Part shown: positions 1 through 64,000 of the stretch, piece after piece
How the letters are laid out: every line of letters starts with the position of its first letter
Numbering within the stretch: the first letter of the stretch is position 1
Source of the DNA: Variovorax sp.
Lineage (GTDB): Bacteria; Pseudomonadota; Gammaproteobacteria; Burkholderiales; Burkholderiaceae_C
Direction: 5' to 3'
DNA length: 64,000 bases
Assembly: GCA_004210915.1 (NCBI GenBank)
Contig: SEGS01000010.1
Span: forward strand, 1-64,000
Translations under genes and position numbers: made by a program
The notes under the pieces: generated by a model
What the model was told of the DNA's origin: nothing
The model's database searches: none
What the model saw: only the letters and a program-made list of their open reading frames with translations

Positions 1-1932
1 GACAAGCTGGTCGACATCATCGCGGCGCTCGAGCCGACGCTGGGCGGCATCAACCTCGAGGACATCAAGGCGCCCGAGTGCTTCTACATCGAGAAGAAGC
101 TGCGCGAGCGCATGAACATTCCGGTGTTCCACGACGACCAGCACGGCACGGCCATCATCTCGGCCGCGGCGCTTCTCAATGGCCTGGAGCTGGTGGGCAA
201 GAAGATCGAAGACGTGAAGATCGCCGTCTCGGGCGCCGGTGCTGCGGCCATTGCCTGCCTCGACGTGATGGTGGGCTTGGGCGCGCAGACGAAGAACATC
301 CACGCGGTCGATTCGAAGGGCCTGATCTACGAAGGCCGCGCAGGCGGCTACGACGAATCAAAGGCTCGTTACGCACAGAAGGACACCGGCGCGCGCACGC
401 TGGCCGACGTGGTCGCCGGTGCCGACGTGTTCCTCGGCTGCTCGGCGCCCGGCGTGATGACGGCCGACATGGTCAAAAGCATGGGCACGCAACCCATCAT
501 CCTGGCGCTGGCGAATCCCGAGCCGGAGATCCGGCCCGAGCTGGCCAAGGCCGTGCGGCCCGATTGCATCATCGCCACCGGCCGCTCGGACTACCCGAAC
601 CAGGTCAACAACGTGCTGTGCTTCCCGTACATCTTCCGCGGCGCGCTCGATTGCGGCGCCACCAAGATCACGGAAGAAATGAAGCTGGCCTGCGTGCGCG
701 AGATTGCCGACCTGACCAAGGCCGACATCAGCGAAGAAGTGGCCAATGCCTATGCGGGCCAGGAGCTGGTCTTCGGCCCCGACTACATCATCCCGAAGCC
801 CTTCGACTCGCGGCTGATCCTGCGCATTGCGCCCGCGGTGGCCAAGGCCGCGCAGGCCTCGGGCGTGGCGACCCGCCCGATCGAAGACCTCGAGGCCTAC
901 CGCCAGCACCTGACGCGCTTCGTCTACCAGACCGGCATGTTCATGCGGCCGGTGTTCACCGCCGCCAAGCTGGCCACCGACAAGCGCGTCGCCTACGCCG
1001 AGGGTGAGGACGACCGCGTGCTGCGCGCCGCCCAACTCGCGGTGGACGAGGGTCTGGCCCGTCCGATCCTGATCGGCCGCCCGGCCGTGATCGAGGCGCG
1101 CATCTTGAAGGCCGGCCTGCACCTGCGCATCGGTGCCGATGCGGACATCGTCGATCCGGAAAACGACCCGCGCTTCCGCACGTACTGGGAGGCCTACCAC
1201 CAGTTGCTGGGCCGGCGCGGCATCACGCCAGAAGCCTCGAAGGCGATGGTGCGGCGCTCGAACACCACCATCGCCGCGCTGATGGTGCACCTGGGCGATG
1301 CCGACGCGATGCTCTGCGGCCTGGTCGGCCGCTTCGACAGCCACCTGAAGATCCTTGAACAGGTGCTGGGCAGCAAGCGCGGCGCGCCGGGCTTTGCCGG
1401 GCTGAATGCGCTCACGCTCGACCGCGGCACGCTGTTCATCGCCGACACGCATGTCAACGAAGACCCGAGCGCGGAGCAGTTGGCGCATATCGCCATGATG
1501 GCCGCCGAGGAAATGCAGCGCTTCGGCCTGCCGCCCAAGGTCGCCTTCCTGTCGCATTCGAACTTCGGCAGCTCGGAGCGCGCATCGGCCCGTAAGATGC
1601 GCATCGCGCGCGACCTGTTCGCCAAGATGGCGCCCGACATCGAGTGCGACGGCGAAATGCACGGCGACGCGGCCCTGTCGGCCGACATCCGCCACACGGC
1701 GATGCCCGACACCACGCTCACCGGTGAAGCCAATCTCTTGATCTGCCCGAACCTCGACTCGGCCAACATCCTCTACAACGTGCTGAAGATGACCGGCGCC
1801 AATGGCATCACCGTCGGCCCGATCCTGCTGGGCGCCTCGCGGCCTGCGCATGTGCTGACCTCGTCGGCCACGGTGCGGCGCATCGTCAACATGACGGCGC
1901 TGGCGGTGGCGGACGCCAACCTGCCGAAGTAG
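1..1932 (+). CDS. maeB: NADP-dependent malic enzyme with C-terminal phosphotransacetylase-like domain (5' truncated by window)
   Basis: Frame 1 is open from base 1 ([51 protein letters not shown]...), malic enzyme motif; C-terminal PTA-like region ([18 protein letters not shown]...[29 protein letters not shown]). Confidence 0.93.
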
Positions 1933-1975
1933 GCGGAAGACATCTGGCCCTAACAGGTCGGGCCGACCGCAGCAA

Positions 1976-1997
1976 GGGGCGCCGGGCGCCCCTTTTT
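1976..1997 (+). terminator. Rho-independent terminator after maeB
   Basis: GGGGCGCC-GG-GCGCCCC followed by TTTTT. Confidence 0.8.
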
Positions 1998-2076
1998 CGT
2001 GCACTGAAACCACTCGCGCAGGGCCCAAACACATTGCCACGCCACGGTCAGGCGGGGATTTGCACCAATGGCGTGC

Positions 2077-2092
2077 GGGCACCGATATTGCT
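2077..2092 (+). promoter_or_regulatory. sigma54-type promoter (GGGCACCGATATTGCT)
   Basis: GG-N10-GC spacing, close to TGGCACG-N4-TTGCW; upstream of binding protein gene at 2129. Confidence 0.6.
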
Positions 2093-2128
2093 TGAATGTG
2101 ACACATCCAATTACCTGAGTCACTGATC

Positions 2129-3160
2129 ATGAACAAGCGCCATCTGCTCCAGTCCTTCCTTGCCGCCTCCGCCCTGAGCTTCGGGCTGGGCGCTTCAGCG
2201 CAGACCGTGACACCGATCAAGTTCCAGCTCGACTGGCGCTTCGAGGGCCCGGGCGCTTTCTTCACCCACCCGACGGCCAAGGGCTACTTCAAGGCCAAGG
2301 GCCTGGACGTCACGGTCGATGCGGGCAACGGTTCGGGCGGCGCCGTCACGCGGGTGGCTTCGGGTGCGTACGACATGGGCTTCGCCGACCTGGCGGCGCT
2401 GATGGAATTCCACGCCAACAACCCTGATGCGCCCAGCAAGCCGGTGGCCGTCATGATGGTCTACAACAACACGCCGGCTTCGGTCATGACGCTCAAGAAA
2501 AGCGGCATCACCAAGCCCGCCGACCTGACCGGCAAGAAGCTCGGCGCCCCGGTGTTCGACGCCGGCCGCCGCGCGTTCCCGATCTTCGCCAAGGCCAACA
2601 ACATCGGCGCCGTCACCTGGACCGCGATGGACCCGACATTGCGCGAAACCATGCTGATGCGCGGCGATATCGACGCCATCACGGGCTTCACCTTCACCTC
2701 GCTCCTGAACCTCGAGGCGCGCGGCGCCAAGACGGCCGACGTGGTGATCCTGCCCTACCCCGATTTCGGCGTGAAGCTCTACGGCAACGCAATCATCGCG
2801 TCGCCCAAGCTCATCAAGGAGAACCCGGCGGCGGTCAAGGCCTTCCTGCTGGCCTTCACGCAGGGCGCGAAGGAAGTCATCGCCAACCCGGCCGTCGCCA
2901 TCGAGTCGATCAAGGCGCGCGACGGCATCATCAACAGCGCGCTCGAAACGCGCCGCCTGAAGCTCGCAATCGACACCGTGATCAACACGCCCGATGCGCG
3001 CACCGAAGGCTTCGGCCAGATCAATGCCGGCCGCCTGTCGCTGATGGCGTCGCAGGTGTCGGACGCCTTCGCCACCAAGTCGCGCGTCAATGCCGATGCG
3101 GTGTGGAACGGCAGCTTCCTGCCCAGCACGGCCGAACTGAACATCCTGCCGAAGAAGTAA
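2129..3160 (+). CDS. ABC transporter substrate-binding protein, NMT1/THI5-like (SBP1)
   Basis: Signal peptide, TPIKFQLDWRFEGPGAFFTHPTAKGYFKAKGLDVTV...; paralog of 3980 ORF. Confidence 0.88.
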   Translation: MNKRHLLQSFLAASALSFGLGASAQTVTPIKFQLDWRFEGPGAFFTHPTAKGYFKAKGLDVTVDAGNGSGGAVTRVASGAYDMGFADLAALMEFHANNPDAPSKPVAVMMVYNNTPASVMTLKKSGITKPADLTGKKLGAPVFDAGRRAFPIFAKANNIGAVTWTAMDPTLRETMLMRGDIDAITGFTFTSLLNLEARGAKTADVVILPYPDFGVKLYGNAIIASPKLIKENPAAVKAFLLAFTQGAKEVIANPAVAIESIKARDGIINSALETRRLKLAIDTVINTPDARTEGFGQINAGRLSLMASQVSDAFATKSRVNADAVWNGSFLPSTAELNILPKK

Positions 3161-3193
3161 GCAGGCCGGCGCAAGCGCCGCGCCACAACCGCG

Positions 3194-3847
3194 CTACAGC
3201 TCGTCGATGGCCGTGCTGCTGGCGCCTTCGTGCGCCGCGGCCAGGCCTTCGGTCGATTCGATCGCGAAACGGTCGCGGCAGTTGACGTAGAAGCTCGCGC
3301 CGAAGCGGCCGACCGGAAAGAATTCCTGCAGCCGCACGCGCCACTTCTCGGTGTCGACCAGACCATCGCGCACCGCCAGCCACTGCACGCGGCCGATGAA
3401 CACATAGCGGCTCGCCGTTTCCAGGGTTTCGTGCAGCACGCATTCGAATGCCACCGGAGCCTCGGCAATGCGCGGCGGCCGCACGCTCTGCGCGGGCGTC
3501 GCCGTGAGGCCCGTGTGGTCCAGCTCGCTCTCGTGCGGCGGGAGCCTGTCGCCGCAGCGATGCATCGCGGCGGCCATGGCTTCGTCGGCAATGTGCACGA
3601 CGAATTCCTTATCGCGCAGGATGTTCGTCGCCGTGTCCTTCTGCGCCGAATCCTGGAGCTTGTTGATGCTCAGCATGACCACGGGCGGGTCTTCACCCAT
3701 CATGTTGAACATGCTGAAGGGCGCGGCATTCACCGTGCCGTCGGCGCCCACCGTCGTCACCAGCGCGATCGGGCGCGGCACGATCAGACTGGCCATCAGC
3801 TTGTAGCGCTCGTAGGTGCTCAACAGCGCGAAGTCGATCTCGGTCAT
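3194..3847 (-). CDS. Flavin reductase family protein (DIM6/NTAB-like)
   Basis: MTEIDFALLSTYERYKLMASLIVPRPIALVTTVGADGTVNAAPFSMFNMMGEDPPVVML; internal start chosen within the long 3194..5038 ORF. Confidence 0.85.
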   Translation of the reverse strand: MTEIDFALLSTYERYKLMASLIVPRPIALVTTVGADGTVNAAPFSMFNMMGEDPPVVMLSINKLQDSAQKDTATNILRDKEFVVHIADEAMAAAMHRCGDRLPPHESELDHTGLTATPAQSVRPPRIAEAPVAFECVLHETLETASRYVFIGRVQWLAVRDGLVDTEKWRVRLQEFFPVGRFGASFYVNCRDRFAIESTEGLAAAHEGASSTAIDEL

Positions 3848-3933
3848 GGGCTCTTTCAATATCGGGAGAGTCAGTCTGCCTGCAATTGGCATGCCTTGCA
3901 TGCGGGCGCCGGGGCGCACCACGACGAATGCTG

Positions 3934-3949
3934 TGGCACCGATCTTGCA
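3934..3949 (+). promoter_or_regulatory. sigma54-type promoter (TGGCACCGATCTTGCA)
   Basis: TGGCAC...TTGCA with GG-N10-GC; upstream of SBP2 start. Confidence 0.72.
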
Positions 3950-3979
3950 CATGCACCGCCTTACGAAACATGAGGATGC

Positions 3980-5005
3980 TTGATGCACAAACGCAGCTTT
4001 CTGAAGACCGCCGTCGCGCTCGTTACCCTGGCCTGGGGCGCTGCCCATGCCGCCGATACGCCCATCAAGTTTCAGCTCGACTGGCGCTTCGAAGGGCCGG
4101 CCGCCCTCTTCGTGCATCCCGAGCAAAAAGGCTACTTCAAGCAAGCGGGCCTCGATGTGACGGTCGAGGCGGCCAGTGGCGCGGGCGCCATCCAGCGCGT
4201 GGCCTCGGGCACGCATGACATCGGCTTCGCCGACCTGGCCGCGTTGATGGAGTTCCACGCCAACAACCCCGATGCGCCGATCAAGCCCGTGGCCATCATG
4301 GTGATCTACAACACCACACCGGCCTCGGTGATGGCGCTGAAGAAGTCCGGCATCGCCAAGGCCTCGGACCTGACCGGCAAGAAGATGGGCGCGCCGATCT
4401 TCGACGCCGGGCGCCGCACCTTCCCGCTGTTTGCGCAGGCCAATGGCGTGGGCGCCGTGCAGTGGTCGACCATGGAGCCGCAACTGCGCGAAACCATGCT
4501 GGCGCGCGGCGACCTCGATGCCGTCACCGGCTACACCTTCACCAGCCTGTTGAACCTGGAGGCGCGTGGCGTCAAACCGGAAGACGTGGTGGTGCTGCCC
4601 TATGCCACGCATGGCGTGCAGCTCTATGGCAACGTGATCATCGCCAGTCCGAAGCTGATTGCCGAGAAGCCCGAGGCGGTGCGCGCGTTCCTCAAGGCAT
4701 TCGCGAAGGGCGCCAAAGAGGCCATCGCCGATCCGGAAGCCGCGATCGCCTCGCTCAAGGCCAAGGACGGTCTGGTGAACGTGCCGCTGGAAGTCAAGCG
4801 CCTGAAGCTGACGATCGACACCGCCATCGACGGCAAGGGCGCGCGCGCGGAGGGCTTTGGCCAGTTGCGCGCAGAACGGCTGGGTAAGATGGCCGAGCAG
4901 GTGGCGAAAGCCTACGAAACCAAGAACCCGGTGCCGGCGAATGCGGTGTGGAACGGCAGTTTTCTGCCCAGCGCTGCCGAGCTGGACATCCTGCCCAAAA
5001 AGTAA
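3980..5005 (+). CDS. ABC transporter substrate-binding protein, NMT1/THI5-like (SBP2)
   Basis: Close paralog of SBP1 (shared TPIKFQLDWRFEGP, GFADLAALMEFHANNPDAP, etc.). Confidence 0.88.
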   Translation: MMHKRSFLKTAVALVTLAWGAAHAADTPIKFQLDWRFEGPAALFVHPEQKGYFKQAGLDVTVEAASGAGAIQRVASGTHDIGFADLAALMEFHANNPDAPIKPVAIMVIYNTTPASVMALKKSGIAKASDLTGKKMGAPIFDAGRRTFPLFAQANGVGAVQWSTMEPQLRETMLARGDLDAVTGYTFTSLLNLEARGVKPEDVVVLPYATHGVQLYGNVIIASPKLIAEKPEAVRAFLKAFAKGAKEAIADPEAAIASLKAKDGLVNVPLEVKRLKLTIDTAIDGKGARAEGFGQLRAERLGKMAEQVAKAYETKNPVPANAVWNGSFLPSAAELDILPKK

Positions 5006-5015
5006 ATCACCCAAC

Positions 5016-5870
5016 ATGTCCACCCCCCACGCAGACAACCATTTCGTCGACTTCCGCGATGTCTGGCTGGCCTACAACGAGCAGCTGCTGCGCGAGAACC
5101 ATTTCGCGGTCGAGGCCATCGATCTGAAGGTCAAGCGCGGCGAGTTCATCGCCATCGTCGGCCCGTCGGGCTGCGGCAAATCCACCTTCATGAAGCTCAC
5201 CACCGGGCTGAAGATGCCGTCGATGGGCCGGATCCTGATCGACGGCCAGGCCGTCACAGGCCCGCTCAAGATTTCGGGCATGGCCTTCCAGGCGCCATCG
5301 CTCTTGCCTTGGCGCACGACGGTCGACAACGTGCTGCTGCCGCTGGAGATCGTCGAGCCCTACCGCTCCAGCTTCAAGGCCAAGCGCAAGGAATACGTGG
5401 AGCGTGCGCGCAGGCTGCTGCAGAAGGTCGGTCTGGGCGGCTACGAGGACAAGTTCCCGTGGCAGCTCTCGGGCGGCATGCAGCAGCGCGCCAGCATCTG
5501 CCGCGCGCTGATCCACGAGCCCAAAATGCTGCTGCTCGACGAGCCCTTCGGCGCGCTCGACGCGTTCACGCGCGAAGAGCTGTGGTGCATCCTGCGCGAC
5601 CTCTGGACCGAGCAGCAGTTCAACGTGATCCTGGTCACGCACGACCTGCGCGAATCGGTGTTCCTGGCCGACACCGTCTACGTCATGAGCAAGAGCCCGG
5701 GGCGCTTCGTGGTCAAGCGCGAGATCGAACTGCCGCGTCCGCGTGATCTGGAAGTGACCTACACCAAGGAGTTCACCGACATCGTGCTCGAACTGCGCGG
5801 CCACATCGGCGCCATCCGCAACACCGGGATCAGCCAGGCGCAGACGGCTGCGGCAGGAGTCGCATCGTGA
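5016..5870 (+). CDS. ABC transporter ATP-binding protein (nitrate/sulfonate/taurine type)
   Basis: Walker A GPSGCGKST, signature LSGGMQQR, Walker B MLLLDEPFGALD; start at MSTPHADNHF. Confidence 0.92.
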   Translation: MSTPHADNHFVDFRDVWLAYNEQLLRENHFAVEAIDLKVKRGEFIAIVGPSGCGKSTFMKLTTGLKMPSMGRILIDGQAVTGPLKISGMAFQAPSLLPWRTTVDNVLLPLEIVEPYRSSFKAKRKEYVERARRLLQKVGLGGYEDKFPWQLSGGMQQRASICRALIHEPKMLLLDEPFGALDAFTREELWCILRDLWTEQQFNVILVTHDLRESVFLADTVYVMSKSPGRFVVKREIELPRPRDLEVTYTKEFTDIVLELRGHIGAIRNTGISQAQTAAAGVAS

Positions 5871-6640
5871 TGACGAACAGCAAACAATTCGAGCGCTGGT
5901 CGCCCTGGCTGCTGCTGGTCGCGGTCATCCTGTTGTGGGAAATCATCTGCCGTGCCTTTGACGTTTCGGAGTTCATCTTCCCGAGCCCGTCTCGCATCTG
6001 GACGCAGTTCTGGGAGTTCAAGGAAATCATCGCGGGCCACGCGTGGCGCACCTTCTGGGTCACGATGGCGGGCTTCGGCCTCGCGATCGTCGTCGGTGTG
6101 CTGCTCGGCTTCGTCATCGGCAGTTCGCGCCTCGCGTACGCGGCCGTCTATCCGTTGATGACCGCGTTCAACGCGCTGCCCAAGGCGGCCTTCGTGCCGA
6201 TCCTGGTCGTGTGGTTCGGCATCGGCGTCGGGCCGGCCATCCTCACGGCCTTCCTGATCAGCTTCTTTCCGATCATGGTGAACATCGCGACCGGCCTGGC
6301 CACGCTGGAGCCCGAACTCGAAGACGTGCTGCGCGTGCTCGGCGCCAAGCGCTGGGACGTGCTCACCAAGATCGGCCTGCCGCGCTCGATGCCCTACTTC
6401 TACGCTTCGCTCAAGGTCGCGATCACGCTCGCCTTCGTCGGCACCACGGTGTCCGAGATGACGGCGGCGAACGAAGGCATCGGCTACCTGCTGATCTCGG
6501 CCGGCTCCTCCATGCAGATGGGCCTGGCCTTCGCCGGCCTGATGGTGGTGGGCGCGATGGCAATGGCGATGTACGAGCTGTTCAGCGCCATCGAGAAGCA
6601 CACCACCGGCTGGGCCCACCGCGGCTCTCAGGGCGAGTGA
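5867..6640 (+). CDS. ABC transporter permease (NMT1/SsuC-type)
   Basis: Multi-TM, binding-protein-dependent permease sequence; overlaps ATPase stop. Confidence 0.9.
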   Translation: MMTNSKQFERWSPWLLLVAVILLWEIICRAFDVSEFIFPSPSRIWTQFWEFKEIIAGHAWRTFWVTMAGFGLAIVVGVLLGFVIGSSRLAYAAVYPLMTAFNALPKAAFVPILVVWFGIGVGPAILTAFLISFFPIMVNIATGLATLEPELEDVLRVLGAKRWDVLTKIGLPRSMPYFYASLKVAITLAFVGTTVSEMTAANEGIGYLLISAGSSMQMGLAFAGLMVVGAMAMAMYELFSAIEKHTTGWAHRGSQGE

Positions 6641-6647
6641 CCGGCGC

Positions 6648-7154
6648 ATGACGGAGAAGTTGGCCGGCCCAATGACCGACGCGCAGATCGCAACCGCCCT
6701 GCGCCGCGCCGACGCGGTGGCGCGGCGCGCGATGGCGATGGGCCGCCACCCGTTCGGCGCCGTGCTGGTCGCGCCCGATGGCGAGACAGTGCTGGCCGAG
6801 CAGGGCAACATCGACACCGTGAACCACGCGGAAGCCACGCTGGCGCGCCACGCCGCCGCCAACTGGCCGGCCGACTACCTGTGGCAGTGCACGCTGGTCA
6901 CCACCTTCGAGCCCTGCGCCATGTGCGCGGGCACCAGCTACTGGGCGAACATCGGCCGCGTCGTCTATGGCGCGGAAGAGTCGGCGCTGCTCGCGCTCAC
7001 CGGCGACCATCCCGAGAACCCGACGCTGAGCCTGCCCTGTCGCGAGGTGTTCGCACGCGGCCAGAAGGCGGTCGAGGTCATCGGCCCGGTCCCCGAAGTA
7101 GCTGACGAGATGATCGCCACGCACCGCGGCTTCTGGGAATCGCGTGGCGCCTGA
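6648..7154 (+). CDS. Nucleoside/cytidine deaminase-like zinc hydrolase
   Basis: NHAEAT and EPCAMCAG motifs. Confidence 0.85.
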   Translation: MTEKLAGPMTDAQIATALRRADAVARRAMAMGRHPFGAVLVAPDGETVLAEQGNIDTVNHAEATLARHAAANWPADYLWQCTLVTTFEPCAMCAGTSYWANIGRVVYGAEESALLALTGDHPENPTLSLPCREVFARGQKAVEVIGPVPEVADEMIATHRGFWESRGA

Positions 7155-7791
7155 CAGCGCGCGCGAGGCGCCGGTGCTCGACATCGCCGACCTGCACTTC
7201 GCCTACCCCGACCAGCCGCCCATCGCCAATGGATGGACCTGCGCCATCGGCCCGGGCGTCACGCACTTGTTTGGCGATACCGGCAGCGGCAAGTCGACGC
7301 TGTTGCGCGTGCTGGCCGGCGCGCTGCCTGCCAGCGGCCAGCTGCGCTTGAACGGCGTGCGCCTCGACCGTGATCCGGTTGGCTACCGCGCGAAAGTGTT
7401 CTGGTGCGACCCGATCACCGACGCCTTCGATGCGATGACGGGGCGCGCCTGCACCGCCGCCCTGGGCGCCGGCGACAGCGGCTTCGACGACGCCGCATGG
7501 CAAGCGCTGGTCGAAGGCTTCGGCCTGGCGCCGCACATTGACAAGCCGATGTTCATGCTGTCGACAGGCTCGAAGCGCAAGGTGTGGCTGGCCGCGGCGC
7601 TGGCATCGGCCCGACCGCTGACCCTGCTCGACGACCCCGTGGCCGCGCTCGACGCGCCCTCCGTCCGGTGCCTGTGGCAGGCGCTGGTGCGGAGCGCGCA
7701 AACCCGGCCCGACCGCGCCATCGTGATCGCCAGCAGCGAGCCCCTCGTGCAGGTCCCGCTCGCCGCATCGATCACGCTGCCGCCCGGCTGA
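7144..7791 (+). CDS. Orphan ABC-type ATP-binding protein
   Basis: GDTGSGKSTLLRVLAG Walker A, LTLLDDP Walker B; GTG start overlapping deaminase. Confidence 0.7.
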   Translation: MAPDSAREAPVLDIADLHFAYPDQPPIANGWTCAIGPGVTHLFGDTGSGKSTLLRVLAGALPASGQLRLNGVRLDRDPVGYRAKVFWCDPITDAFDAMTGRACTAALGAGDSGFDDAAWQALVEGFGLAPHIDKPMFMLSTGSKRKVWLAAALASARPLTLLDDPVAALDAPSVRCLWQALVRSAQTRPDRAIVIASSEPLVQVPLAASITLPPG

Positions 7792-7821
7792 GGCTGCAGC
7801 GCCGCCATTGCGGCAGGCGTT

Positions 7822-10008
7822 CTAGGCTTTGCCCTTCCAGCGCCGCAACAGCAGCGCATTGCCCACCACGCTGACGCTGCTGAACGCCATGGCCGCACCG
7901 GCCAGCACCGGACTCAGCAGGCCGAGCGCGGCCAGCGGAATGCCGACGACGTTGTAGACGAAGGCCCAGAACAGGTTCTGCCGGATCTTGGCCCAGGTGC
8001 GACGCGAGATGTCGATGGCATCGCCGACCAGCGCGGGGTCGCCGCGCATCAGCGTGATGCCGGCGGCCTGCATGGCCACATCAGTGCCGGTCGACATCGC
8101 GATACCCACATCGGCCGCCGCAAGGGCCGGCGCGTCGTTGATGCCGTCGCCGACCATCGCGACCGGCCCTTGCGCCTTGAGCGCTGCCACAAGCGATGCC
8201 TTGTGCTCGGGCAGCACCTCGGCATGCACGGTATCGATGCCCAGCGCGGTGGCCACCGCCTGCGCGCTGCCGGGGTTGTCGCCGGTGATCAGCACCGTGT
8301 GGATGCCCTGCGCCTGGAGGCGCTGCACGGCCGCTGCGGCGCTGGCCTTGGGCGCGTCGCCGAACGCCAACAGGCCGACCAACGCGGGCGCGCCGGTGAT
8401 GTCGGCCAGCCAGGACACGGTGCGCCCTTCCGATTGCAGCTGCGCTGCGCGCGCGCGCAAAGCGTCGAGCGGCACGGCCAGTTCTTCCATGTAGCGGGTC
8501 GAGCCCAGCCGCAACGCCCGCGATTCGACTGCGGCAGCGACGCCGCGCCCGGCCACGGCGCGCACCTCGCGCACGGCATTTGCCGCCGGCACCGCCACGC
8601 CTTCGCGCGTCGCGGCCTCCGTGACCGCGCGCGCCAGCGGATGCTCGCTGCCCGACTGGATCGCGGCGCTGGCGCGCAGCAAGGCCGCGTGATCGCCGTC
8701 GGCCGCCTCGAAGGCCACGAGTTCCGGGCGGCCTTCGGTCAGCGTGCCGGTCTTGTCGAAGGCCACCACCTTCACGCCGTGCGCCACTTCCAGCGCCTCG
8801 GCGTCCTTGATGAGGATGCCGTGCCGCGCGGCCACGCCGGTGCCCGCCATGATCGCCGTCGGCGTCGCCAGCCCCAGCGCACACGGGCAGGCGATGACCA
8901 GCACGGCGACGGCATTGAGGATCGCGGCCTCCCAGTCGCCGCGGCCCAGGCCCCACACGAGCAAGGTCAGCAGCGCGATGCCGATCACCACCGGCACGAA
9001 GACGCTGCTGACGCGGTCGACCAGCCGCTGGATCGGCGCCTTGCCGGCTTGCGCCGATTCCACCAGGCGCACGATGCGCGCGAGCGTCGATTCGGTGCCG
9101 ACCGCCGTGGTCCGCACCACGAGAAGGCCCTGCCCGTTGACTGCGCCGCCCGTCACTGCGTCGTCGGCGTGCTTGGCGACGGGCAGGCTTTCGCCGGTGA
9201 TGAGCGACTCGTCGACATCGCTCGCACCTTCGACCACGATGGCGTCGACCGGCACGCGCTCGCCGGGGCGGATGACCACGAGGTCGCCGGGGCGCACCTG
9301 CGCGATGGGCAGGTCGACATCGACACCGCCGCGCCGCACCCGCGCCTGCTCGGGACGCAGTGCGTTCAGCGCGCGGATCGCCTCGGTGGTCTGGCGCTTG
9401 GCGCGCGACTCGAGCCACTTGCCCAGCAACACCAGCGTGATCACCACGGCCGACGCCTCGAAGTAGAGATGCGGCATGCCGTGACCCGCGTGCGTCCACA
9501 ACAGGTAGACGCTCAGGCCATAGCCGGCCGATGTGCCGAGCGCGACCAGCAGGTCCATGTTGCCAGCGCCCGCCCTCAACGCGCGCCAGCCGGCCCGGTA
9601 GAAGCCCGCGCCGAGCCAGAACTGCACGGGCGTGGCCAGCGCCAGTTGCAGCCAGCCGTCGAGCATCCAGTCGCGTCCGAACAGGTAGCCGACCATCGGC
9701 AGCACCAGCGGCGCCGACAGCAGCGCCGCCCAGATCACGGGCCTGGCGTCGGGGCCGGCCGGCGGGACGGGAGCCACGCCCGCCGCATCGACCGCACTCT
9801 CATCACGCGCGACGTAGCCGGCCTTGTCGACGGCCTGGATCAGCAGGCCGACATCGGCATGGACACCTGCGTCGTCGGCAAATGCCACCTCGGCCTTCTC
9901 CGTGGCCAGATTCACCGAGACCGACGACACGCCGGGCACGCGGGCCAGCGCCTTCTCGACCCGCAACGCGCAGGATGCGCAGGTCATGCCTTCAATGGCG
10001 AGCTTCAT
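7822..10008 (-). CDS. copA: Copper-translocating P-type ATPase
   Basis: [21 protein letters not shown] heavy-metal domain, [27 protein letters not shown]. Confidence 0.93.
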
Positions 10009-10047
10009 GGAACACCTCCGTCCATCGACATCGATGGAATGGCCTCC

Positions 10048-10078
10048 ACTGTGAAGCCTCACACCATGAGAGGGTCAA
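10048..10078 (-). promoter_or_regulatory. MerR/CueR-type promoter upstream of copA
   Basis: On minus strand TTGACC-N19-CACAGT with dyad CCTCTCAtggTGTGAGG in the 19-bp spacer. Confidence 0.6.
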
Positions 10079-10124
10079 GCGCTTATTTTTGAACCGCAGC
10101 GCGGCCTTCGCCGGGCAGCTTGCG

Positions 10125-11201
10125 TCAGGCCGCCTGCGCGAGCGGGATCACCTTCATGCCGCGATGGACCTCTGGCTCGCCGTGCTTCGCGAGCAGCTGC
10201 ATCAGGTGCTTGCGGATCAGCATGCCGGGCTTGTCGGACTCCATCGAGTACTCGACGCCGCGGCGGCGCGTGTCGACCAGCGCATCGGGGTCGGTCGATT
10301 CAAGGATGTCCTTGTCCTCTCGCGTGATCTCGTCGTCGAAGTCGATGAGCATCTGCGCCGCGCAGTCGGCCTCGGTGTCGTTGCGGAACAGCCATTGGCA
10401 CAGCTGCATGCGCCCGTCGTCGATCGGCGTGAAGCAGTTGATGATGATGTGGCGGATGCCGGACGGGTATTCGATGTCGAGCCGGCGCGCGAAGGGCAGG
10501 AAGTACGCGTTGCGCATGTGGCGCGTGGTGATCGGGTCGGTCACACCGCTGATCGCGTGGAACTTGGCCGGGTTGGCCGCGTCGATCACCGTCTCGGCGT
10601 AGAAGCCGCTGTCGTTCTCGACCAGGTTGTATTTGCTGGGCTTCGGGCTGGCGGCCACGCCGAAGGTGGCGCGATGCACGAAGCTGAAGTGCGAGTTGTC
10701 GAACGAGTTTTCCAACGCGCGCATCGGGCTCGTGTTCCAGGTCTCGTAGAACTGGAAGATCGTGCGGTAGGCCGGATCCTCGAACTCGGGGATCTCGGGA
10801 ATGTCGGCGATCGGGTCTTCGAGCGCGACCCATGCGTAGCCGTAGCGCGCGGTGCAATGGTAGGCCGTCGTTTTGTAGTCGGGCGAGATCTTGCGGTCTG
10901 GCTCGTACTGCGGAATGCGGATCACCTGGCCGCTGCGGTCGTAGGTCCAGCCGTGATAGCCGCACTGGATCGCGCCGTTGCCGCAGGCCTTGCCTTCGGT
11001 GTCGACGCACCAGCCTTTCGAGAGCTTGGCCGTGCGATGGCAGCAACGGTCGCGCAGTGCCGCCGGCTGGCCGTCGGCATCGATGAAAAGCACGATGTCT
11101 TCGCCGAGCAGCGTGAAGGGCTTCGGGCCGTGCGCCAACTCGGTGAGCGGCATGACGGCATGCCAGAACTTGCGGAAGACGGGTTGATGGGTGACGAGCA
11201 T
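10125..11201 (-). CDS. Rieske 2Fe-2S aromatic ring-hydroxylating oxygenase alpha-type subunit
   Basis: CCH...CGYHGW Rieske ligands, VanA-like length; EDIVLFIDADGQPAALRDRCCHRTAKLSKGW. Confidence 0.88.
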   Translation of the reverse strand: MLVTHQPVFRKFWHAVMPLTELAHGPKPFTLLGEDIVLFIDADGQPAALRDRCCHRTAKLSKGWCVDTEGKACGNGAIQCGYHGWTYDRSGQVIRIPQYEPDRKISPDYKTTAYHCTARYGYAWVALEDPIADIPEIPEFEDPAYRTIFQFYETWNTSPMRALENSFDNSHFSFVHRATFGVAASPKPSKYNLVENDSGFYAETVIDAANPAKFHAISGVTDPITTRHMRNAYFLPFARRLDIEYPSGIRHIIINCFTPIDDGRMQLCQWLFRNDTEADCAAQMLIDFDDEITREDKDILESTDPDALVDTRRRGVEYSMESDKPGMLIRKHLMQLLAKHGEPEVHRGMKVIPLAQAA

Positions 11202-11316
11202 GCGTGGAACTCCTTGGGGTTGCGTGTGGGGACGAACTCAAAGAGCAATTTCCGACCGCGGCCTGTTCGGGAGAACAGGTGCCGGGCTGAACGCTTCTAC
11301 TCTGCGCAAGTTGTGA

Positions 11317-11332
11317 TGCAAATTGCGGGCCC
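11317..11332 (-). promoter_or_regulatory. sigma54-type promoter upstream of Rieske oxygenase (GGGCCCGCAATTTGCA)
   Basis: GG-N10-GC; two mismatches to TGGCACG-N4-TTGCA. Confidence 0.5.
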
Positions 11333-11433
11333 GATTGTGGCGCACCGGGCCTTCGTTGGAAATGGCGCGCACGTCCGCGCTGATGTTCCTGCGTTCCGGG
11401 AGTTCATTCGCTCGTCAACATCACCGATATTTC

Positions 11434-11451
11434 GATAATCGTTGTATTATC
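11434..11451 (+). promoter_or_regulatory. Putative ArsR operator
   Basis: Perfect dyad GATAAT-cgttgt-ATTATC just upstream of the arsR start. Confidence 0.55.
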
Positions 11452-11456
11452 AATTC

Positions 11457-11783
11457 ATGGATGAAGAGAACGCTGTTCTGGCGCTGTCCGGCCTTTCGCA
11501 CGCCGCGCGCCTTCGCCTGTTCCGTGGGCTTGTCGTCGCTGGCCCTGAAGGGCTGACGCCAGGCGTTCTTGCTGAGCAACTGGGCGTGGCTGCCAGCACG
11601 CTGTCCTTTCACCTCAAGGAGTTGATGCGCGCAGGTTTGGTCACGCAAGAGCGTCAAAGCCGCAATCTGGTCTATCGCGCGGCGTTCGCAACCATGAACG
11701 ATCTCCTGGCCTACCTCACCGAGAACTGCTGCGAGGGCGCAGCCTGCACGACCACGGGCGTGATCGCGCAGCGACGTTGTTGA
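11457..11783 (+). CDS. arsR: ArsR-family transcriptional regulator
   Basis: winged HTH LGVAASTLSFHLKELMRAGLV, C-terminal cysteines, followed by arsB/arsC. Confidence 0.9.
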   Translation: MDEENAVLALSGLSHAARLRLFRGLVVAGPEGLTPGVLAEQLGVAASTLSFHLKELMRAGLVTQERQSRNLVYRAAFATMNDLLAYLTENCCEGAACTTTGVIAQRRC

Positions 11784-11823
11784 TCGTTCTTCTGTCGTTC
11801 TCTCCTTCTGAAAAGGCCTTCGC

Positions 11824-13110
11824 ATGCTCGCGGCCATCCTGATCTTTCTGGTCACGCTCGTTCTGGTGATCTGGCAGCCGCGCGGCCTGGGCATCGGCTG
11901 GAGCGCGTCGTTCGGCGCCGTGCTGGCGCTGGTGTTCGGCGTGGTGCACCTGGCCGACATCGCCGTGGTGTGGGGCATCGTCTGGAACGCGACGGCCACG
12001 TTCGTGGCGGTCATCATCATCAGTCTGCTGCTCGACGAAGCGGGCTTCTTCGAGTGGGCCGCGCTGCATGTGGCGCGCTGGGGCCGCGGCAACGGCCGCC
12101 GGCTGTTCGCTTTCATCGTGCTGCTGGGCGCGGCGGTGGCCGCGCTGTTCGCCAACGATGGCGCAGCGCTGATCCTCACGCCCATCGTCATGGCCATGCT
12201 GGTGGCGCTGGGCTTCTCGCCGGCCGCGACGCTGGCCTTCGTGATGGCTGCCGGCTTCATTGCCGACACGGCCAGCCTGCCGCTGATCGTCTCCAACCTG
12301 GTCAACATCGTGTCGGCCGATTTCTTCGGCATCGGCTTCAACCAATACGCGGCCGTGATGGTGCCGGTCAACATCGCCGCCGTGCTGGCCAGCCTGGGTG
12401 TGCTGCTGCTGTACTTCGGCCGGGGCGTGCCGGCGCGTTACGACATCACCCAGCTCAAGGCGCCGGCCCGGGCCATCCGCGACCCGGCCACGTTCCGCGC
12501 CGGCTGGGTGGTGCTGGTCCTTCTGCTGGTGGGCTTCTTCGGCCTGGAGCCGCTGGGCGTGCCGGTCAGCGCGGTGGCCGCCGTGGCCGCCGTGGTGCTG
12601 CTGGCGGTCGCGGCCAGGGGCCACGTCATCAGCACGCGCAAGGTGCTGCACGGCGCGCCCTGGCAGATCGTGGTGTTCTCGCTGGGCATGTACCTGGTGG
12701 TCTACGGCCTGCGCAATGCCGGCCTGACCGACCGCATCGCCGGGCTGCTCGACTGGTTCGCACTGGGCGGTATCTGGGGCGCGGCCATCGGCACGGGCGT
12801 GCTCACGGCGCTGTTGTCCTCGGTCATGAACAACATGCCCACGGTGTTGATCGGCGCGCTGTCCATCGACGCATCGCAGGCCAGCGGCGTGGTCAAAGAG
12901 GCCATGGTCTACGCCAACGTGATCGGCTGCGACCTCGGCCCGAAGATCACGCCCATCGGCAGTCTGGCCACGCTGCTGTGGCTGCATGTACTGCAGAAGA
13001 AGGGCATGACGATCCGCTGGGGTTACTACTTCAAGGTGGGCATCGTGCTGACGCTGCCCGTGCTGCTGGTCACGCTGGGCGCCTTGGCGCTGCGCTTGAG
13101 CCTGGCCTGA
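11824..13110 (+). CDS. arsB: Arsenite efflux transporter ArsB
   Basis: [16 protein letters not shown], ArsB-type 12-TM protein. Confidence 0.93.
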
Positions 13111-13140
13111 ACGCGCCCGCCATCCAACAAGGATTCAAAC

Positions 13141-13572
13141 ATGAGCGACATCACGATCTATCACAACCCCGCCTGCGGCACGTCGCGCAACGTGCTGGCG
13201 TTGATCCGGAATTCCGGCGAGGAACCTCAAGTCACCGAGTACCTGAAGGCCCCACCCGACCGGACCACGCTGGAGAAGCTGATCGCGGCCATGGGCATCG
13301 CGCCGCGCGCGCTGCTGCGCCAAAAGGGAACGCCCTACGAGGCGCTGGGCCTGGCCAGCACCGCATGGACCGACGATCAACTGATCGACTTCATGTTGCA
13401 AGAGCCCATCCTGATCAACCGGCCCATCGTCGTCACACCACTGGGCACGCGGCTGTGCCGGCCTTCGGAAGCGGTGCTGGATCTGCTGCCGCGGCCGCAG
13501 CAAGGCGCCTTCACCAAGGAAGACGGCGAGGCCGTCATTGACGAAAAGGGAGCGCGGATTGCAAAACCCTGA
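13141..13572 (+). CDS. arsC: Arsenate reductase (glutaredoxin type)
   Basis: [20 protein letters not shown]...[18 protein letters not shown]. Confidence 0.93.
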
Positions 13573-14275
13573 ACTGCCGAACGTCGATGGCGAGTGCTTC
13601 CGCCGGCCCGACCTGGCGCGGTTGCTGCTGGCCGAGCGCGCGCCCCATCCGCCGCGCATCCTGCTGCTCTACGGTTCGGTGCGTGAGCGCTCCTACAGCC
13701 GGCTCGTGACCGAGGAAGCAGCCCGGCTGCTGCAGGCCATGGGCGCCGAGGCGCGCATCTTCGATCCGCGCGGCCTGCCGCAGCCCGATGGCGCGCCCGA
13801 GGACCATCCCAAGGTACAGGAGCTGCGCGACCTGGCGCAGTGGTCCGAGGGCATGGTGTGGTGTTCGCCCGAGCGGCACGGGGCCATGACCGGCATCATG
13901 AAGTCGCAGATCGACTGGATTCCGCTGGCGGTGGGGTCGGTGCGACCCACGCAGGGAAAGACGCTGGCCGTCATGCAGGTGTCAGGCGGTTCGCAGTCCT
14001 TCAACGCGGTGAACCAGCTGCGCGTGCTGGGCCGCTGGATGCGCATGCTGACGATCCCGAACCAGTCGTCGGTGGCCAAAGCCTTCGCCGAATTCGAGGA
14101 AGACGGCCGCATGAAACCTTCGCCCTACTACGAGCGCGTCGTGGACGTGATGGAAGAGCTGGTGAAGTTCACGCTGCTGACGCGCGATTGCGCCGGCTAT
14201 CTGGTGGACCGCTACAGCGAGCGGCGCGAGAGTGCCGAGGCGCTGGCCCAGCGAGTGAATCTGCGCAGCATCTGA
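13559..14275 (+). CDS. arsH: NADPH-dependent FMN reductase ArsH
   Basis: [52 protein letters not shown] start proposed (tracked ORF begins 13538). Confidence 0.88.
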
Positions 14276-14336
14276 ACCGGCTGGCGCTGGGCCGCAATGC
14301 ACAAGGGCCCTGCCGCGGACACTTCGGCCACTGCCC

Positions 14337-14352
14337 TGGCACGCCTCATGCA
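14337..14352 (+). promoter_or_regulatory. sigma54-type promoter (TGGCACGCCTCATGCA)
   Basis: TGGCACG-N4-aTGCA, GG-N10-GC; upstream of SBP3. Confidence 0.65.
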
Positions 14353-14486
14353 TCTAACGCTTCAAGAGTAGAAGCGTTCAGCAGCGCACGCACCACCGAT
14401 GTGCGCCGCCCGGAAATTGCTCTTGCAGCGCCTTCTGCTCGCCGAGCGGGAGGAACTCAAGAGTCCATTTTTCGAGGCCCCACGCC

Positions 14487-15515
14487 ATGCAACGCCGTTC
14501 CTTCCTCGCTTCCAGCGCCGCCATCGCAAGCTCTTTGGCCGCCCCCTTCGTCATCGCGCAGAGCGGCAAGCTCACGCCGCTGAAATTCACGCTCGACTTC
14601 CGCGTCAACGGCCAGACCGCGCCCTTCTTCCTGGCCCAGTCGCGCGGCTATTACCGCGACGAACGGCTGGACGTGAGCATCGACACCGGCGCCGGCTCGG
14701 TGGCCTCCATCACCCGCATCGCGAGCGGCGTGTATCAGATGGGCCTGGGCGACATCAGCTCGCTGGTCGAGTTCAACGCGCAAAACCCGGGCACGCCGGT
14801 GGTGCAGGCGGTGTACCAGTACTACAACCGCGCACCGTTCGTGATCATCGGCCGCAAGGACCGCGGCGTGACTGGCGACTTCAAGAGCCTCGAAGGCAAG
14901 AAGGTCGGCGCGGCCGCCGTCGAATCGACCCGCCGCGCGTGGCCGATGGTGGCGCGCAAGCAGGGCATGAAGCCCGACGCCTTCGCCTGGCAGACCACCG
15001 ACTTCAGCGCACGCGACAACGTCATGGTGCGCGGTGACGTCGACGCCGCCACCTACTTCCACGATTCCGCCGTGTCGCTGTTCGCCCGCATGAAGCTGGA
15101 CGAACTGTCGGTGCTCAAGTACGCCGATGCGGGCGTCAACCTGTACGGCAACGCCATCCTCGCGAGCAGCAACCTGATCGCGCAGGATCCGGGCGTGGTC
15201 GCGGCCTTTTTGCGCGCCACCAACCGCGCGATCGTCGAGACCTTCGCCGACCCCGCACCGGCCATCGCAGCCATGCGCCAGCGCGAGCCGATCCTCGACA
15301 CCAAGGTCGAGCTCGACCGTTGGGCCATCACCGCCGAGTACGTGGGCGCGGCCGACACGCGCGCGCACGGCCTGGGCGACATCCGCAAGCTCACGCTTGA
15401 GCAGCAGGTCGACGAGGTGGCGGAGGTGTTCAAGCTCAAGCACAAACCGTCGGCCGATGCGATCTTCAACAGCTCGATGCTGCCGCGCCGCGCAGACCGC
15501 ATGATCAAGGCATGA
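14487..15515 (+). CDS. ABC transporter substrate-binding protein, NMT1/THI5-like (SBP3)
   Basis: Signal peptide, LTPLKFTLDFRVNGQTAPFFLAQSRGYYRDERLDVSIDTG... Confidence 0.87.
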   Translation: MQRRSFLASSAAIASSLAAPFVIAQSGKLTPLKFTLDFRVNGQTAPFFLAQSRGYYRDERLDVSIDTGAGSVASITRIASGVYQMGLGDISSLVEFNAQNPGTPVVQAVYQYYNRAPFVIIGRKDRGVTGDFKSLEGKKVGAAAVESTRRAWPMVARKQGMKPDAFAWQTTDFSARDNVMVRGDVDAATYFHDSAVSLFARMKLDELSVLKYADAGVNLYGNAILASSNLIAQDPGVVAAFLRATNRAIVETFADPAPAIAAMRQREPILDTKVELDRWAITAEYVGAADTRAHGLGDIRKLTLEQQVDEVAEVFKLKHKPSADAIFNSSMLPRRADRMIKA

Positions 15516-16036
15516 CATCCGAAATTTCGCCCCGCGCGCTCCCCGAAGAAACCCCGCTCGACGAGCGCGACGGCCGCTACCTGCGCAAGGCGATCGGCTG
15601 GTCGCACGCGGCCCGGCGGCGCGGCAACCGGCCGTTCGGCGCCGTCATCGTGTCGGCCGACAACGAGGTGCTCGCCGAGGGCTACAACAGCAACGGCGAG
15701 ACCGGCGACTGCACCGCGCATGCCGAGGTCAATGCGCTGCGGGCACTGGCCGGACGCGGCCACACGCGCGAGCAGCTCGCCGGGGCCACGATGTACGCCT
15801 CGGGCGAGCCCTGCGTGATGTGCGCGGGCGCGATCTTCTGGTCGGCCATCGGCCGCGTGGTGTTCGGCATCGATGCCGAACGTCTGCGCATCTACCGTGG
15901 CGAACGCGGCGACCAGCGCGACGCAGAGCTGTCGTGCCGCGACGTGTTCCGCGCCTCACCGCACCCGATCGAGTGCATCGGTCCCGCGCTGATCGACGAG
16001 GCCAGCGCCGCGCACGACGGGGCCTGGAAAACCTGA
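15512..16036 (+). CDS. Nucleoside/cytidine deaminase-like protein
   Basis: AHAEVNAL and EPCVMCAG motifs; 4-bp overlap with SBP3. Confidence 0.86.
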   Translation: MTSEISPRALPEETPLDERDGRYLRKAIGWSHAARRRGNRPFGAVIVSADNEVLAEGYNSNGETGDCTAHAEVNALRALAGRGHTREQLAGATMYASGEPCVMCAGAIFWSAIGRVVFGIDAERLRIYRGERGDQRDAELSCRDVFRASPHPIECIGPALIDEASAAHDGAWKT

Positions 16037-16127
16037 GAGGCCGGAAAGCCCGCGGCCTGCAGCAGGCGCGTGGGTCGTCCAGAATCGCGTCGGCCAAACC
16101 GGCCACGAGATTCCAGGAGCAAGACCC

Positions 16128-17120
16128 ATGACCACCCCGCCTGCGCAGACCCGCGCCATCCGCGTGACCACCTTCGGCGGCCCCGAGGCCATGCGCCTCG
16201 AGACCATCGACCTGCCGGCGCCCGGCGCGGGCGAGGTGCAGTTGCGCCAAACGGCCATCGGCTTCAACTACATCGACGTGTACCAGCGCAGCGGCAAGTA
16301 CCCGCTGCCCGCGCCCACGGGCTTGGGCCATGAAGCGGCAGGCGTCGTCGAGCGCCTGGGCGATGGCGTGGCCGACCTGCAGGTCGGCGATCGCGTGGTC
16401 TACATGAACGCCGGTGTCGGCGCCTATGCCGCACACCGCAACGTGCCCGCAGCTCGACTGGTGCGCCTGCCCGATGCCGTCTCCGACGAAGACGCCGCCG
16501 CGGTGTTCTTCAAGGCGATGACCGCGCAGTACCTGGTGAAGAAGACCCACGCAGTGCAGCCCGGCGACATCGTGCTGGTGCATGCCGCCGCGGGTGGTGT
16601 CGGCCAGATCCTCTGCGGCTGGGCCCGCGCGCTCGGCGCCACCGTGATCGGCACGGCCGGCTCCGCGGCGAAATGCGAGGTGGCGCTTGGCGCAGGCTGC
16701 CACGCGGCTATCGACTATTCGAAGCCCGACTGGGTGCAGCAGGTGATCGATGCCACCGGCGGGCGCAAGGCGCGCGTGGTGTACGACTCGGTCGCGCAGC
16801 ACACCTTCATGGGTTCGCTCGACTGCACCGCGCCCTTCGGCTTGGTGGCGCTGTACGGCGCGGCCTCGGGCCCGGCGCCGGCCATCGACCCCGAACTGCT
16901 CAACAAGAAGGGATGCCTGTTCCTCACGCGCCCCTCGGTGTTTCCGCACAACGCGGACGCGCCCACCTTCCGCGCGAACGCGAAGGACGTGTTCGATGGG
17001 ATGGCCTCGGGCGCCGTGCGCGCGGCAATCGGCGCGCGCTTTGCGCTGGCCGACGCGGCCGAGGCGCACCGGGCCGCAGAAAGCCGCTCGGTGACCGGCG
17101 CCATCCTGCTGCTGCCCTGA
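16128..17120 (+). CDS. Quinone oxidoreductase (zinc-type alcohol dehydrogenase superfamily)
   Basis: GFNYIDVYQRSGKYPLPAPTGLGHEAAGVVE, VLVHAAAGGVGQILCGWARALGATVIGTAGS. Confidence 0.9.
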   Translation: MTTPPAQTRAIRVTTFGGPEAMRLETIDLPAPGAGEVQLRQTAIGFNYIDVYQRSGKYPLPAPTGLGHEAAGVVERLGDGVADLQVGDRVVYMNAGVGAYAAHRNVPAARLVRLPDAVSDEDAAAVFFKAMTAQYLVKKTHAVQPGDIVLVHAAAGGVGQILCGWARALGATVIGTAGSAAKCEVALGAGCHAAIDYSKPDWVQQVIDATGGRKARVVYDSVAQHTFMGSLDCTAPFGLVALYGAASGPAPAIDPELLNKKGCLFLTRPSVFPHNADAPTFRANAKDVFDGMASGAVRAAIGARFALADAAEAHRAAESRSVTGAILLLP

Positions 17121-17154
17121 CAAGGTGCGCAGACGCTGCCTCTAGACTCGCTGC

Positions 17155-17985
17155 ATGCCCTGGCACGCCCGCCTTCATCTCGCCTACCGACACGAAGCCG
17201 ACCGCACCGTCGCGCGCTTTCGGCACGATGGGCCGCTGCGCATCCTGCAGAGCCTCTATCCCGAAGGCAACGCGGTCTGCCACAACGTGCTGGTGCACCC
17301 GCCTGGAGGGCTGGTCGGCGGCGACACGCTCGACATCGACATCGAAGCGGCCGACGGCAGCCACGGCCTGGTCACCACGCCCGGTGCCTCGCGCTTCTAC
17401 CGCTCCGAGGGCGAGCTGGCCCTGCAGCGCACGCGCATCCGCTTGGCCGCCGGCGCGCGGCTCGAGTGGCTGCCGCTTGAAGCCATCTGCTACAGCGGCT
17501 GTCGCGCCGAGAACCGCCTGACCATCGAGCCCGCGCCCGGCGCCGAGATGATCGGCTGGGACATCACCGCGCTCGGCCTGCCGGGCGCGCAATTGCCCTT
17601 CGACCGCGGCACCTTTCAGCAGCACATCGAGGTGCCGGGCCAGTGGCTCGAGCGCGGCCTGATCGACGCGGGCGACCAGCGGCTGCTGCAAAGCCCGATC
17701 GGCCTGGCCGGACAGCGCTGCATCGCCTCGCTGTTCTTCATCGCCGGCACACCGATCCCGAAGGCGCGGCGCGACGCGCTGCTCGACATCGCGCGTGGCG
17801 TGGCCGTTGAGCACGCGCTGTGCGAGAGCGCCGGCGCCACGAGTCCCCATGCGCAGGTGATCGTGCTGCGCGTGCTCGCGCCGGTGGTCGAACCGGCGAT
17901 GCAGCTGCTGCGGCAGGTATGGCAAGGGTGGCGCCACGAGGTGTGGCAGTTGCCGGCCAGCAGCCCGCGCATCTGGGCGATGTAG
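17155..17985 (+). CDS. ureD: Urease accessory protein UreD (orphan)
   Basis: DGPLRILQSLYPEGNAVCHNVLVHPPGGLVGGDTLDI; ends LPASSPRIWAM. Confidence 0.88.
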   Translation: MPWHARLHLAYRHEADRTVARFRHDGPLRILQSLYPEGNAVCHNVLVHPPGGLVGGDTLDIDIEAADGSHGLVTTPGASRFYRSEGELALQRTRIRLAAGARLEWLPLEAICYSGCRAENRLTIEPAPGAEMIGWDITALGLPGAQLPFDRGTFQQHIEVPGQWLERGLIDAGDQRLLQSPIGLAGQRCIASLFFIAGTPIPKARRDALLDIARGVAVEHALCESAGATSPHAQVIVLRVLAPVVEPAMQLLRQVWQGWRHEVWQLPASSPRIWAM

Positions 17986-18027
17986 CCATCGCGCCGGCGG
18001 GCGACGAATACACCCACGCAGGCCAGG

Positions 18028-18360
18028 GTGAACATCATCTCGGCCAAGGGGCATGGCGGTGGCTGGGTGCTGTCGTGCCCGCTGGCGCGCATCACGCTGC
18101 GCGATGTGCATGAGGCCCTCGGCGCGCCGGCGCTGGTCTCGATGGGTTTTCGCGAGGACCGGCCCGAATGCCTGGTGGCCCTGGCGGTGAACGAGCAACT
18201 GGGCACGGCCGTGCGGGAGGCCGAGGCCGCCTTGCTGAAGCGGCTTGGCGCCGTCACGCTGGATGCGTTGTCGCACGACGTCGGCGCACGCCTCGCCCGC
18301 CATCGCCAGGCCGGCGGTCCACACCATCACCACCTTGGAGACCACTTCCATGCAAATTGA
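18028..18360 (+). pseudogene. Rrf2-family regulator remnant lacking N-terminal HTH
   Basis: SAKGHGGGWVLSCPLARITLRDVHEALGAPALVSMG matches the Rrf2 mid/C-terminal region; no HTH-coding sequence upstream, ureD stop lies 14 codons before. Confidence 0.7.
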
Positions 18361-19243
18361 CATCGCCATCATCGGCGGCAGCTACGCCGGCCTGTCCGCC
18401 GCGCTTCAACTGGCGCGCGCACGTCGCCAGGTGCTCGTCGTGGATGCAGGGCAACGGCGCAACCGCTTCGTCGACGCCGCAGGCGGCAGCGCGCACGGCT
18501 TCCTGACGCGGGACGGGTCGACACCGGCTTCCATCGCGGCCGAGGCGAAGCGGCAGCTGATGCTGTACCCCACGGTGCGCTGGCTCGATGGCCTGGCAGA
18601 CGAGGCCCGCGTCGAGGCGGACGGGCGCTTCAGCTTCGACGTGGCCGGGCATCGCGTCGGCGCGGCGCACCTGATCCTCGCCACCGGCGTGCGCGATGAA
18701 TTGCCGCCCGTTCCCGGTCTGGCCGAACGTTGGGGTCAGAGCGTTTTCCATTGCCCTTACTGCCATGGCTACGAACTGGGCGGCGGCCCGATCGGCATCG
18801 TGGCCGCATCGCCGCTGGCCCAGCACCACGGGCTGATGCTGCCCGACTGGGGCCCCACGACGCTGTTCCTCAACGACGCCTACGTGCCCACTGACGAAGA
18901 GCGGGCCGCACTCGCGCGGCGCGGCACGCAGATCGAGCCGACGCCGATCGCGCGCATCGAGGGCAGCGCCGATGTCGTGCTGCAGGACGGGCGCACGCTG
19001 TCGATGAACGGGCTGTTCACACAGTCCCGCACGCACGTGAGCAGCCCGGTGGCGCGCCAGTTGGGATGTGCGTTCGAAGAAGGGCCGATGGGGCTCTTCG
19101 TGAAAGTCGATGCGATGCAGCAGACCAGCGTGACCAACGTTTTCGCGTGTGGCGATGCGGCGCGCATGGCAGGCAATGTGGCGCTGGCCGTCGCGGACGG
19201 CGCTTTGGCCGGCGTCGCAGCGCATCGCGCCACGATGGGCTGA
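18350..19243 (+). CDS. NAD(P)/FAD-dependent oxidoreductase, thioredoxin reductase-like
   Basis: MQIDIAIIGGSYAGLSAALQLARARR, CPYCHGYELGG, FACGDAARM. Confidence 0.87.
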   Translation: MQIDIAIIGGSYAGLSAALQLARARRQVLVVDAGQRRNRFVDAAGGSAHGFLTRDGSTPASIAAEAKRQLMLYPTVRWLDGLADEARVEADGRFSFDVAGHRVGAAHLILATGVRDELPPVPGLAERWGQSVFHCPYCHGYELGGGPIGIVAASPLAQHHGLMLPDWGPTTLFLNDAYVPTDEERAALARRGTQIEPTPIARIEGSADVVLQDGRTLSMNGLFTQSRTHVSSPVARQLGCAFEEGPMGLFVKVDAMQQTSVTNVFACGDAARMAGNVALAVADGALAGVAAHRATMG

Positions 19244-19382
19244 GTGCGCGTCGCGCGCCTACGCCGATGGTCAGGCTGTGACGACATGGCAGTGTGCGAG
19301 CGCCCGCGAGAGTCACGTCACTCCCCTCCGAAAAGAGGGCTTCCAACGCCTCGGCAAGAACGAGGACACACAGGAGACTGAC

Positions 19383-20360
19383 ATGGCGACAGACGACGGA
19401 CAACTCGGCAACGGCGAACCCAATCGCGACCCCATCACTGGCGCCCCGGGCGCCCACCCGGTCGGCACCGGCCTCGGCGCCACGGGCGGCGCATTGGCCG
19501 GCGCGGCGGCCGGCTCCCTCGGCGGGCCCGTGGGCACGGTCATCGGCCTGGTGGCCGGTGCGGTGGCAGGCGGCCTCGGCGGCAAGGCCGTTGCGGAAGG
19601 CGTGAACCCGACGATGGAAGATGCCTACTGGCGCGAGAACTACGCCAAGGAACGCTATGTGGAAGCCGGTCGCCCGTACGACGACTACGGCCCCGCCTAC
19701 GAGTTCGGCTGGACCGGTCGCGCCCAGCGCGGCGAGGATTTCGATGCCGTCGAACCGGCACTGGCAGATGAGTGGCAAACGCGCCGCGGCACCTCGACGC
19801 TCGACTGGGCCGATGCACGCCCGGCCACGCGCGCCGCATGGGAACGCGCCGACGACACCTACTACGGCAAGCAGGCCAATGGCAGCGACATCGTGAATCA
19901 CGAACCGCTGGCGAACGACGATGTGGTCGACATCCTGAACGACCTGCTCGAGAACTCGCGCGATGGCGAATACGGCTTTCGCACCTGCGCCGAACAGGTG
20001 GAGAGCGCGAGCGCCAAGCAGCTTTTTGCCAGCCGCGCCGAAGGCTGCCGCCAGGCCGCCGAGGAACTGCTGCCGCTGATTCGCGCCTACGGTGGCGAGC
20101 CGGCCTCGGGTGGCACGACCGCCGGCGCACTGCACCGCGGCTGGGTTCAGGTCAAGGGCAGCGTGGGCGCGGACAGCGAGCTGTCGATCCTCGAGTCCTG
20201 CGAGCGCGGCGAAGACACGGCCATTGCACGCTACCGCAAGGCGCTCAAACAAAGCCTGCCCGCCGACGTGCGCGCGGTGGTGCAGAAGCAGGCCGACGGC
20301 GCGCAGCGCAACCACGACCAGATTCGCGACCTGCGCAACGCTGCGCGCGCGCGCAGCTGA
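19383..20360 (+). CDS. Glycine-zipper protein with C-terminal PA2169/DUF2383-like four-helix domain
   Basis: GLGATGGALAGAAAGSLGGPVGTVIGLVAGAVAGGLGG N-terminus; VVDILNDLLENSRDGEYGFRTCAEQ... C-terminus. Confidence 0.7.
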   Translation: MATDDGQLGNGEPNRDPITGAPGAHPVGTGLGATGGALAGAAAGSLGGPVGTVIGLVAGAVAGGLGGKAVAEGVNPTMEDAYWRENYAKERYVEAGRPYDDYGPAYEFGWTGRAQRGEDFDAVEPALADEWQTRRGTSTLDWADARPATRAAWERADDTYYGKQANGSDIVNHEPLANDDVVDILNDLLENSRDGEYGFRTCAEQVESASAKQLFASRAEGCRQAAEELLPLIRAYGGEPASGGTTAGALHRGWVQVKGSVGADSELSILESCERGEDTAIARYRKALKQSLPADVRAVVQKQADGAQRNHDQIRDLRNAARARS

Positions 20361-20380
20361 GCCGACCGCGCTCCAAACTC

Positions 20381-20412
20381 AAAAAAAAAGGGGCCCTTGC
20401 GGGCCCTTTTTT
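20381..20412. terminator. Bidirectional Rho-independent terminator
   Basis: AAAAAAAAAGGGGCCC-ttgc-GGGCCCTTTTTT between convergent genes. Confidence 0.85.
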
Positions 20413-20414
20413 CG

Positions 20415-20591
20415 TCAGGGGCGATCGGATGGCGATGGCTTGACCGGCGCCGCAGCGTTGTCCTCCGCATTGGGCTCCACGGCAGGACCCGGCGTGGCCT
20501 CTTCCGCGTCGATTTCGGCGACGCGCAGTTCGGCTTCAGCCCGCGCCTGGTCGATCAGGATTTCGGTAACGGGTGGCTTGAGATGAATCAT
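20415..20591 (-). CDS. Small hypothetical protein (58 aa), below ORF-track cutoff
   Basis: MIHLKPPVTEILIDQARAEAELRVAEIDAEEATPGPAVEPNAEDNAAAPVKPSPSDRP; AGGAG upstream of ATG, ends at terminator. Confidence 0.55.
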   Translation of the reverse strand: MIHLKPPVTEILIDQARAEAELRVAEIDAEEATPGPAVEPNAEDNAAAPVKPSPSDRP

Positions 20592-20726
20592 GAGCAGCTC
20601 CTGGAGTGATGGGGCCTATCTGACGCTGCGCAGCGGGCCCGAGGCGTAGGACGCAGCCACCGACTCGAGGCGATTTGGGCCTCGTCCGACGATGCACGCC
20701 ACGCACCGTCCCTAGACTTTCGCCTC

Positions 20727-22322
20727 ATGCACAGACGAACCCTGCTCGGCGCGGCGAGCGCCCTGGCCGCGACAGGCTGCGCGCCCCTGCTGATTCCCCC
20801 CGCGGCCCAGGCGGCCGGGCTGCGGCCCCTGGGCAGCCCACAAGAGAACTTCGATTTCGCCTGGCTGCAGAACGCGGCGCGATCACTGGCGGCGCGCCCC
20901 TACCAGCCGCACGGCCGCGCGCTTCCCGCGGACGTGGCCGCGCTCGACTGGGACCAGTACCAGGCGATCCGCTTCAAGGCAGACCGCGCGCTCTGGGCCG
21001 ATGAGCGCCTGCGTTTTCAGATCCGTCTCTTTCACCTCGGCCTGTTCTTCAAGCGGCCGGTGCGCATGTTCGATGTGGTGGGCCAGCGCGCGCAGGAACT
21101 CGCGTACGACCCGGCGCTTTTCGACTACGGCCAAAGCGGGCTCGATGGCGCAAAGCAACCGGGCGATCTCGGCTTCGCGGGCTTTCGCGTGCACATGGCG
21201 CCTGAGTTCAAGAGCGACGTCGCGGCGTTCCTTGGCGCGAGCTACTTCCGCGCGGTGGGGGCCGAAGGGCAGTACGGCCTGTCCGCGCGCGGGCTTGCCA
21301 TCGACACTGCCTTGCCGCGCGACGAAGAGTTTCCCGACTTCACCGATTTCTACTTCGAGCGTCCCGCGGCCGACAGCCGCACGGTGGTGGTCTACGCCAT
21401 GCTCGACTCGCCCAGCATCGCGGGCGCCTACCGCTTCGCGATCACGCCCGGCGAAGTGCTCGTGATGGACGTCGACGCCACGCTCTATCCGCGCAAGCCC
21501 ATCGAGCGCCTCGGAATCGCGCCGCTGACCAGCATGTACCAGACCGGCGAGAACGACCGCCGCATGGCGAACGACTGGCGCCCCGAGATCCATGACTCCG
21601 ACGGCCTGGCCATGCACACCGGCGCCGGCGAATGGATCTGGCGTCCGCTGGTCAACCCGGTCGCATTGCGTTTCAACAGCTTTGCGGACCGGGCCCCGCG
21701 CGGCTTCGGCCTGATGCAACGCGATCGCGATTTCAACCATTACCAGGACGACGGCGTGTTCTACGAGAAGCGCCCGTCACTGTGGGTCGAGCCCAAGGGC
21801 GACTGGGGCGAAGGGGCAGTCCAGCTGGTCGAGATTCCCACCGTCGACGAGACCTTCGACAACATCGTGGCCTTCTGGAATCCGGCGCACAAACCGGTTC
21901 CCGGTGATGAATTGCGCGTGGGCTATCGCCTGCACTGGGGCGCCACGGCCCCGCACAACCCACCGCTCGCGACTTGCCGCGCCACGCGCACCGGCATCGG
22001 CGGAGTCATCGGGAAAAGGCGCACGTACTACGCCTGGCGCTTTGCGCTGGACTTCGCCGGCGGCGCGCTCGAAGGACTCGATCTTGCGCAGCACAAGGTC
22101 GAACCGGTGATCAGCGCGTCGAGTGGGCGCATCGAAGTCACGTCGGCCCGGCCGCTGGCATCGATCGGCGGCGTACGCGCCATGTTCGATGTGGTACCGG
22201 GCGACAGCGAAGCGCCGATCACGCTCCGACTCTACCTGCGCGGCGCTGAGGGTCAGACGCTGAGCGAGACCTGGCTGTACGAATGGACGCCACCGCCGCT
22301 GGGGCAGCGCCCGCTGGTGTGA
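20727..22322 (+). CDS. opgD: Periplasmic glucan biosynthesis protein (OpgD/MdoD-like)
   Basis: Tat-like N-terminus; FDFAWLQNAARSLAARPYQPHGRALPADVAALDWDQYQAIRFKADRALW. Confidence 0.85.
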   Translation: MHRRTLLGAASALAATGCAPLLIPPAAQAAGLRPLGSPQENFDFAWLQNAARSLAARPYQPHGRALPADVAALDWDQYQAIRFKADRALWADERLRFQIRLFHLGLFFKRPVRMFDVVGQRAQELAYDPALFDYGQSGLDGAKQPGDLGFAGFRVHMAPEFKSDVAAFLGASYFRAVGAEGQYGLSARGLAIDTALPRDEEFPDFTDFYFERPAADSRTVVVYAMLDSPSIAGAYRFAITPGEVLVMDVDATLYPRKPIERLGIAPLTSMYQTGENDRRMANDWRPEIHDSDGLAMHTGAGEWIWRPLVNPVALRFNSFADRAPRGFGLMQRDRDFNHYQDDGVFYEKRPSLWVEPKGDWGEGAVQLVEIPTVDETFDNIVAFWNPAHKPVPGDELRVGYRLHWGATAPHNPPLATCRATRTGIGGVIGKRRTYYAWRFALDFAGGALEGLDLAQHKVEPVISASSGRIEVTSARPLASIGGVRAMFDVVPGDSEAPITLRLYLRGAEGQTLSETWLYEWTPPPLGQRPLV

Positions 22323-22463
22323 CGCGGTCTCCGGCGCAGTCGTCTGGGCGCGGCCGTCTCAGCTCAACGGCGCCGGCTCCGGCATGGGATCGGGCGGCGT
22401 GGACGGTGGCACGAGGGGCTCGACAGGCTGCGGCGGCGGGTTCAACGGTTCGGTCGACATCGA

Positions 22464-22646
22464 TCAGTCCTCCGTCTCATCGCGCAAGGCCGGGCCCGGC
22501 TTGTTGCGACCCAGGTCTTTCATCATCTGTTCGCCCTTCTCGTCCTTGCCGTCGGTCGGCACGGATTCTTCTTGCGTGATTTCGGGCTCTTCGTTGACGG
22601 GCTTCTGCCGTGCCGGTACCGCGGCGGGATCGTGTGCTGGGTTCAT
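22464..22646 (-). CDS. Small hypothetical hydrophilic protein (60 aa)
   Basis: MNPAHDPAAVPARQKPVNEEPEITQEESVPTDGKDEKGEQMMKDLGRNKPGPALRDETED; GGAG upstream of ATG. Confidence 0.5.
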   Translation of the reverse strand: MNPAHDPAAVPARQKPVNEEPEITQEESVPTDGKDEKGEQMMKDLGRNKPGPALRDETED

Positions 22647-22724
22647 TTCCAGGCTCCTGGATCAAAGAAAACACGATGCCTGTGCCGTGCGCCGGCGCTG
22701 CACAGGCGCCGCCCCGAGACCGTG

Positions 22725-23351
22725 TCAGCGAAGGCCGACGGCCGGCCGGGGCTGCACGAGGGCGAGGTAAGCCTGGCGGGTCGCCGGCGACACCGACTCG
22801 ATCAGCTGCGCGTAGGCGGTGTTGTGGCGCACCAGCATGCGGGCCGACGCGATGTTCTTCGACTTGCAGAACCAGTGGCAGGTGTGCTGCATGAGGAACA
22901 GCTCGGCCGACATCGTGAAGGCCTTGTCCCGCGGGCTCAGCTGGCGCAGGTTGTTCGCCGTGTCGGCGATACCGCGCGCATGGATCGCAAAGGCACGGCG
23001 CACATCGAAGGTGCCACGCGGAAACAGCTGCCGCCCGAAAGGCAGTTGCACCGACAACGAGCTGACGCGCGCCTCGGCTTCCTCGACGCGCGCGAAGTCG
23101 GCCGCGAAGCTGCCGAACTGGCTTGCGAGCGAGGCCTCGGTGCTGTCGAGCAGCTGCCAGATCTGCTCGCGCCGCGCAGGGTCGTCTTCACCCAGGCAGC
23201 GCAGGTAACCCTCGGTGAGGTTCTCCATCAGCTTCTCGATCTGGTACTTGCCCAGGTGGCTGCCGAGCAAGGCGATGCGCCGCGCCTGGTCCCGGGACTT
23301 GAGGATATGCAAGCCAATGGCCAGCAACACCGCCGCAATGAAGATTTCCAT
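22725..23351 (-). CDS. Hypothetical protein with N-terminal TM segment
   Basis: MEIFIAAVLLAIGLHILKSRDQARRIALLGSHLG...; consistent ORF with no recognised family. Confidence 0.65.
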   Translation of the reverse strand: MEIFIAAVLLAIGLHILKSRDQARRIALLGSHLGKYQIEKLMENLTEGYLRCLGEDDPARREQIWQLLDSTEASLASQFGSFAADFARVEEAEARVSSLSVQLPFGRQLFPRGTFDVRRAFAIHARGIADTANNLRQLSPRDKAFTMSAELFLMQHTCHWFCKSKNIASARMLVRHNTAYAQLIESVSPATRQAYLALVQPRPAVGLR

Positions 23352-23415
23352 GAAAGACGTTGAGAGACGTTCGAAAAAAAGGCCGGCGGGTCAGGCCGGC
23401 GGCGGGATATCGGCG

Positions 23416-24426
23416 TCAGCGCGGCGCGTCGCCCTTGCGGTACTCGGCCGTGAGATCGTCGAGCCGCTTCTTGAGGTCCGGCGGCAGCACGTAGTCGGCG
23501 GCGGCCAGTGTCGCATCGAGCTGCTCGGGCCGGCTTGCGCCGAGCAGCGGCGCGGTGATCAGCGGATTGGCCATGACCCACGCGACTGCCAGCGTCGCGA
23601 GCGGCACCCCCGCTTCGTCGGCCAGCTTGTGCAGTTGCGCCACCGTGGCAAAGCTGCGCTCGTTCCAGTAGCGGTCCTGGTACATGTTGCCGGCGGTGCC
23701 GAGCGTGAAGCGCGTGTTGTCTTCGGGCTTGGCGCCGGGCGCGTACTTGCCGGTCAGCAACCCGCCCGCGAGCGGGTTGTACGGGATCACGCCCAAGCCT
23801 TCTTCGTCGGCCAGCGGCAGCAGCTCGCGCTCGATCTCGCGGAACAAGAGGCTGTAGCGCGGCTGCACCGACACGAACTGCGTGAGCCGGTTCAGTGCCG
23901 CGCGGCCGATGGCGCGCGCGAGCCGGTACGACAGGAAATTCGACACGCCGATGTAGCGCGCGCGGCCCGAGCGCACGATCACATCGAGCGCCTCGAGGCT
24001 TTCGTCGAGCGGCGTCTTCGGGTCGTCGTGGTGCAGCTGGTAGAGGTCGACGTGGTCGGTCTGCAGCCGCTTGAGCGACGCGTCGATCGCGTCGAGCAAA
24101 TGCTTGCGCGAGTTGCCCTGGTCCCACGGGTTCGGCCCGACCTTGTTGGCCGCCTTGGTCGCGAGGATGAATTCGCTGCGCCGATTGCCGCCCTTGCTGC
24201 GCAGCCAGTTGCCGATGACTTCCTCGGTGCGGCCCGTGGTCTCGACCGTGCCGCCGAGCGGGTACACATCGGCCGTGTCGAGGAAGTTGATGCCGCCCTC
24301 GGCCGCGCGGTCGAGGATGCGGTGCGACGTCGGCTCGTCGGTCTGCAGGCCGAAGGTCATGGTGCCGAGCGCAAGCCGTGACACGGTGAGGCCGGTGCGG
24401 CCCAGGCGGGTGGTGGGGATGGACAT
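23416..24426 (-). CDS. Aldo/keto reductase
   Basis: TRLGRTGLTVSRLALGTMTFGLQTDE...HHDDPKTPLDESLEALD. Confidence 0.92.
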   Translation of the reverse strand: MSIPTTRLGRTGLTVSRLALGTMTFGLQTDEPTSHRILDRAAEGGINFLDTADVYPLGGTVETTGRTEEVIGNWLRSKGGNRRSEFILATKAANKVGPNPWDQGNSRKHLLDAIDASLKRLQTDHVDLYQLHHDDPKTPLDESLEALDVIVRSGRARYIGVSNFLSYRLARAIGRAALNRLTQFVSVQPRYSLLFREIERELLPLADEEGLGVIPYNPLAGGLLTGKYAPGAKPEDNTRFTLGTAGNMYQDRYWNERSFATVAQLHKLADEAGVPLATLAVAWVMANPLITAPLLGASRPEQLDATLAAADYVLPPDLKKRLDDLTAEYRKGDAPR

Positions 24427-24478
24427 GGCGATGGGTCGGGGGTGAAGACGGTTGACGATCTTAGGGCGGGCGCCGGAA

Positions 24479-25186
24479 TCAGATTGGCAAGCCCTTGGCG
24501 CGCAAGACCGCGTCGAAGCGTTCCGGGTCGGACTGACCGGTCGCGTTGCCGGCGCGGATCGCCGCTTCCTTCACGAGGTGCGCGCGAGCGCGGCGCAGTA
24601 CGTCGGCGGCATCGGCGGCGGGGATCGCGATCACACCGTCCGCATCGCCCACGATCAGGTCGCCCGGCAGCACCGCCATGCCGGCGCAGGCGATGGGCAC
24701 GTTGATCTCACCGGGGCCGTCCTTGCTGGGCCCGCGGTGCGTGTGGCCGCGCGCGAAAACGGGCATGCCCGCCGCCGCCCACTCGACCACGTCGCGCAGC
24801 GCGCCGTCGATGACGAGGCCGCCGAGCCGCTTGTAGACGCAGGTGGTGCGGATCAGCCCGCCGACCAGCGCCTGCGAAACGTCGCCGCCACCGTCGATGA
24901 CCAACACGTCGCCGGGCCGCACCATCATCAGCGCCTTGTGGATCATCAGGTTGTCGCCGGGCCGCACCCGCACGGTGACGGCCGGGCCGCACAGCACCGT
25001 GTCGAGCCGCGCGTGGTAAGCACGCAGGCCGAAGGCGCCGACGTTGCGGCTCATGGCGTCGCCGACGGCCGCGACCGGGATCTCGCGGAACGCGGCCACC
25101 AGGTCGGCGGGCGGGCCGTCCGCCCGCGCCTGGATGCGGTAGCCGGCCGGCCAGGCCGGGCCTGCGGACGCGGGCGTTTCGCTCAT
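24479..25186 (-). CDS. RraA family protein (HMG/CHA aldolase-like)
   Basis: AAVGDAMSRNVGAFGLR, GDVLVIDGGGDVSQALVGGL, GDADGVIAIPA. Confidence 0.87.
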   Translation of the reverse strand: MSETPASAGPAWPAGYRIQARADGPPADLVAAFREIPVAAVGDAMSRNVGAFGLRAYHARLDTVLCGPAVTVRVRPGDNLMIHKALMMVRPGDVLVIDGGGDVSQALVGGLIRTTCVYKRLGGLVIDGALRDVVEWAAAGMPVFARGHTHRGPSKDGPGEINVPIACAGMAVLPGDLIVGDADGVIAIPAADAADVLRRARAHLVKEAAIRAGNATGQSDPERFDAVLRAKGLPI

Positions 25187-25216
25187 GGGCAAGTCTCGTG
25201 AATGAAGAAAACCGCG

Positions 25217-26473
25217 CTACCTTACCCCCGCGCGGCCCGGTGCGGCCGCGCCGTTGGCACGCCGCGCATCGGCTTTCGCGCTGGCCAGCGACCAGCCGAA
25301 CACGGCCAGCCCCGCGAGCGCCAGCAGCACGCCGACCCAGCCTGTCGAGGTCCAGCCCAGCCCCGCGCTGATGGCCACGCCGCCCAGCCACGCGCCCAGC
25401 GCGTTGGCCATGTTGAAGGCCGAATGGTTGAGCGCGGCCGCCAGCGTCTGCGCATCGCCCGCCACGTCCATCAGCCGGATCTGCAAAGCCGGGCCGATGG
25501 CGACGATGGTGCCGATGAAGAACACGCTGATCGCTGCCGTCACGACATGGTGCGCGGCGAAGGTGAAGACCAGCAGCACCACTGCCGACCACGCGAGCAG
25601 GCCGCCGATGGTGCGCATCAGTGCCCTGTCGGCCAGCCGCGCGCCGACCAGGTTGCCCGCGACCATGCCCAGGCCGAAGAGCGCGAGCACGAAGGGCACG
25701 GCGCCGAGCGGAAGGCCGGCCACTTCGATCAGCGTCGGCTTGATGTAGCTGAACACCGCGAACATGCCGCCGAAGCCGATGGCACCAATGCCCAGCGTGA
25801 GCCACACCTGTTTGCGCTTGAGCGCGCCCAGTTCGCGCCACGGGCTGGCACCGGCCACCGGCGCGATGTCGGGGATGTCGCGGCGCAGCAGCACCACCGC
25901 GGCGAGCGCGATCACGCCGACGAAGACGAAGGCCGCGCGCCAGCCGAACACCTGCCCGAGCCACGCGGCGATCGGCACGCCGACCAGGGTCGCGCCGGTG
26001 AGCCCGAGCATCACCAGGCCCACGGCGCGCGCCCGCCGCCCGGGCGGGGCCAGCGCCGCGGCGACCAGCGCCGCCACGCCGAAGTAAGTGCCGTGCGGCA
26101 GTCCGGTGAAGAAGCGCAGCAGGTTGAGCGAGAGATAGCCCGGTGCCATCGCGCTGGCGAAATTGCCGGCCGCGAACACCGCCATCAGGGCCACCAGCAA
26201 GGCGCGGCGATGCCAGCTGGCGGCCAGCACCGCCAGCACCGGCGCGCCGATGACCACGCCCAGCGCGTATGCGCTGATCACGTGGCCTGCGGTCGGGATG
26301 CTGACGGCCAGGTCCTGCGCGACTTCGGGCAGCAGGCCCATGATCACGAATTCGCCCGTGCCGATGGCGAAGCCGCCGACGCCGAGCGCGAGCATGGCGC
26401 GAACGAAATTGACGGACGGCGTGGGGGAAGGCACAGCATGGCCGCTGTCGGCCGCCGCGGTGGGAAGGTTCAA
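25217..26473 (-). CDS. MFS transporter
   Basis: 12-TM AraJ-like sequence: MLALGVGGFAIGTGEFVIMGLLPEVAQDL. Confidence 0.9.
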   Translation of the reverse strand: MNLPTAAADSGHAVPSPTPSVNFVRAMLALGVGGFAIGTGEFVIMGLLPEVAQDLAVSIPTAGHVISAYALGVVIGAPVLAVLAASWHRRALLVALMAVFAAGNFASAMAPGYLSLNLLRFFTGLPHGTYFGVAALVAAALAPPGRRARAVGLVMLGLTGATLVGVPIAAWLGQVFGWRAAFVFVGVIALAAVVLLRRDIPDIAPVAGASPWRELGALKRKQVWLTLGIGAIGFGGMFAVFSYIKPTLIEVAGLPLGAVPFVLALFGLGMVAGNLVGARLADRALMRTIGGLLAWSAVVLLVFTFAAHHVVTAAISVFFIGTIVAIGPALQIRLMDVAGDAQTLAAALNHSAFNMANALGAWLGGVAISAGLGWTSTGWVGVLLALAGLAVFGWSLASAKADARRANGAAAPGRAGVR

Positions 26474-26549
26474 GACCAGGCTCCAGGAGGGACGCCCGGC
26501 GCTGCGGGCAACCGGCGATTTTAGGGTTAACCCCTAACGCCCGTCGCTC

Positions 26550-27242
26550 TCAGATGGCGACGAGCTGCCGGACACCCTGCGCTTCCATGTCCTTGCCTTG
26601 CCCGCGCGCGATGACTTCGCCGCGCTCCATCACCAGGTATTCGTCGGCCAGTTCCTCAGCGAAGTCGTAGTACTGCTCGCACAGCACGATGGCCATGTCG
26701 CCCCGGTCGGCCAGCATGCGGATGACGCGGCCGATGTCCTTGATGATCGATGGCTGGATGCCCTCGGTCGGCTCGTCGAGGATCAGCAACTTCGGCCCGG
26801 GCGCGAGCGCCCGCGCGATCGCGAGCTGCTGTTGCTGGCCGCCCGACAGGTCGCCACCACGCCGATTCATGAACTGCTTGAGGATCGGGAACAGCTCGAA
26901 CAGCTCGGCCGGAGTCGGCGTGCTGCCGCGCTTGTACGCGAGCCCCATGCGCAGGTTCTCTTCAACGGTGAGCCGCGCGAAGATCTCGCGCCCTTGCGGC
27001 ACGAAACCCATGCCGGCGCGGGCGCGCTCGTAAGGCGTCTTCCTGTGGATCGGCTGGCCGTCGAATTCGATGCTGCCGCTCTTGATGGGCACCAGGCCCA
27101 TCAAGCTCTTGAGCAGCGTCGTCTTGCCGACGCCGTTGCGGCCGAGCAGCACGGTGACTTTGCCGAGCGAGGCGGTGAAGCTGACGTCCCGCAGGATGTG
27201 CGAGCCGCCGTAGTACTGGTGGATGTTTTTGACTGTGAGCAT
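26550..27242 (-). CDS. urtE: Urea ABC transporter ATP-binding subunit UrtE
   Basis: MLTVKNIHQYYGGSHILRDVSFTASLGKVTVLLGRNGVGKTTLLKSLMGLVP. Confidence 0.92.
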   Translation of the reverse strand: MLTVKNIHQYYGGSHILRDVSFTASLGKVTVLLGRNGVGKTTLLKSLMGLVPIKSGSIEFDGQPIHRKTPYERARAGMGFVPQGREIFARLTVEENLRMGLAYKRGSTPTPAELFELFPILKQFMNRRGGDLSGGQQQQLAIARALAPGPKLLILDEPTEGIQPSIIKDIGRVIRMLADRGDMAIVLCEQYYDFAEELADEYLVMERGEVIARGQGKDMEAQGVRQLVAI

Positions 27243-27288
27243 GGCTTGGGTCTCGGGTCAGATCTTTGGCGATGGATGGGCCGCCCAG

Positions 27289-27510
27289 CATGCGCTGCGT
27301 GCGCCGCCAGCCCACTGCGCCGGCCGCTTCGCGGCTCCCCTGCAGTGCTCGCGCAGTCGGGCCGTCGCAGAACTCGCTGCGTTCGCTACGCTCACTTCGC
27401 TCAGACAGCTGCGACGAGTCAGATGACGAAGCGCGTGTCCTTCGGCACGCGCGCCCGACTGCGCTGCGCGCTTCGGCGGCGCAGAGGGCTGGCAGCGCAC
27501 GCAGCACATG
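27289..27510. repeat. Nested palindromic repeat element E1
   Basis: Outer arms 27289-27320/27479-27510 (29/32 complementary), GCGCAGTCGGGC/GCCCGACTGCGC at 27351/27453, inner GTCGCAG/CTGCGAC at 27364/27409. Confidence 0.75.
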
Positions 27511-27567
27511 CCGGGCTCGTGGCTGCGCAAAGGGCGGTGTCCTCTTCGATCAAGCGCAACGTCCCGC

Positions 27568-27749
27568 GTCGGCGGGCGGTATGCCTGCGGGCGAGCGTCA
27601 GCCTGCGGCGAGCACCGCAGCCAAAGACGGATCAGGGCCGCAGCTGTTTGAGCGAAGCGAGTTCTGCGGACCCCGTCTTTGGGAAGGAGCAGCAGCGAAG
27701 TCCGAAGGACCGCAGGCGCCAGCCGCCCGCAGGCATACCGTCCGCCGAC
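27568..27749. repeat. Nested palindromic repeat element E2
   Basis: Outer arms GTCGGCGGgCGGTATGCCTGCGGGCG / its near-complement at 27724-27749; AAAGACGG/CCGTCTTT at 27623/27673; core GCAGAACTCGCT..TTCGCTCAnACAGCTGCG shared with E1. Confidence 0.75.
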
Positions 27750-27777
27750 GACGCACCGCACCCGCACAACAGCGAAC

Positions 27778-28653
27778 TCAGCGCCCAAGGTAAACCTCGA
27801 TCACCCGCTCGTCCGCCTGCACCTCGTCCAGCGTGCCTTGCGCCAGCACCGAGCCGTCGCACAGCACCGTGACAATTTCCGAGATGGTGCGGATGAAGCT
27901 CATGTCGTGCTCCACCACCATCAGCGAATGCTTGCCCTTGAGCGTCAAGAACAGCTCCGCGGTACGCGCCGTCTCCTCGTCGGTCATGCCGGCGACGGGC
28001 TCATCGAGCAGCAGCAGCTTCGGGTCCTGCATCAGCAGCATGCCGATCTCGAGCCACTGCTTCTGGCCGTGGCTCAGGTTGCCGGCCATGCGGCTCACGC
28101 TGTCGGCCAGGTGAATGGTCTCGAGGATCTCGGCCAGCCGGTCGCTCTGGGCCGAATCGAGCTTGAACAGTATCGAGCGCTTCACACCCTTGTCGGTCTT
28201 GAGCGCCAGTTCGAGGTTCTCGAACACGGTGAGATGCTCAAAAACCGTCGGCTTTTGGAACTTGCGGCCGATGCCCAACTGCGCGATCTCGGCTTCCTTG
28301 TGTCGCAAGAGGTCGATGGTGCTGCCGAAGAACACCGTGCCTTCGTCGGGGCGCGTCTTGCCGGTGATGATGTCCATCATCGTGGTCTTGCCGGCGCCGT
28401 TCGGGCCGATGATGCAGCGCAGTTCCCCGGGCGCGATGTCCAGGCTCAACTTGTTGATCGCCTTGAAGCCGTCGAAGCTCACGCTCACGTCTTCCAGATA
28501 CAGGATGCGGCCGTGCGTCACATCGACTTCGCCGGGCGTCGCGAGGCGGCCGTAGCCGGCCTCTCGGCCACCGGACTCGGTGTTCTGTCCCGGCGCGATG
28601 TCCTTGACGCGCGCGATGCGCTGGGCGCCCTGCTCCATCAGGTCGGGCGTCAT
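27778..28653 (-). CDS. urtD: Urea ABC transporter ATP-binding protein UrtD
   Basis: ILYLEDVSVSFDGFKAINKLSLDIAPGELRCIIGPNGAGKTTMMDIITGKTRP. Confidence 0.92.
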   Translation of the reverse strand: MTPDLMEQGAQRIARVKDIAPGQNTESGGREAGYGRLATPGEVDVTHGRILYLEDVSVSFDGFKAINKLSLDIAPGELRCIIGPNGAGKTTMMDIITGKTRPDEGTVFFGSTIDLLRHKEAEIAQLGIGRKFQKPTVFEHLTVFENLELALKTDKGVKRSILFKLDSAQSDRLAEILETIHLADSVSRMAGNLSHGQKQWLEIGMLLMQDPKLLLLDEPVAGMTDEETARTAELFLTLKGKHSLMVVEHDMSFIRTISEIVTVLCDGSVLAQGTLDEVQADERVIEVYLGR

Positions 28654-29864
28654 GCGCGGGCTCCCTTCGTTTCGGTGGCCAAGGGCGCCAGCGCGCTCGG
28701 CTCCACGCCTTCCGACGCCGCCAGCGCACGCTGCGCTTCGAGGCGGCCGGCGCTCGGCGCCTTGTCCTTCGACATCCACTTGCGCACCAGCCCCACGATG
28801 CCGTTGGGCAGGAACAGCGTCACGGCGATGAAGAGCGCACCGAGGAAGTACAGCCAGTACTCGGGGTAGGCGACCGTCAGCCAGCTCTTGGCGCCGTTGA
28901 CGATGAAGGCGCCGATGATCGGTCCGATCAATGTGGCGCGGCCACCGACCGCGGCCCAGATCGCGATCTCGATGGAGTTGGCTGCGCTCATCTCGCCCGG
29001 GTTGATGATGCCGACCTGCGGCACGTACAACGCGCCGGCCACGCCGCACATGATGGCCGAGATGACCCAGATCGTGAGCTTGTACGGGAGCGGGTTGTAG
29101 CCCGAGAACATGACACGTGTTTCGGCATCGCGGATGGCCTGCAGCACGCGGCCGAACTTGCTGGCAATGAGCCACTTGCTGAACAGGAAGAAGCCCAGCA
29201 GCGTGAGGCCCGTGAGCGCGAAGAGCGTCATGCGCATCTCCTGCGTGGCGATCGGAATGCCCAGGATGCGCTTGAAGTCGGTGAAGCCGTTGTTGCCGCC
29301 GAAACCCGTCTCGTTGCGGAAGAACAGCAACATCGCCGCGAAGGTCAGGGCCTGCGTGATGATCGAGAAGTACACACCCTTGATGCGCGAGCGGAAGGCG
29401 AAGAAGCCGAACACGAAGGCGATGAGGCCGGGCACCGCGACGATCAGCAGCAGCGTCATCGCGAAGCTGCCGCTGAAGGTCCAGTGCCAGGGCAACTCTT
29501 TCCAGTCGAGGAAGACCATGAAGTCGGGCAGCTCGCTCTTGTAGTTGCCGTCGGTGCCGATCTGGCGCATCAGGTACATGCCCATCATGTAGCCGCCGAG
29601 CGCGAAGAACAGGCCGTGGCCGAGCGACAGGATGCCGGTGTAGCCCCAGATCAGGTCCATCGCCAGCGCGCAGATCGCGTAGCACATGATCTTGCCGACC
29701 AGCGCGACGGCGTAGTCGCTCATGTGCAGCGGGCTGCCGGCCGGCACCACGATGTTGAGCACCGGCGCCACCGCGCAGACCACGATCAGCGCGACGAAAA
29801 AGGTGGTCCAGCCCTTGCCGCTGAGCAGCGGACCCTTGGTGGGAAGTACGACGTTGCGGCTCAT
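28650..29864 (-). CDS. urtC: Urea ABC transporter permease UrtC
   Basis: LIV-type permease (WGYTGILSLGHGLFFALGGYMMGMYLM); operon context; start at MSRNVVLPTKG. Confidence 0.91.
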   Translation of the reverse strand: MSRNVVLPTKGPLLSGKGWTTFFVALIVVCAVAPVLNIVVPAGSPLHMSDYAVALVGKIMCYAICALAMDLIWGYTGILSLGHGLFFALGGYMMGMYLMRQIGTDGNYKSELPDFMVFLDWKELPWHWTFSGSFAMTLLLIVAVPGLIAFVFGFFAFRSRIKGVYFSIITQALTFAAMLLFFRNETGFGGNNGFTDFKRILGIPIATQEMRMTLFALTGLTLLGFFLFSKWLIASKFGRVLQAIRDAETRVMFSGYNPLPYKLTIWVISAIMCGVAGALYVPQVGIINPGEMSAANSIEIAIWAAVGGRATLIGPIIGAFIVNGAKSWLTVAYPEYWLYFLGALFIAVTLFLPNGIVGLVRKWMSKDKAPSAGRLEAQRALAASEGVEPSALAPLATETKGARA

Positions 29865-31441
29865 GCTTCTGCGCTCCGGCCCTTGATCGCGAAGATGCCC
29901 TGGGGCCGCTTCTGGATGAAGATGATGATGAAGACCAGCACCGCGATCTTGGCCAGCACCGCGCCGGCCCAGCCTTCGATGAACTTGTTGAGGATGCCCA
30001 GGCCCAGCGCCGCGTACACGGTGCCTGCCAGCTGGCCGACGCCGCCCATCACGACCACCATGAAGCTGTCGACGATGTAGCTCTGGCCGAGGTCGGGGCC
30101 GACGTTGCCGATCTGGCTCAGCGCGCAGCCCGCGAGCCCCGCGATGCCCGAGCCCAGCGCGAAGGCGTAGGTGTCGATGCGCGCCGTGTTCACGCCCATG
30201 CACGAGGCGATCGGCCGGTTCTGCGTGACGCCGCGCACGAACAGGCCGAGGCGCGTCCTGCCGATCAGCCAGCCCATCGCCAGCAGCACGAGCACCGCGA
30301 ACACGATGATAAAGATGCGGTTCCAGGGCAGCGTGACGTTGCTGAGCATCGTGAAGCCCCCGCTCATCCAGCCCGGGTTCTCGACGCCGACGTTCTGCGC
30401 GCCGAAGAGCGTGCGCACCAGTTGCTGCAGCATCAGGCTGATGCCCCAGGTGGCCAGCAGCGTTTCGAGCGGCCGGCCGTAGAGGAAGCGGATCACGCCA
30501 CGCTCGAGCACCGCGCCGACCAGCGCCGACGCGAGAAACGCGACCGGGATCGCAGCGATCAGGTACCAGCCGAAGGCCACCTCGGGCAGGTAGCGCTGGA
30601 AGACGCCCTGCATCACGTAGGTCGCGTAGGCGCCGATCATCATCAGCTCGCCGTGCGCCATGTTGATCACGCCCATCAGCCCGTAGGTGATGGCCAGGCC
30701 CAGCGCGGCGAGCAGCAGCACCGAGCCGAGGCTGATGCCGCTGAAGACGGCGTTGATGCGGTCGCCCCAGACGAGCGCGCCATCGATGCTGGCGATCGAC
30801 GCGACGATGACCGCCTTGACGCTCGCATCCGTCTCATCGGCCAGCCGCTGGTTGAGCAGCAGCTTGGTATCGGGGCTCTTGCTCACGGCCAGCGCCTTGG
30901 CCGCGGCGATGCGCTTGGCCGGATCGGCGCTGCTCAGCATCGAGGCCGCGCGCACGAGTTCGAGCCGGGCCTTGATGGCGGGGTTACTTTCAGCCGCCAG
31001 CGCCTTCTCGACCGCGGGCAAGCGCGATTCGCTCGGCTCCTTCAGCAGGTTCTGCGCCGCCTCCGCGCGCACCTTCTCGTCGGCACTGGTGAGCGCCAGC
31101 ACGGCCTGCGCGGCGTCGAGGGCGCCGCGCATCAGGTTGTTGTTGACGACATCCTCGGCGTCGTCCGGCACAGCCGCTTCAGCGCCGGTGACCGGGTCGT
31201 AGCCCTTGTCGTCCTTGATCAGGAAGACCTTGTCTTCGGTGTAGCGGACGGCGTCGTCCGCCATCGCCTGGATGAAGGCCGCTGTCTTGTCGTCCGCCGT
31301 GAGCACCGCCTTGTCGAGCGCGACGATGCGCTCTTCGGTATCGCCGGAAGCGATGGCTTTGGCTTCTTCGGCAGTGAGCGCGTGACCCGGAAGGGCCACC
31401 AGCAGCAAAAGCGCCGCAAAGCAGAAATGGATGAGGCGCAT
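29861..31441 (-). CDS. urtB: Urea ABC transporter permease UrtB
   Basis: LIV-type permease with long N-terminal extracytoplasmic domain, GVINMAHGELMMIGAYATYVMQ; start at MRLIHF. Confidence 0.91.
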   Translation of the reverse strand: MRLIHFCFAALLLLVALPGHALTAEEAKAIASGDTEERIVALDKAVLTADDKTAAFIQAMADDAVRYTEDKVFLIKDDKGYDPVTGAEAAVPDDAEDVVNNNLMRGALDAAQAVLALTSADEKVRAEAAQNLLKEPSESRLPAVEKALAAESNPAIKARLELVRAASMLSSADPAKRIAAAKALAVSKSPDTKLLLNQRLADETDASVKAVIVASIASIDGALVWGDRINAVFSGISLGSVLLLAALGLAITYGLMGVINMAHGELMMIGAYATYVMQGVFQRYLPEVAFGWYLIAAIPVAFLASALVGAVLERGVIRFLYGRPLETLLATWGISLMLQQLVRTLFGAQNVGVENPGWMSGGFTMLSNVTLPWNRIFIIVFAVLVLLAMGWLIGRTRLGLFVRGVTQNRPIASCMGVNTARIDTYAFALGSGIAGLAGCALSQIGNVGPDLGQSYIVDSFMVVVMGGVGQLAGTVYAALGLGILNKFIEGWAGAVLAKIAVLVFIIIFIQKRPQGIFAIKGRSAEA

Positions 31442-31483
31442 AGGAATGGGGAGACGCGAGGGTCCGGGATCTGATTCCAGAAA

Positions 31484-31574
31484 CACCGCGGAACCGGCTC
31501 CGCCGGGCCGCTGGTGTTGCCCCCGGTAGGGGGTGGGCGCCCGGACACGAAGTGCCGGGCGACCTGGGGGCGAG
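31484..31574 (-). repeat. 91-bp dispersed intergenic repeat, copy 1
   Basis: Reverse complement is about 88% identical (80/91) to 44861-44951; contains GCAACACCAGCGGCCCGGCGGAGCCGGTTCCGCGGTG. Confidence 0.85.
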
Positions 31575-31579
31575 CTAAT

Positions 31580-32848
31580 TCACATCGACTTGCCGGCAGG
31601 CTGATCCGGCTTCTTGTCGTTGCCTTCGATGTACGGGCTCCAGGGCTTGGCCTTGACCGGTTCCTTGGTCTTCCACACCACGTTGAACTGGCCGTCGGCC
31701 TTGATCTCGCTGATGAACACGCTCTTGTGCAGGTGGTGGTTCTTCTCGTCCATCTTCGAGACGATGCCCGATGGCGCCTTGAAGGTCTGGCCGGCCATGG
31801 CGGCGATCACCTTGTCGGTGTCGGTCGACTTGGCCTTCTCGACCGCCTGCTTCCACATGTTGATGCCGATGTAGGTGGCTTCCATCGGGTCGTTGGTCAG
31901 CGGCTTGTCCTTGTGACCGGCGATGTTCTTGGCCTTGGCGTAGTCGCCCCACTTCTTGATGAACTCGGTGTTGGTCGGGTTCTTGATCGACATGAAGTAA
32001 TTCCATGCGGCCAGGTGGCCCACCAGCGGCTTGGTGTCCACGCCACGCAGCTCTTCTTCACCGACCGAGAAGGCGACGACCGGCACGTCTTTGGCCTTGA
32101 GGCCCGCGTTGCCCAGTTCCTTGTAGAAGGGCACGTTGGAGTCGCCGTTGATGGTCGACACCACGGCGGTCTTGCCACCGGCCGAGAACTTCTTGACGTC
32201 GGCGACGATGGTCTGGTAGTCGCTGTGCCCGAAAGGCGTGTACTTCTCGTCGATGTCCGAGTCTTTCACGCCCTTGCTCTTGAGGTAGGCGCGCAGGATC
32301 TTGTTGGTGGTGCGCGGGTAAACGTAGTCGGTGCCCAGCAGCACCCAGCGCTTGGCGGCGCCACCTTCCTTGCTCATCAGGTAATCGACCGCCGGAATGG
32401 CCTGCTGGTTGGGTGCGGCGCCCGTGTAGAAGACGTTCTTCGACAGCTCTTCACCCTCGTACTGCACGGGGTAGAACAGGAGGCCATTCATTTCCTCGAC
32501 CACCGGCAGCACCGACTTGCGCGACACCGAGGTCCAGCAGCCGAAGATCACCGAGACCTTGTCCTGGCCCAGCAACTGCTTGGTCTTCTCGGCGAACAGC
32601 GGCCAGTTGGAGGCCGGGTCGACGATCACGGGCTCGAGCTTCTTGCCCATCACGCCGCCCTTGGCGTTGATCTCGTCGATCGCCATCAGCACCGTGTCTT
32701 TCAACACGGTTTCGGAAATGGCCATGGTGCCCGAGAGCGAGTGCAGCACGCCGACCTTGATGGTGTCGGCAGCGAATGCGGGCGCTGCGCCGAGGGCGGC
32801 CAGCGCGACGGAGGCGGTGATCGCCTTGAGTGTGAAACGACGTTGCAT
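31580..32848 (-). CDS. urtA: Urea ABC transporter substrate-binding protein UrtA
   Basis: ADTIKVGVLHSLSGTMAISETVLKDTVLMAIDEINAKGGVMGKKLEPV. Confidence 0.93.
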   Translation of the reverse strand: MQRRFTLKAITASVALAALGAAPAFAADTIKVGVLHSLSGTMAISETVLKDTVLMAIDEINAKGGVMGKKLEPVIVDPASNWPLFAEKTKQLLGQDKVSVIFGCWTSVSRKSVLPVVEEMNGLLFYPVQYEGEELSKNVFYTGAAPNQQAIPAVDYLMSKEGGAAKRWVLLGTDYVYPRTTNKILRAYLKSKGVKDSDIDEKYTPFGHSDYQTIVADVKKFSAGGKTAVVSTINGDSNVPFYKELGNAGLKAKDVPVVAFSVGEEELRGVDTKPLVGHLAAWNYFMSIKNPTNTEFIKKWGDYAKAKNIAGHKDKPLTNDPMEATYIGINMWKQAVEKAKSTDTDKVIAAMAGQTFKAPSGIVSKMDEKNHHLHKSVFISEIKADGQFNVVWKTKEPVKAKPWSPYIEGNDKKPDQPAGKSM

Positions 32849-32968
32849 GAGCATCCTTCTCCGGTGGTTGTTTGAATCGGTCGCCAGCACGTTGCTGACG
32901 ATGGATGCAGTGTCCGGAGAAGGGATGCGCGGAGAAATACGCCGGGTGGCGTACAGGATGGAGGAGGC

Positions 32969-34030
32969 TCAAGGCGCCTTGGCCGGCGCTCTCTCGAATT
33001 GACGTGCCACGAAGGCCCAGACCAGCTTCGATGCGTCCGGCCCCGTGGCATCGCTGAAGGGCAGGCTGGCCAGGCCGCCGCTCCACGCGTGGCCCAGCCC
33101 GGCGATCTGGCACAGCGTGACGCAGGTCTGGCCCGCGCGCTTGAAGTCGGTCACGCGCATCGGGTGGCGCTGGCCACGCTGCAGCGTGCGCTCGGGGCCA
33201 GGCCTTGCGCCGGTGGCGGCGGCCCACACCTTGGCCGCGCTGACCGCGTTGCTCGGCGCCACCACGGTGTCGGCGTCGCCGTGCAGCACCAGCATCGGCG
33301 GCAACGTCGCACCGACGGCCGCAGCGCCGAGCGCCTTCCCCACGGCGGTGGCGGGCATTGCCGGCACGCGGCTGCCGCGCATCGCGCTCAGCGCGCCGGC
33401 GGTCGATTGCGCCGCACCGGGCGCGACGCCCGAGTGCATGGCGGCCGCCTTGAAATGCAGCGGATAGCGCGTTGCGAGCAAGGCCGCCATGCCAGCGCCC
33501 GCGGACAGGCCCACGACGGCCACGCGCTCCCGGTCGACGCCGTACAGGCGGATCACTTGGTCGATCGCCACGATCAGCGTGGCCGCCTCACGGTCGGCCT
33601 TGCCCGAACGCGTCTCGTACCAGTTCCAGCAGCCCTGGGCATGGTGCAAGCGGTCCTGTTCGGGGTAGAGGACGAGAAAGCGTTCGCGGGTTGCGATGCG
33701 ATTCATGCGCGTGCTGGACGCGAAGTCGCGACCGGTCTGCCCGCATCCGTGCAGCATCACGAGGAGCGGCAGTGTCTCGCCCGGTGCACGCGTGAGGCCG
33801 GCCGGCCGGTAGAGGTGGTAGCCGCGCGTGCCGCCCGCGCCGATTGCCATGCCGGTGAGCCAGTCGCCCGCGCCCGGGGGCGGCTTGCGCTGCTGCGCCA
33901 CGGCGCGGCTGACCTGCTGGGTCACCTGGCCTGCCATCCGCCGGGTGTTCTTCAGCGTGGCCCGGGTCAGCGCCTTCAGGTTGCGCTGGTAAGCACGCGT
34001 CAGCGCGGAAGAGGAGGAACGTCGGGCCAT
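32969..34030 (-). CDS. PHB depolymerase family esterase
   Basis: LVMLHGCGQTGRDFASSTRMNRIA, VGLSAGAGMAALLA. Confidence 0.87.
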   Translation of the reverse strand: MARRSSSSALTRAYQRNLKALTRATLKNTRRMAGQVTQQVSRAVAQQRKPPPGAGDWLTGMAIGAGGTRGYHLYRPAGLTRAPGETLPLLVMLHGCGQTGRDFASSTRMNRIATRERFLVLYPEQDRLHHAQGCWNWYETRSGKADREAATLIVAIDQVIRLYGVDRERVAVVGLSAGAGMAALLATRYPLHFKAAAMHSGVAPGAAQSTAGALSAMRGSRVPAMPATAVGKALGAAAVGATLPPMLVLHGDADTVVAPSNAVSAAKVWAAATGARPGPERTLQRGQRHPMRVTDFKRAGQTCVTLCQIAGLGHAWSGGLASLPFSDATGPDASKLVWAFVARQFERAPAKAP

Positions 34031-34146
34031 CGGGGCAGTCTGAACGCGAAAGCCATGCCAGCGCGTCGGCCAAGGTCGTCGAAACGACAAGATTTCACGA
34101 CCGAATGCCGCTTTGTGCCCCGCGGCGGCCAGCCGTCGGGCCTCCG

Positions 34147-35073
34147 TCAGTAACGCTCGGGCACCACCATGTCGGCCGGCACCGGTTGCCGCAGGTATTC
34201 GGGATGACGTTCGCGCGCCGGCAGCGCCACCGGCGCATGCGGCACCTCGTGATAGGGCAGTTGGTCGAGCAGGTGCGCGATGCAGTTGAGCCGCGCCTTC
34301 TTCTTGTCGACCGCCTGCACCACCCACCACGGCGCTTCGGGAATGTGCGTGCGTTCGAGCATCACTTCTTTCGCGCGGGTGTATTCCTCCCAGCGGCGGC
34401 GGCTCTCCAGGTCCATGGGGCTCAGCTTCCACTGCTTGAGCGGATCGTGGATGCGACCGAGAAAGCGCATGTGCTGCTCGTCGTCGGTGATCGAGAACCA
34501 GTATTTGATGAGCGTGATGCCCGAGCGCACCAGCATCCGCTCGAAGTCAGGCACGGTACGGAAGAACTCTTCGTACTCGTCGTCGGTGCAAAAGCCCATC
34601 ACGCGCTCGACGCCGGCGCGGTTGTACCAGCTGCGGTCAAACAGCACCATCTCACCGGCCGCTGGCAAATGCGCCACATAGCGCTGAAAGTACCACTGGG
34701 TGCGCTCGCGGTCGTTCGGTGCTGGCAGCGCGGCCACGCGGGCCACGCGCGGATTCAGCCGCTGCGTGATGCGCTTGATGACACCGCCCTTGCCCGCGGC
34801 ATCGCGGCCCTCGAACAGGATGACGACCTTCTGCTTGCTGTGCTGCACCCAGTCCTGCAGCTTGACGAGTTCACCCTGCAGCCGGAACAGCTCGGTGAAG
34901 TAGGCCTGACGCGCGGCCTTGTCGGTCGCGACAGGCGATGTGCCGTGTTCGCCATCGATGATCCGGTCTTCGATCTCCAGCTCGATCTCTTCGTCGTAGC
35001 TGTCCATCAGGTCGCGGGCGATGCGCTGCATCAGGTCGTCCTGGGCGGGGAGCGAGGAGGTCGTGAATGTCAT
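34147..35073 (-). CDS. ppk2: Polyphosphate kinase 2
   Basis: VVILFEGRDAAGKGGVIKRITQRLNPR, FDRSWYNRAGVERVMGFC. Confidence 0.93.
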   Translation of the reverse strand: MTFTTSSLPAQDDLMQRIARDLMDSYDEEIELEIEDRIIDGEHGTSPVATDKAARQAYFTELFRLQGELVKLQDWVQHSKQKVVILFEGRDAAGKGGVIKRITQRLNPRVARVAALPAPNDRERTQWYFQRYVAHLPAAGEMVLFDRSWYNRAGVERVMGFCTDDEYEEFFRTVPDFERMLVRSGITLIKYWFSITDDEQHMRFLGRIHDPLKQWKLSPMDLESRRRWEEYTRAKEVMLERTHIPEAPWWVVQAVDKKKARLNCIAHLLDQLPYHEVPHAPVALPARERHPEYLRQPVPADMVVPERY

Positions 35074-35080
35074 GGCGACG

Positions 35081-36196
35081 ATGCTGCCGCCGCGACATGA
35101 CGGCTGTGTGACGGTCGTCACGCCGTTGTCATGTGCGCGCGCCACCATCGCCGGCTTGCCTCTTGCACCCGAACTCCTTGCCGGCGCCTACGGTGGCGAT
35201 GAAGCCGGCCTGATCTGCGGCTATCTTTTCGACGCTGCCGCGGCGGAGCCGGCGTGCGCACTCGATTCGGTCGCAGCGGCTGCGTGGCTGGACGACGACC
35301 TGCGCACCGCCGCCGGATCCGGCGCTTACCTGTGGCTGCACTTCAACCTGAGTCACACACAGGCCGAGCGCTGGTTGCTGCGCCACGCGGCGCTTTCGGA
35401 CACCTTCTACGAGGCCTTGCGCGACGGCCTGCATTCAACGCGCATCGAGCGCGCCGACGACGCGCTGGTGGCGGTCATCAACGATCTGCATTTCGACTTC
35501 CGCTTCGAGCCGTCGGACATATCGACGCTGTGGATCAACGTCGGCCCGCGGCTGGTGGTCACGGCGCGCACCAAGCCGCTGCGATCGGTCGACGCCTTGC
35601 GCACGGCCGTGCGGGCGGGCGATGCGCCGCGCTCGAGCACGGAATTGCTCGAACATTTGCTGCGCACGCAGGCCGACGTGCTGGTGGCCATCGTGCGCGA
35701 CGCCACCGCGCGCATCGACGGCATCGAGGACGAGTTGCTGACCGGTCGGCTCGACCACAAGCGCGCGCGGCTCGGTGAGTTGCGCCGATTGCTCGTGCGG
35801 CTGCAGCGTCTGCTGGCGCCCGAGCCGGCCGCCCTCTTCCGGCTGCTGCAAAGTCCGCCGGGCTGGATGGCAGAGCACGACGCGCTGGCGCTGCGCGGCG
35901 CCAGCGAGGAGTTCTCGGTCGTATTGCGCGACATGCAGGCGCTGCAGGAGCGCATCAAGCTGCTGCAGGAAGAGATCGCGGCCAACGTGAACGAGGACAA
36001 CAACCGCAGCCTGTTCGTGCTGACGGTGGTGACGGTGCTGGCGCTGCCGATCAACATCCTGGCAGGCCTGTTCGGCATGAACGTCGGCGGCATTCCGCTC
36101 GCGGACCACGCGCACGGGTTCTGGATCGTGGTGGCCATCGTTGCGAGCTTCACGGCCGTGGCCGCGTGGCTCGCGTTCCGGCGCAAGAAGCGCTGA
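35081..36196 (+). CDS. CorA/ZntB-family metal ion transporter (start uncertain)
   Basis: C-terminal two TM helices with LFGMNVGGIP; CorA-like cytoplasmic domain. Confidence 0.8.
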   Translation: MLPPRHDGCVTVVTPLSCARATIAGLPLAPELLAGAYGGDEAGLICGYLFDAAAAEPACALDSVAAAAWLDDDLRTAAGSGAYLWLHFNLSHTQAERWLLRHAALSDTFYEALRDGLHSTRIERADDALVAVINDLHFDFRFEPSDISTLWINVGPRLVVTARTKPLRSVDALRTAVRAGDAPRSSTELLEHLLRTQADVLVAIVRDATARIDGIEDELLTGRLDHKRARLGELRRLLVRLQRLLAPEPAALFRLLQSPPGWMAEHDALALRGASEEFSVVLRDMQALQERIKLLQEEIAANVNEDNNRSLFVLTVVTVLALPINILAGLFGMNVGGIPLADHAHGFWIVVAIVASFTAVAAWLAFRRKKR

Positions 36197-36257
36197 AGGC
36201 CTGTCGCGCTGCGCCTCGCTGCGCGCGTCATCGCACGCCAAGAAATAGAATGACGGC

Positions 36258-37112
36258 GTGACCGCCATCCTCAACGCCGACCTGCATTGCCACTCCGTGG
36301 TCTCCGACGGCACGCTGACGCCCGAAGCACTGGCCCAACGCGCGGCCGCCAATGGCGTCGAGCTCTGGGCCCTGACCGACCACGACGAGATTGGCGGCCA
36401 GCACCGCGCGGCCGCGGCGGCGCGCGCGAACGGCATGCGCTACCTCACGGGCACCGAGATTTCCGTCACCTTCGCCAATGAAACCGTGCACATCGTGGGG
36501 CTGGGCTTCGACCCCGATGACGCCGCGATGGCGCAAGGCCTGTACGACACGCGCGGCGGCCGTGGCAAGCGTGCACAGGAGATGGCCGAAGGGCTGGCCA
36601 GGGTCGGCATCCATGGCGCCTACGAAGGCGCGTTGCGCTTCGTCGGCAACCCGGAGTTGATTTCGCGAACGCATTTCGCGCGCTTCCTCGTGGAGAGCGG
36701 TGCCTGCAAGGACACCTACGAGGTCTTTCGCAAGTACCTGACCGAAGGCAAGCCCGGCTATGTGCCGCACCGCTGGGCCAGCCTGAAGGACGCCGTGCAG
36801 TGGATCACCGCGGCCCAGGGTGTGGCGGTGATCGCGCACCCCGGGCGCTACAAGTTCACCGCGAACGAGGAGTACGCGCTCTTTGTCGAATTCCAGTCGC
36901 ACGGCGGCAAGGCGATCGAGGTCGTCACCGGCAGCCACACGCCGGCCGAGTACGTCGAGTACGCCGACAAGGCGCTGGAGTTCGGCTTCGCCGCCTCGCG
37001 TGGCAGCGACTTCCACAGCCCGGAAGAGAGCCGCTGCGATCTCGGCAAGTTGCCACCGCTGCCCGGCGCGTTGACGCCGGTGTGGGACCTGCTCGACCAT
37101 CGCATTCAGTGA
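36258..37112 (+). CDS. PHP domain phosphoesterase (3',5'-nucleoside bisphosphate phosphatase-like)
   Basis: ADLHCHSVVSDGTLTPEALAQRA...ALTDHDEIGG. Confidence 0.88.
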   Translation: MTAILNADLHCHSVVSDGTLTPEALAQRAAANGVELWALTDHDEIGGQHRAAAAARANGMRYLTGTEISVTFANETVHIVGLGFDPDDAAMAQGLYDTRGGRGKRAQEMAEGLARVGIHGAYEGALRFVGNPELISRTHFARFLVESGACKDTYEVFRKYLTEGKPGYVPHRWASLKDAVQWITAAQGVAVIAHPGRYKFTANEEYALFVEFQSHGGKAIEVVTGSHTPAEYVEYADKALEFGFAASRGSDFHSPEESRCDLGKLPPLPGALTPVWDLLDHRIQ

Positions 37113-38083
37113 CCGAGAGCGTGCGCCCCGGTGCCGACGACACGTCTGCTGCGCTCGCGAACGCACGCGCGGCCGCCAAGGCCACGCGCGATCGTGAATC
37201 GGAACGCATCCTGGCCGGCATCGGCCTCGTGCTGCTGGCCACGGCCTGCTTCGCGACGCTCGACACGGCCAGCAAGTTCTCGACGGCCAGCGTGCCGATC
37301 CTGATGGCGGTGTGGTTCCGCTATGCCTTTCAGGCCGTGGCGACGACGGCGGTGCTGCTGCCCCTGCATGGCACGCGCTTGTTGCAGACGCGGCATCCGC
37401 GTTACCACTTGCTGCGCGGCGCGTTGCTGCTGGCCTCCACCGTCCTGGCCTTTCTGAGCCTTCGCTACATGCCGCTTGCAGAGTTCACCTCGATCCTGCT
37501 GATCGCGCCGCTGGTGGTCACGCTGCTCGCGGCCACGACACTCAAGGAGCAGGTGTCGCCGTTGCGCTGGTCGCTGGTGGCCGGCGGCTTCATCGGCACG
37601 CTGGTGATCCTGCGACCCGGCGGTGCAGCCTTCAGTTGGGCGATCGTGCTGCCGCTCTGCCTGGTGCTCACCAACGCGTGGTTCCAGGTGCTGACCAGCA
37701 AGCTCGCACGGACCGAGGACCCGCTCACCATGCACTTCTACACGGGCTGGGTGGGCGCGCTGCTCTCGGCGCTGGCGCTGCCCTTCGTGTGGACCGCGTT
37801 GCCGTCGTGGCATTGGTGGGCGCTGCTGTGCCTGATCGGCTTCATGGGCACGGTGGGCCACTTCCTGCTGATCCTCGCTTACCAGCGGGCGCCGGCCTCG
37901 ACGCTCACGCCCTACATTTACGCCCAGATCGCCTTCGCGATGGTCGGCGGCTGGCTCATGTTCTCGCATGTGCCCGACCGCTTCTCGCTCATCGGCATGG
38001 CACTCATCGCCGTCTGCGGCGCGGCGGGCGCATGGCTCACCGTGCGCGAGCGCCGCGTCCCCATCGAACCCGCCGAATCCTGA
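37109..38083 (+). CDS. EamA/DMT-family transporter
   Basis: 10-TM DMT sequence; GTG start overlapping upstream TGA. Confidence 0.87.
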   Translation: MTESVRPGADDTSAALANARAAAKATRDRESERILAGIGLVLLATACFATLDTASKFSTASVPILMAVWFRYAFQAVATTAVLLPLHGTRLLQTRHPRYHLLRGALLLASTVLAFLSLRYMPLAEFTSILLIAPLVVTLLAATTLKEQVSPLRWSLVAGGFIGTLVILRPGGAAFSWAIVLPLCLVLTNAWFQVLTSKLARTEDPLTMHFYTGWVGALLSALALPFVWTALPSWHWWALLCLIGFMGTVGHFLLILAYQRAPASTLTPYIYAQIAFAMVGGWLMFSHVPDRFSLIGMALIAVCGAAGAWLTVRERRVPIEPAES

Positions 38084-38095
38084 AGGAACATACGC

Positions 38096-38731
38096 ATGGC
38101 CCAGTATTTCGAAGTCCATCCCGAAAACCCGCAGCAGCGCTTGCTCAAACAGGCGGTGGCGCTGCTCGCGCGCGGCGAGGTCGTTGCCGTGCCCACCGAT
38201 TCGAGCTACGCGCTGGCCTGCCATCTGGACGACAAGGACGCGGTCGACAAACTGCGCCGCATCCGGCAGGTCGACGACAAGCATCACCTGACGCTGCTCT
38301 GCAGGGACCTGAGCGAGCTGGCGAACTACGCACGCGTCGACAACCGGCAGTACCGGCTGCTCAAGGCCGCCACGCCGGGGCCCTACACCTTCCTGCTTGA
38401 AGCCACCAAGGAAGTGCCGCGGCGCGTGAGCCACCCCCAGCGCAAGACCATCGGCCTGCGCGTGCCCGACCACAAGGTGCTGTGCGAGCTGCTCACCCTG
38501 CATGGCGCACCGCTGCTGGCGACCACGCTGATTGCGCCGGGCGAAACCGAGGCGCTGAACGATGCCCAAAACATCCGCGAGCGTTTCGAAAAACAGATCG
38601 GCGCCGTCATCGACGCAGGCGCCTGCGCGTCGGAGCCGACCACCGTGGTCGACCTGACGCCGATGGGCGACGGCGACGAACCACTCATCGTGCGGCAAGG
38701 CCGCGGTTCGCTGGCGCTGCTGGGACTCTGA
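38096..38731 (+). CDS. L-threonylcarbamoyladenylate synthase family (Sua5/YciO/YrdC)
   Basis: VVAVPTDSSYALACHLDDKDAVDKLRRIRQVDDKHHLTLLCRDLSEL. Confidence 0.9.
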   Translation: MAQYFEVHPENPQQRLLKQAVALLARGEVVAVPTDSSYALACHLDDKDAVDKLRRIRQVDDKHHLTLLCRDLSELANYARVDNRQYRLLKAATPGPYTFLLEATKEVPRRVSHPQRKTIGLRVPDHKVLCELLTLHGAPLLATTLIAPGETEALNDAQNIRERFEKQIGAVIDAGACASEPTTVVDLTPMGDGDEPLIVRQGRGSLALLGL

Positions 38732-38760
38732 CGCGCCGGGTCGTCTGAGACAATCGACGG

Positions 38761-39432
38761 GTGGACATCTCCAACGTCATTCAAACCATCCTCATCTACG
38801 CCTTGCCGGTGATCTTCGCGATCACGGTGCATGAGGCAGCCCACGGTTACGTGGCGCGTTATCTGGGCGACAACACGGCCTACGTGATGGGACGGGTCAC
38901 GCTCAATCCGGTGAAACACATCGATCCCATTGGCACCATCCTGATGCCGCTGTTGCTGTTTTTCGCCACCTCCGGCGCGTTCCTTTTCGGCTATGCCAAG
39001 CCGGTGCCGGTCAACTTCGGGCGTTTGCGCAACCCCAAGCGCGACATGATCTGGGTGGCACTCGCCGGGCCGGCCTCCAACTTCATCATGGCCATCCTGT
39101 GGGCGCTGTTGCTGGTCGGGCTGGTCGCCAGCGGCGTGGATGAAACCTTTTTCATCAAGATGGCGCAGGGCGGTGTACTGGTCAACCTCGTGATGTGGGC
39201 CTTCAACCTGTTCCCGCTGCCGCCACTGGACGGCGGCCGTGTGCTCGCCGGCGTATTGCCACGCGGTGCGGCGCAGGACTTCCTTGCGCGCATCGAGCCC
39301 TTCGGCTTCTTCATCGTGATGGGCCTGGTGCTCCTGGGCATCGTGAGCACCTACTGGCTCCGGCCACTCATGGGCTTCGGCTACGACGCCATCAACCTCC
39401 TGATCACGCCCCTGACCGCCTTGCTGCGCTGA
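38761..39432 (+). CDS. Site-2 protease family protein (peptidase M50)
   Basis: VHEAAHGYVA (HExxH-like), NLFPLPPLDGGRV. Confidence 0.88.
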   Translation: MDISNVIQTILIYALPVIFAITVHEAAHGYVARYLGDNTAYVMGRVTLNPVKHIDPIGTILMPLLLFFATSGAFLFGYAKPVPVNFGRLRNPKRDMIWVALAGPASNFIMAILWALLLVGLVASGVDETFFIKMAQGGVLVNLVMWAFNLFPLPPLDGGRVLAGVLPRGAAQDFLARIEPFGFFIVMGLVLLGIVSTYWLRPLMGFGYDAINLLITPLTALLR

Positions 39433-39447
39433 CCCCCCGAGTTCCCC

Positions 39448-40773
39448 ATGTCATCGACCTCTTCAGCGCCAACGCGCTTTCTCACCGGCATCACCACCAC
39501 CGGCACGCCGCACCTGGGCAACTACGTGGGCTCGGTGCGGCCATCGGTGCGCTTCAGCCAACGCGCCGACGTGCAGAGCTTCTACTTCCTGGCCGACTAC
39601 CACGCGCTGATCAAGGTCGGCGAGCCGGCGCGCATCCAGCGCTCGACGCTCGAGATCGCAGCGACATGGCTGGCCTGCGGGTTGGACCCGGAGCGCGTCA
39701 CCTTCTACCGCCAGTCCGATATTCCAGAGATTCCGGAACTGACGTGGCTCCTCACCTGCGTGACTGGCAAGGGCGTGCTGAACCGCGCGCATGCCTACAA
39801 GGCACAGGTTGACAAGAACGCGGCCCGCGGCGAAGACCCCGACGCCGACGTGACGGCCGGCCTCTTCATGTACCCGGTGCTGATGGGCGCCGACATCCTG
39901 ATGTTCAACGCGCACAAGGTGCCGGTGGGACGCGACCAGGTCCAGCACATCGAGATGGCACGCGACATGGCGCAACGCTTCAACCACCTGTATGGCGAGC
40001 ACTTCACGCTGCCTGAAGCCGAGATTGACGAGGCCGTCGCCACCTTGCCCGGCCTCGATGGCCGGAAGATGAGCAAGAGCTACGACAACACGATCCCGCT
40101 GTTCACGCCGCGCGCTCCCTTGCAAAAACTCATCGCGGGCATCGTGACCGATTCGCGCGCGCCCGGCGAACCCAAGGACACCGAAGGCTCGGCGCTGTTC
40201 CAGATCTACCAGGCGTTCGCGGACACTGACGAAACCACCGCGCTTCGCAAAGCCTACGCCGAGGGCATTGCCTGGGGCGATGCGAAGCAGATGCTTTTCG
40301 AGCGCATCGACCGCGAAGTCGCGCCGATGCGCGCGCACTACGAGGCACTGATCAACGATCCGGCCCGGATCGAGAAGATCCTGCTGGCCGGCGCGGACAA
40401 GGCACGTGCGCAATCCGTCCCGTTCATCGGGCGCTTGCGGCAGGCCGTCGGCTTGCGCCCACTGAGTGCGCCCGCCAGCGCTGCGAGCGGCAAGGCCGCC
40501 AAGGTGGCGCTCCCCACGTTCAAGCAATACCGCGAGCGCGAAGACGGCCGCTTCTACTTCAAGCTGCTGGCGGCCGATGGCGCCCTGCTGCTGCAAAGCC
40601 GGGGCTTTGTCGCGCCGCAGGAAGCCGGCGCGGCCATCGCCGCGCTCCAGCAACAGGGCGGTGCGGCCGTGAAGGCACTGGCCGCGCAACTCGAACCCCT
40701 CCACAATGAGGACGTGCAGGCCGTGGAGGATGCACTGGCGGCCTTGGCCCATGCGGCCAGCGTCGCCGGATAG
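39448..40773 (+). CDS. trpS: Tryptophanyl-tRNA synthetase
   Basis: [35 protein letters not shown]. Confidence 0.93.
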
Positions 40774-40794
40774 GGTGATCCAGGGGATGATTTC

Positions 40795-40828
40795 GCGCCG
40801 ACGATAAAAATCGAACGACTGTCGGCGC
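40795..40828. promoter_or_regulatory. Inverted repeat upstream of the response regulator
   Basis: GCGCCGAC-N18-GTCGGCGC perfect 8-bp arms, no T-tract. Confidence 0.4.
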
Positions 40829-40851
40829 ATCGAACAGTACAAAGTAAAATC

Positions 40852-41457
40852 ATGAGCATCTACGTTATCGACGACCACCCCCTGATGCGCGACGCCATCG
40901 TGATGGTGCTGCGGCGGCTGAAGCCGGCAGAGAACATCATCGAACTGGAGCGGCTCGACAAATTGGCCGCTGCCGTCAAGCAGCACGGTGCGCCGCAGCT
41001 GTTCTGCCTCGACCTGAAGTTGCCCGACACCACCGGCTGCTCCGGCGTGATCGCGGTCAAGCAGATCTATCCGGATGTGCCGATCGCGGTCTACTCGGCG
41101 TCGCCGGCGTCGGACATGGAAGAGGCCTGCATCGAGGCGGGCGCCGATACCTACATCGAGAAATCGGCCGGCTCGGCAGAGCTGACCGCGGCACTGCGCG
41201 GCCTGCTGATGGCCGACTCGGAATCCGAGGAGCCGGTCGCCGCCGCCACGGGCAAGTTGTCGAAGCGCCAGACGCAGTTGATCGCGATGCTCGACAAGGG
41301 CATGAGCAACCGCGATATCGCGACCGATCTGGAGATCAGCGAGCACACGGTGAAAGTGCACCTCTGGCGCCTGTTCCGCCGGCTGGGTGTGAAAAGCCGG
41401 ACCCAGGCGCTGCACCACGCCCGCACCAACGGGCTGCTCTCCTCGAGTTCGAGCTAG
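40852..41457 (+). CDS. LuxR-family response regulator
   Basis: Receiver domain plus LSKRQTQLIAMLDKGMSNRDIATDLEISEHTVKVHLWRLFRRLGVKSR HTH. Confidence 0.9.
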   Translation: MSIYVIDDHPLMRDAIVMVLRRLKPAENIIELERLDKLAAAVKQHGAPQLFCLDLKLPDTTGCSGVIAVKQIYPDVPIAVYSASPASDMEEACIEAGADTYIEKSAGSAELTAALRGLLMADSESEEPVAAATGKLSKRQTQLIAMLDKGMSNRDIATDLEISEHTVKVHLWRLFRRLGVKSRTQALHHARTNGLLSSSSS

Positions 41458-41490
41458 TCCCGGCCCGGCCCGCGCGCACGGCTGGGCGCG

Positions 41491-42927
41491 CTAGCCGACC
41501 GCGCCGGAGATCCGGGTCTGCGCCTGCGACTCGTCGGCGTCGTGCAGCGCAACCCGGAACACACTGCCGCGCCCCAGCTTCGACCGCACACTGACCGGGT
41601 GGCCGAGCGCATGCGACAGGCGCGCGACGATGGCCAGGCCCAAGCCGAAGCCGTCCGACGTGCCGGAGTGGTCGGCCACCTTGTAGAACTCCAGGAAGAC
41701 GTCGCGCAGGTGTTCGCGCGCAATTCCGATACCGGTGTCCCAGACCTCGACGCGCAAGCCGTTGCGGGTCTGGCGTGATGCCAGCAGGATGCCGCCTTCG
41801 GCCGTGTACTTGATGGCGTTGGCCAGCAAGTTGCCCAGCATGCGGCGCACCCGGATGGGATCGGTCAGCACCGTGCCGGACGCCACGTGCACGCTGAACT
41901 TCAGGCCCTTGGCTTCCGCAACCGGCCGGTACTGAAGTTCCAGATCGTGCAGCAGTTGGCCGACCTCAACCCGCTCGATGTGCAGCCGTACCTGCCCCGA
42001 ATCGATGCGCGCCAGGTCGAACAGGGAATCGAACAGCGCGTTGACCGCGTGGGTCGCGCGGACGATCTTCGGCGCGATTTCCTGCACCAGTTCCGGCTCG
42101 TTGCGCAGCCAGTCGGCGTAGAGCGAGAGCGCCAGCACCGGCTGCCGCATGTCATGCGCAGCGCTGGCGAGAAAGCGGTTCTTCATGGCCACGGCCGACA
42201 CCGCTGCCTGCCGCTGCTGCGTCAGGGAGTTGATCAGGATGTGGTTATGAAACAGCAGCTCGAAGCTGTTGCGCGCAGTCTCGTGGATGCGGCGACCCGC
42301 ACGCAGCAACAGGAACCAGTGCAGCATTGGCAGCAGCAGGAAGCCGTAGTGGAAATGCGGTCGTTCGAAATCAAGTTCGATCACGCGAAAAATCACCGCC
42401 GCCACCATCGCGATGAACAGGGTGTTGACATAGCGCAGGAGCAAGGGCGGGTGCAACGACAGGCCGTTGAGCGGGAAGGTCGCCACGCCGGCCACGATCA
42501 GCCAGCTCATGAACTGGTTGACCAGGGGTGCGCGCTCGAAAAAGATCAGGATGGACACGCCCCAGACGAAGGCACTGCCTGCCCACAGAATGCTGTAGCG
42601 CTCGATGAATTGTTCTTGCGCGACGGAATCCTTGTCCGCATAGCGCAAGGCATAAACTCTTTCGCCCCAGATGCGCCATCCGGTGGCACCGAGTCCCAGC
42701 GCAAGCCAGCAAATCAGTTGCCAGGCGGGCACGTGTCCCCAGCTGAGCCCGACCATGGCCGGCATCAGAAGCGCGGCGAGCAGGTAGGACCCACGGGCGG
42801 CCCGCATCAGGCTGCGGATCAGTTCGCCGCGGACCCACGGTTCGGCTTCGTCGGCGGAGGCCGGCGCGGGCGTCAAACTGGCGAACGACGAGTTCCCGAG
42901 TCCTGCAAACGACGAATTGCCAATCAT
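41491..42927 (-). CDS. Membrane sensor histidine kinase
   Basis: SAAHDMRQPVLALSLYADWLR H-box, NLLANAIKYT, GFGLGLAIVARL. Confidence 0.9.
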   Translation of the reverse strand: MIGNSSFAGLGNSSFASLTPAPASADEAEPWVRGELIRSLMRAARGSYLLAALLMPAMVGLSWGHVPAWQLICWLALGLGATGWRIWGERVYALRYADKDSVAQEQFIERYSILWAGSAFVWGVSILIFFERAPLVNQFMSWLIVAGVATFPLNGLSLHPPLLLRYVNTLFIAMVAAVIFRVIELDFERPHFHYGFLLLPMLHWFLLLRAGRRIHETARNSFELLFHNHILINSLTQQRQAAVSAVAMKNRFLASAAHDMRQPVLALSLYADWLRNEPELVQEIAPKIVRATHAVNALFDSLFDLARIDSGQVRLHIERVEVGQLLHDLELQYRPVAEAKGLKFSVHVASGTVLTDPIRVRRMLGNLLANAIKYTAEGGILLASRQTRNGLRVEVWDTGIGIAREHLRDVFLEFYKVADHSGTSDGFGLGLAIVARLSHALGHPVSVRSKLGRGSVFRVALHDADESQAQTRISGAVG

Positions 42928-43063
42928 GGCGCTCTGTCCTCTGTCGTTGGGGCCAAGGAAAAAGAGGGCCGCTGGTGGGCGCCTCCGAAAAGTCGTCGAT
43001 CTTAGCGGCGTTGACCTCTACAGCAGCCGTGCGTTTGTACGGGCTGACCGCGCACCCACGCGC

Positions 43064-43252
43064 TCAGTGGGCCGAAAGGTACTTGAGGAGGACACCGAAG
43101 GCCACGCCCAGGACGATCGTCAGGATGATCCCCTTCCAGGGAATGGACTTGGGCAGTGGTTCAAGGGGTTGGCGGGTCGACTCGAACGCCGCATAGCCGG
43201 TGTCGGGCTTGTCTTTCGACCAGTCGTAGAAGTTGTCGCGTTCGGTGTTCAC
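43064..43252 (-). CDS. Small single-TM hypothetical protein
   Basis: GTG start; VNTERDNFYDWSKDKPDTGYAAFESTRQPLEPLPKSIPWKGIILTIVLGVAFGVLLKYLSAH. Confidence 0.6.
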   Translation of the reverse strand: MNTERDNFYDWSKDKPDTGYAAFESTRQPLEPLPKSIPWKGIILTIVLGVAFGVLLKYLSAH

Positions 43253-43312
43253 TAAGCCATTATGCTTACTTTTTAACCTTCGTTCGACATTTAAAACCGG
43301 GACACGGACAGG

Positions 43313-43340
43313 CAAAAAAAATAGCCCCGTAAGGGGCCAT
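43313..43340 (-). terminator. Terminator downstream of tRNA-Ser
   Basis: minus strand GGCCCCTTACGGGGC followed by TATTTTTTTT. Confidence 0.75.
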
Positions 43341-43343
43341 TTC

Positions 43344-43431
43344 TGGAGGAGAGGGAGGGATTCGAACCCTCGGTACGTTTCCGTACGCCTGATTTCGAGT
43401 CAGGTACATTCGACCACTCTGCCACCTCTCC
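43344..43431 (-). tRNA. tRNA-Ser(CGA), CCA encoded
   Basis: GGAGAGGTGGCAGAGTGGTCGAATGTACCTGACTCGAAATCAGG...GGTTCGAATCCCTCCCTCTCC; long variable arm, anticodon CGA. Confidence 0.95.
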
Positions 43432-43492
43432 GGTCGCTGTCGAGCCTCTGATTCTAGCAGCAGAAAATCGCAGTTTCGAAGCCCGCCATGGA

Positions 43493-44845
<1,353 letters not shown>

Positions 44846-44860
44846 TTAGGCAGGACTGGG

Positions 44861-44951
44861 CTCGCCCCCAGGTCGCTGCGCACTGCGTGTCGCGACTCCC
44901 GCCCCCTACCGGGGGCAGCACCAGCGGCCCGGCGAAGCCGGTTCCGCGGTG
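44861..44951 (+). repeat. 91-bp dispersed intergenic repeat, copy 2
   Basis: CTCGCCCCCAGGTCGCTGCGCACTGCGTGTCGCGACTCCCGCCCCCTACCGGGGGCAGCACCAGCGGCCCGGCGAAGCCGGTTCCGCGGTG. Confidence 0.85.
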
Positions 44952-44959
44952 CTCCACGA

Positions 44960-45937
44960 TCAGCTTAATGTCGAAGGATCGACGTTAGCGCCACAGACGA
45001 TCAAACAGACTTTCTCGCCGACCCGGGGCACATAGGCACCCGTCTGCAACGCGGCCAGCGGCAAGGCCGCCGCGGGTTCGACGGCCAGCTTGAGTTCTTT
45101 CCAGAGCCACAGTTGGGCCGCTCGGATGGCGACGTCGGGCAGCAGCAGCGCGTCGCGCACGTGCTGCTGCGTGATGTCCCAGGCGAGCGCGCCGATGCGC
45201 TTGGCGCCCAGCGAATCGGCCGCCACTCCACCCACTTCCACGTCGACCGGCGCGCCCGCTTCGCGCGCACGGAACAAGGTCGGCGCGCGCTCGGGCTCGA
45301 GTGCCACCACGCGACTGCGCTGCTCGAACCAGGCGGCCAGGCCACCGATCAAGCCGCCACCGCCGACGCTCACCAGCACCGAATCCGGCAGTCCGCCCTG
45401 CGCTTCTATTTCGCGGCCCAGGGTACCGGCGCCCGCCACGACTTCGGGCTGGTCGTAGGCATGCGTCAGTAGCGCGCCGGTCTCTAACTGACGCGCCAGG
45501 CAGGCGGCGAGCGCATCCGCGTACGCCTCGCCGACGACCACCACTTCGGCGCCCAGCGCGCGCAATTTGGCGCGCTTGGCTTCGGGGGACACGCCCGGCA
45601 GGAAGACTTCGCAGCGCACGCCGAGCGCGCGCGCGGCGGTGGCCGTGGCGATGCCGGCGTTGCCACCCGACGCGACGACCACCCCGCTGGCCGGGATGTC
45701 ATGAGCGAGCAGCCGGTTCATCATCCCGCGCGCCTTGAAGCTGCCGCTCGTCTGCAAGTGCTCGAGTTTGAGCCAGACCTTCACGCCCTCGGCCAGATTC
45801 AAGCCCAGCGCTTCAGCCGGCACCTTCCATAAAGGCGTCTCCAGCAGAAAGCGCCCGGCGCGCTCGTCCATCCTGTGGGCGGCGCCTTCGATCTCGGCAC
45901 GCCAGTCGAATGTGGCGCCCACGCTCGATGCACTCAC
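44960..45937 (-). CDS. PLP-dependent threonine/serine dehydratase
   Basis: KLEHLQTSGSFKARGMMNRLL, SGGNAGIATATAARALG, SVGGGGLIGGLAAW. Confidence 0.89.
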   Translation of the reverse strand: MSASSVGATFDWRAEIEGAAHRMDERAGRFLLETPLWKVPAEALGLNLAEGVKVWLKLEHLQTSGSFKARGMMNRLLAHDIPASGVVVASGGNAGIATATAARALGVRCEVFLPGVSPEAKRAKLRALGAEVVVVGEAYADALAACLARQLETGALLTHAYDQPEVVAGAGTLGREIEAQGGLPDSVLVSVGGGGLIGGLAAWFEQRSRVVALEPERAPTLFRAREAGAPVDVEVGGVAADSLGAKRIGALAWDITQQHVRDALLLPDVAIRAAQLWLWKELKLAVEPAAALPLAALQTGAYVPRVGEKVCLIVCGANVDPSTLS

Positions 45938-46914
45938 GAGATGTGCCCCGGCGGCGCGATGTCGTCCAGCTTCAGCCCCTTGGGCAGCGGGAACTTGATG
46001 GTCTCTTCAATGCCGTCCATCTTGCGCACCGACACAGCGCCGAGCGCGCGGATGCGGTCGATCACCTCGCGCACCAGCACCTCGGGCGCCGACGCGCCCG
46101 CGGTGAGGCCGATGCGGCTCTTGCCCTCGAACCATTCGGCCCGGAGCTCGGCGGCCGAATCGACCATGTAGCTTTCGGTGCCCAGCCGCTGCGCGAGCTC
46201 GCGCAGGCGGTTGCTGTTGGAACTGGTCGGACTGCCGACCACGATGACGAGGTCGACCTGCGGGCTCATGATCTTCACGGCGTCCTGCCGGTTCTGTGTG
46301 GCGTAGCAGATGTCCTGCTGCTTGGGCTCGCGCACCAGCGGGAAGCGCGCACGCACGGCGGCCGAGATCTCGGCGGCATCGTCCACGCTCAGCGTGGTTT
46401 GCGTGACGACTGCGAGCTTCTCGACCTGCGCCGGCTGCACCCTGGCCACGTCTTCGACGTCTTCGACCAGGTGGATGCCGCTCGAGAGTTGTCCCATCGT
46501 GCCCTCGACCTCGGGGTGCCCCTTGTGGCCGATCATGATGAATTCGTAGCCTTCTTTCGCGAGCTTGGCGACCTCGACATGCACCTTGGTCACCAGCGGG
46601 CAGGTTGCGTCGAAGATGTCGAAGCCGCGGTCGCGCGCCTCCTGTTGTACGGCCTTGCTCACGCCGTGCGCACTGAAGACCAGCGTGGCGCCGGGCGGCA
46701 CGTCGGACAGCTCTTCGATGAAGATCGCGCCCTTGGCCTTGAGCTCGTTCACCACGTAGGTGTTGTGCACGATCTCGTGGCGCACGTAGATCGGCGCGCC
46801 GAACTTGGCGATGGCACGCTCGACGATCTCGATCGCCCGGTCGACGCCGGCGCAGAACCCGCGCGGTTCCGCGAGGATGATTTCATCGAGCGTCTTGATG
46901 GCCGGGTCGCTCAC
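45934..46914 (-). CDS. ispH: 4-hydroxy-3-methylbut-2-enyl diphosphate reductase
   Basis: IILAEPRGFCAGVDRAIEIVERAI, VVGSPTSSNSNRLRELA; GTG start overlapping fkpB stop. Confidence 0.93.
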   Translation of the reverse strand: MSDPAIKTLDEIILAEPRGFCAGVDRAIEIVERAIAKFGAPIYVRHEIVHNTYVVNELKAKGAIFIEELSDVPPGATLVFSAHGVSKAVQQEARDRGFDIFDATCPLVTKVHVEVAKLAKEGYEFIMIGHKGHPEVEGTMGQLSSGIHLVEDVEDVARVQPAQVEKLAVVTQTTLSVDDAAEISAAVRARFPLVREPKQQDICYATQNRQDAVKIMSPQVDLVIVVGSPTSSNSNRLRELAQRLGTESYMVDSAAELRAEWFEGKSRIGLTAGASAPEVLVREVIDRIRALGAVSVRKMDGIEETIKFPLPKGLKLDDIAPPGHIS

Positions 46915-47369
46915 AGCACACCGATGAGTTGAACTTCGAAGGTCACGGGCTGGCCCGCGAGCGGATGGTTGAAGTCGAAGCGCACCGCGCTCTCGTTCGA
47001 CTCGGTCACCGCACCGGCGTAGCTGCCGGTGCCGTCGGGCGTGGGGAACTGCACCACGTCGCCCACCGCGTACTTCTCCTCGGGGTCGCCCAGCTTCGCG
47101 AGCAGGGTCTTCGCGACCCACTGCTGCATCTCGGCATTCCGGTCGCCGAATGCTTCGCCGGCGGGCAACTCGAAGGTCGTGTGCGTGCCTTCTTCGAGGC
47201 CGATCAGGCGCTGCTCCATCGCGGGAGAGAGCTCGCCGGTACCGAGCGACAGCGTCGCGGGCTTGTCGGCGAAGGTGTTGATGATGTCGCCCGCCGGACC
47301 GGCGAGCCGGTAGTGCAGGGTGAGGAAGGAGCCGGGCACGACGACCGCGGCGGAGGTGGGCAAAGACAA
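46911..47369 (-). CDS. FKBP-type peptidyl-prolyl cis-trans isomerase (SlpA/FkpB-like)
   Basis: LTLHYRLAG...LSLGTGELSPAMEQRLIGLEEG...FNHPLAGQPVTFEVQLIGV. Confidence 0.9.
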   Translation of the reverse strand: MSLPTSAAVVVPGSFLTLHYRLAGPAGDIINTFADKPATLSLGTGELSPAMEQRLIGLEEGTHTTFELPAGEAFGDRNAEMQQWVAKTLLAKLGDPEEKYAVGDVVQFPTPDGTGSYAGAVTESNESAVRFDFNHPLAGQPVTFEVQLIGVL

Positions 47370-47458
47370 AATGGGTGTCCCGATAAACTGACCGCCATTT
47401 TAAGGAGCGGGGCTCTCCCTCGGTTTTCCCCGCCCATTCAGGGTCGCACCTCCTCTTC

Positions 47459-48136
47459 ATGGCCTTCAAGGACCTCCCCGCCGACGCCCGTCCGCGCGAA
47501 AAGCTCATCGCGCGCGGCGCCGGGGCGCTCGGCGATGCAGAACTGCTCGCGCTGCTGCTGCGCACCGGCACCGCGGGCCGCAACGTGCTGCAGATGTCGC
47601 AGGAGCTGCTCGACACCTTCGGCGGCATCGCGGGCCTTCTCAACACCGGACTGGACGACCTGAAGAAGATCAAAGGCCTGGGCGGCACCGCCAAGCGCGC
47701 CGAGCTCACAGCCGTGCTCGAACTCGCGCGCCGCGCGATGGCCGAGCGGTTGAAGGAGCGCGCGGTGTTCGACTCGCCCGATGCGGTCAAGCAGTACCTG
47801 CAGTTGCACATCGCCTCGCGCCCGCACGAGGTGTTCGCCGCCCTCTTCCTCGACGCGCAGCACCGACTCATCGCGCTCGAGGAACTGTTCCGCGGAACGC
47901 TCACGCAGACCAGCGTGTATCCGCGAGAAGTCGTCATTCGCGCGCTGCACCACCACGCGGCCGCCGTGGTGCTCGCGCACAACCACCCGAGCGGCGGTGT
48001 CGAGCCTTCGCGCGCCGACGAGTCGCTCACGCAGACGCTCAAGGCCGCGCTGGCGCTGGTCGACGTGCGCGTGCTCGACCATGTGATCGTCGCCGCGGGA
48101 CAGACGCTGTCGATGGCCGAGAAGGGGTTGATCTGA
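47459..48136 (+). CDS. radC: RadC family protein
   Basis: [60 protein letters not shown] motif. Confidence 0.92.
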
Positions 48137-48801
48137 TGGCCGTGCCGCCGAAAAAAGCCCCCGGCCTCAGATCGCTCGCTGACTTGAAGACCGTGCAGAA
48201 AACATTGGCCGACACCCGCGCCCGCGAGGCCGCCGAAGCCGCTGCCCGCGCCGCTGCAGAGAAAAAGCGCGCCGCCGAAAAAGACCTTTTCGCGCGCGCC
48301 ATCGGCGCCACCGAGCCGCTCAAACGCCAGGCCGCCGTGGTCCTTTCACCCGAGCCGCCCGCCCCTATTCCGTATCAGCACCAGCTCGACGAGCAGCGCG
48401 TGCTGCGCGAATCGATCAGCGACGAGTTCGACGTGACCACGCTGCTCGACGTCGACGACGCGATGAGCTTTCGCCGCCCCGGCATCGGCACCGACGTGAC
48501 GCGCAAGCTGCGCGCAGGCGAATGGTCGATCCAGCGCCAGCTCGATCTGCACGGCCTGCGCAGCGACGAAGCGCGCGAGGCGCTCGGCGCCTTCATCCGC
48601 ACGGCTCACAAGGCCGGTGTGCGCTGCGTGCGCGTGGTGCACGGCAAGGGGCTGGGATCACCGGGCAAGCAACCGGTGCTCAAGACCAAGGCGCAGCGCT
48701 GGCTGATCCAGAAGAACGAGGTGCTGGCGTTCGTGCAGGCCAAACCCGCTGAAGGGGGCGCGGGGGCGCTGGTCGTGCTGCTGGCGCCGGTCGGGCGTTA
48801 G
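48136..48801 (+). CDS. Smr/MutS2 domain protein
   Basis: LDLHGLRSDEAREALGAFIRTAHKAGVRCVRVVHGKGLGSPGKQPVLK. Confidence 0.9.
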   Translation: MAVPPKKAPGLRSLADLKTVQKTLADTRAREAAEAAARAAAEKKRAAEKDLFARAIGATEPLKRQAAVVLSPEPPAPIPYQHQLDEQRVLRESISDEFDVTTLLDVDDAMSFRRPGIGTDVTRKLRAGEWSIQRQLDLHGLRSDEAREALGAFIRTAHKAGVRCVRVVHGKGLGSPGKQPVLKTKAQRWLIQKNEVLAFVQAKPAEGGAGALVVLLAPVGR

Positions 48802-48873
48802 CTCAAATACTCAAGCGAAACGGGACTGCATGTTCGGACCCCCCGCGCATGCAGCCATCGCTTCCATAGCTAT

Positions 48874-50229
48874 TCAATCCCGCGCCTTGGCTGGCCGGAA
48901 GTCGTGCGCGATGTTGCCGTTGTTGTCGATCAGCAGGGACGGCGTGGAGCTGTCCGACGTCAGGTAGAAGCCTGTCGGCAGCGGATCGGCGCTCACGTAG
49001 CTGCCGTTGCGCGTGATCTGCGGCAATTGGTCCACCGTGCGGCTCCACACCACCGCGTCGGTCTGCTTGTCGATCAGTTGCAGGATGCGCCCCTGCTCCG
49101 TCACGGGCGTCGCGTTGTAGGCGAGCAGAACGCGCGTGGCGTTTTCGGCCAGGATGTCCGCGTTGAAGCGCTTCTGCCCCGGTGGCAGCACGGTCACGTC
49201 GCTGATGCCCTGCTCCTTCAACTGCCGGACTTCGACCATCCATTCCGGTGTCACCGGGATGTACTTGTCGGGCATGGACCGCAGCCCCGAGTTATCGGCA
49301 TCGAACAGCCACAGGTGAGGCCGATTCGGGTACTGGCCCGGCCGGACTTTTTGCTGATAGGTCACCAGCAGTTCGCCTGCTTGGTGGGTCGCGCCCCGGT
49401 TGCGATCGGACCGCAGCCGGACGACATCCAGGCGCTTTTCCGTGGCAACGTAGCTGTCATAGGGGCGCTTGCGCAGATCGTCGTAGCGCTCGCCTCCGCG
49501 CAGGATTTCGCCGGTGAGCCAGTACAGGTCGTAGCTCTCGCCGCTGTTGGTGGTCACCCTGAGCATGTCGGGGTAGAGGTGAGCGGTGATCTCGATCTTG
49601 GCCACGCCCACACCGAGTTGCTGCGGGTAGCGGCTGATCAGCGCCTCGTTCATGTCGACGAAGCGCGGCCCCGCCGGCTCCAGGCGCATCAGTCGCTGTT
49701 CGTTCAGGAGGAGGTACACGCTTCCGTCCGAAAAGTGCTCGATCTTCGGCCGCCTCGAACCGGTGTTGCGCTGGAAGTCGATGGTCTGCGGCTCGGCCAG
49801 GTTCTTGCCTGAGTCCAGGTCGGTGATGACGATGCGGTAGCGGTCGCTGTTTTGGTCGCCGGTCTCGAGCACGCGCACGAAACCGGTCTTGCCGCCTTCG
49901 GGCACATAGAGTGTGGACGCCTCGAGCCGGCCCGGTCGTTCGGGCGGCGGCCCCGCTTTCTTGAACATGTCGATCAGGAAGGGCGTCAGCAACAGCAGCA
50001 GGAACATCCCGGCGCCCACCGCCATCGCGACCTTGAACTTGCGCAGCTTTTCGAACTGGTCGTGCGCCATGCTGTGCACCACATGCACGCTCTTGGGCGC
50101 GTTGTTGTCGCTGAGCACGAACTCGGCCTGGCAGTTTTTGCAGGCGTAGAGGTTGGGCGTGCCGGTGACGCGGCTCGATCCGGTCGAACCGCACTGCGGA
50201 CAAACGAGGCTCTTGATCTGGATGGACAT
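48874..50229 (-). CDS. Membrane protein with N-terminal zinc ribbon and large C-terminal domain, function unknown
   Basis: VCPQCGSTGSSRVTGTPNLYACKNCQAEF, TM GAGMFLLLLLTPFLIDMF, repeat-like C-terminal region. Confidence 0.72.
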   Translation of the reverse strand: MSIQIKSLVCPQCGSTGSSRVTGTPNLYACKNCQAEFVLSDNNAPKSVHVVHSMAHDQFEKLRKFKVAMAVGAGMFLLLLLTPFLIDMFKKAGPPPERPGRLEASTLYVPEGGKTGFVRVLETGDQNSDRYRIVITDLDSGKNLAEPQTIDFQRNTGSRRPKIEHFSDGSVYLLLNEQRLMRLEPAGPRFVDMNEALISRYPQQLGVGVAKIEITAHLYPDMLRVTTNSGESYDLYWLTGEILRGGERYDDLRKRPYDSYVATEKRLDVVRLRSDRNRGATHQAGELLVTYQQKVRPGQYPNRPHLWLFDADNSGLRSMPDKYIPVTPEWMVEVRQLKEQGISDVTVLPPGQKRFNADILAENATRVLLAYNATPVTEQGRILQLIDKQTDAVVWSRTVDQLPQITRNGSYVSADPLPTGFYLTSDSSTPSLLIDNNGNIAHDFRPAKARD

Positions 50230-50303
50230 GTCGTGTGGGTCGGGCAAATCGGAAGATGGCACTGGCGGCGCGAAGCAGCCTGGGCGCGCGCGGCGTTGGC
50301 GGC

Positions 50304-51533
50304 CTACGCCAGGTGGTTCTTCAACGGCACCGACGCATCCGCCACCACGGCCGCATCGGGACTGCGCCCCGACTCCAGCAACTTGCGGCTCATCATGTGA
50401 TCGACCGGCGCGTTGGCCGATTCGGCCGCCACGAGTTGGTTGTCGACATAGTGGAACAGCGAGAAGGCATTCGGATTCGCTCCGGGCGCAGCGCGACGCA
50501 CCGTGACATGCCCAGGCGTGCTTTCGGCGGGGACCAGGCCGGCCATCTGCAGGCGCATCGCGCCCTGTTCCGACCAGAACCACGGAAGCACGTCATGCGG
50601 CTTCGCGGCATCGGTGAGCGTGGCCACCGCCGTGCGCGCTTGGTCGTTCGCGTTCTGCACTGACTCGAGGCGCAGCGGGCGCGCGGCGCGCCGGTCGGGA
50701 AAGCGCGTGCAATCGCCGACCGCGAGGATCGCGGGGTCGCTGGTCTGCATGTGCGCGTCGACCACGATGCCGTCGGCGCAGTCCAAGCCCGCGGCCTTGG
50801 CCAGCGCGGTCTCGGGCACCGCGCCGATGCAGAGCAGCAGCAGGTCGACCGGCTGCCGCTTGCCGTTGATGTTGAGCTCGGCAAGGCGCGTGCCGTCGAT
50901 CGCGAAGCCATCGACGACGGCGTCCAGCACCACCTCGATCCCGGCCGCGCGGTGCGTGGCCAGCACATGCGCCGACAGCTCGGGCGACACCGCACGCCCC
51001 ATCAGGCGCGGTGCGACCTCGATGACGCGCACCGTCTTGCCCATCGCCTTCGCCGTGGCCGCGACCTCCAGCCCGATGAAGCCACCGCCGAGCACTGTGA
51101 CGTCTTCTGCAGCCGCCAGGCGCACGCGCAGGTCCCGGGCCTGGTCGACGGCACGCAGCATCGCGACGTTGTCGAGCCCGTCGGGCAGCCCGGCCAGCCG
51201 GCGCACGCGGGTGCCGGTGGCCAGCACCAGGCGCTCGTAAGGCAACACCGTACCGGAGCGCAGCGTGACCGTGCGCGCCGCGCGATCGATCGCGGTCGCG
51301 GCATCGCCCAGGTGCAGCGTGATGCCGGCCTCGCGGTACCAGTCGGCCGCCTTGTGCGGCTGCATTGCCTCGTCGGGGTTTTTGAGAAAGGCCTTGGACA
51401 AGGGCGGCCGGTGGTACGGCTCGCAAGGCTCCTCGCACACGAGGTGGACGCGCGCGCCCTGCCCGGCTTCCACCAGGCCTGCGCAAAGTTGGGCGGCTGC
51501 GTGGCCGCCGCCGATGATGACGATCGAATTCAT
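50304..51533 (-). CDS. FAD-dependent oxidoreductase, ferredoxin reductase type
   Basis: SIVIIGGGHAAAQLCAGLVEAG, GGGFIGLEVAATAKAMGKTVRVIE, LAVGDCTRFPD. Confidence 0.9.
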   Translation of the reverse strand: MNSIVIIGGGHAAAQLCAGLVEAGQGARVHLVCEEPCEPYHRPPLSKAFLKNPDEAMQPHKAADWYREAGITLHLGDAATAIDRAARTVTLRSGTVLPYERLVLATGTRVRRLAGLPDGLDNVAMLRAVDQARDLRVRLAAAEDVTVLGGGFIGLEVAATAKAMGKTVRVIEVAPRLMGRAVSPELSAHVLATHRAAGIEVVLDAVVDGFAIDGTRLAELNINGKRQPVDLLLLCIGAVPETALAKAAGLDCADGIVVDAHMQTSDPAILAVGDCTRFPDRRAARPLRLESVQNANDQARTAVATLTDAAKPHDVLPWFWSEQGAMRLQMAGLVPAESTPGHVTVRRAAPGANPNAFSLFHYVDNQLVAAESANAPVDHMMSRKLLESGRSPDAAVVADASVPLKNHLA

Positions 51534-51558
51534 GGTCTTGGTGTTCAGAAGATGCGGC

Positions 51559-51978
51559 TCATTCGCCACGGTTGCGCATCCAGTCGGCGGTCTGGAAAAA
51601 GGAATCTCTCAGACGCGCGCGCAGCGCCTCGTCCACGCCGGTTTCGCCCATTGCCTGGTCCATGCAGGCCAGCCACTGGTCGCGCTCCTTGATGCCGATG
51701 CTGTGGCCGCCGATGGCTTGCGGCAGATGCCGCGCACGCAGCATCGGGTGGCCGAAGCGGTCGGTGTAGTACTGCGGCCCGCCGAGCCAGCCGCACAGGA
51801 ACCAAAACAGGCGCTGGCGCGCGTTCTCGAGCGTGTTGCCGTGCACCGCGCGCAGCACGGCGTAGGCGGGCTCGAGCTCCATCAGGTCGTAGAAGCGGTC
51901 GACCAGCGCGCGAACCTTGTCTTCGCCGCCGATCCATTCAAAGGGCGTCGCGAACTGCGGCTTTTCCTGAATTTGCAT
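51559..51978 (-). CDS. Group II truncated hemoglobin
   Basis: FEWIGGEDKVRALVDRFYDLME...LFWFLCGWLGGPQYYTDRFGHPMLRARH. Confidence 0.9.
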   Translation of the reverse strand: MQIQEKPQFATPFEWIGGEDKVRALVDRFYDLMELEPAYAVLRAVHGNTLENARQRLFWFLCGWLGGPQYYTDRFGHPMLRARHLPQAIGGHSIGIKERDQWLACMDQAMGETGVDEALRARLRDSFFQTADWMRNRGE

Positions 51979-52011
51979 GGGCGGCATTGTCGCTGCGCCG
52001 CCCGGCAGCGC

Positions 52012-53058
52012 TCAGCGCCGCGGCGGCGCCGTGCTGCCGCGGTGCACCACCTCGATCGGAAAAGACTGGAAATTCTCGTGCGGGCGCCCCTCCAGGCGCG
52101 CGATGAGTTGCGCCGCGGCCGCGTCGCCGATCTCGACGATGGGCGTGCGGATGCTGGTGAGGCCGGGCGTCTGCGTTGCGCCCAGGTCGGTGTTGTCAAC
52201 GCCCGTGATCGAAATGTCTTCGGGGATGCGCAGGCCGGCGTTGCGGCAGGCCACCATGGCGCCGACGGCGAACACGTCGTTGGTGGCGACGACCGCGGTC
52301 GGCGGATCGGGCAAGGCCAGCATCCGGGACATGGCCTCCGCAGCCGATTGCAGCGCGATCGGCGCGTACTGCGCGCAGGCTTCGTCCAGCGCAAGACCGG
52401 CCTCGGCCAGCGCAGCACGCACACCGGCACCGCGGGCGCGGGCCCGGTCGTTGCCTTCGACCGGCGCGCTCAGCAAGCCGAAGCGGCGGTGCCCGAGCCC
52501 GATCAGGTGGCGCGTGATCTCGCGGGTGGCGGCTTCGTTGTCGAAGCCGATGCTCGGATGCCGGCCGAGCGGGTCCACGCCCCATGTCAGCACATAGGGC
52601 CGGCCGTAGTCTTCCAGCAGCGAAAACAGGCCGGCGTGGTGATCCAGCCCGACGAAAACGAACGCATCGACGCCGTGCTGCGTCAGTTGGCCCGCGACGC
52701 GGAGTTCCGACGCCAGGTCGTAGTGATGCTCGGCCAGCACCAGTGCGTAACCCCGCTGGTCCAGGCGCTGCTGCAAGGCGCTCGTGGTCCGTGCGTAGAG
52801 CGCGTAGTCGAACGAAGGCACCACGGCGCCGATCATCTTGCTGCGTTGGCTGCGCAACGACCGTGCCGCACCGTGCGGCATGTAGCGCAGCTTGGCGACG
52901 GCTTGAAGCACCCGCTCGCGTGTGACCGGGTCGACCTGGTCCGGCGTGTTGAGCGCGCGGGACACCGTGGCCGTCGAGACGCCTGCGAGTTGCGCCACGT
53001 CCTTGGCGCCCGAGCGGGGCCGGGCCTCCGGAGTCGCGATCAGTTCGGCGTCGTTCAT
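52012..53058 (-). CDS. LacI-family transcriptional regulator
   Basis: AKDVAQLAGVSTATVSRALNTPDQVDPVTRERVLQAVAKL. Confidence 0.92.
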   Translation of the reverse strand: MNDAELIATPEARPRSGAKDVAQLAGVSTATVSRALNTPDQVDPVTRERVLQAVAKLRYMPHGAARSLRSQRSKMIGAVVPSFDYALYARTTSALQQRLDQRGYALVLAEHHYDLASELRVAGQLTQHGVDAFVFVGLDHHAGLFSLLEDYGRPYVLTWGVDPLGRHPSIGFDNEAATREITRHLIGLGHRRFGLLSAPVEGNDRARARGAGVRAALAEAGLALDEACAQYAPIALQSAAEAMSRMLALPDPPTAVVATNDVFAVGAMVACRNAGLRIPEDISITGVDNTDLGATQTPGLTSIRTPIVEIGDAAAAQLIARLEGRPHENFQSFPIEVVHRGSTAPPRR

Positions 53059-53086
53059 GGCCGCAATTCTAGGTTCAGCATCGCGC

Positions 53087-53100
53087 TGTAATCGATTGCA
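53087..53100. promoter_or_regulatory. LacI-family operator O1 (TGTAATCGATTGCA)
   Basis: Palindromic LacI-type core TGnAATCGATTnCA with central CG. Confidence 0.75.
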
Positions 53101-53175
53101 CTCATAAGCATATGGATGGGGAAAACACTAACTTCCACCGGTAGATAACGCGCCCAAGTGCTGATAAATTCCTCA

Positions 53176-53189
53176 TGCAATCGATTACA
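53176..53189. promoter_or_regulatory. LacI-family operator O2 (TGCAATCGATTACA)
   Basis: Exact reverse complement of O1, 89 bp away, same divergent intergenic region. Confidence 0.78.
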
Positions 53190-53222
53190 TGCCGTCGTGC
53201 ACGGCGCCACCAGGAGACCATC

Positions 53223-54638
53223 TTGCGCTCACGCCCTGCCGCCCCACCCCTGTCGTCCGCCGGCCGTCGCTCGGTCTTGAAGCAAGCTGCAGCCCTTGGC
53301 GCTGCAGCCGCTGCTTCACCCTGGCTGCTCCCATCCGCCCATGCGCAGGATGCGGATCTGGCGCCCTACCGGAGCGCCAAGATCAACTGGCGCCAGGTCG
53401 AAGGCGAGACGATCTCCGTGGCCGTGATCCCGGCCAGTTACTTTGACAACCTGGGCGCCCTGATTCCCCAGTTCGAAGCGCTCACGGGCATCAAGGTGCG
53501 CGTCGAAAAAGTACCGCCCGGGCAGATCCGTCAAAAAGCGACGCTCGACCTGTCTTCGCGCACCGGCACCTACGCCACGCACGCCGCGGACCCGATGTAC
53601 TACCCGCTCTACGTGGCGAACAAGTGGGTCGATCCGCTGGACAAGTACCTCAACGACGCGAGCCTCACCGATCCGGCGTGGTTCAAGTACGACGACATCC
53701 TGAAAGCCTGGCGCGACGCCGACTCGATCGATGGCAAGCCCTACGGCATTCCTTACGACGGCGAGGTGACGGTGCAGGTCTATCGCAAGGACCTGTACGA
53801 CGCCAAGGGCCTCAAGCCGGCAACGACGCTCGATGAACTGGTGGCGAATGCCAAGGCCCTGACCGACCCGGCCAACCGCATGCACGGCCTGGCGCTGCGG
53901 GGCTTCGCCGGTGCCGGCCAGAACATGTACATCTACCCCTCGCTGCTGAGCGGCTTCGGCGGGAAATGGTTCACGGGCAAGGACCTGCGCGTCAACACCC
54001 CCGAAGCGGTGCGGGCACTCGACTGGTACGTGAACACGCTGTCGCAGTACGCCCCGCCGGCCATGCGCAACTGGAACTGGCCGGACATCGCCGACGCCTT
54101 CTCGCAGGGCACGCTCGGCTGCTACATCGACGCGCACTCCTCGGCTGCGGTGCTCATGAATCCGGAGAAATCGAAGGTCGTGGGCAAGGTCGGTTTTGCG
54201 CGCTGGCCGAAGGGCCCGAACGGCCAGTGCGCCACATCGATCTGGAACTGGGGCTTCCCGATCAACGCCGCGCTGTCGGACAAGGCCAAGAAAGCCACCT
54301 GGCTGTTCATCAGCTGGGCCACCTCGGCAGAGACACAGGCGCGCACGTCCTGGAAGTTCGCAGGTCCCGCCAAGCGCTCCGGCATCAACCGCACCTCGCT
54401 CTGGCGCTCGCCGGAATTCGCCGACGCGATGAAGGGCGCGGGCGACAACTTCATCGGCGCCGCCCTGGCATCGCTGGAGCAGGACACGAATGTTGATTGG
54501 CGCCCGCGCGTGCCGCAGTGGCCTGCCATCGGCGAGACCATGGCCACCAGCATCCAGTCGGCCCTCGTGGGACAGAAAAAGTCCAAGGAAGCGCTGGACG
54601 AAGCGCAGAACCGCATTGCGCAGTTCATGAAGGGCTGA
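53223..54638 (+). CDS. ABC sugar-type substrate-binding protein (Tat signal)
   Basis: TTG start with AGGAG 6 nt upstream; GRRSVLKQAAALGAAAAASPWLLPSAHA; extracellular solute-binding family 1. Confidence 0.88.
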   Translation: MRSRPAAPPLSSAGRRSVLKQAAALGAAAAASPWLLPSAHAQDADLAPYRSAKINWRQVEGETISVAVIPASYFDNLGALIPQFEALTGIKVRVEKVPPGQIRQKATLDLSSRTGTYATHAADPMYYPLYVANKWVDPLDKYLNDASLTDPAWFKYDDILKAWRDADSIDGKPYGIPYDGEVTVQVYRKDLYDAKGLKPATTLDELVANAKALTDPANRMHGLALRGFAGAGQNMYIYPSLLSGFGGKWFTGKDLRVNTPEAVRALDWYVNTLSQYAPPAMRNWNWPDIADAFSQGTLGCYIDAHSSAAVLMNPEKSKVVGKVGFARWPKGPNGQCATSIWNWGFPINAALSDKAKKATWLFISWATSAETQARTSWKFAGPAKRSGINRTSLWRSPEFADAMKGAGDNFIGAALASLEQDTNVDWRPRVPQWPAIGETMATSIQSALVGQKKSKEALDEAQNRIAQFMKG

Positions 54639-54642
54639 GGCG

Positions 54643-55554
54643 ATGGTGGCTGTTTCCGCCGCACCGCAGCGCGCAGCGCGCACGCTCGCCGCGCAGGAGC
54701 GTCGTTTCGCGCTCGCCTTGCTGGCACCCGCGCTGGCGGTCCTGCTGCTCGTGACCACGGTGCCGCTGGTCTACCTGGCGTGGAACAGCCTGCAGCGCAT
54801 CGATCTCGGCATGCCGTGGATGTCGGGCTTCGCGGGCCTGGACAACTACACCAAGATGGGCAGCGATCCCCGGTTCTGGAATTCGCTCTGGCTCACGGCG
54901 GTCTACACGCTCAGCACCGTGGTGCTGCAGGTGATCATCGGGCTGTCGCTTGCGCTCCTGGTCCTGCAGATCCCGAAGGGGCAGGGCCTGCTGCGCGTCG
55001 GTGCGATCCTGCCGATCGTGCTCGCGCCGGTGGTCGTGGGCCTGTTCTGGCGCACGCTGGTGCTGGCGCCCGATGTTGGTCTGGTCGATGTCGTCACGCG
55101 GGCCCTGGGCCTCGGCAGCCACAACTGGCTGGGCGATCCGCAGCTGGCGCTCATCTCCGTCATCGCGATCCACACCTGGCAATGGACACCCTTTGCGTTC
55201 CTGGTGCTGCTGGCCACGCTCTCGACCTTGCCCGGCGACATCTACGAAGCCGCGCGCCTGGATCGCGCGGGCGCCTGGCAGCGCTTCTGGTACATCACGC
55301 TGCCGCTGATCCGGCCCGCGATCGTGATGGTGGTCATCATGCGCATGATGACCGCGCTGTCCGCCTTCGCGGCGATCTTCGCGGCCACCGGCGGCGGCCC
55401 GGGTTCATCGACGGAAATCCTCAACCTCTACGCCTACCGCACGTCCTTCACCGAGCTCAACATCGGCTACGGGTCCTCGCTGGCCATGGTTCTGCTGGGC
55501 ATCACGCTGGCCATTTCGTACCTGATGTTCCGACTGCGAAAGGCCAAGGGATGA
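54643..55554 (+). CDS. ABC sugar permease (UgpA/MalF type)
   Basis: Multi-TM; EAARLDRAGAWQRFWYITLPLIRPAI EAA motif. Confidence 0.91.
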   Translation: MVAVSAAPQRAARTLAAQERRFALALLAPALAVLLLVTTVPLVYLAWNSLQRIDLGMPWMSGFAGLDNYTKMGSDPRFWNSLWLTAVYTLSTVVLQVIIGLSLALLVLQIPKGQGLLRVGAILPIVLAPVVVGLFWRTLVLAPDVGLVDVVTRALGLGSHNWLGDPQLALISVIAIHTWQWTPFAFLVLLATLSTLPGDIYEAARLDRAGAWQRFWYITLPLIRPAIVMVVIMRMMTALSAFAAIFAATGGGPGSSTEILNLYAYRTSFTELNIGYGSSLAMVLLGITLAISYLMFRLRKAKG

Positions 55555-56396
55555 ACTCGCACCGTCAAACCCTGCGCCGGGGCGCACTCTGGCTGGTCGC
55601 ACTGGCGCTGCTCACCGTCTGGGCCTTTCCGGTGCTGTGGGGGCTTCTCACATCGTTCAAGTCCGAACGCGACGTGCTCGCCTACCCGCCGAAGGTGTTC
55701 TTCACGCCGACGCTCGACAACTACCGCGAGGTGATTTCCGGCGGGTCGTCGATCCTGCCGAACATCTGGTCGAGCCTCGTGGTCTCGGGTTGGACCACCT
55801 TCCTCACGATGCTGTTCGCGGTCCCGGCGGCCTATGCGCTGGCGCGGCTGCGCTATCCCGGCAAGCGCGCCTCGGGCTTCTATGTGCTCGCCACGCAGAT
55901 GCTGCCGCCGGTCGGGCTGATCATTCCGTTCTACCTGGTGCTGCAGAAGGTCGGCGGCCTGGACAGCTACAGCGGTCTCACGGCCATCTACCTCACGTTC
56001 TCGCTGCCTTTCGCGGTTTGGCTCATGGTGTCGTACTTCGAGGACATCCCGTTCGAGATGGAGGAAGCCGCCCTGCTCGATCGCGCCGGGCGCCTGCGGA
56101 CGCTCTGGTACGTGATCCTTCCGCAGGTGCGCGGCGGCATGGCCGTCACGACCATCTTCGTGTTCCTCAACGCGTGGAACGAGTTCCTCTTCGCCGTGGT
56201 TCTGGGCGGCAACAAGGTGCGGCCCGTGACCGTCGCCATGTACAACTTCATTTCACTCGAGCAAACGCAGTGGGCCAAGCTGGCTGCGGGCGCCATGCTG
56301 GCGATGGCGCCGGTGATTCTGATCGGCCTGTTCGCACAGCGCCATATCGTCAAGGGGCTCACCGTGGGCGCCGTCAAAGGGGGAGGACGTCGATGA
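55551..56396 (+). CDS. ABC carbohydrate permease (UgpE/MalG type)
   Basis: EEAALLDRAGRLRTLWYVILPQVRGGMAVT; 4-bp overlap with previous gene. Confidence 0.91.
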   Translation: MNSHRQTLRRGALWLVALALLTVWAFPVLWGLLTSFKSERDVLAYPPKVFFTPTLDNYREVISGGSSILPNIWSSLVVSGWTTFLTMLFAVPAAYALARLRYPGKRASGFYVLATQMLPPVGLIIPFYLVLQKVGGLDSYSGLTAIYLTFSLPFAVWLMVSYFEDIPFEMEEAALLDRAGRLRTLWYVILPQVRGGMAVTTIFVFLNAWNEFLFAVVLGGNKVRPVTVAMYNFISLEQTQWAKLAAGAMLAMAPVILIGLFAQRHIVKGLTVGAVKGGGRR

Positions 56397-57448
56397 GCCA
56401 GTACGGCAGGGTTCGGATGGAGGGCGTGGTCAAGAAGCACGGAAGCTTCACTGCGCTGCACGGCATGGACCTGTCCATCGCGCCGGGAGAGTTCTTTGCG
56501 CTGCTGGGGCCATCGGGCTCGGGCAAGACCACCACGCTGCGCATTCTGGCGGGGCTCGAAGAGATCGACGAGGGCCGTGTCTGGCTCGACGATGCCGACG
56601 TGACCCATCAGCAGCCAGGCGAGCGTGACGTGGCCATGGTGTTTCAGAGCTACGCGCTCTATCCGCACATGACCGTCGCCGAAAACATCGCCTTCCCGCT
56701 CAAGATGGTCGGCGTCGCCAGGTCCGAGATCGATACCGCGGCGAAGGATGCCGCAGCCAAAGTCAACATCGGTCACCTGATGGACCGCCGACCCGGCCAG
56801 CTGTCGGGCGGCCAGCAGCAGCGCGTGGCGCTGGCGCGCGCCATCGTCCGCAAGCCGCGCCTGTTCCTGCTGGACGAACCGCTGTCGAACCTCGATGCCA
56901 AGCTGCGCATCGAGACCCGTGCCGAACTGCGCCGCCTGCAACGCTCGCTCGGCGTGACGGCCGTGTACGTGACGCACGACCAGGAAGAGGCCATGACCAT
57001 TGCCGACCGGGTGGCGGTGTTCATGGAGGGCCGGATGGTGCAGATCGGCACGCCCAAGGACATCTTCATGCGGCCGGCCACCGTGGCCGTGGCCGGCTTC
57101 ATCGGCACGCCGCCGATGAACCTGCTGCCAGCGCACCTGCAGGGCGGCGTGGTCCGGATCGAGGGCGCGGCGGTGCCGGTGGCCGCGGCCCCGACCGGAG
57201 AGCGCGAGGTCACGCTCGGCGTGCGGCCGGGCGACCTGCGCATCGCCGCGCAGGGCATCGCTGCCCGCGTGGAGTTCGTCGAAGACCTCGGCGATGCACT
57301 GATCGTCAACCTCACGGTCGGCACGCACCGGGTCAAGCTCAAGTGCGATCCGGCCAGCGTGGCGCTCGCCGAAGGCCAGCCAGTGCACCTGTCCTTTTCT
57401 CCTGAAGCCGCCCACCTGTTCGACCGCGCCAGCGGACAAAGACTATGA
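56393..57448 (+). CDS. ABC ATP-binding protein, UgpC/MalK type
   Basis: GPSGSGKTTTLRILAGLEEIDEG, LSGGQQQRVALARAIVRKPRLFLLDEPLSNLD, TOBE region. Confidence 0.92.
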   Translation: MSQYGRVRMEGVVKKHGSFTALHGMDLSIAPGEFFALLGPSGSGKTTTLRILAGLEEIDEGRVWLDDADVTHQQPGERDVAMVFQSYALYPHMTVAENIAFPLKMVGVARSEIDTAAKDAAAKVNIGHLMDRRPGQLSGGQQQRVALARAIVRKPRLFLLDEPLSNLDAKLRIETRAELRRLQRSLGVTAVYVTHDQEEAMTIADRVAVFMEGRMVQIGTPKDIFMRPATVAVAGFIGTPPMNLLPAHLQGGVVRIEGAAVPVAAAPTGEREVTLGVRPGDLRIAAQGIAARVEFVEDLGDALIVNLTVGTHRVKLKCDPASVALAEGQPVHLSFSPEAAHLFDRASGQRL

Positions 57449-59097
57449 CCACCTCCCCCAAGAAACCCAACATCGTCCTGATCCTCAACGACGACATGGG
57501 TTACTCCGACATCGGCTGCTACGGCGGCGAAGTGCAGACGCCGAACCTCGATCGACTGGCCGGCGCCGGTTTGCGCTTCTCGCAGTTCTACAACACGGCG
57601 CGTTGCAGCCCGTCGCGCGCGTCGCTGCTCACCGGCCTGCATCCGCACCAGACCGGCATCGGCGTCCTGACCTACGACTTCGGCCCCGAGGGCTATGCGG
57701 GCAACCTCAACCATCGCTGCGTCACGATTCCGGAAGCGCTCAAGTCGAGCGGCTACCGGGCGTACATGAGCGGCAAATGGCACGTCGCGGGCAACCTGAC
57801 CGAGCCCACCGATGCCTGGCCGATGCAACGGGGCTTCGATGAATTCTTCGGCACCATCATCGGCGCCGGAAGCTTTTATGACCCCAACACCCTGACGCGC
57901 GGCAACGCCAACGCGGAGCACGAAGCGTCGGCGGACGAGAACTGGTTCTACACGGACGCCATCAGCGACGAGGCCGCGGGCTTCATTCGCCAGCATGCGG
58001 CCGACCATGGCGACAAGCCCTTCTTCCAGTACGTGGCCTACACCGCGCCGCACTGGCCCCTGCATGCGCATGAGGAAGACATCGCCCGGTACAAGGGCCG
58101 CTTCGATGCGGGATGGGACGAACTGCGCGCGGCGCGGCTCAAGCGGCTGGTCGACGAAGGCCTGCTGCGCGACATCTGGAAGATCACCGACCGCGACCCG
58201 ACCCAGCCGCCATGGACCGATGCCGAGCACAAGGCCTGGCTGCTGCGCTGCATGGAGGTGTATGCCGCGCAGATCGACCGCATGGACCAGGGCATCGGGC
58301 GCATCCTCCAGGCCCTGGAGGACACCGGCCAGCTCGAGAACACGCTGGTCATCTTCCTGGCCGACAACGGCGCGTGTGCGGAAGACATCCCCGAGAACGT
58401 GACCGTCGATGAGCTGGTCCACAAGCTGCGCATCGCGAAGGCGCAGACCCGCAAGGGTGAACCGGTCCACTTCGGCAACAACCCCGAGCGCATGCCCGGG
58501 CCGGAGAACACGTACCAGAGCTATGGCAAGGCGTGGGCCAATCTCTCGAACGCGCCCTTCCGCCTGTACAAGCACTGGACGCACGAAGGCGGCATCTCGA
58601 CGCCGCTGATCATGCATTGGCCCCGGGGCATTCCCCAGCGCGGCGAGGTGCGGCACGTGCCCGGTTACCTGCCCGACATCATGGCGACCATCCTTGACGT
58701 GACCGCCACGCCCTACCCCGCACAGTTCGAGGGCCACGCGGTCGACGCGCTCGAAGGTCACTCGCTGCGGCCGGCCTTCGAGGCCGACACGCCCGAACGC
58801 CCGCCGATGTTCTGGGAGCACGAAGGCAATGCGGCCGTGCGCCACGGAAAGTGGAAGCTGGTGCGCAACTATCCGCTCGACTGGGAGCTGTACGACATGG
58901 ACGCGGATCGGACGGAACTGCACAACCTCGCCGCGCAGCACCCCGAACGCGTGCAAGCGATGCAGACGCAATACGAAGCCTGGGCGCGCCGCTGCGGCGT
59001 GATCCCGCGCGAAAAGATCCTGCAGTTGATGAAGGATCAGAAGACGCCGCCGGCATTCTGGGAAGAAGAGATCGTGGAGGACGCGCGCAAGGCGTGA
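57445..59097 (+). CDS. Arylsulfatase, Cys-type (formylglycine-dependent), no signal peptide
   Basis: KPNIVLILNDDMGYSDIGCYGG, NTARCSPSRASLLTGLHPHQTGIG (CxPxR). Confidence 0.93.
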   Translation: MTTSPKKPNIVLILNDDMGYSDIGCYGGEVQTPNLDRLAGAGLRFSQFYNTARCSPSRASLLTGLHPHQTGIGVLTYDFGPEGYAGNLNHRCVTIPEALKSSGYRAYMSGKWHVAGNLTEPTDAWPMQRGFDEFFGTIIGAGSFYDPNTLTRGNANAEHEASADENWFYTDAISDEAAGFIRQHAADHGDKPFFQYVAYTAPHWPLHAHEEDIARYKGRFDAGWDELRAARLKRLVDEGLLRDIWKITDRDPTQPPWTDAEHKAWLLRCMEVYAAQIDRMDQGIGRILQALEDTGQLENTLVIFLADNGACAEDIPENVTVDELVHKLRIAKAQTRKGEPVHFGNNPERMPGPENTYQSYGKAWANLSNAPFRLYKHWTHEGGISTPLIMHWPRGIPQRGEVRHVPGYLPDIMATILDVTATPYPAQFEGHAVDALEGHSLRPAFEADTPERPPMFWEHEGNAAVRHGKWKLVRNYPLDWELYDMDADRTELHNLAAQHPERVQAMQTQYEAWARRCGVIPREKILQLMKDQKTPPAFWEEEIVEDARKA

Positions 59098-59102
59098 GCA
59101 CG

Positions 59103-60080
59103 ATGCAGGCCGTTCCTGGCGCGACTTCCCGCAAGGCATGCTGCACGCCACGGGCTTCCGAAGGGCCGGCGCCCGCGCGCGTTGCCGAGATCCCGACCGT
59201 TGCATCGCGCACGGCGCCGGTTCCGGATCTCGTTGCGCTGGCCGGTGGCACCTTCACGATGGGGACCGACAGCACCGAAGGATTCGCCGCCGATGGCGAA
59301 GGGCCCAGCCGAAGCGTCACGCTCCGTCCGTTCCGGATCGCGGCGACGGTGGTCACCAACGAGGCGTTTGCAGCGTTCGTCCGGGCCACCCAATACATCA
59401 CGGAGGCCGAGCGTGTCGGCCACGCCTTCGTCTTTCATCTGCAGTTGCCAGCGGACCTGCGGGAGTCATCACCCGCGCCAGCGGGACTGCCCTGGTGGCG
59501 AATCGTCGAGGATGCGTGCTGGCAGCGCCCGGAAGGCCCGGGGTCCCGGACACGCGCGCGGGGCGACCTGCCGGCGGTGCAGGTGTCCTGGAACGATGCG
59601 CAGGCGTACTGCGCATGGGCCGGCGTCCGGCTTCCGACGGAGGCCGAATGGGAATACGCGGCGCGCGGTGGACTCGAAGGCAAGCGCTATGCGTGGGGCG
59701 ACGAGCCGGACTCGCTTCTCGCGCCGCGTTGCAACATCTGGCGAGGGCGTTTTCCGGACGAACCGGAAGACGACTGGCGGCCGGGCCCGATGCCGGCCCA
59801 AGCGCTGTCGCCCAATGGCTACGGCCTGTACCAGCCGTGCGGCAATGTCTGGGAGTGGTGTGCCGATGTCTTCAGCGCGCATTACCACCGCGACACGCAG
59901 GCCGCAAACCCTTGGGGCCAGGGCAACGGTCACGAGCGCACCCTGCGGGGCGGCTCCTTCCTTTGCCACGACAGCTACTGCAATCGCTACCGTGTCGCGG
60001 CCCGCAGCTCCGGCGCCACCTTCAGCGCCGCCAGCAACATCGGGTTCCGCGTCGCGGCGGATGCGGCCGACGCGGGCTGA
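59103..60080 (+). CDS. Formylglycine-generating enzyme (SUMF1/EgtB fold)
   Basis: GGTFTMGTDS...YAWGDE...LRGGSFLCHDSYCNRYRVAARSSGATFSAASNIGFRV with both catalytic cysteines. Confidence 0.93.
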   Translation: MQAVPGATSRKACCTPRASEGPAPARVAEIPTVASRTAPVPDLVALAGGTFTMGTDSTEGFAADGEGPSRSVTLRPFRIAATVVTNEAFAAFVRATQYITEAERVGHAFVFHLQLPADLRESSPAPAGLPWWRIVEDACWQRPEGPGSRTRARGDLPAVQVSWNDAQAYCAWAGVRLPTEAEWEYAARGGLEGKRYAWGDEPDSLLAPRCNIWRGRFPDEPEDDWRPGPMPAQALSPNGYGLYQPCGNVWEWCADVFSAHYHRDTQAANPWGQGNGHERTLRGGSFLCHDSYCNRYRVAARSSGATFSAASNIGFRVAADAADAG

Positions 60081-60127
60081 GCCGGCAGCGCGCCGAGCGC
60101 CACCGAAACATCGCAGGACCTGCGGCC

Positions 60128-62644
60128 TTATTGCGCCGCGCGCCGCAGTGTGTCGACCACCGGTCGTCGCAGCACCTCGCGCAGGCCCCACCAGCCGGCG
60201 GCCAGCGCCAACGCCGCACCGGCCAGCGCGCCGCCGACCAGCACCAGCGGCGAGGCCGTCCAGGTGAAATCGAACACGTAGCGCGCCAGGCCCCAGCCGA
60301 TGGCCGAGGCGACGATGCTCGCAAGGAAGCCGGCCAGCAAACCGACACCGATCAGCTCGGCGCGCTGGACCTGCCGCAGCAGACTGGCACGCGCGCCAAC
60401 CGCACGCATCACCGCGAACTCGCGCGCGCGCTCCTCGCGTGTGGCCGTGACGGCGGCGAACAGCACCACCATGCCGGCAGCGAGCGTGAAGCCGAACAGG
60501 AACTCGACCGCGCGGATCACCTGATCGAGCACGCGTTGCACCTGGCCGATGGTCGCGCTCATGTCCACGTTGGTCACGTTCGGGTAGGTGCGCACCAGCG
60601 CGTTGTCGAAGCCCTTCGTGTCCGGCGCACGGAAGGCGCCCATGTACGTGACGGGCACGTCGGCCAGTTGCGCCACCGTGTACATCACGAAGAAGTTGGC
60701 GTGCAGCGAGCCCCAGTCGACCTTGCGCAGCGAGGTGATGCGCGCATCGCTCGTGATACCGCCGATGTCGAAGCGCAGGGTGTCGCCCAGCTTCAGACCC
60801 AGCGTCTCGGCCACTCCATCTTCGACGCTGAGTTCGCCCGGTGCGTTGGGTTTCCAGGCGCCGCGAGTCACCTCGTTGTGCGGCGGCGCCTCGGCGCTGT
60901 TGCTGAGGTTGAACTCGCGGTCGACTAGCCGCTTGGCGCGGTCGTCGGTGTAGTCGTCGGGCGTGACCGGCTTGTCGTTGATGGCCACCAGGCGGCCGCG
61001 GATCATCGGGTACCAATCGAACTTGCCGACGCCGGCATCGCGCAGGGATTTCTGAAACGCCTCGCTCTGGTCGGGCATCACGTTGATGACGAAGCGGTTC
61101 GGCGCATCGGGCGGTGTGGCCTTGCGCCAGCTGGAAACCAGGTCGGTGCGCAGCAGCACCAGCAGGATCAGCGCGAGCAGGCCGACCGCGAGTGCGCTCA
61201 CCTGCACCACGGCATACACGGGCCGCGCCGAGATCTGGCGCGTCGCCAGCACCAGCCAGCGCGGCGCGGTCGTTTCGTTGACGCTGCGGCGCAGCACCTT
61301 CACGGCGACCCAGCTCAACGCGGCGAACACCAGCACCGCGCCGGCAAATCCGCCGACCGCGATCAGCCCCAGCTTCAGATCGCTGCTGGCCGCAATCAGC
61401 AGCGTGGCGAAGCCGGCGACGCCAATGCCGAGCACCGCGACCGAGGCCGGCTTGAGCCCACCGACATCGCGACGAATCACGCGCAGCGGCGGCACCTTCG
61501 CCAGCTGCAGCACGGGCGGCAGGCCGAACGCGAACAACAGGGTCAGGCCCATGCCCAAGCCGAAGGCCACGGGCCACAGCGTGGCGGCAGGCAAGGCCGT
61601 TTCCACCAGGCCCGCGAGCAACAGCACGAAGACGTAGTGCACCGCGTAGCCGATGGCCACGCCCAGGCCGCTGGCGACCAGCCCGATCACCGCGAACTCG
61701 AAGGCATAGGCCACCGCGATGGTCCGTTGGCTCTGCCCGAGCACGCGCAGCATCGCGCAGTCGTCGAGGTGGCTGGCCGCAAAGCCGCGCGCCGCCAGCG
61801 CCACCGCCACTGCGCTCAGCAAGGCGGCCAGCAAGGCGACGAGGTTGAGGAATTTCTCGGCGCGGTCGAGCGTCTGCCGCATCTCGGGACGACCGCTCTC
61901 GAAGGACTCCAGCCGCGCCCCGCGCATGTCGGGCTGCTGCAGCACCTTGTCGGCCCAGTCGGTGAACGCCTTGACCGCGCGCGGCTCGCCCGCCACCGCG
62001 AACCGGTAGCTCACCCGGCTGGCCGGCTGAACCAGCGCCGTGCGCACGACATCGCGCTCGTTGAGCATCACGCGCGGGGAAAAGCTCATGAAGCCGCCGC
62101 CGCGGTCGGGCTCCAGCACGATGACCCGCGCGATACGCAGTTCAGCGTCGCCGAGCAGCAGCGGGTCGCCCACCTTGAGTTCGAGCGACTCGAGCAAGGC
62201 ACCATCGACCCAGACCTCGCCCGGTGCGGGGATGTCACGCGTGGTCTGGCCCGGCATGTCGTTGGCGGTGGCCGTCTGCAGGCTGCCGCGCAACGGGTAG
62301 CCCGCGGCCACGGCTTTCAGCGAGACCAGCTTGCTGGCGCCACCCTGCTCGTCGCGGGCCCGCGCCATCGTCGGAAAGCCATAGTTGCCCGTGGCGTCCA
62401 GGCCCAGCTCGCGCGCCTTCTCGGCAAACACGGGCGGCGTCGGGTTGTCACTGCGGATCACCGCATCGCCACCGAGCAACTGGCGCGCATCGCGTTGCAG
62501 CCCACCTTTGAGCCGGTCCGCGAAGAAACCGACGGCGGTGAGCGCGGCCACCGCGAGCAGCACGGCGAGGATGAGGAGGCGAAGTTCACCGGCGCGCAGA
62601 TCGCGCCAGAGCGTGCGCCAGCCAAGGCGAAGGGATGCAGTCAT
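60128..62644 (-). CDS. FtsX-like ABC permease (YbbP-type)
   Basis: MTASLRLGWRTLWRDLRAGELRLLILAVLLAVAALTAVGFFADRL; REFAVMRAVGA. Confidence 0.88.
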   Translation of the reverse strand: MTASLRLGWRTLWRDLRAGELRLLILAVLLAVAALTAVGFFADRLKGGLQRDARQLLGGDAVIRSDNPTPPVFAEKARELGLDATGNYGFPTMARARDEQGGASKLVSLKAVAAGYPLRGSLQTATANDMPGQTTRDIPAPGEVWVDGALLESLELKVGDPLLLGDAELRIARVIVLEPDRGGGFMSFSPRVMLNERDVVRTALVQPASRVSYRFAVAGEPRAVKAFTDWADKVLQQPDMRGARLESFESGRPEMRQTLDRAEKFLNLVALLAALLSAVAVALAARGFAASHLDDCAMLRVLGQSQRTIAVAYAFEFAVIGLVASGLGVAIGYAVHYVFVLLLAGLVETALPAATLWPVAFGLGMGLTLLFAFGLPPVLQLAKVPPLRVIRRDVGGLKPASVAVLGIGVAGFATLLIAASSDLKLGLIAVGGFAGAVLVFAALSWVAVKVLRRSVNETTAPRWLVLATRQISARPVYAVVQVSALAVGLLALILLVLLRTDLVSSWRKATPPDAPNRFVINVMPDQSEAFQKSLRDAGVGKFDWYPMIRGRLVAINDKPVTPDDYTDDRAKRLVDREFNLSNSAEAPPHNEVTRGAWKPNAPGELSVEDGVAETLGLKLGDTLRFDIGGITSDARITSLRKVDWGSLHANFFVMYTVAQLADVPVTYMGAFRAPDTKGFDNALVRTYPNVTNVDMSATIGQVQRVLDQVIRAVEFLFGFTLAAGMVVLFAAVTATREERAREFAVMRAVGARASLLRQVQRAELIGVGLLAGFLASIVASAIGWGLARYVFDFTWTASPLVLVGGALAGAALALAAGWWGLREVLRRPVVDTLRRAAQ

Positions 62645-62787
62645 GGCGTCGAAGATAGCCGACCCGCAGAGTGCGCCCGGTTTCAGGGGTTAAGACGAGG
62701 CCTGCCCTTGGGCCCGGAGACCAATCGGTCCCCGGTCAGCAGCCTTCCTTCTCTTGAACGGCGACCGGGTGCCGCCGCCCGGAGTGA

Positions 62788-63186
62788 TCAGGGCTTCGTG
62801 GTCGGGTTCGTCGTGGCCGCCGGCTGGTTCGTGTTCGGCGGAGCGACAGCCGTCGCGGCCGGCGAGTGGGCGCCTGCGGCCTCGATGGGCTTCGCGGGCT
62901 CGGCCGGCGCGTAGACGAAAGCGCCGGGATCCGTGCAAGCGGGCGTGGGCAGCGCAGCGGGAACCGTCTTGCCGGCGGCCGCCGCACTGCTGCGGTACTT
63001 GGCCGCCACGGCATCCTGCGACTTGCACAACTGGTAGGCGTCGACCTTGCCACTCCACGCGGTGCGCGCTGCAGTCTCGGCAGCCTTCGCCTTGGCTTCG
63101 GGGGATGGCGCGGGCAACTTGGCCAGCGCGCTGGAAGCGGCCAGGCTCAGCGCCAGGGCCGCCAGGGTGAACAGGGGCTTCTTCAT
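62788..63186 (-). CDS. Small secreted hypothetical protein
   Basis: Signal peptide MKKPLFTLAALALSLAASSALA, Ala/Pro-rich tail; overlaps fdh gamma stop. Confidence 0.7.
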   Translation of the reverse strand: MKKPLFTLAALALSLAASSALAKLPAPSPEAKAKAAETAARTAWSGKVDAYQLCKSQDAVAAKYRSSAAAAGKTVPAALPTPACTDPGAFVYAPAEPAKPIEAAGAHSPAATAVAPPNTNQPAATTNPTTKP

Positions 63187-64000
63187 GTAGGGGCTCCTTC
63201 AGCCGTGACCGGTCGCACCGGCGCGGTCGTGGGGTCAGGCGTGCGCTGCGCAGGAATCTTGCCGGCGACGATGTCGTCGTACCAGTACTCGTGGTGCTCT
63301 TTGGCCCAGGTCTCGTCGACATAACCGGTGCGCATCGCCTTGTACGCGCCCTTCATGCCCAGCGTGCCGATGTAGATGTGGCCCATGATCATGGCCATCA
63401 TGAACAAGGTCGCCACCCCATGGATCATGTGGGCGACCTGCATTTCGCCGCGCGTGTAGACGAAGCCGGGCAGCAATTTGTCGAGGAAGAGGCCGGAGCC
63501 GATCACGATGCTGCCGAGAAACAGCACGCCGCCCCAGAAGACGGCTTTCTCGCCGGCATTGAAGCGGTGCGATGGCACTTCCTTGCCGCCGAACAGGCCG
63601 CCTGCGCGCATCAGCCACTTCAGGTCGCCGGCGTTGGGCCAGTTGCTCCGGATGAAGGTGAAGATCATGAACAGCGTCGTCACCACGAACAGCGGGCCCA
63701 CGAAGTTGTGCACGTTCTTGAGCGCGTAGGTGAGCCATCCGAAGAGCTGGCCGCCGAGGATCGGTCGCAGGAAGAACTGCCCGAACGCCATGACGATGCC
63801 GGAGATCGCCAGCGTCACGAAGGCGATAGCGTTCGACCAGTGCGTGGCACGCTCGAAGGGCGTGAAGCGCTCGATCTTGCGACCGGTTTCGGCGCCGTGC
63901 AGGCCGATGGGACCGCGCGCGAAATAGAAGATCGCCAGCGCCAGCAGCGTGACGAACAGCAATGCGGCGCCGTAGGGAATGATCCAGTTGTTGCGCACCT
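63183..64000 (-). CDS. Formate dehydrogenase gamma subunit (cytochrome b556), 5' truncated by window
   Basis: RFTPFERATHWSNAIAFVTLAISGIVMAFG, VHNFVGPLFVVTTLFMIFTFIRSNWP, AHMIHGVATLFMMAMIMGHIYIG. Confidence 0.88.
   Translation of the reverse strand, partial: VRNNWIIPYGAALLFVTLLALAIFYFARGPIGLHGAETGRKIERFTPFERATHWSNAIAFVTLAISGIVMAFGQFFLRPILGGQLFGWLTYALKNVHNFVGPLFVVTTLFMIFTFIRSNWPNAGDLKWLMRAGGLFGGKEVPSHRFNAGEKAVFWGGVLFLGSIVIGSGLFLDKLLPGFVYTRGEMQVAHMIHGVATLFMMAMIMGHIYIGTLGMKGAYKAMRTGYVDETWAKEHHEYWYDDIVAGKIPAQRTPDPTTAPVRPVTAEGAPT

Follow-up and report, generated by a model that had tools for sequence, protein, structure and literature searches.

A composite of two inverted hairpin units between urtD and urtE in Variovorax, and the occurrence of its 19-nt apical loop in other bacterial phyla

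Architecture of the urtD-urtE junction

The window, a 64,000-nt stretch of a Variovorax sp. contig (SEGS01000010.1), carries the urea transporter operon urtABCDE on its minus strand, with the two ATP-binding subunit genes urtE and urtD set apart by a long insert and urtC, urtB and urtA coming after urtD (Table 1). The initial annotation described a 535-bp non-coding spacer at a place where urt genes normally adjoin, and both points hold, as the gap between the two reading frames is exactly 27243-27777 without a plausible gene, and 21 of 30 junctions fetched from Variovorax have gaps of 7-19 bp (relatives that lack the insert therefore exist). Neither a sigma-70-type promoter nor a U-tract terminator is present in 27243-27777, and no G+C hairpin followed by a U tract, as expected of an intrinsic terminator or attenuator, is found there.

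The spacer is occupied by two large imperfect nested palindromes, E1 of about 234 bp and E2 of about 184 bp (222 and 182 bp had been claimed). Their RNA folds are far more stable than those of dinucleotide shuffles, with minimum free energies of −171 against −127 for E1 (z of −8.8) and −113 against −79 for E2 (z of −7.3). The core that they had been reported to have in common lies on opposite strands, plus for E1 and minus for E2, so that the units face in opposite directions. The extra 18 nt or so noted earlier in E1 resolve into two additional tandem copies of a 9-nt unit, GARCGNAGY, which is present three times in E1 and once in E2; read on the minus strand, the E1 apex is TGTCT-GAGCGAAGT-GAGCGTAGC-GAACGCAGC-GAGTT. 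The palindromes otherwise have the apex TGTYTGAGCGNAGCGAGTT, which contains d(GCGNAGC). The triplicated unit recurs in three sibling copies of the same genome (C55, C124 and C100), and among 283 distinct loops the 9-nt unit is found once in 279 and three times in four.

Table 1. Features of the urtD-urtE junction and of a second palindrome in related composites (strand "." denotes no orientation).
Feature	Position	Strand	Remarks
urtE, urea ABC transporter ATP-binding subunit	26550-27242	-	ORF; TIGR03410, 341 bits, E 2.4e-102, over cut-off; downstream of insert
Composite E1+E2 insert, non-coding	27243-27777	.	Between urtD and urtE; 7-19 bp here in relatives
E1 nested palindrome	27283-27516	.	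Outer arms 27283-27322/27477-27516, 90% complementary; inner arms 27351-27362/27453-27464, 100%
E1 apical loop, TGTCT-(GARCGNAGY)x3-GAGTT	27371-27407	-	Expanded form of the 19-nt loop
E1-E2 spacer	27517-27566	.	Intrastrand-triplex (TM) motif here in sibling copies; unrelated sequence instead in the window
E2 nested palindrome	27567-27750	.	Outer arms 27567-27593/27724-27750, 96% complementary
E2 lower apical stem A, CCAAAGACGG	27621-27630	+	Pairs with 27673-27682; covaries among Variovorax copies
E2 5' ATCA bulge	27631-27634		After stem A
E2 upper stem B, CCGCAG	27638-27643	+	Pairs with CTGCGG at 27664-27669
E2 apical loop, TGTTTGAGCGAAGCGAGTT	27645-27663	+	Central d(GCGNAGC) mini-hairpin; exact pan-phylum motif
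urtD, urea ABC transporter ATP-binding subunit	27778-28653	-	ORF; TIGR03411, 391 bits, E 2.9e-117, over cut-off; upstream of insert
Second palindrome, CTTACGTTCTTTTGGCGAAGCAAAAGAAAGTAAG	L181, about 1220-1290 and 3045-3110; L348, spacer

Copies of the insert in Variovorax

A genome-wide search for relatives of E1 and E2 shows that they are not unique. BLAST of the insert against its own genome, a 4.16-Mb draft of 139 contigs in which any copy number is a lower bound, returned four full E1+E2 composites with 81-83% identity (C110, C55, C124 and C100) and partial copies on six further contigs (C111, C92, C130, C21, C136 and C81). These copies sit between co-directional genes, which from reading of the sequence we take to be of the glgB/glgX type for C55 and of the nirD/nitrate reductase type for C100. 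Insert-like elements are also present in nearly all of 24 genomes of the genus, and the named matches come from Variovorax, Xenophilus, Extensimonas and a plasmid of V. paradoxus (CP063167.1, G014).

Pairing of the stems has been maintained among the Variovorax copies to a degree that is clearly beyond chance. Stem A is 89% paired, compared to 47% when the arms are shuffled, and stem B is 99% Watson-Crick paired over 58 distinct copies, compared to 53%; in each case none of 1000 shuffles reached the observed value. Several sibling composites (L031-L034, L339, L351 and L355) have a TM-like motif of the E. coli type, CCCTCNCCC-N3-6-GGGNGAGGG-N3-GGGNGAGGG or a close variant, between the hairpins, which is missing from the window copy, and the outermost arms of some Variovorax composites form a second palindrome with its own GCGAAGC apex (last row of Table 1).

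The apical loop in other phyla

The loop has the near-invariant 19-nt consensus TGTYT-GA-GC(GNA)GC-GA-GTT. Literature quoted in PMC4686876 describes its centre, d(GCGNAGC), as an ultra-stable GNA mini-hairpin of DNA in which N is free, and N is free in the present elements too. A nearest-neighbor DNA model gives no mini-hairpin for the isolated 19-mer, so that its special stability rests on the literature. The insert has the make-up of a loop-tagged palindrome, that is, a near-invariant 19-nt apex on complementary but variable stems, with E1 in a three-unit expanded form.

Among 84,980 species genomes scanned, the exact apex TGTYTGAGCGNAGCGAGTT was found in at least 118 stretches, and the matches listed include Pseudomonadota, Bacteroidota, Bacillota, Nitrospirota, Fusobacteriota, Desulfobacterota, Patescibacteria and others. 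The same 19-mer caps wholly different stems in Marinobacter, Haemophilus, Flavobacterium, Parabacteroides, Lachnospiraceae and Nitrospirales, and in nearly all of the matches listed it is the tip of a hairpin, the stems being unrelated to one another. At least five consecutive Watson-Crick pairs abut the loop in 92 of 126 loops (73%) among the matches listed, compared to 2.3% with swapped flanks. The loop pattern occurs in 21 of 399 genomes of the phylum, which have as many as 36 copies apiece; its reverse, used as a control, occurs in none of the 399. For 155 hairpins with stems of at least 6 bp the loop is exact in 147, has one change in seven and two to four changes in none, an invariance that is overstated to some degree because most loci were picked by exact match to the motif; the inclusion of partner hairpins and BLAST-fetched copies lessens this selection bias without removing it. 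In two species of one genus (L430 of G451 and L432 of G417) a hairpin pair lies between two genes that are presumably holC and valS, and here both stem arms have changed in a matched manner around an essentially unchanged loop.

A search of E. coli gave no match, near-matches to the 32-mer in plasmids and phages have mostly chance-level E-values, and a match in a lactobacillus rolling-circle plasmid retains only part of the loop. Many IMG/VR matches represent a coding match within one phage gene and were set aside as uninformative on hairpins. The exact 19-mer does occur in several inovirus-like contigs of about 10 kb (L236, L262, L289 and similar), in non-coding sequence where the conserved phage genes give way to variable cargo; these contigs encode what we read as a Zot-like protein. 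In the literature, 15-nt cores of the loop appear in no open-access paper searched (subscription literature being mostly outside the search), and the open-access matches listed for 12-nt cores include nothing recognizable as a bacterial repeat.

Genomic placement and insertion sequences

The loci are placed predominantly between tandem or convergent genes, with 34 tandem, 10 convergent and one divergent among 45 Variovorax loci and 23 tandem, 14 convergent and six divergent among 43 places in low-GC genomes, although the gene calls behind these contexts are crude. The low-GC genomes have the motif on the gene strand in eight cases and on the opposite strand in 15, and thus show no sense-strand bias. 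In several genera the units form mostly inverted pairs with 150-500 bp between them, and within pairs the loop strands diverge in Variovorax and converge in G660. For one genome the places listed first hinted at a replication-strand bias, which disappeared in the full list, where inverted pairs are seen. The presence of the motif is patchy among closely related genomes.

Some hairpin pairs enclose transposase genes. An IS110-family transposase gene (Pfam) lies between two hairpins at L181:1220-3115 and at L182, both in G049 and encoding the same 321-aa protein, and three G660 loci (L424, L425 and L426) have transposase genes, which from reading we take to be IS3-like and IS481-like, between hairpin pairs about 1.7 kb apart. 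IS110 was considered as a mobilizer and rejected, since it is found between hairpins only in the two G049 copies, is missing from other copies and is replaced by other transposases in G660. We take the IS110 and IS3/IS481-like genes as later inserts into copies that are otherwise gene-free. REPs are known targets of insertion sequences (PMC1525189).

Search for a mobilizing partner

A single-copy Y1_Tnp (RAYT-like) gene is present in 58 of 61 Variovorax genomes. Its protein has the HFH and YIDLNP motifs, as in subclass 2.1, which has been reported as not REP-associated, and none of 30 loci (L191-L220) has a hairpin within 1.5 kb of the gene. Several of the Variovorax Y1 loci inspected have TGTCCCC-type repeats downstream, without the present hairpins, and the gene next to several of them is presumably gltB. 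Among further Y1 loci from motif-bearing genomes a hairpin is near only one, in which the Y1 gene is a degenerate fragment; Y1 was not seen in nine of 24 motif-bearing genomes of other taxa, and it is present in motif-free genomes (e.g., G024, G042, G044 and G052). Linkage to RAYT/Y1 is thus not supported in the genus or in these 24 genomes. No transposase recurred among the neighboring genes when the ORFs around 118 named loci were compared by all-against-all BLAST, and no mobilizing protein was found.

Gain and loss at the junction

Comparison of the 30 Variovorax urtD-urtE junctions gives a view of the turnover of these elements. The hairpin is present in six junctions including that of the window, with gaps of 338-746 bp, and also in G054 (261 bp) and G006. 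On a tree of urtD and urtE the filled and empty junctions are intermixed, which requires at least five changes, four of them forced by well supported branches, and the sister pairs G054/G048 and G020/G057 differ in whether the junction is filled or empty. Empty junctions share short spacers with more distant species (CGGAGGAACCGAMGCC in G048 and G049, GGAATCGATTTC in G057 and G046), so that gains are favored over losses at this site. Several other junctions, e.g., the glg one, are occupied in more than one species, and two elements from one junction in different species have a lower similarity (median 334 bits) than two from different junctions of a single genome (674 bits). This pattern of turnover corresponds either to recurrent insertion at favored junctions or to genome-wide homogenization of old elements. 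The outer arms are inverted repeats, and no target-site duplication is recognizable relative to the empty sites of G048, G049 and G057. Two other urtD-urtE spacers, of 99 and 141 bp (L342 and L364), carry unrelated small palindromes, and the junction therefore seems prone to acquiring palindromes in general.

Interpretation of the insert

The units are long, nested inverted repeats in which the stems are free to change while the arms stay complementary and the apex is almost invariant. They are dispersed between genes and have repeatedly gained or left the same junctions, urtD/urtE among them, and in other phyla this loop is found at the tip of unrelated stems. We give an even chance to the explanation in which two inverted units make up the insert, both from a loop-tagged, REP-like family of single-stranded DNA hairpins that is read by a putative trans-acting factor. 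The unit would be recognized as folded single-stranded DNA, on the lagging strand or in a cruciform, and the GCGNAGC mini-hairpin together with the tandem GA steps would provide a rigid apex. The lack of a sense-strand bias of the motif argues for recognition of DNA rather than RNA. A widely distributed putative factor may read this apex and thereby spread or maintain the element, by analogy with TnpA-REP, which is thought to spread or maintain REPs. The insert of the window would then be a tolerated passenger: the urtD-urtE transcript would run through two very stable hairpins, which may weaken the coupling of urtE to urtD or protect the upstream mRNA, any such effect on urt mRNA being a passive side effect. 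We count against this explanation that a mobilizing protein was not found and that no target-site duplication is visible.

Covariation of the stems is by itself no proof of function, since template-switch repair could keep the arms complementary without selection, and the stronger argument is an apex that stays invariant on stems of unrelated sequence. It is unlikely, though well worth keeping in view, that the elements are ancient and vertically inherited, homogenized in each genome by gene conversion and frequently lost, with their arms kept complementary by such repair and not by selection. Orthologous sites that are occupied across species, yet by elements less similar than copies within a genome, are consistent with this history, as are the matched arm changes at the presumed holC/valS site; precise independent losses would hardly restore the short spacers shared by the empty junctions of sister genomes, and homogenization does not by itself explain a loop that is invariant across phyla. 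We consider it rather unlikely that these are REP/REPIN-type elements with an unusual hairpin moved in trans by a RAYT (a Y1 HUH transposase). Their extragenic inverted pairs, IS hot spots and tandem or convergent bias resemble those of REPs, and the near-universal Y1_Tnp gene of the genus and the AAGCGNAGCGC apex of enterobacterial GTAG REPs (PMC2817692) fit as well, but the subclass 2.1-like nature of that gene, its distance from the hairpins and its uneven co-occurrence with the motif in other taxa speak against it.

It seems improbable that the insert is retained because its RNA, folded between the two cistrons, attenuates or stabilizes the urtE part of the operon mRNA, an effect that the earlier reading had raised as a possibility. 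The predicted hairpins are very stable in the absence of a terminator or promoter, and comparable inserts occur between genes of other operons, e.g., glgB/glgX and nirD/nitrate reductase gene; other species have them at the same junctions. The urtD-urtE junction is nevertheless empty in most relatives, convergent sites are used too, and the loop is conserved whatever the neighboring genes; since the motif has no sense-strand bias relative to genes, regulation of urtE is not favored as the reason for the existence of the family. It is more doubtful still that the loop serves on single-stranded DNA as a signal to a host protein, such as a priming or processing site, and not the tag of a mobile element. 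The 19-mer in the non-coding part of inovirus-like contigs would agree with such a signal, but only a few phage contigs carry it, the plasmid near-matches are mostly at chance level and the motif is patchy in closely related genomes.

Returning to the loop-tagged hairpin family, a nearly invariant loop on unrelated hairpins across phyla suggests that these REP-like elements form a class not described before. More tentatively, and with somewhat less than an even chance in our estimation, this may be a pan-bacterial class of dispersed DNA hairpins that is defined by the conserved single-stranded apex TGTYTGAGCGNAGCGAGTT built on d(GCGNAGC) rather than by its stems or foot. A putative widespread factor for ssDNA binding or transposition would recognize this apex, and the hairpins would enter the same operon junctions time and again. 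Palindromic repeats are normally recognized through their stem or foot sequence and are tied to RAYTs. Hairpins with unrelated stems and one common 19-nt apex in at least five phyla point to a common recognition event, and with its short exact sequence one can look for the factor and take a census of such elements in any genome. The filled and empty Variovorax junctions are natural experiments on the tolerance of operons for large hairpins, and they bear on why some junctions get struck repeatedly.

Comparison with known repeat systems

The proposal that the insert is a REP- or MITE-like mobile element stands in part. The elements are related, dispersed, palindromic, extragenic and inserted in an operon; they are not REPs or MITEs in the strict sense, given the missing GT[AG]G foot, units of 180-235 bp and no linked Y1 gene. 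Rfam 15 gives no match above the gathering score in the window, and in 15 motif-bearing loci of several phyla only a tmRNA.

MITEs are likewise short non-coding palindromic inserts without a gene, but the present elements have no visible target-site duplication, and neither a cognate transposon nor ends in common with an autonomous one were found. TIRtrons and TIRYTs (PMC3733652) are likewise long, partly self-complementary inverted repeats that are dispersed in genomes including that of S. maltophilia. The TIRYT gene is flanked by the GGGGWSAS TIR motif, whereas the Y1 genes examined here are without the present hairpin except for one degenerate fragment. The TM intrastrand-triplex motif (Holder, 2015, PMC4666352), CCCTCNCCC..GGGNGAGGG..GGGNGAGGG, lies between the hairpins of sibling copies, is absent from the window copy and is a separate component of the composite.

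The closest likeness is to REPs, BIMEs and REPINs (GTAG and CGTC types; Di Nocera, 2013, PMC3733652; Nunvar, 2010, PMC2817692; REPIN paper, PMC3116915), which are also dispersed extragenic palindromes. Both are multi-copy, often form inverted pairs, lie in tandem or convergent gene gaps, avoid promoter-only regions (PMC3733652) and are hit by insertion sequences, and some enterobacterial GTAG REPs carry AAGCGNAGCGC, a GCGNAGC sequence, at or near the apex (PMC2817692). The present units are nested and 180-235 bp long (E1 234, E2 184), compared to 20-40 bp for REP units. No GT[AG]G foot tetranucleotide is present in E1, E2 or the sibling units, the CGTC at the foot of E2 is base-paired with the other arm and is not an unpaired tag at one end, and no cognate RAYT (Y1_Tnp) gene with copies of the repeat on its flanks was found. 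REPs have their identity in the foot tetranucleotide, whereas that of the present elements lies in the 19-nt apical loop, with stems that are free to vary. The elements belong with the extragenic palindromes, and their apex-defined identity sets them apart from the REPs described.
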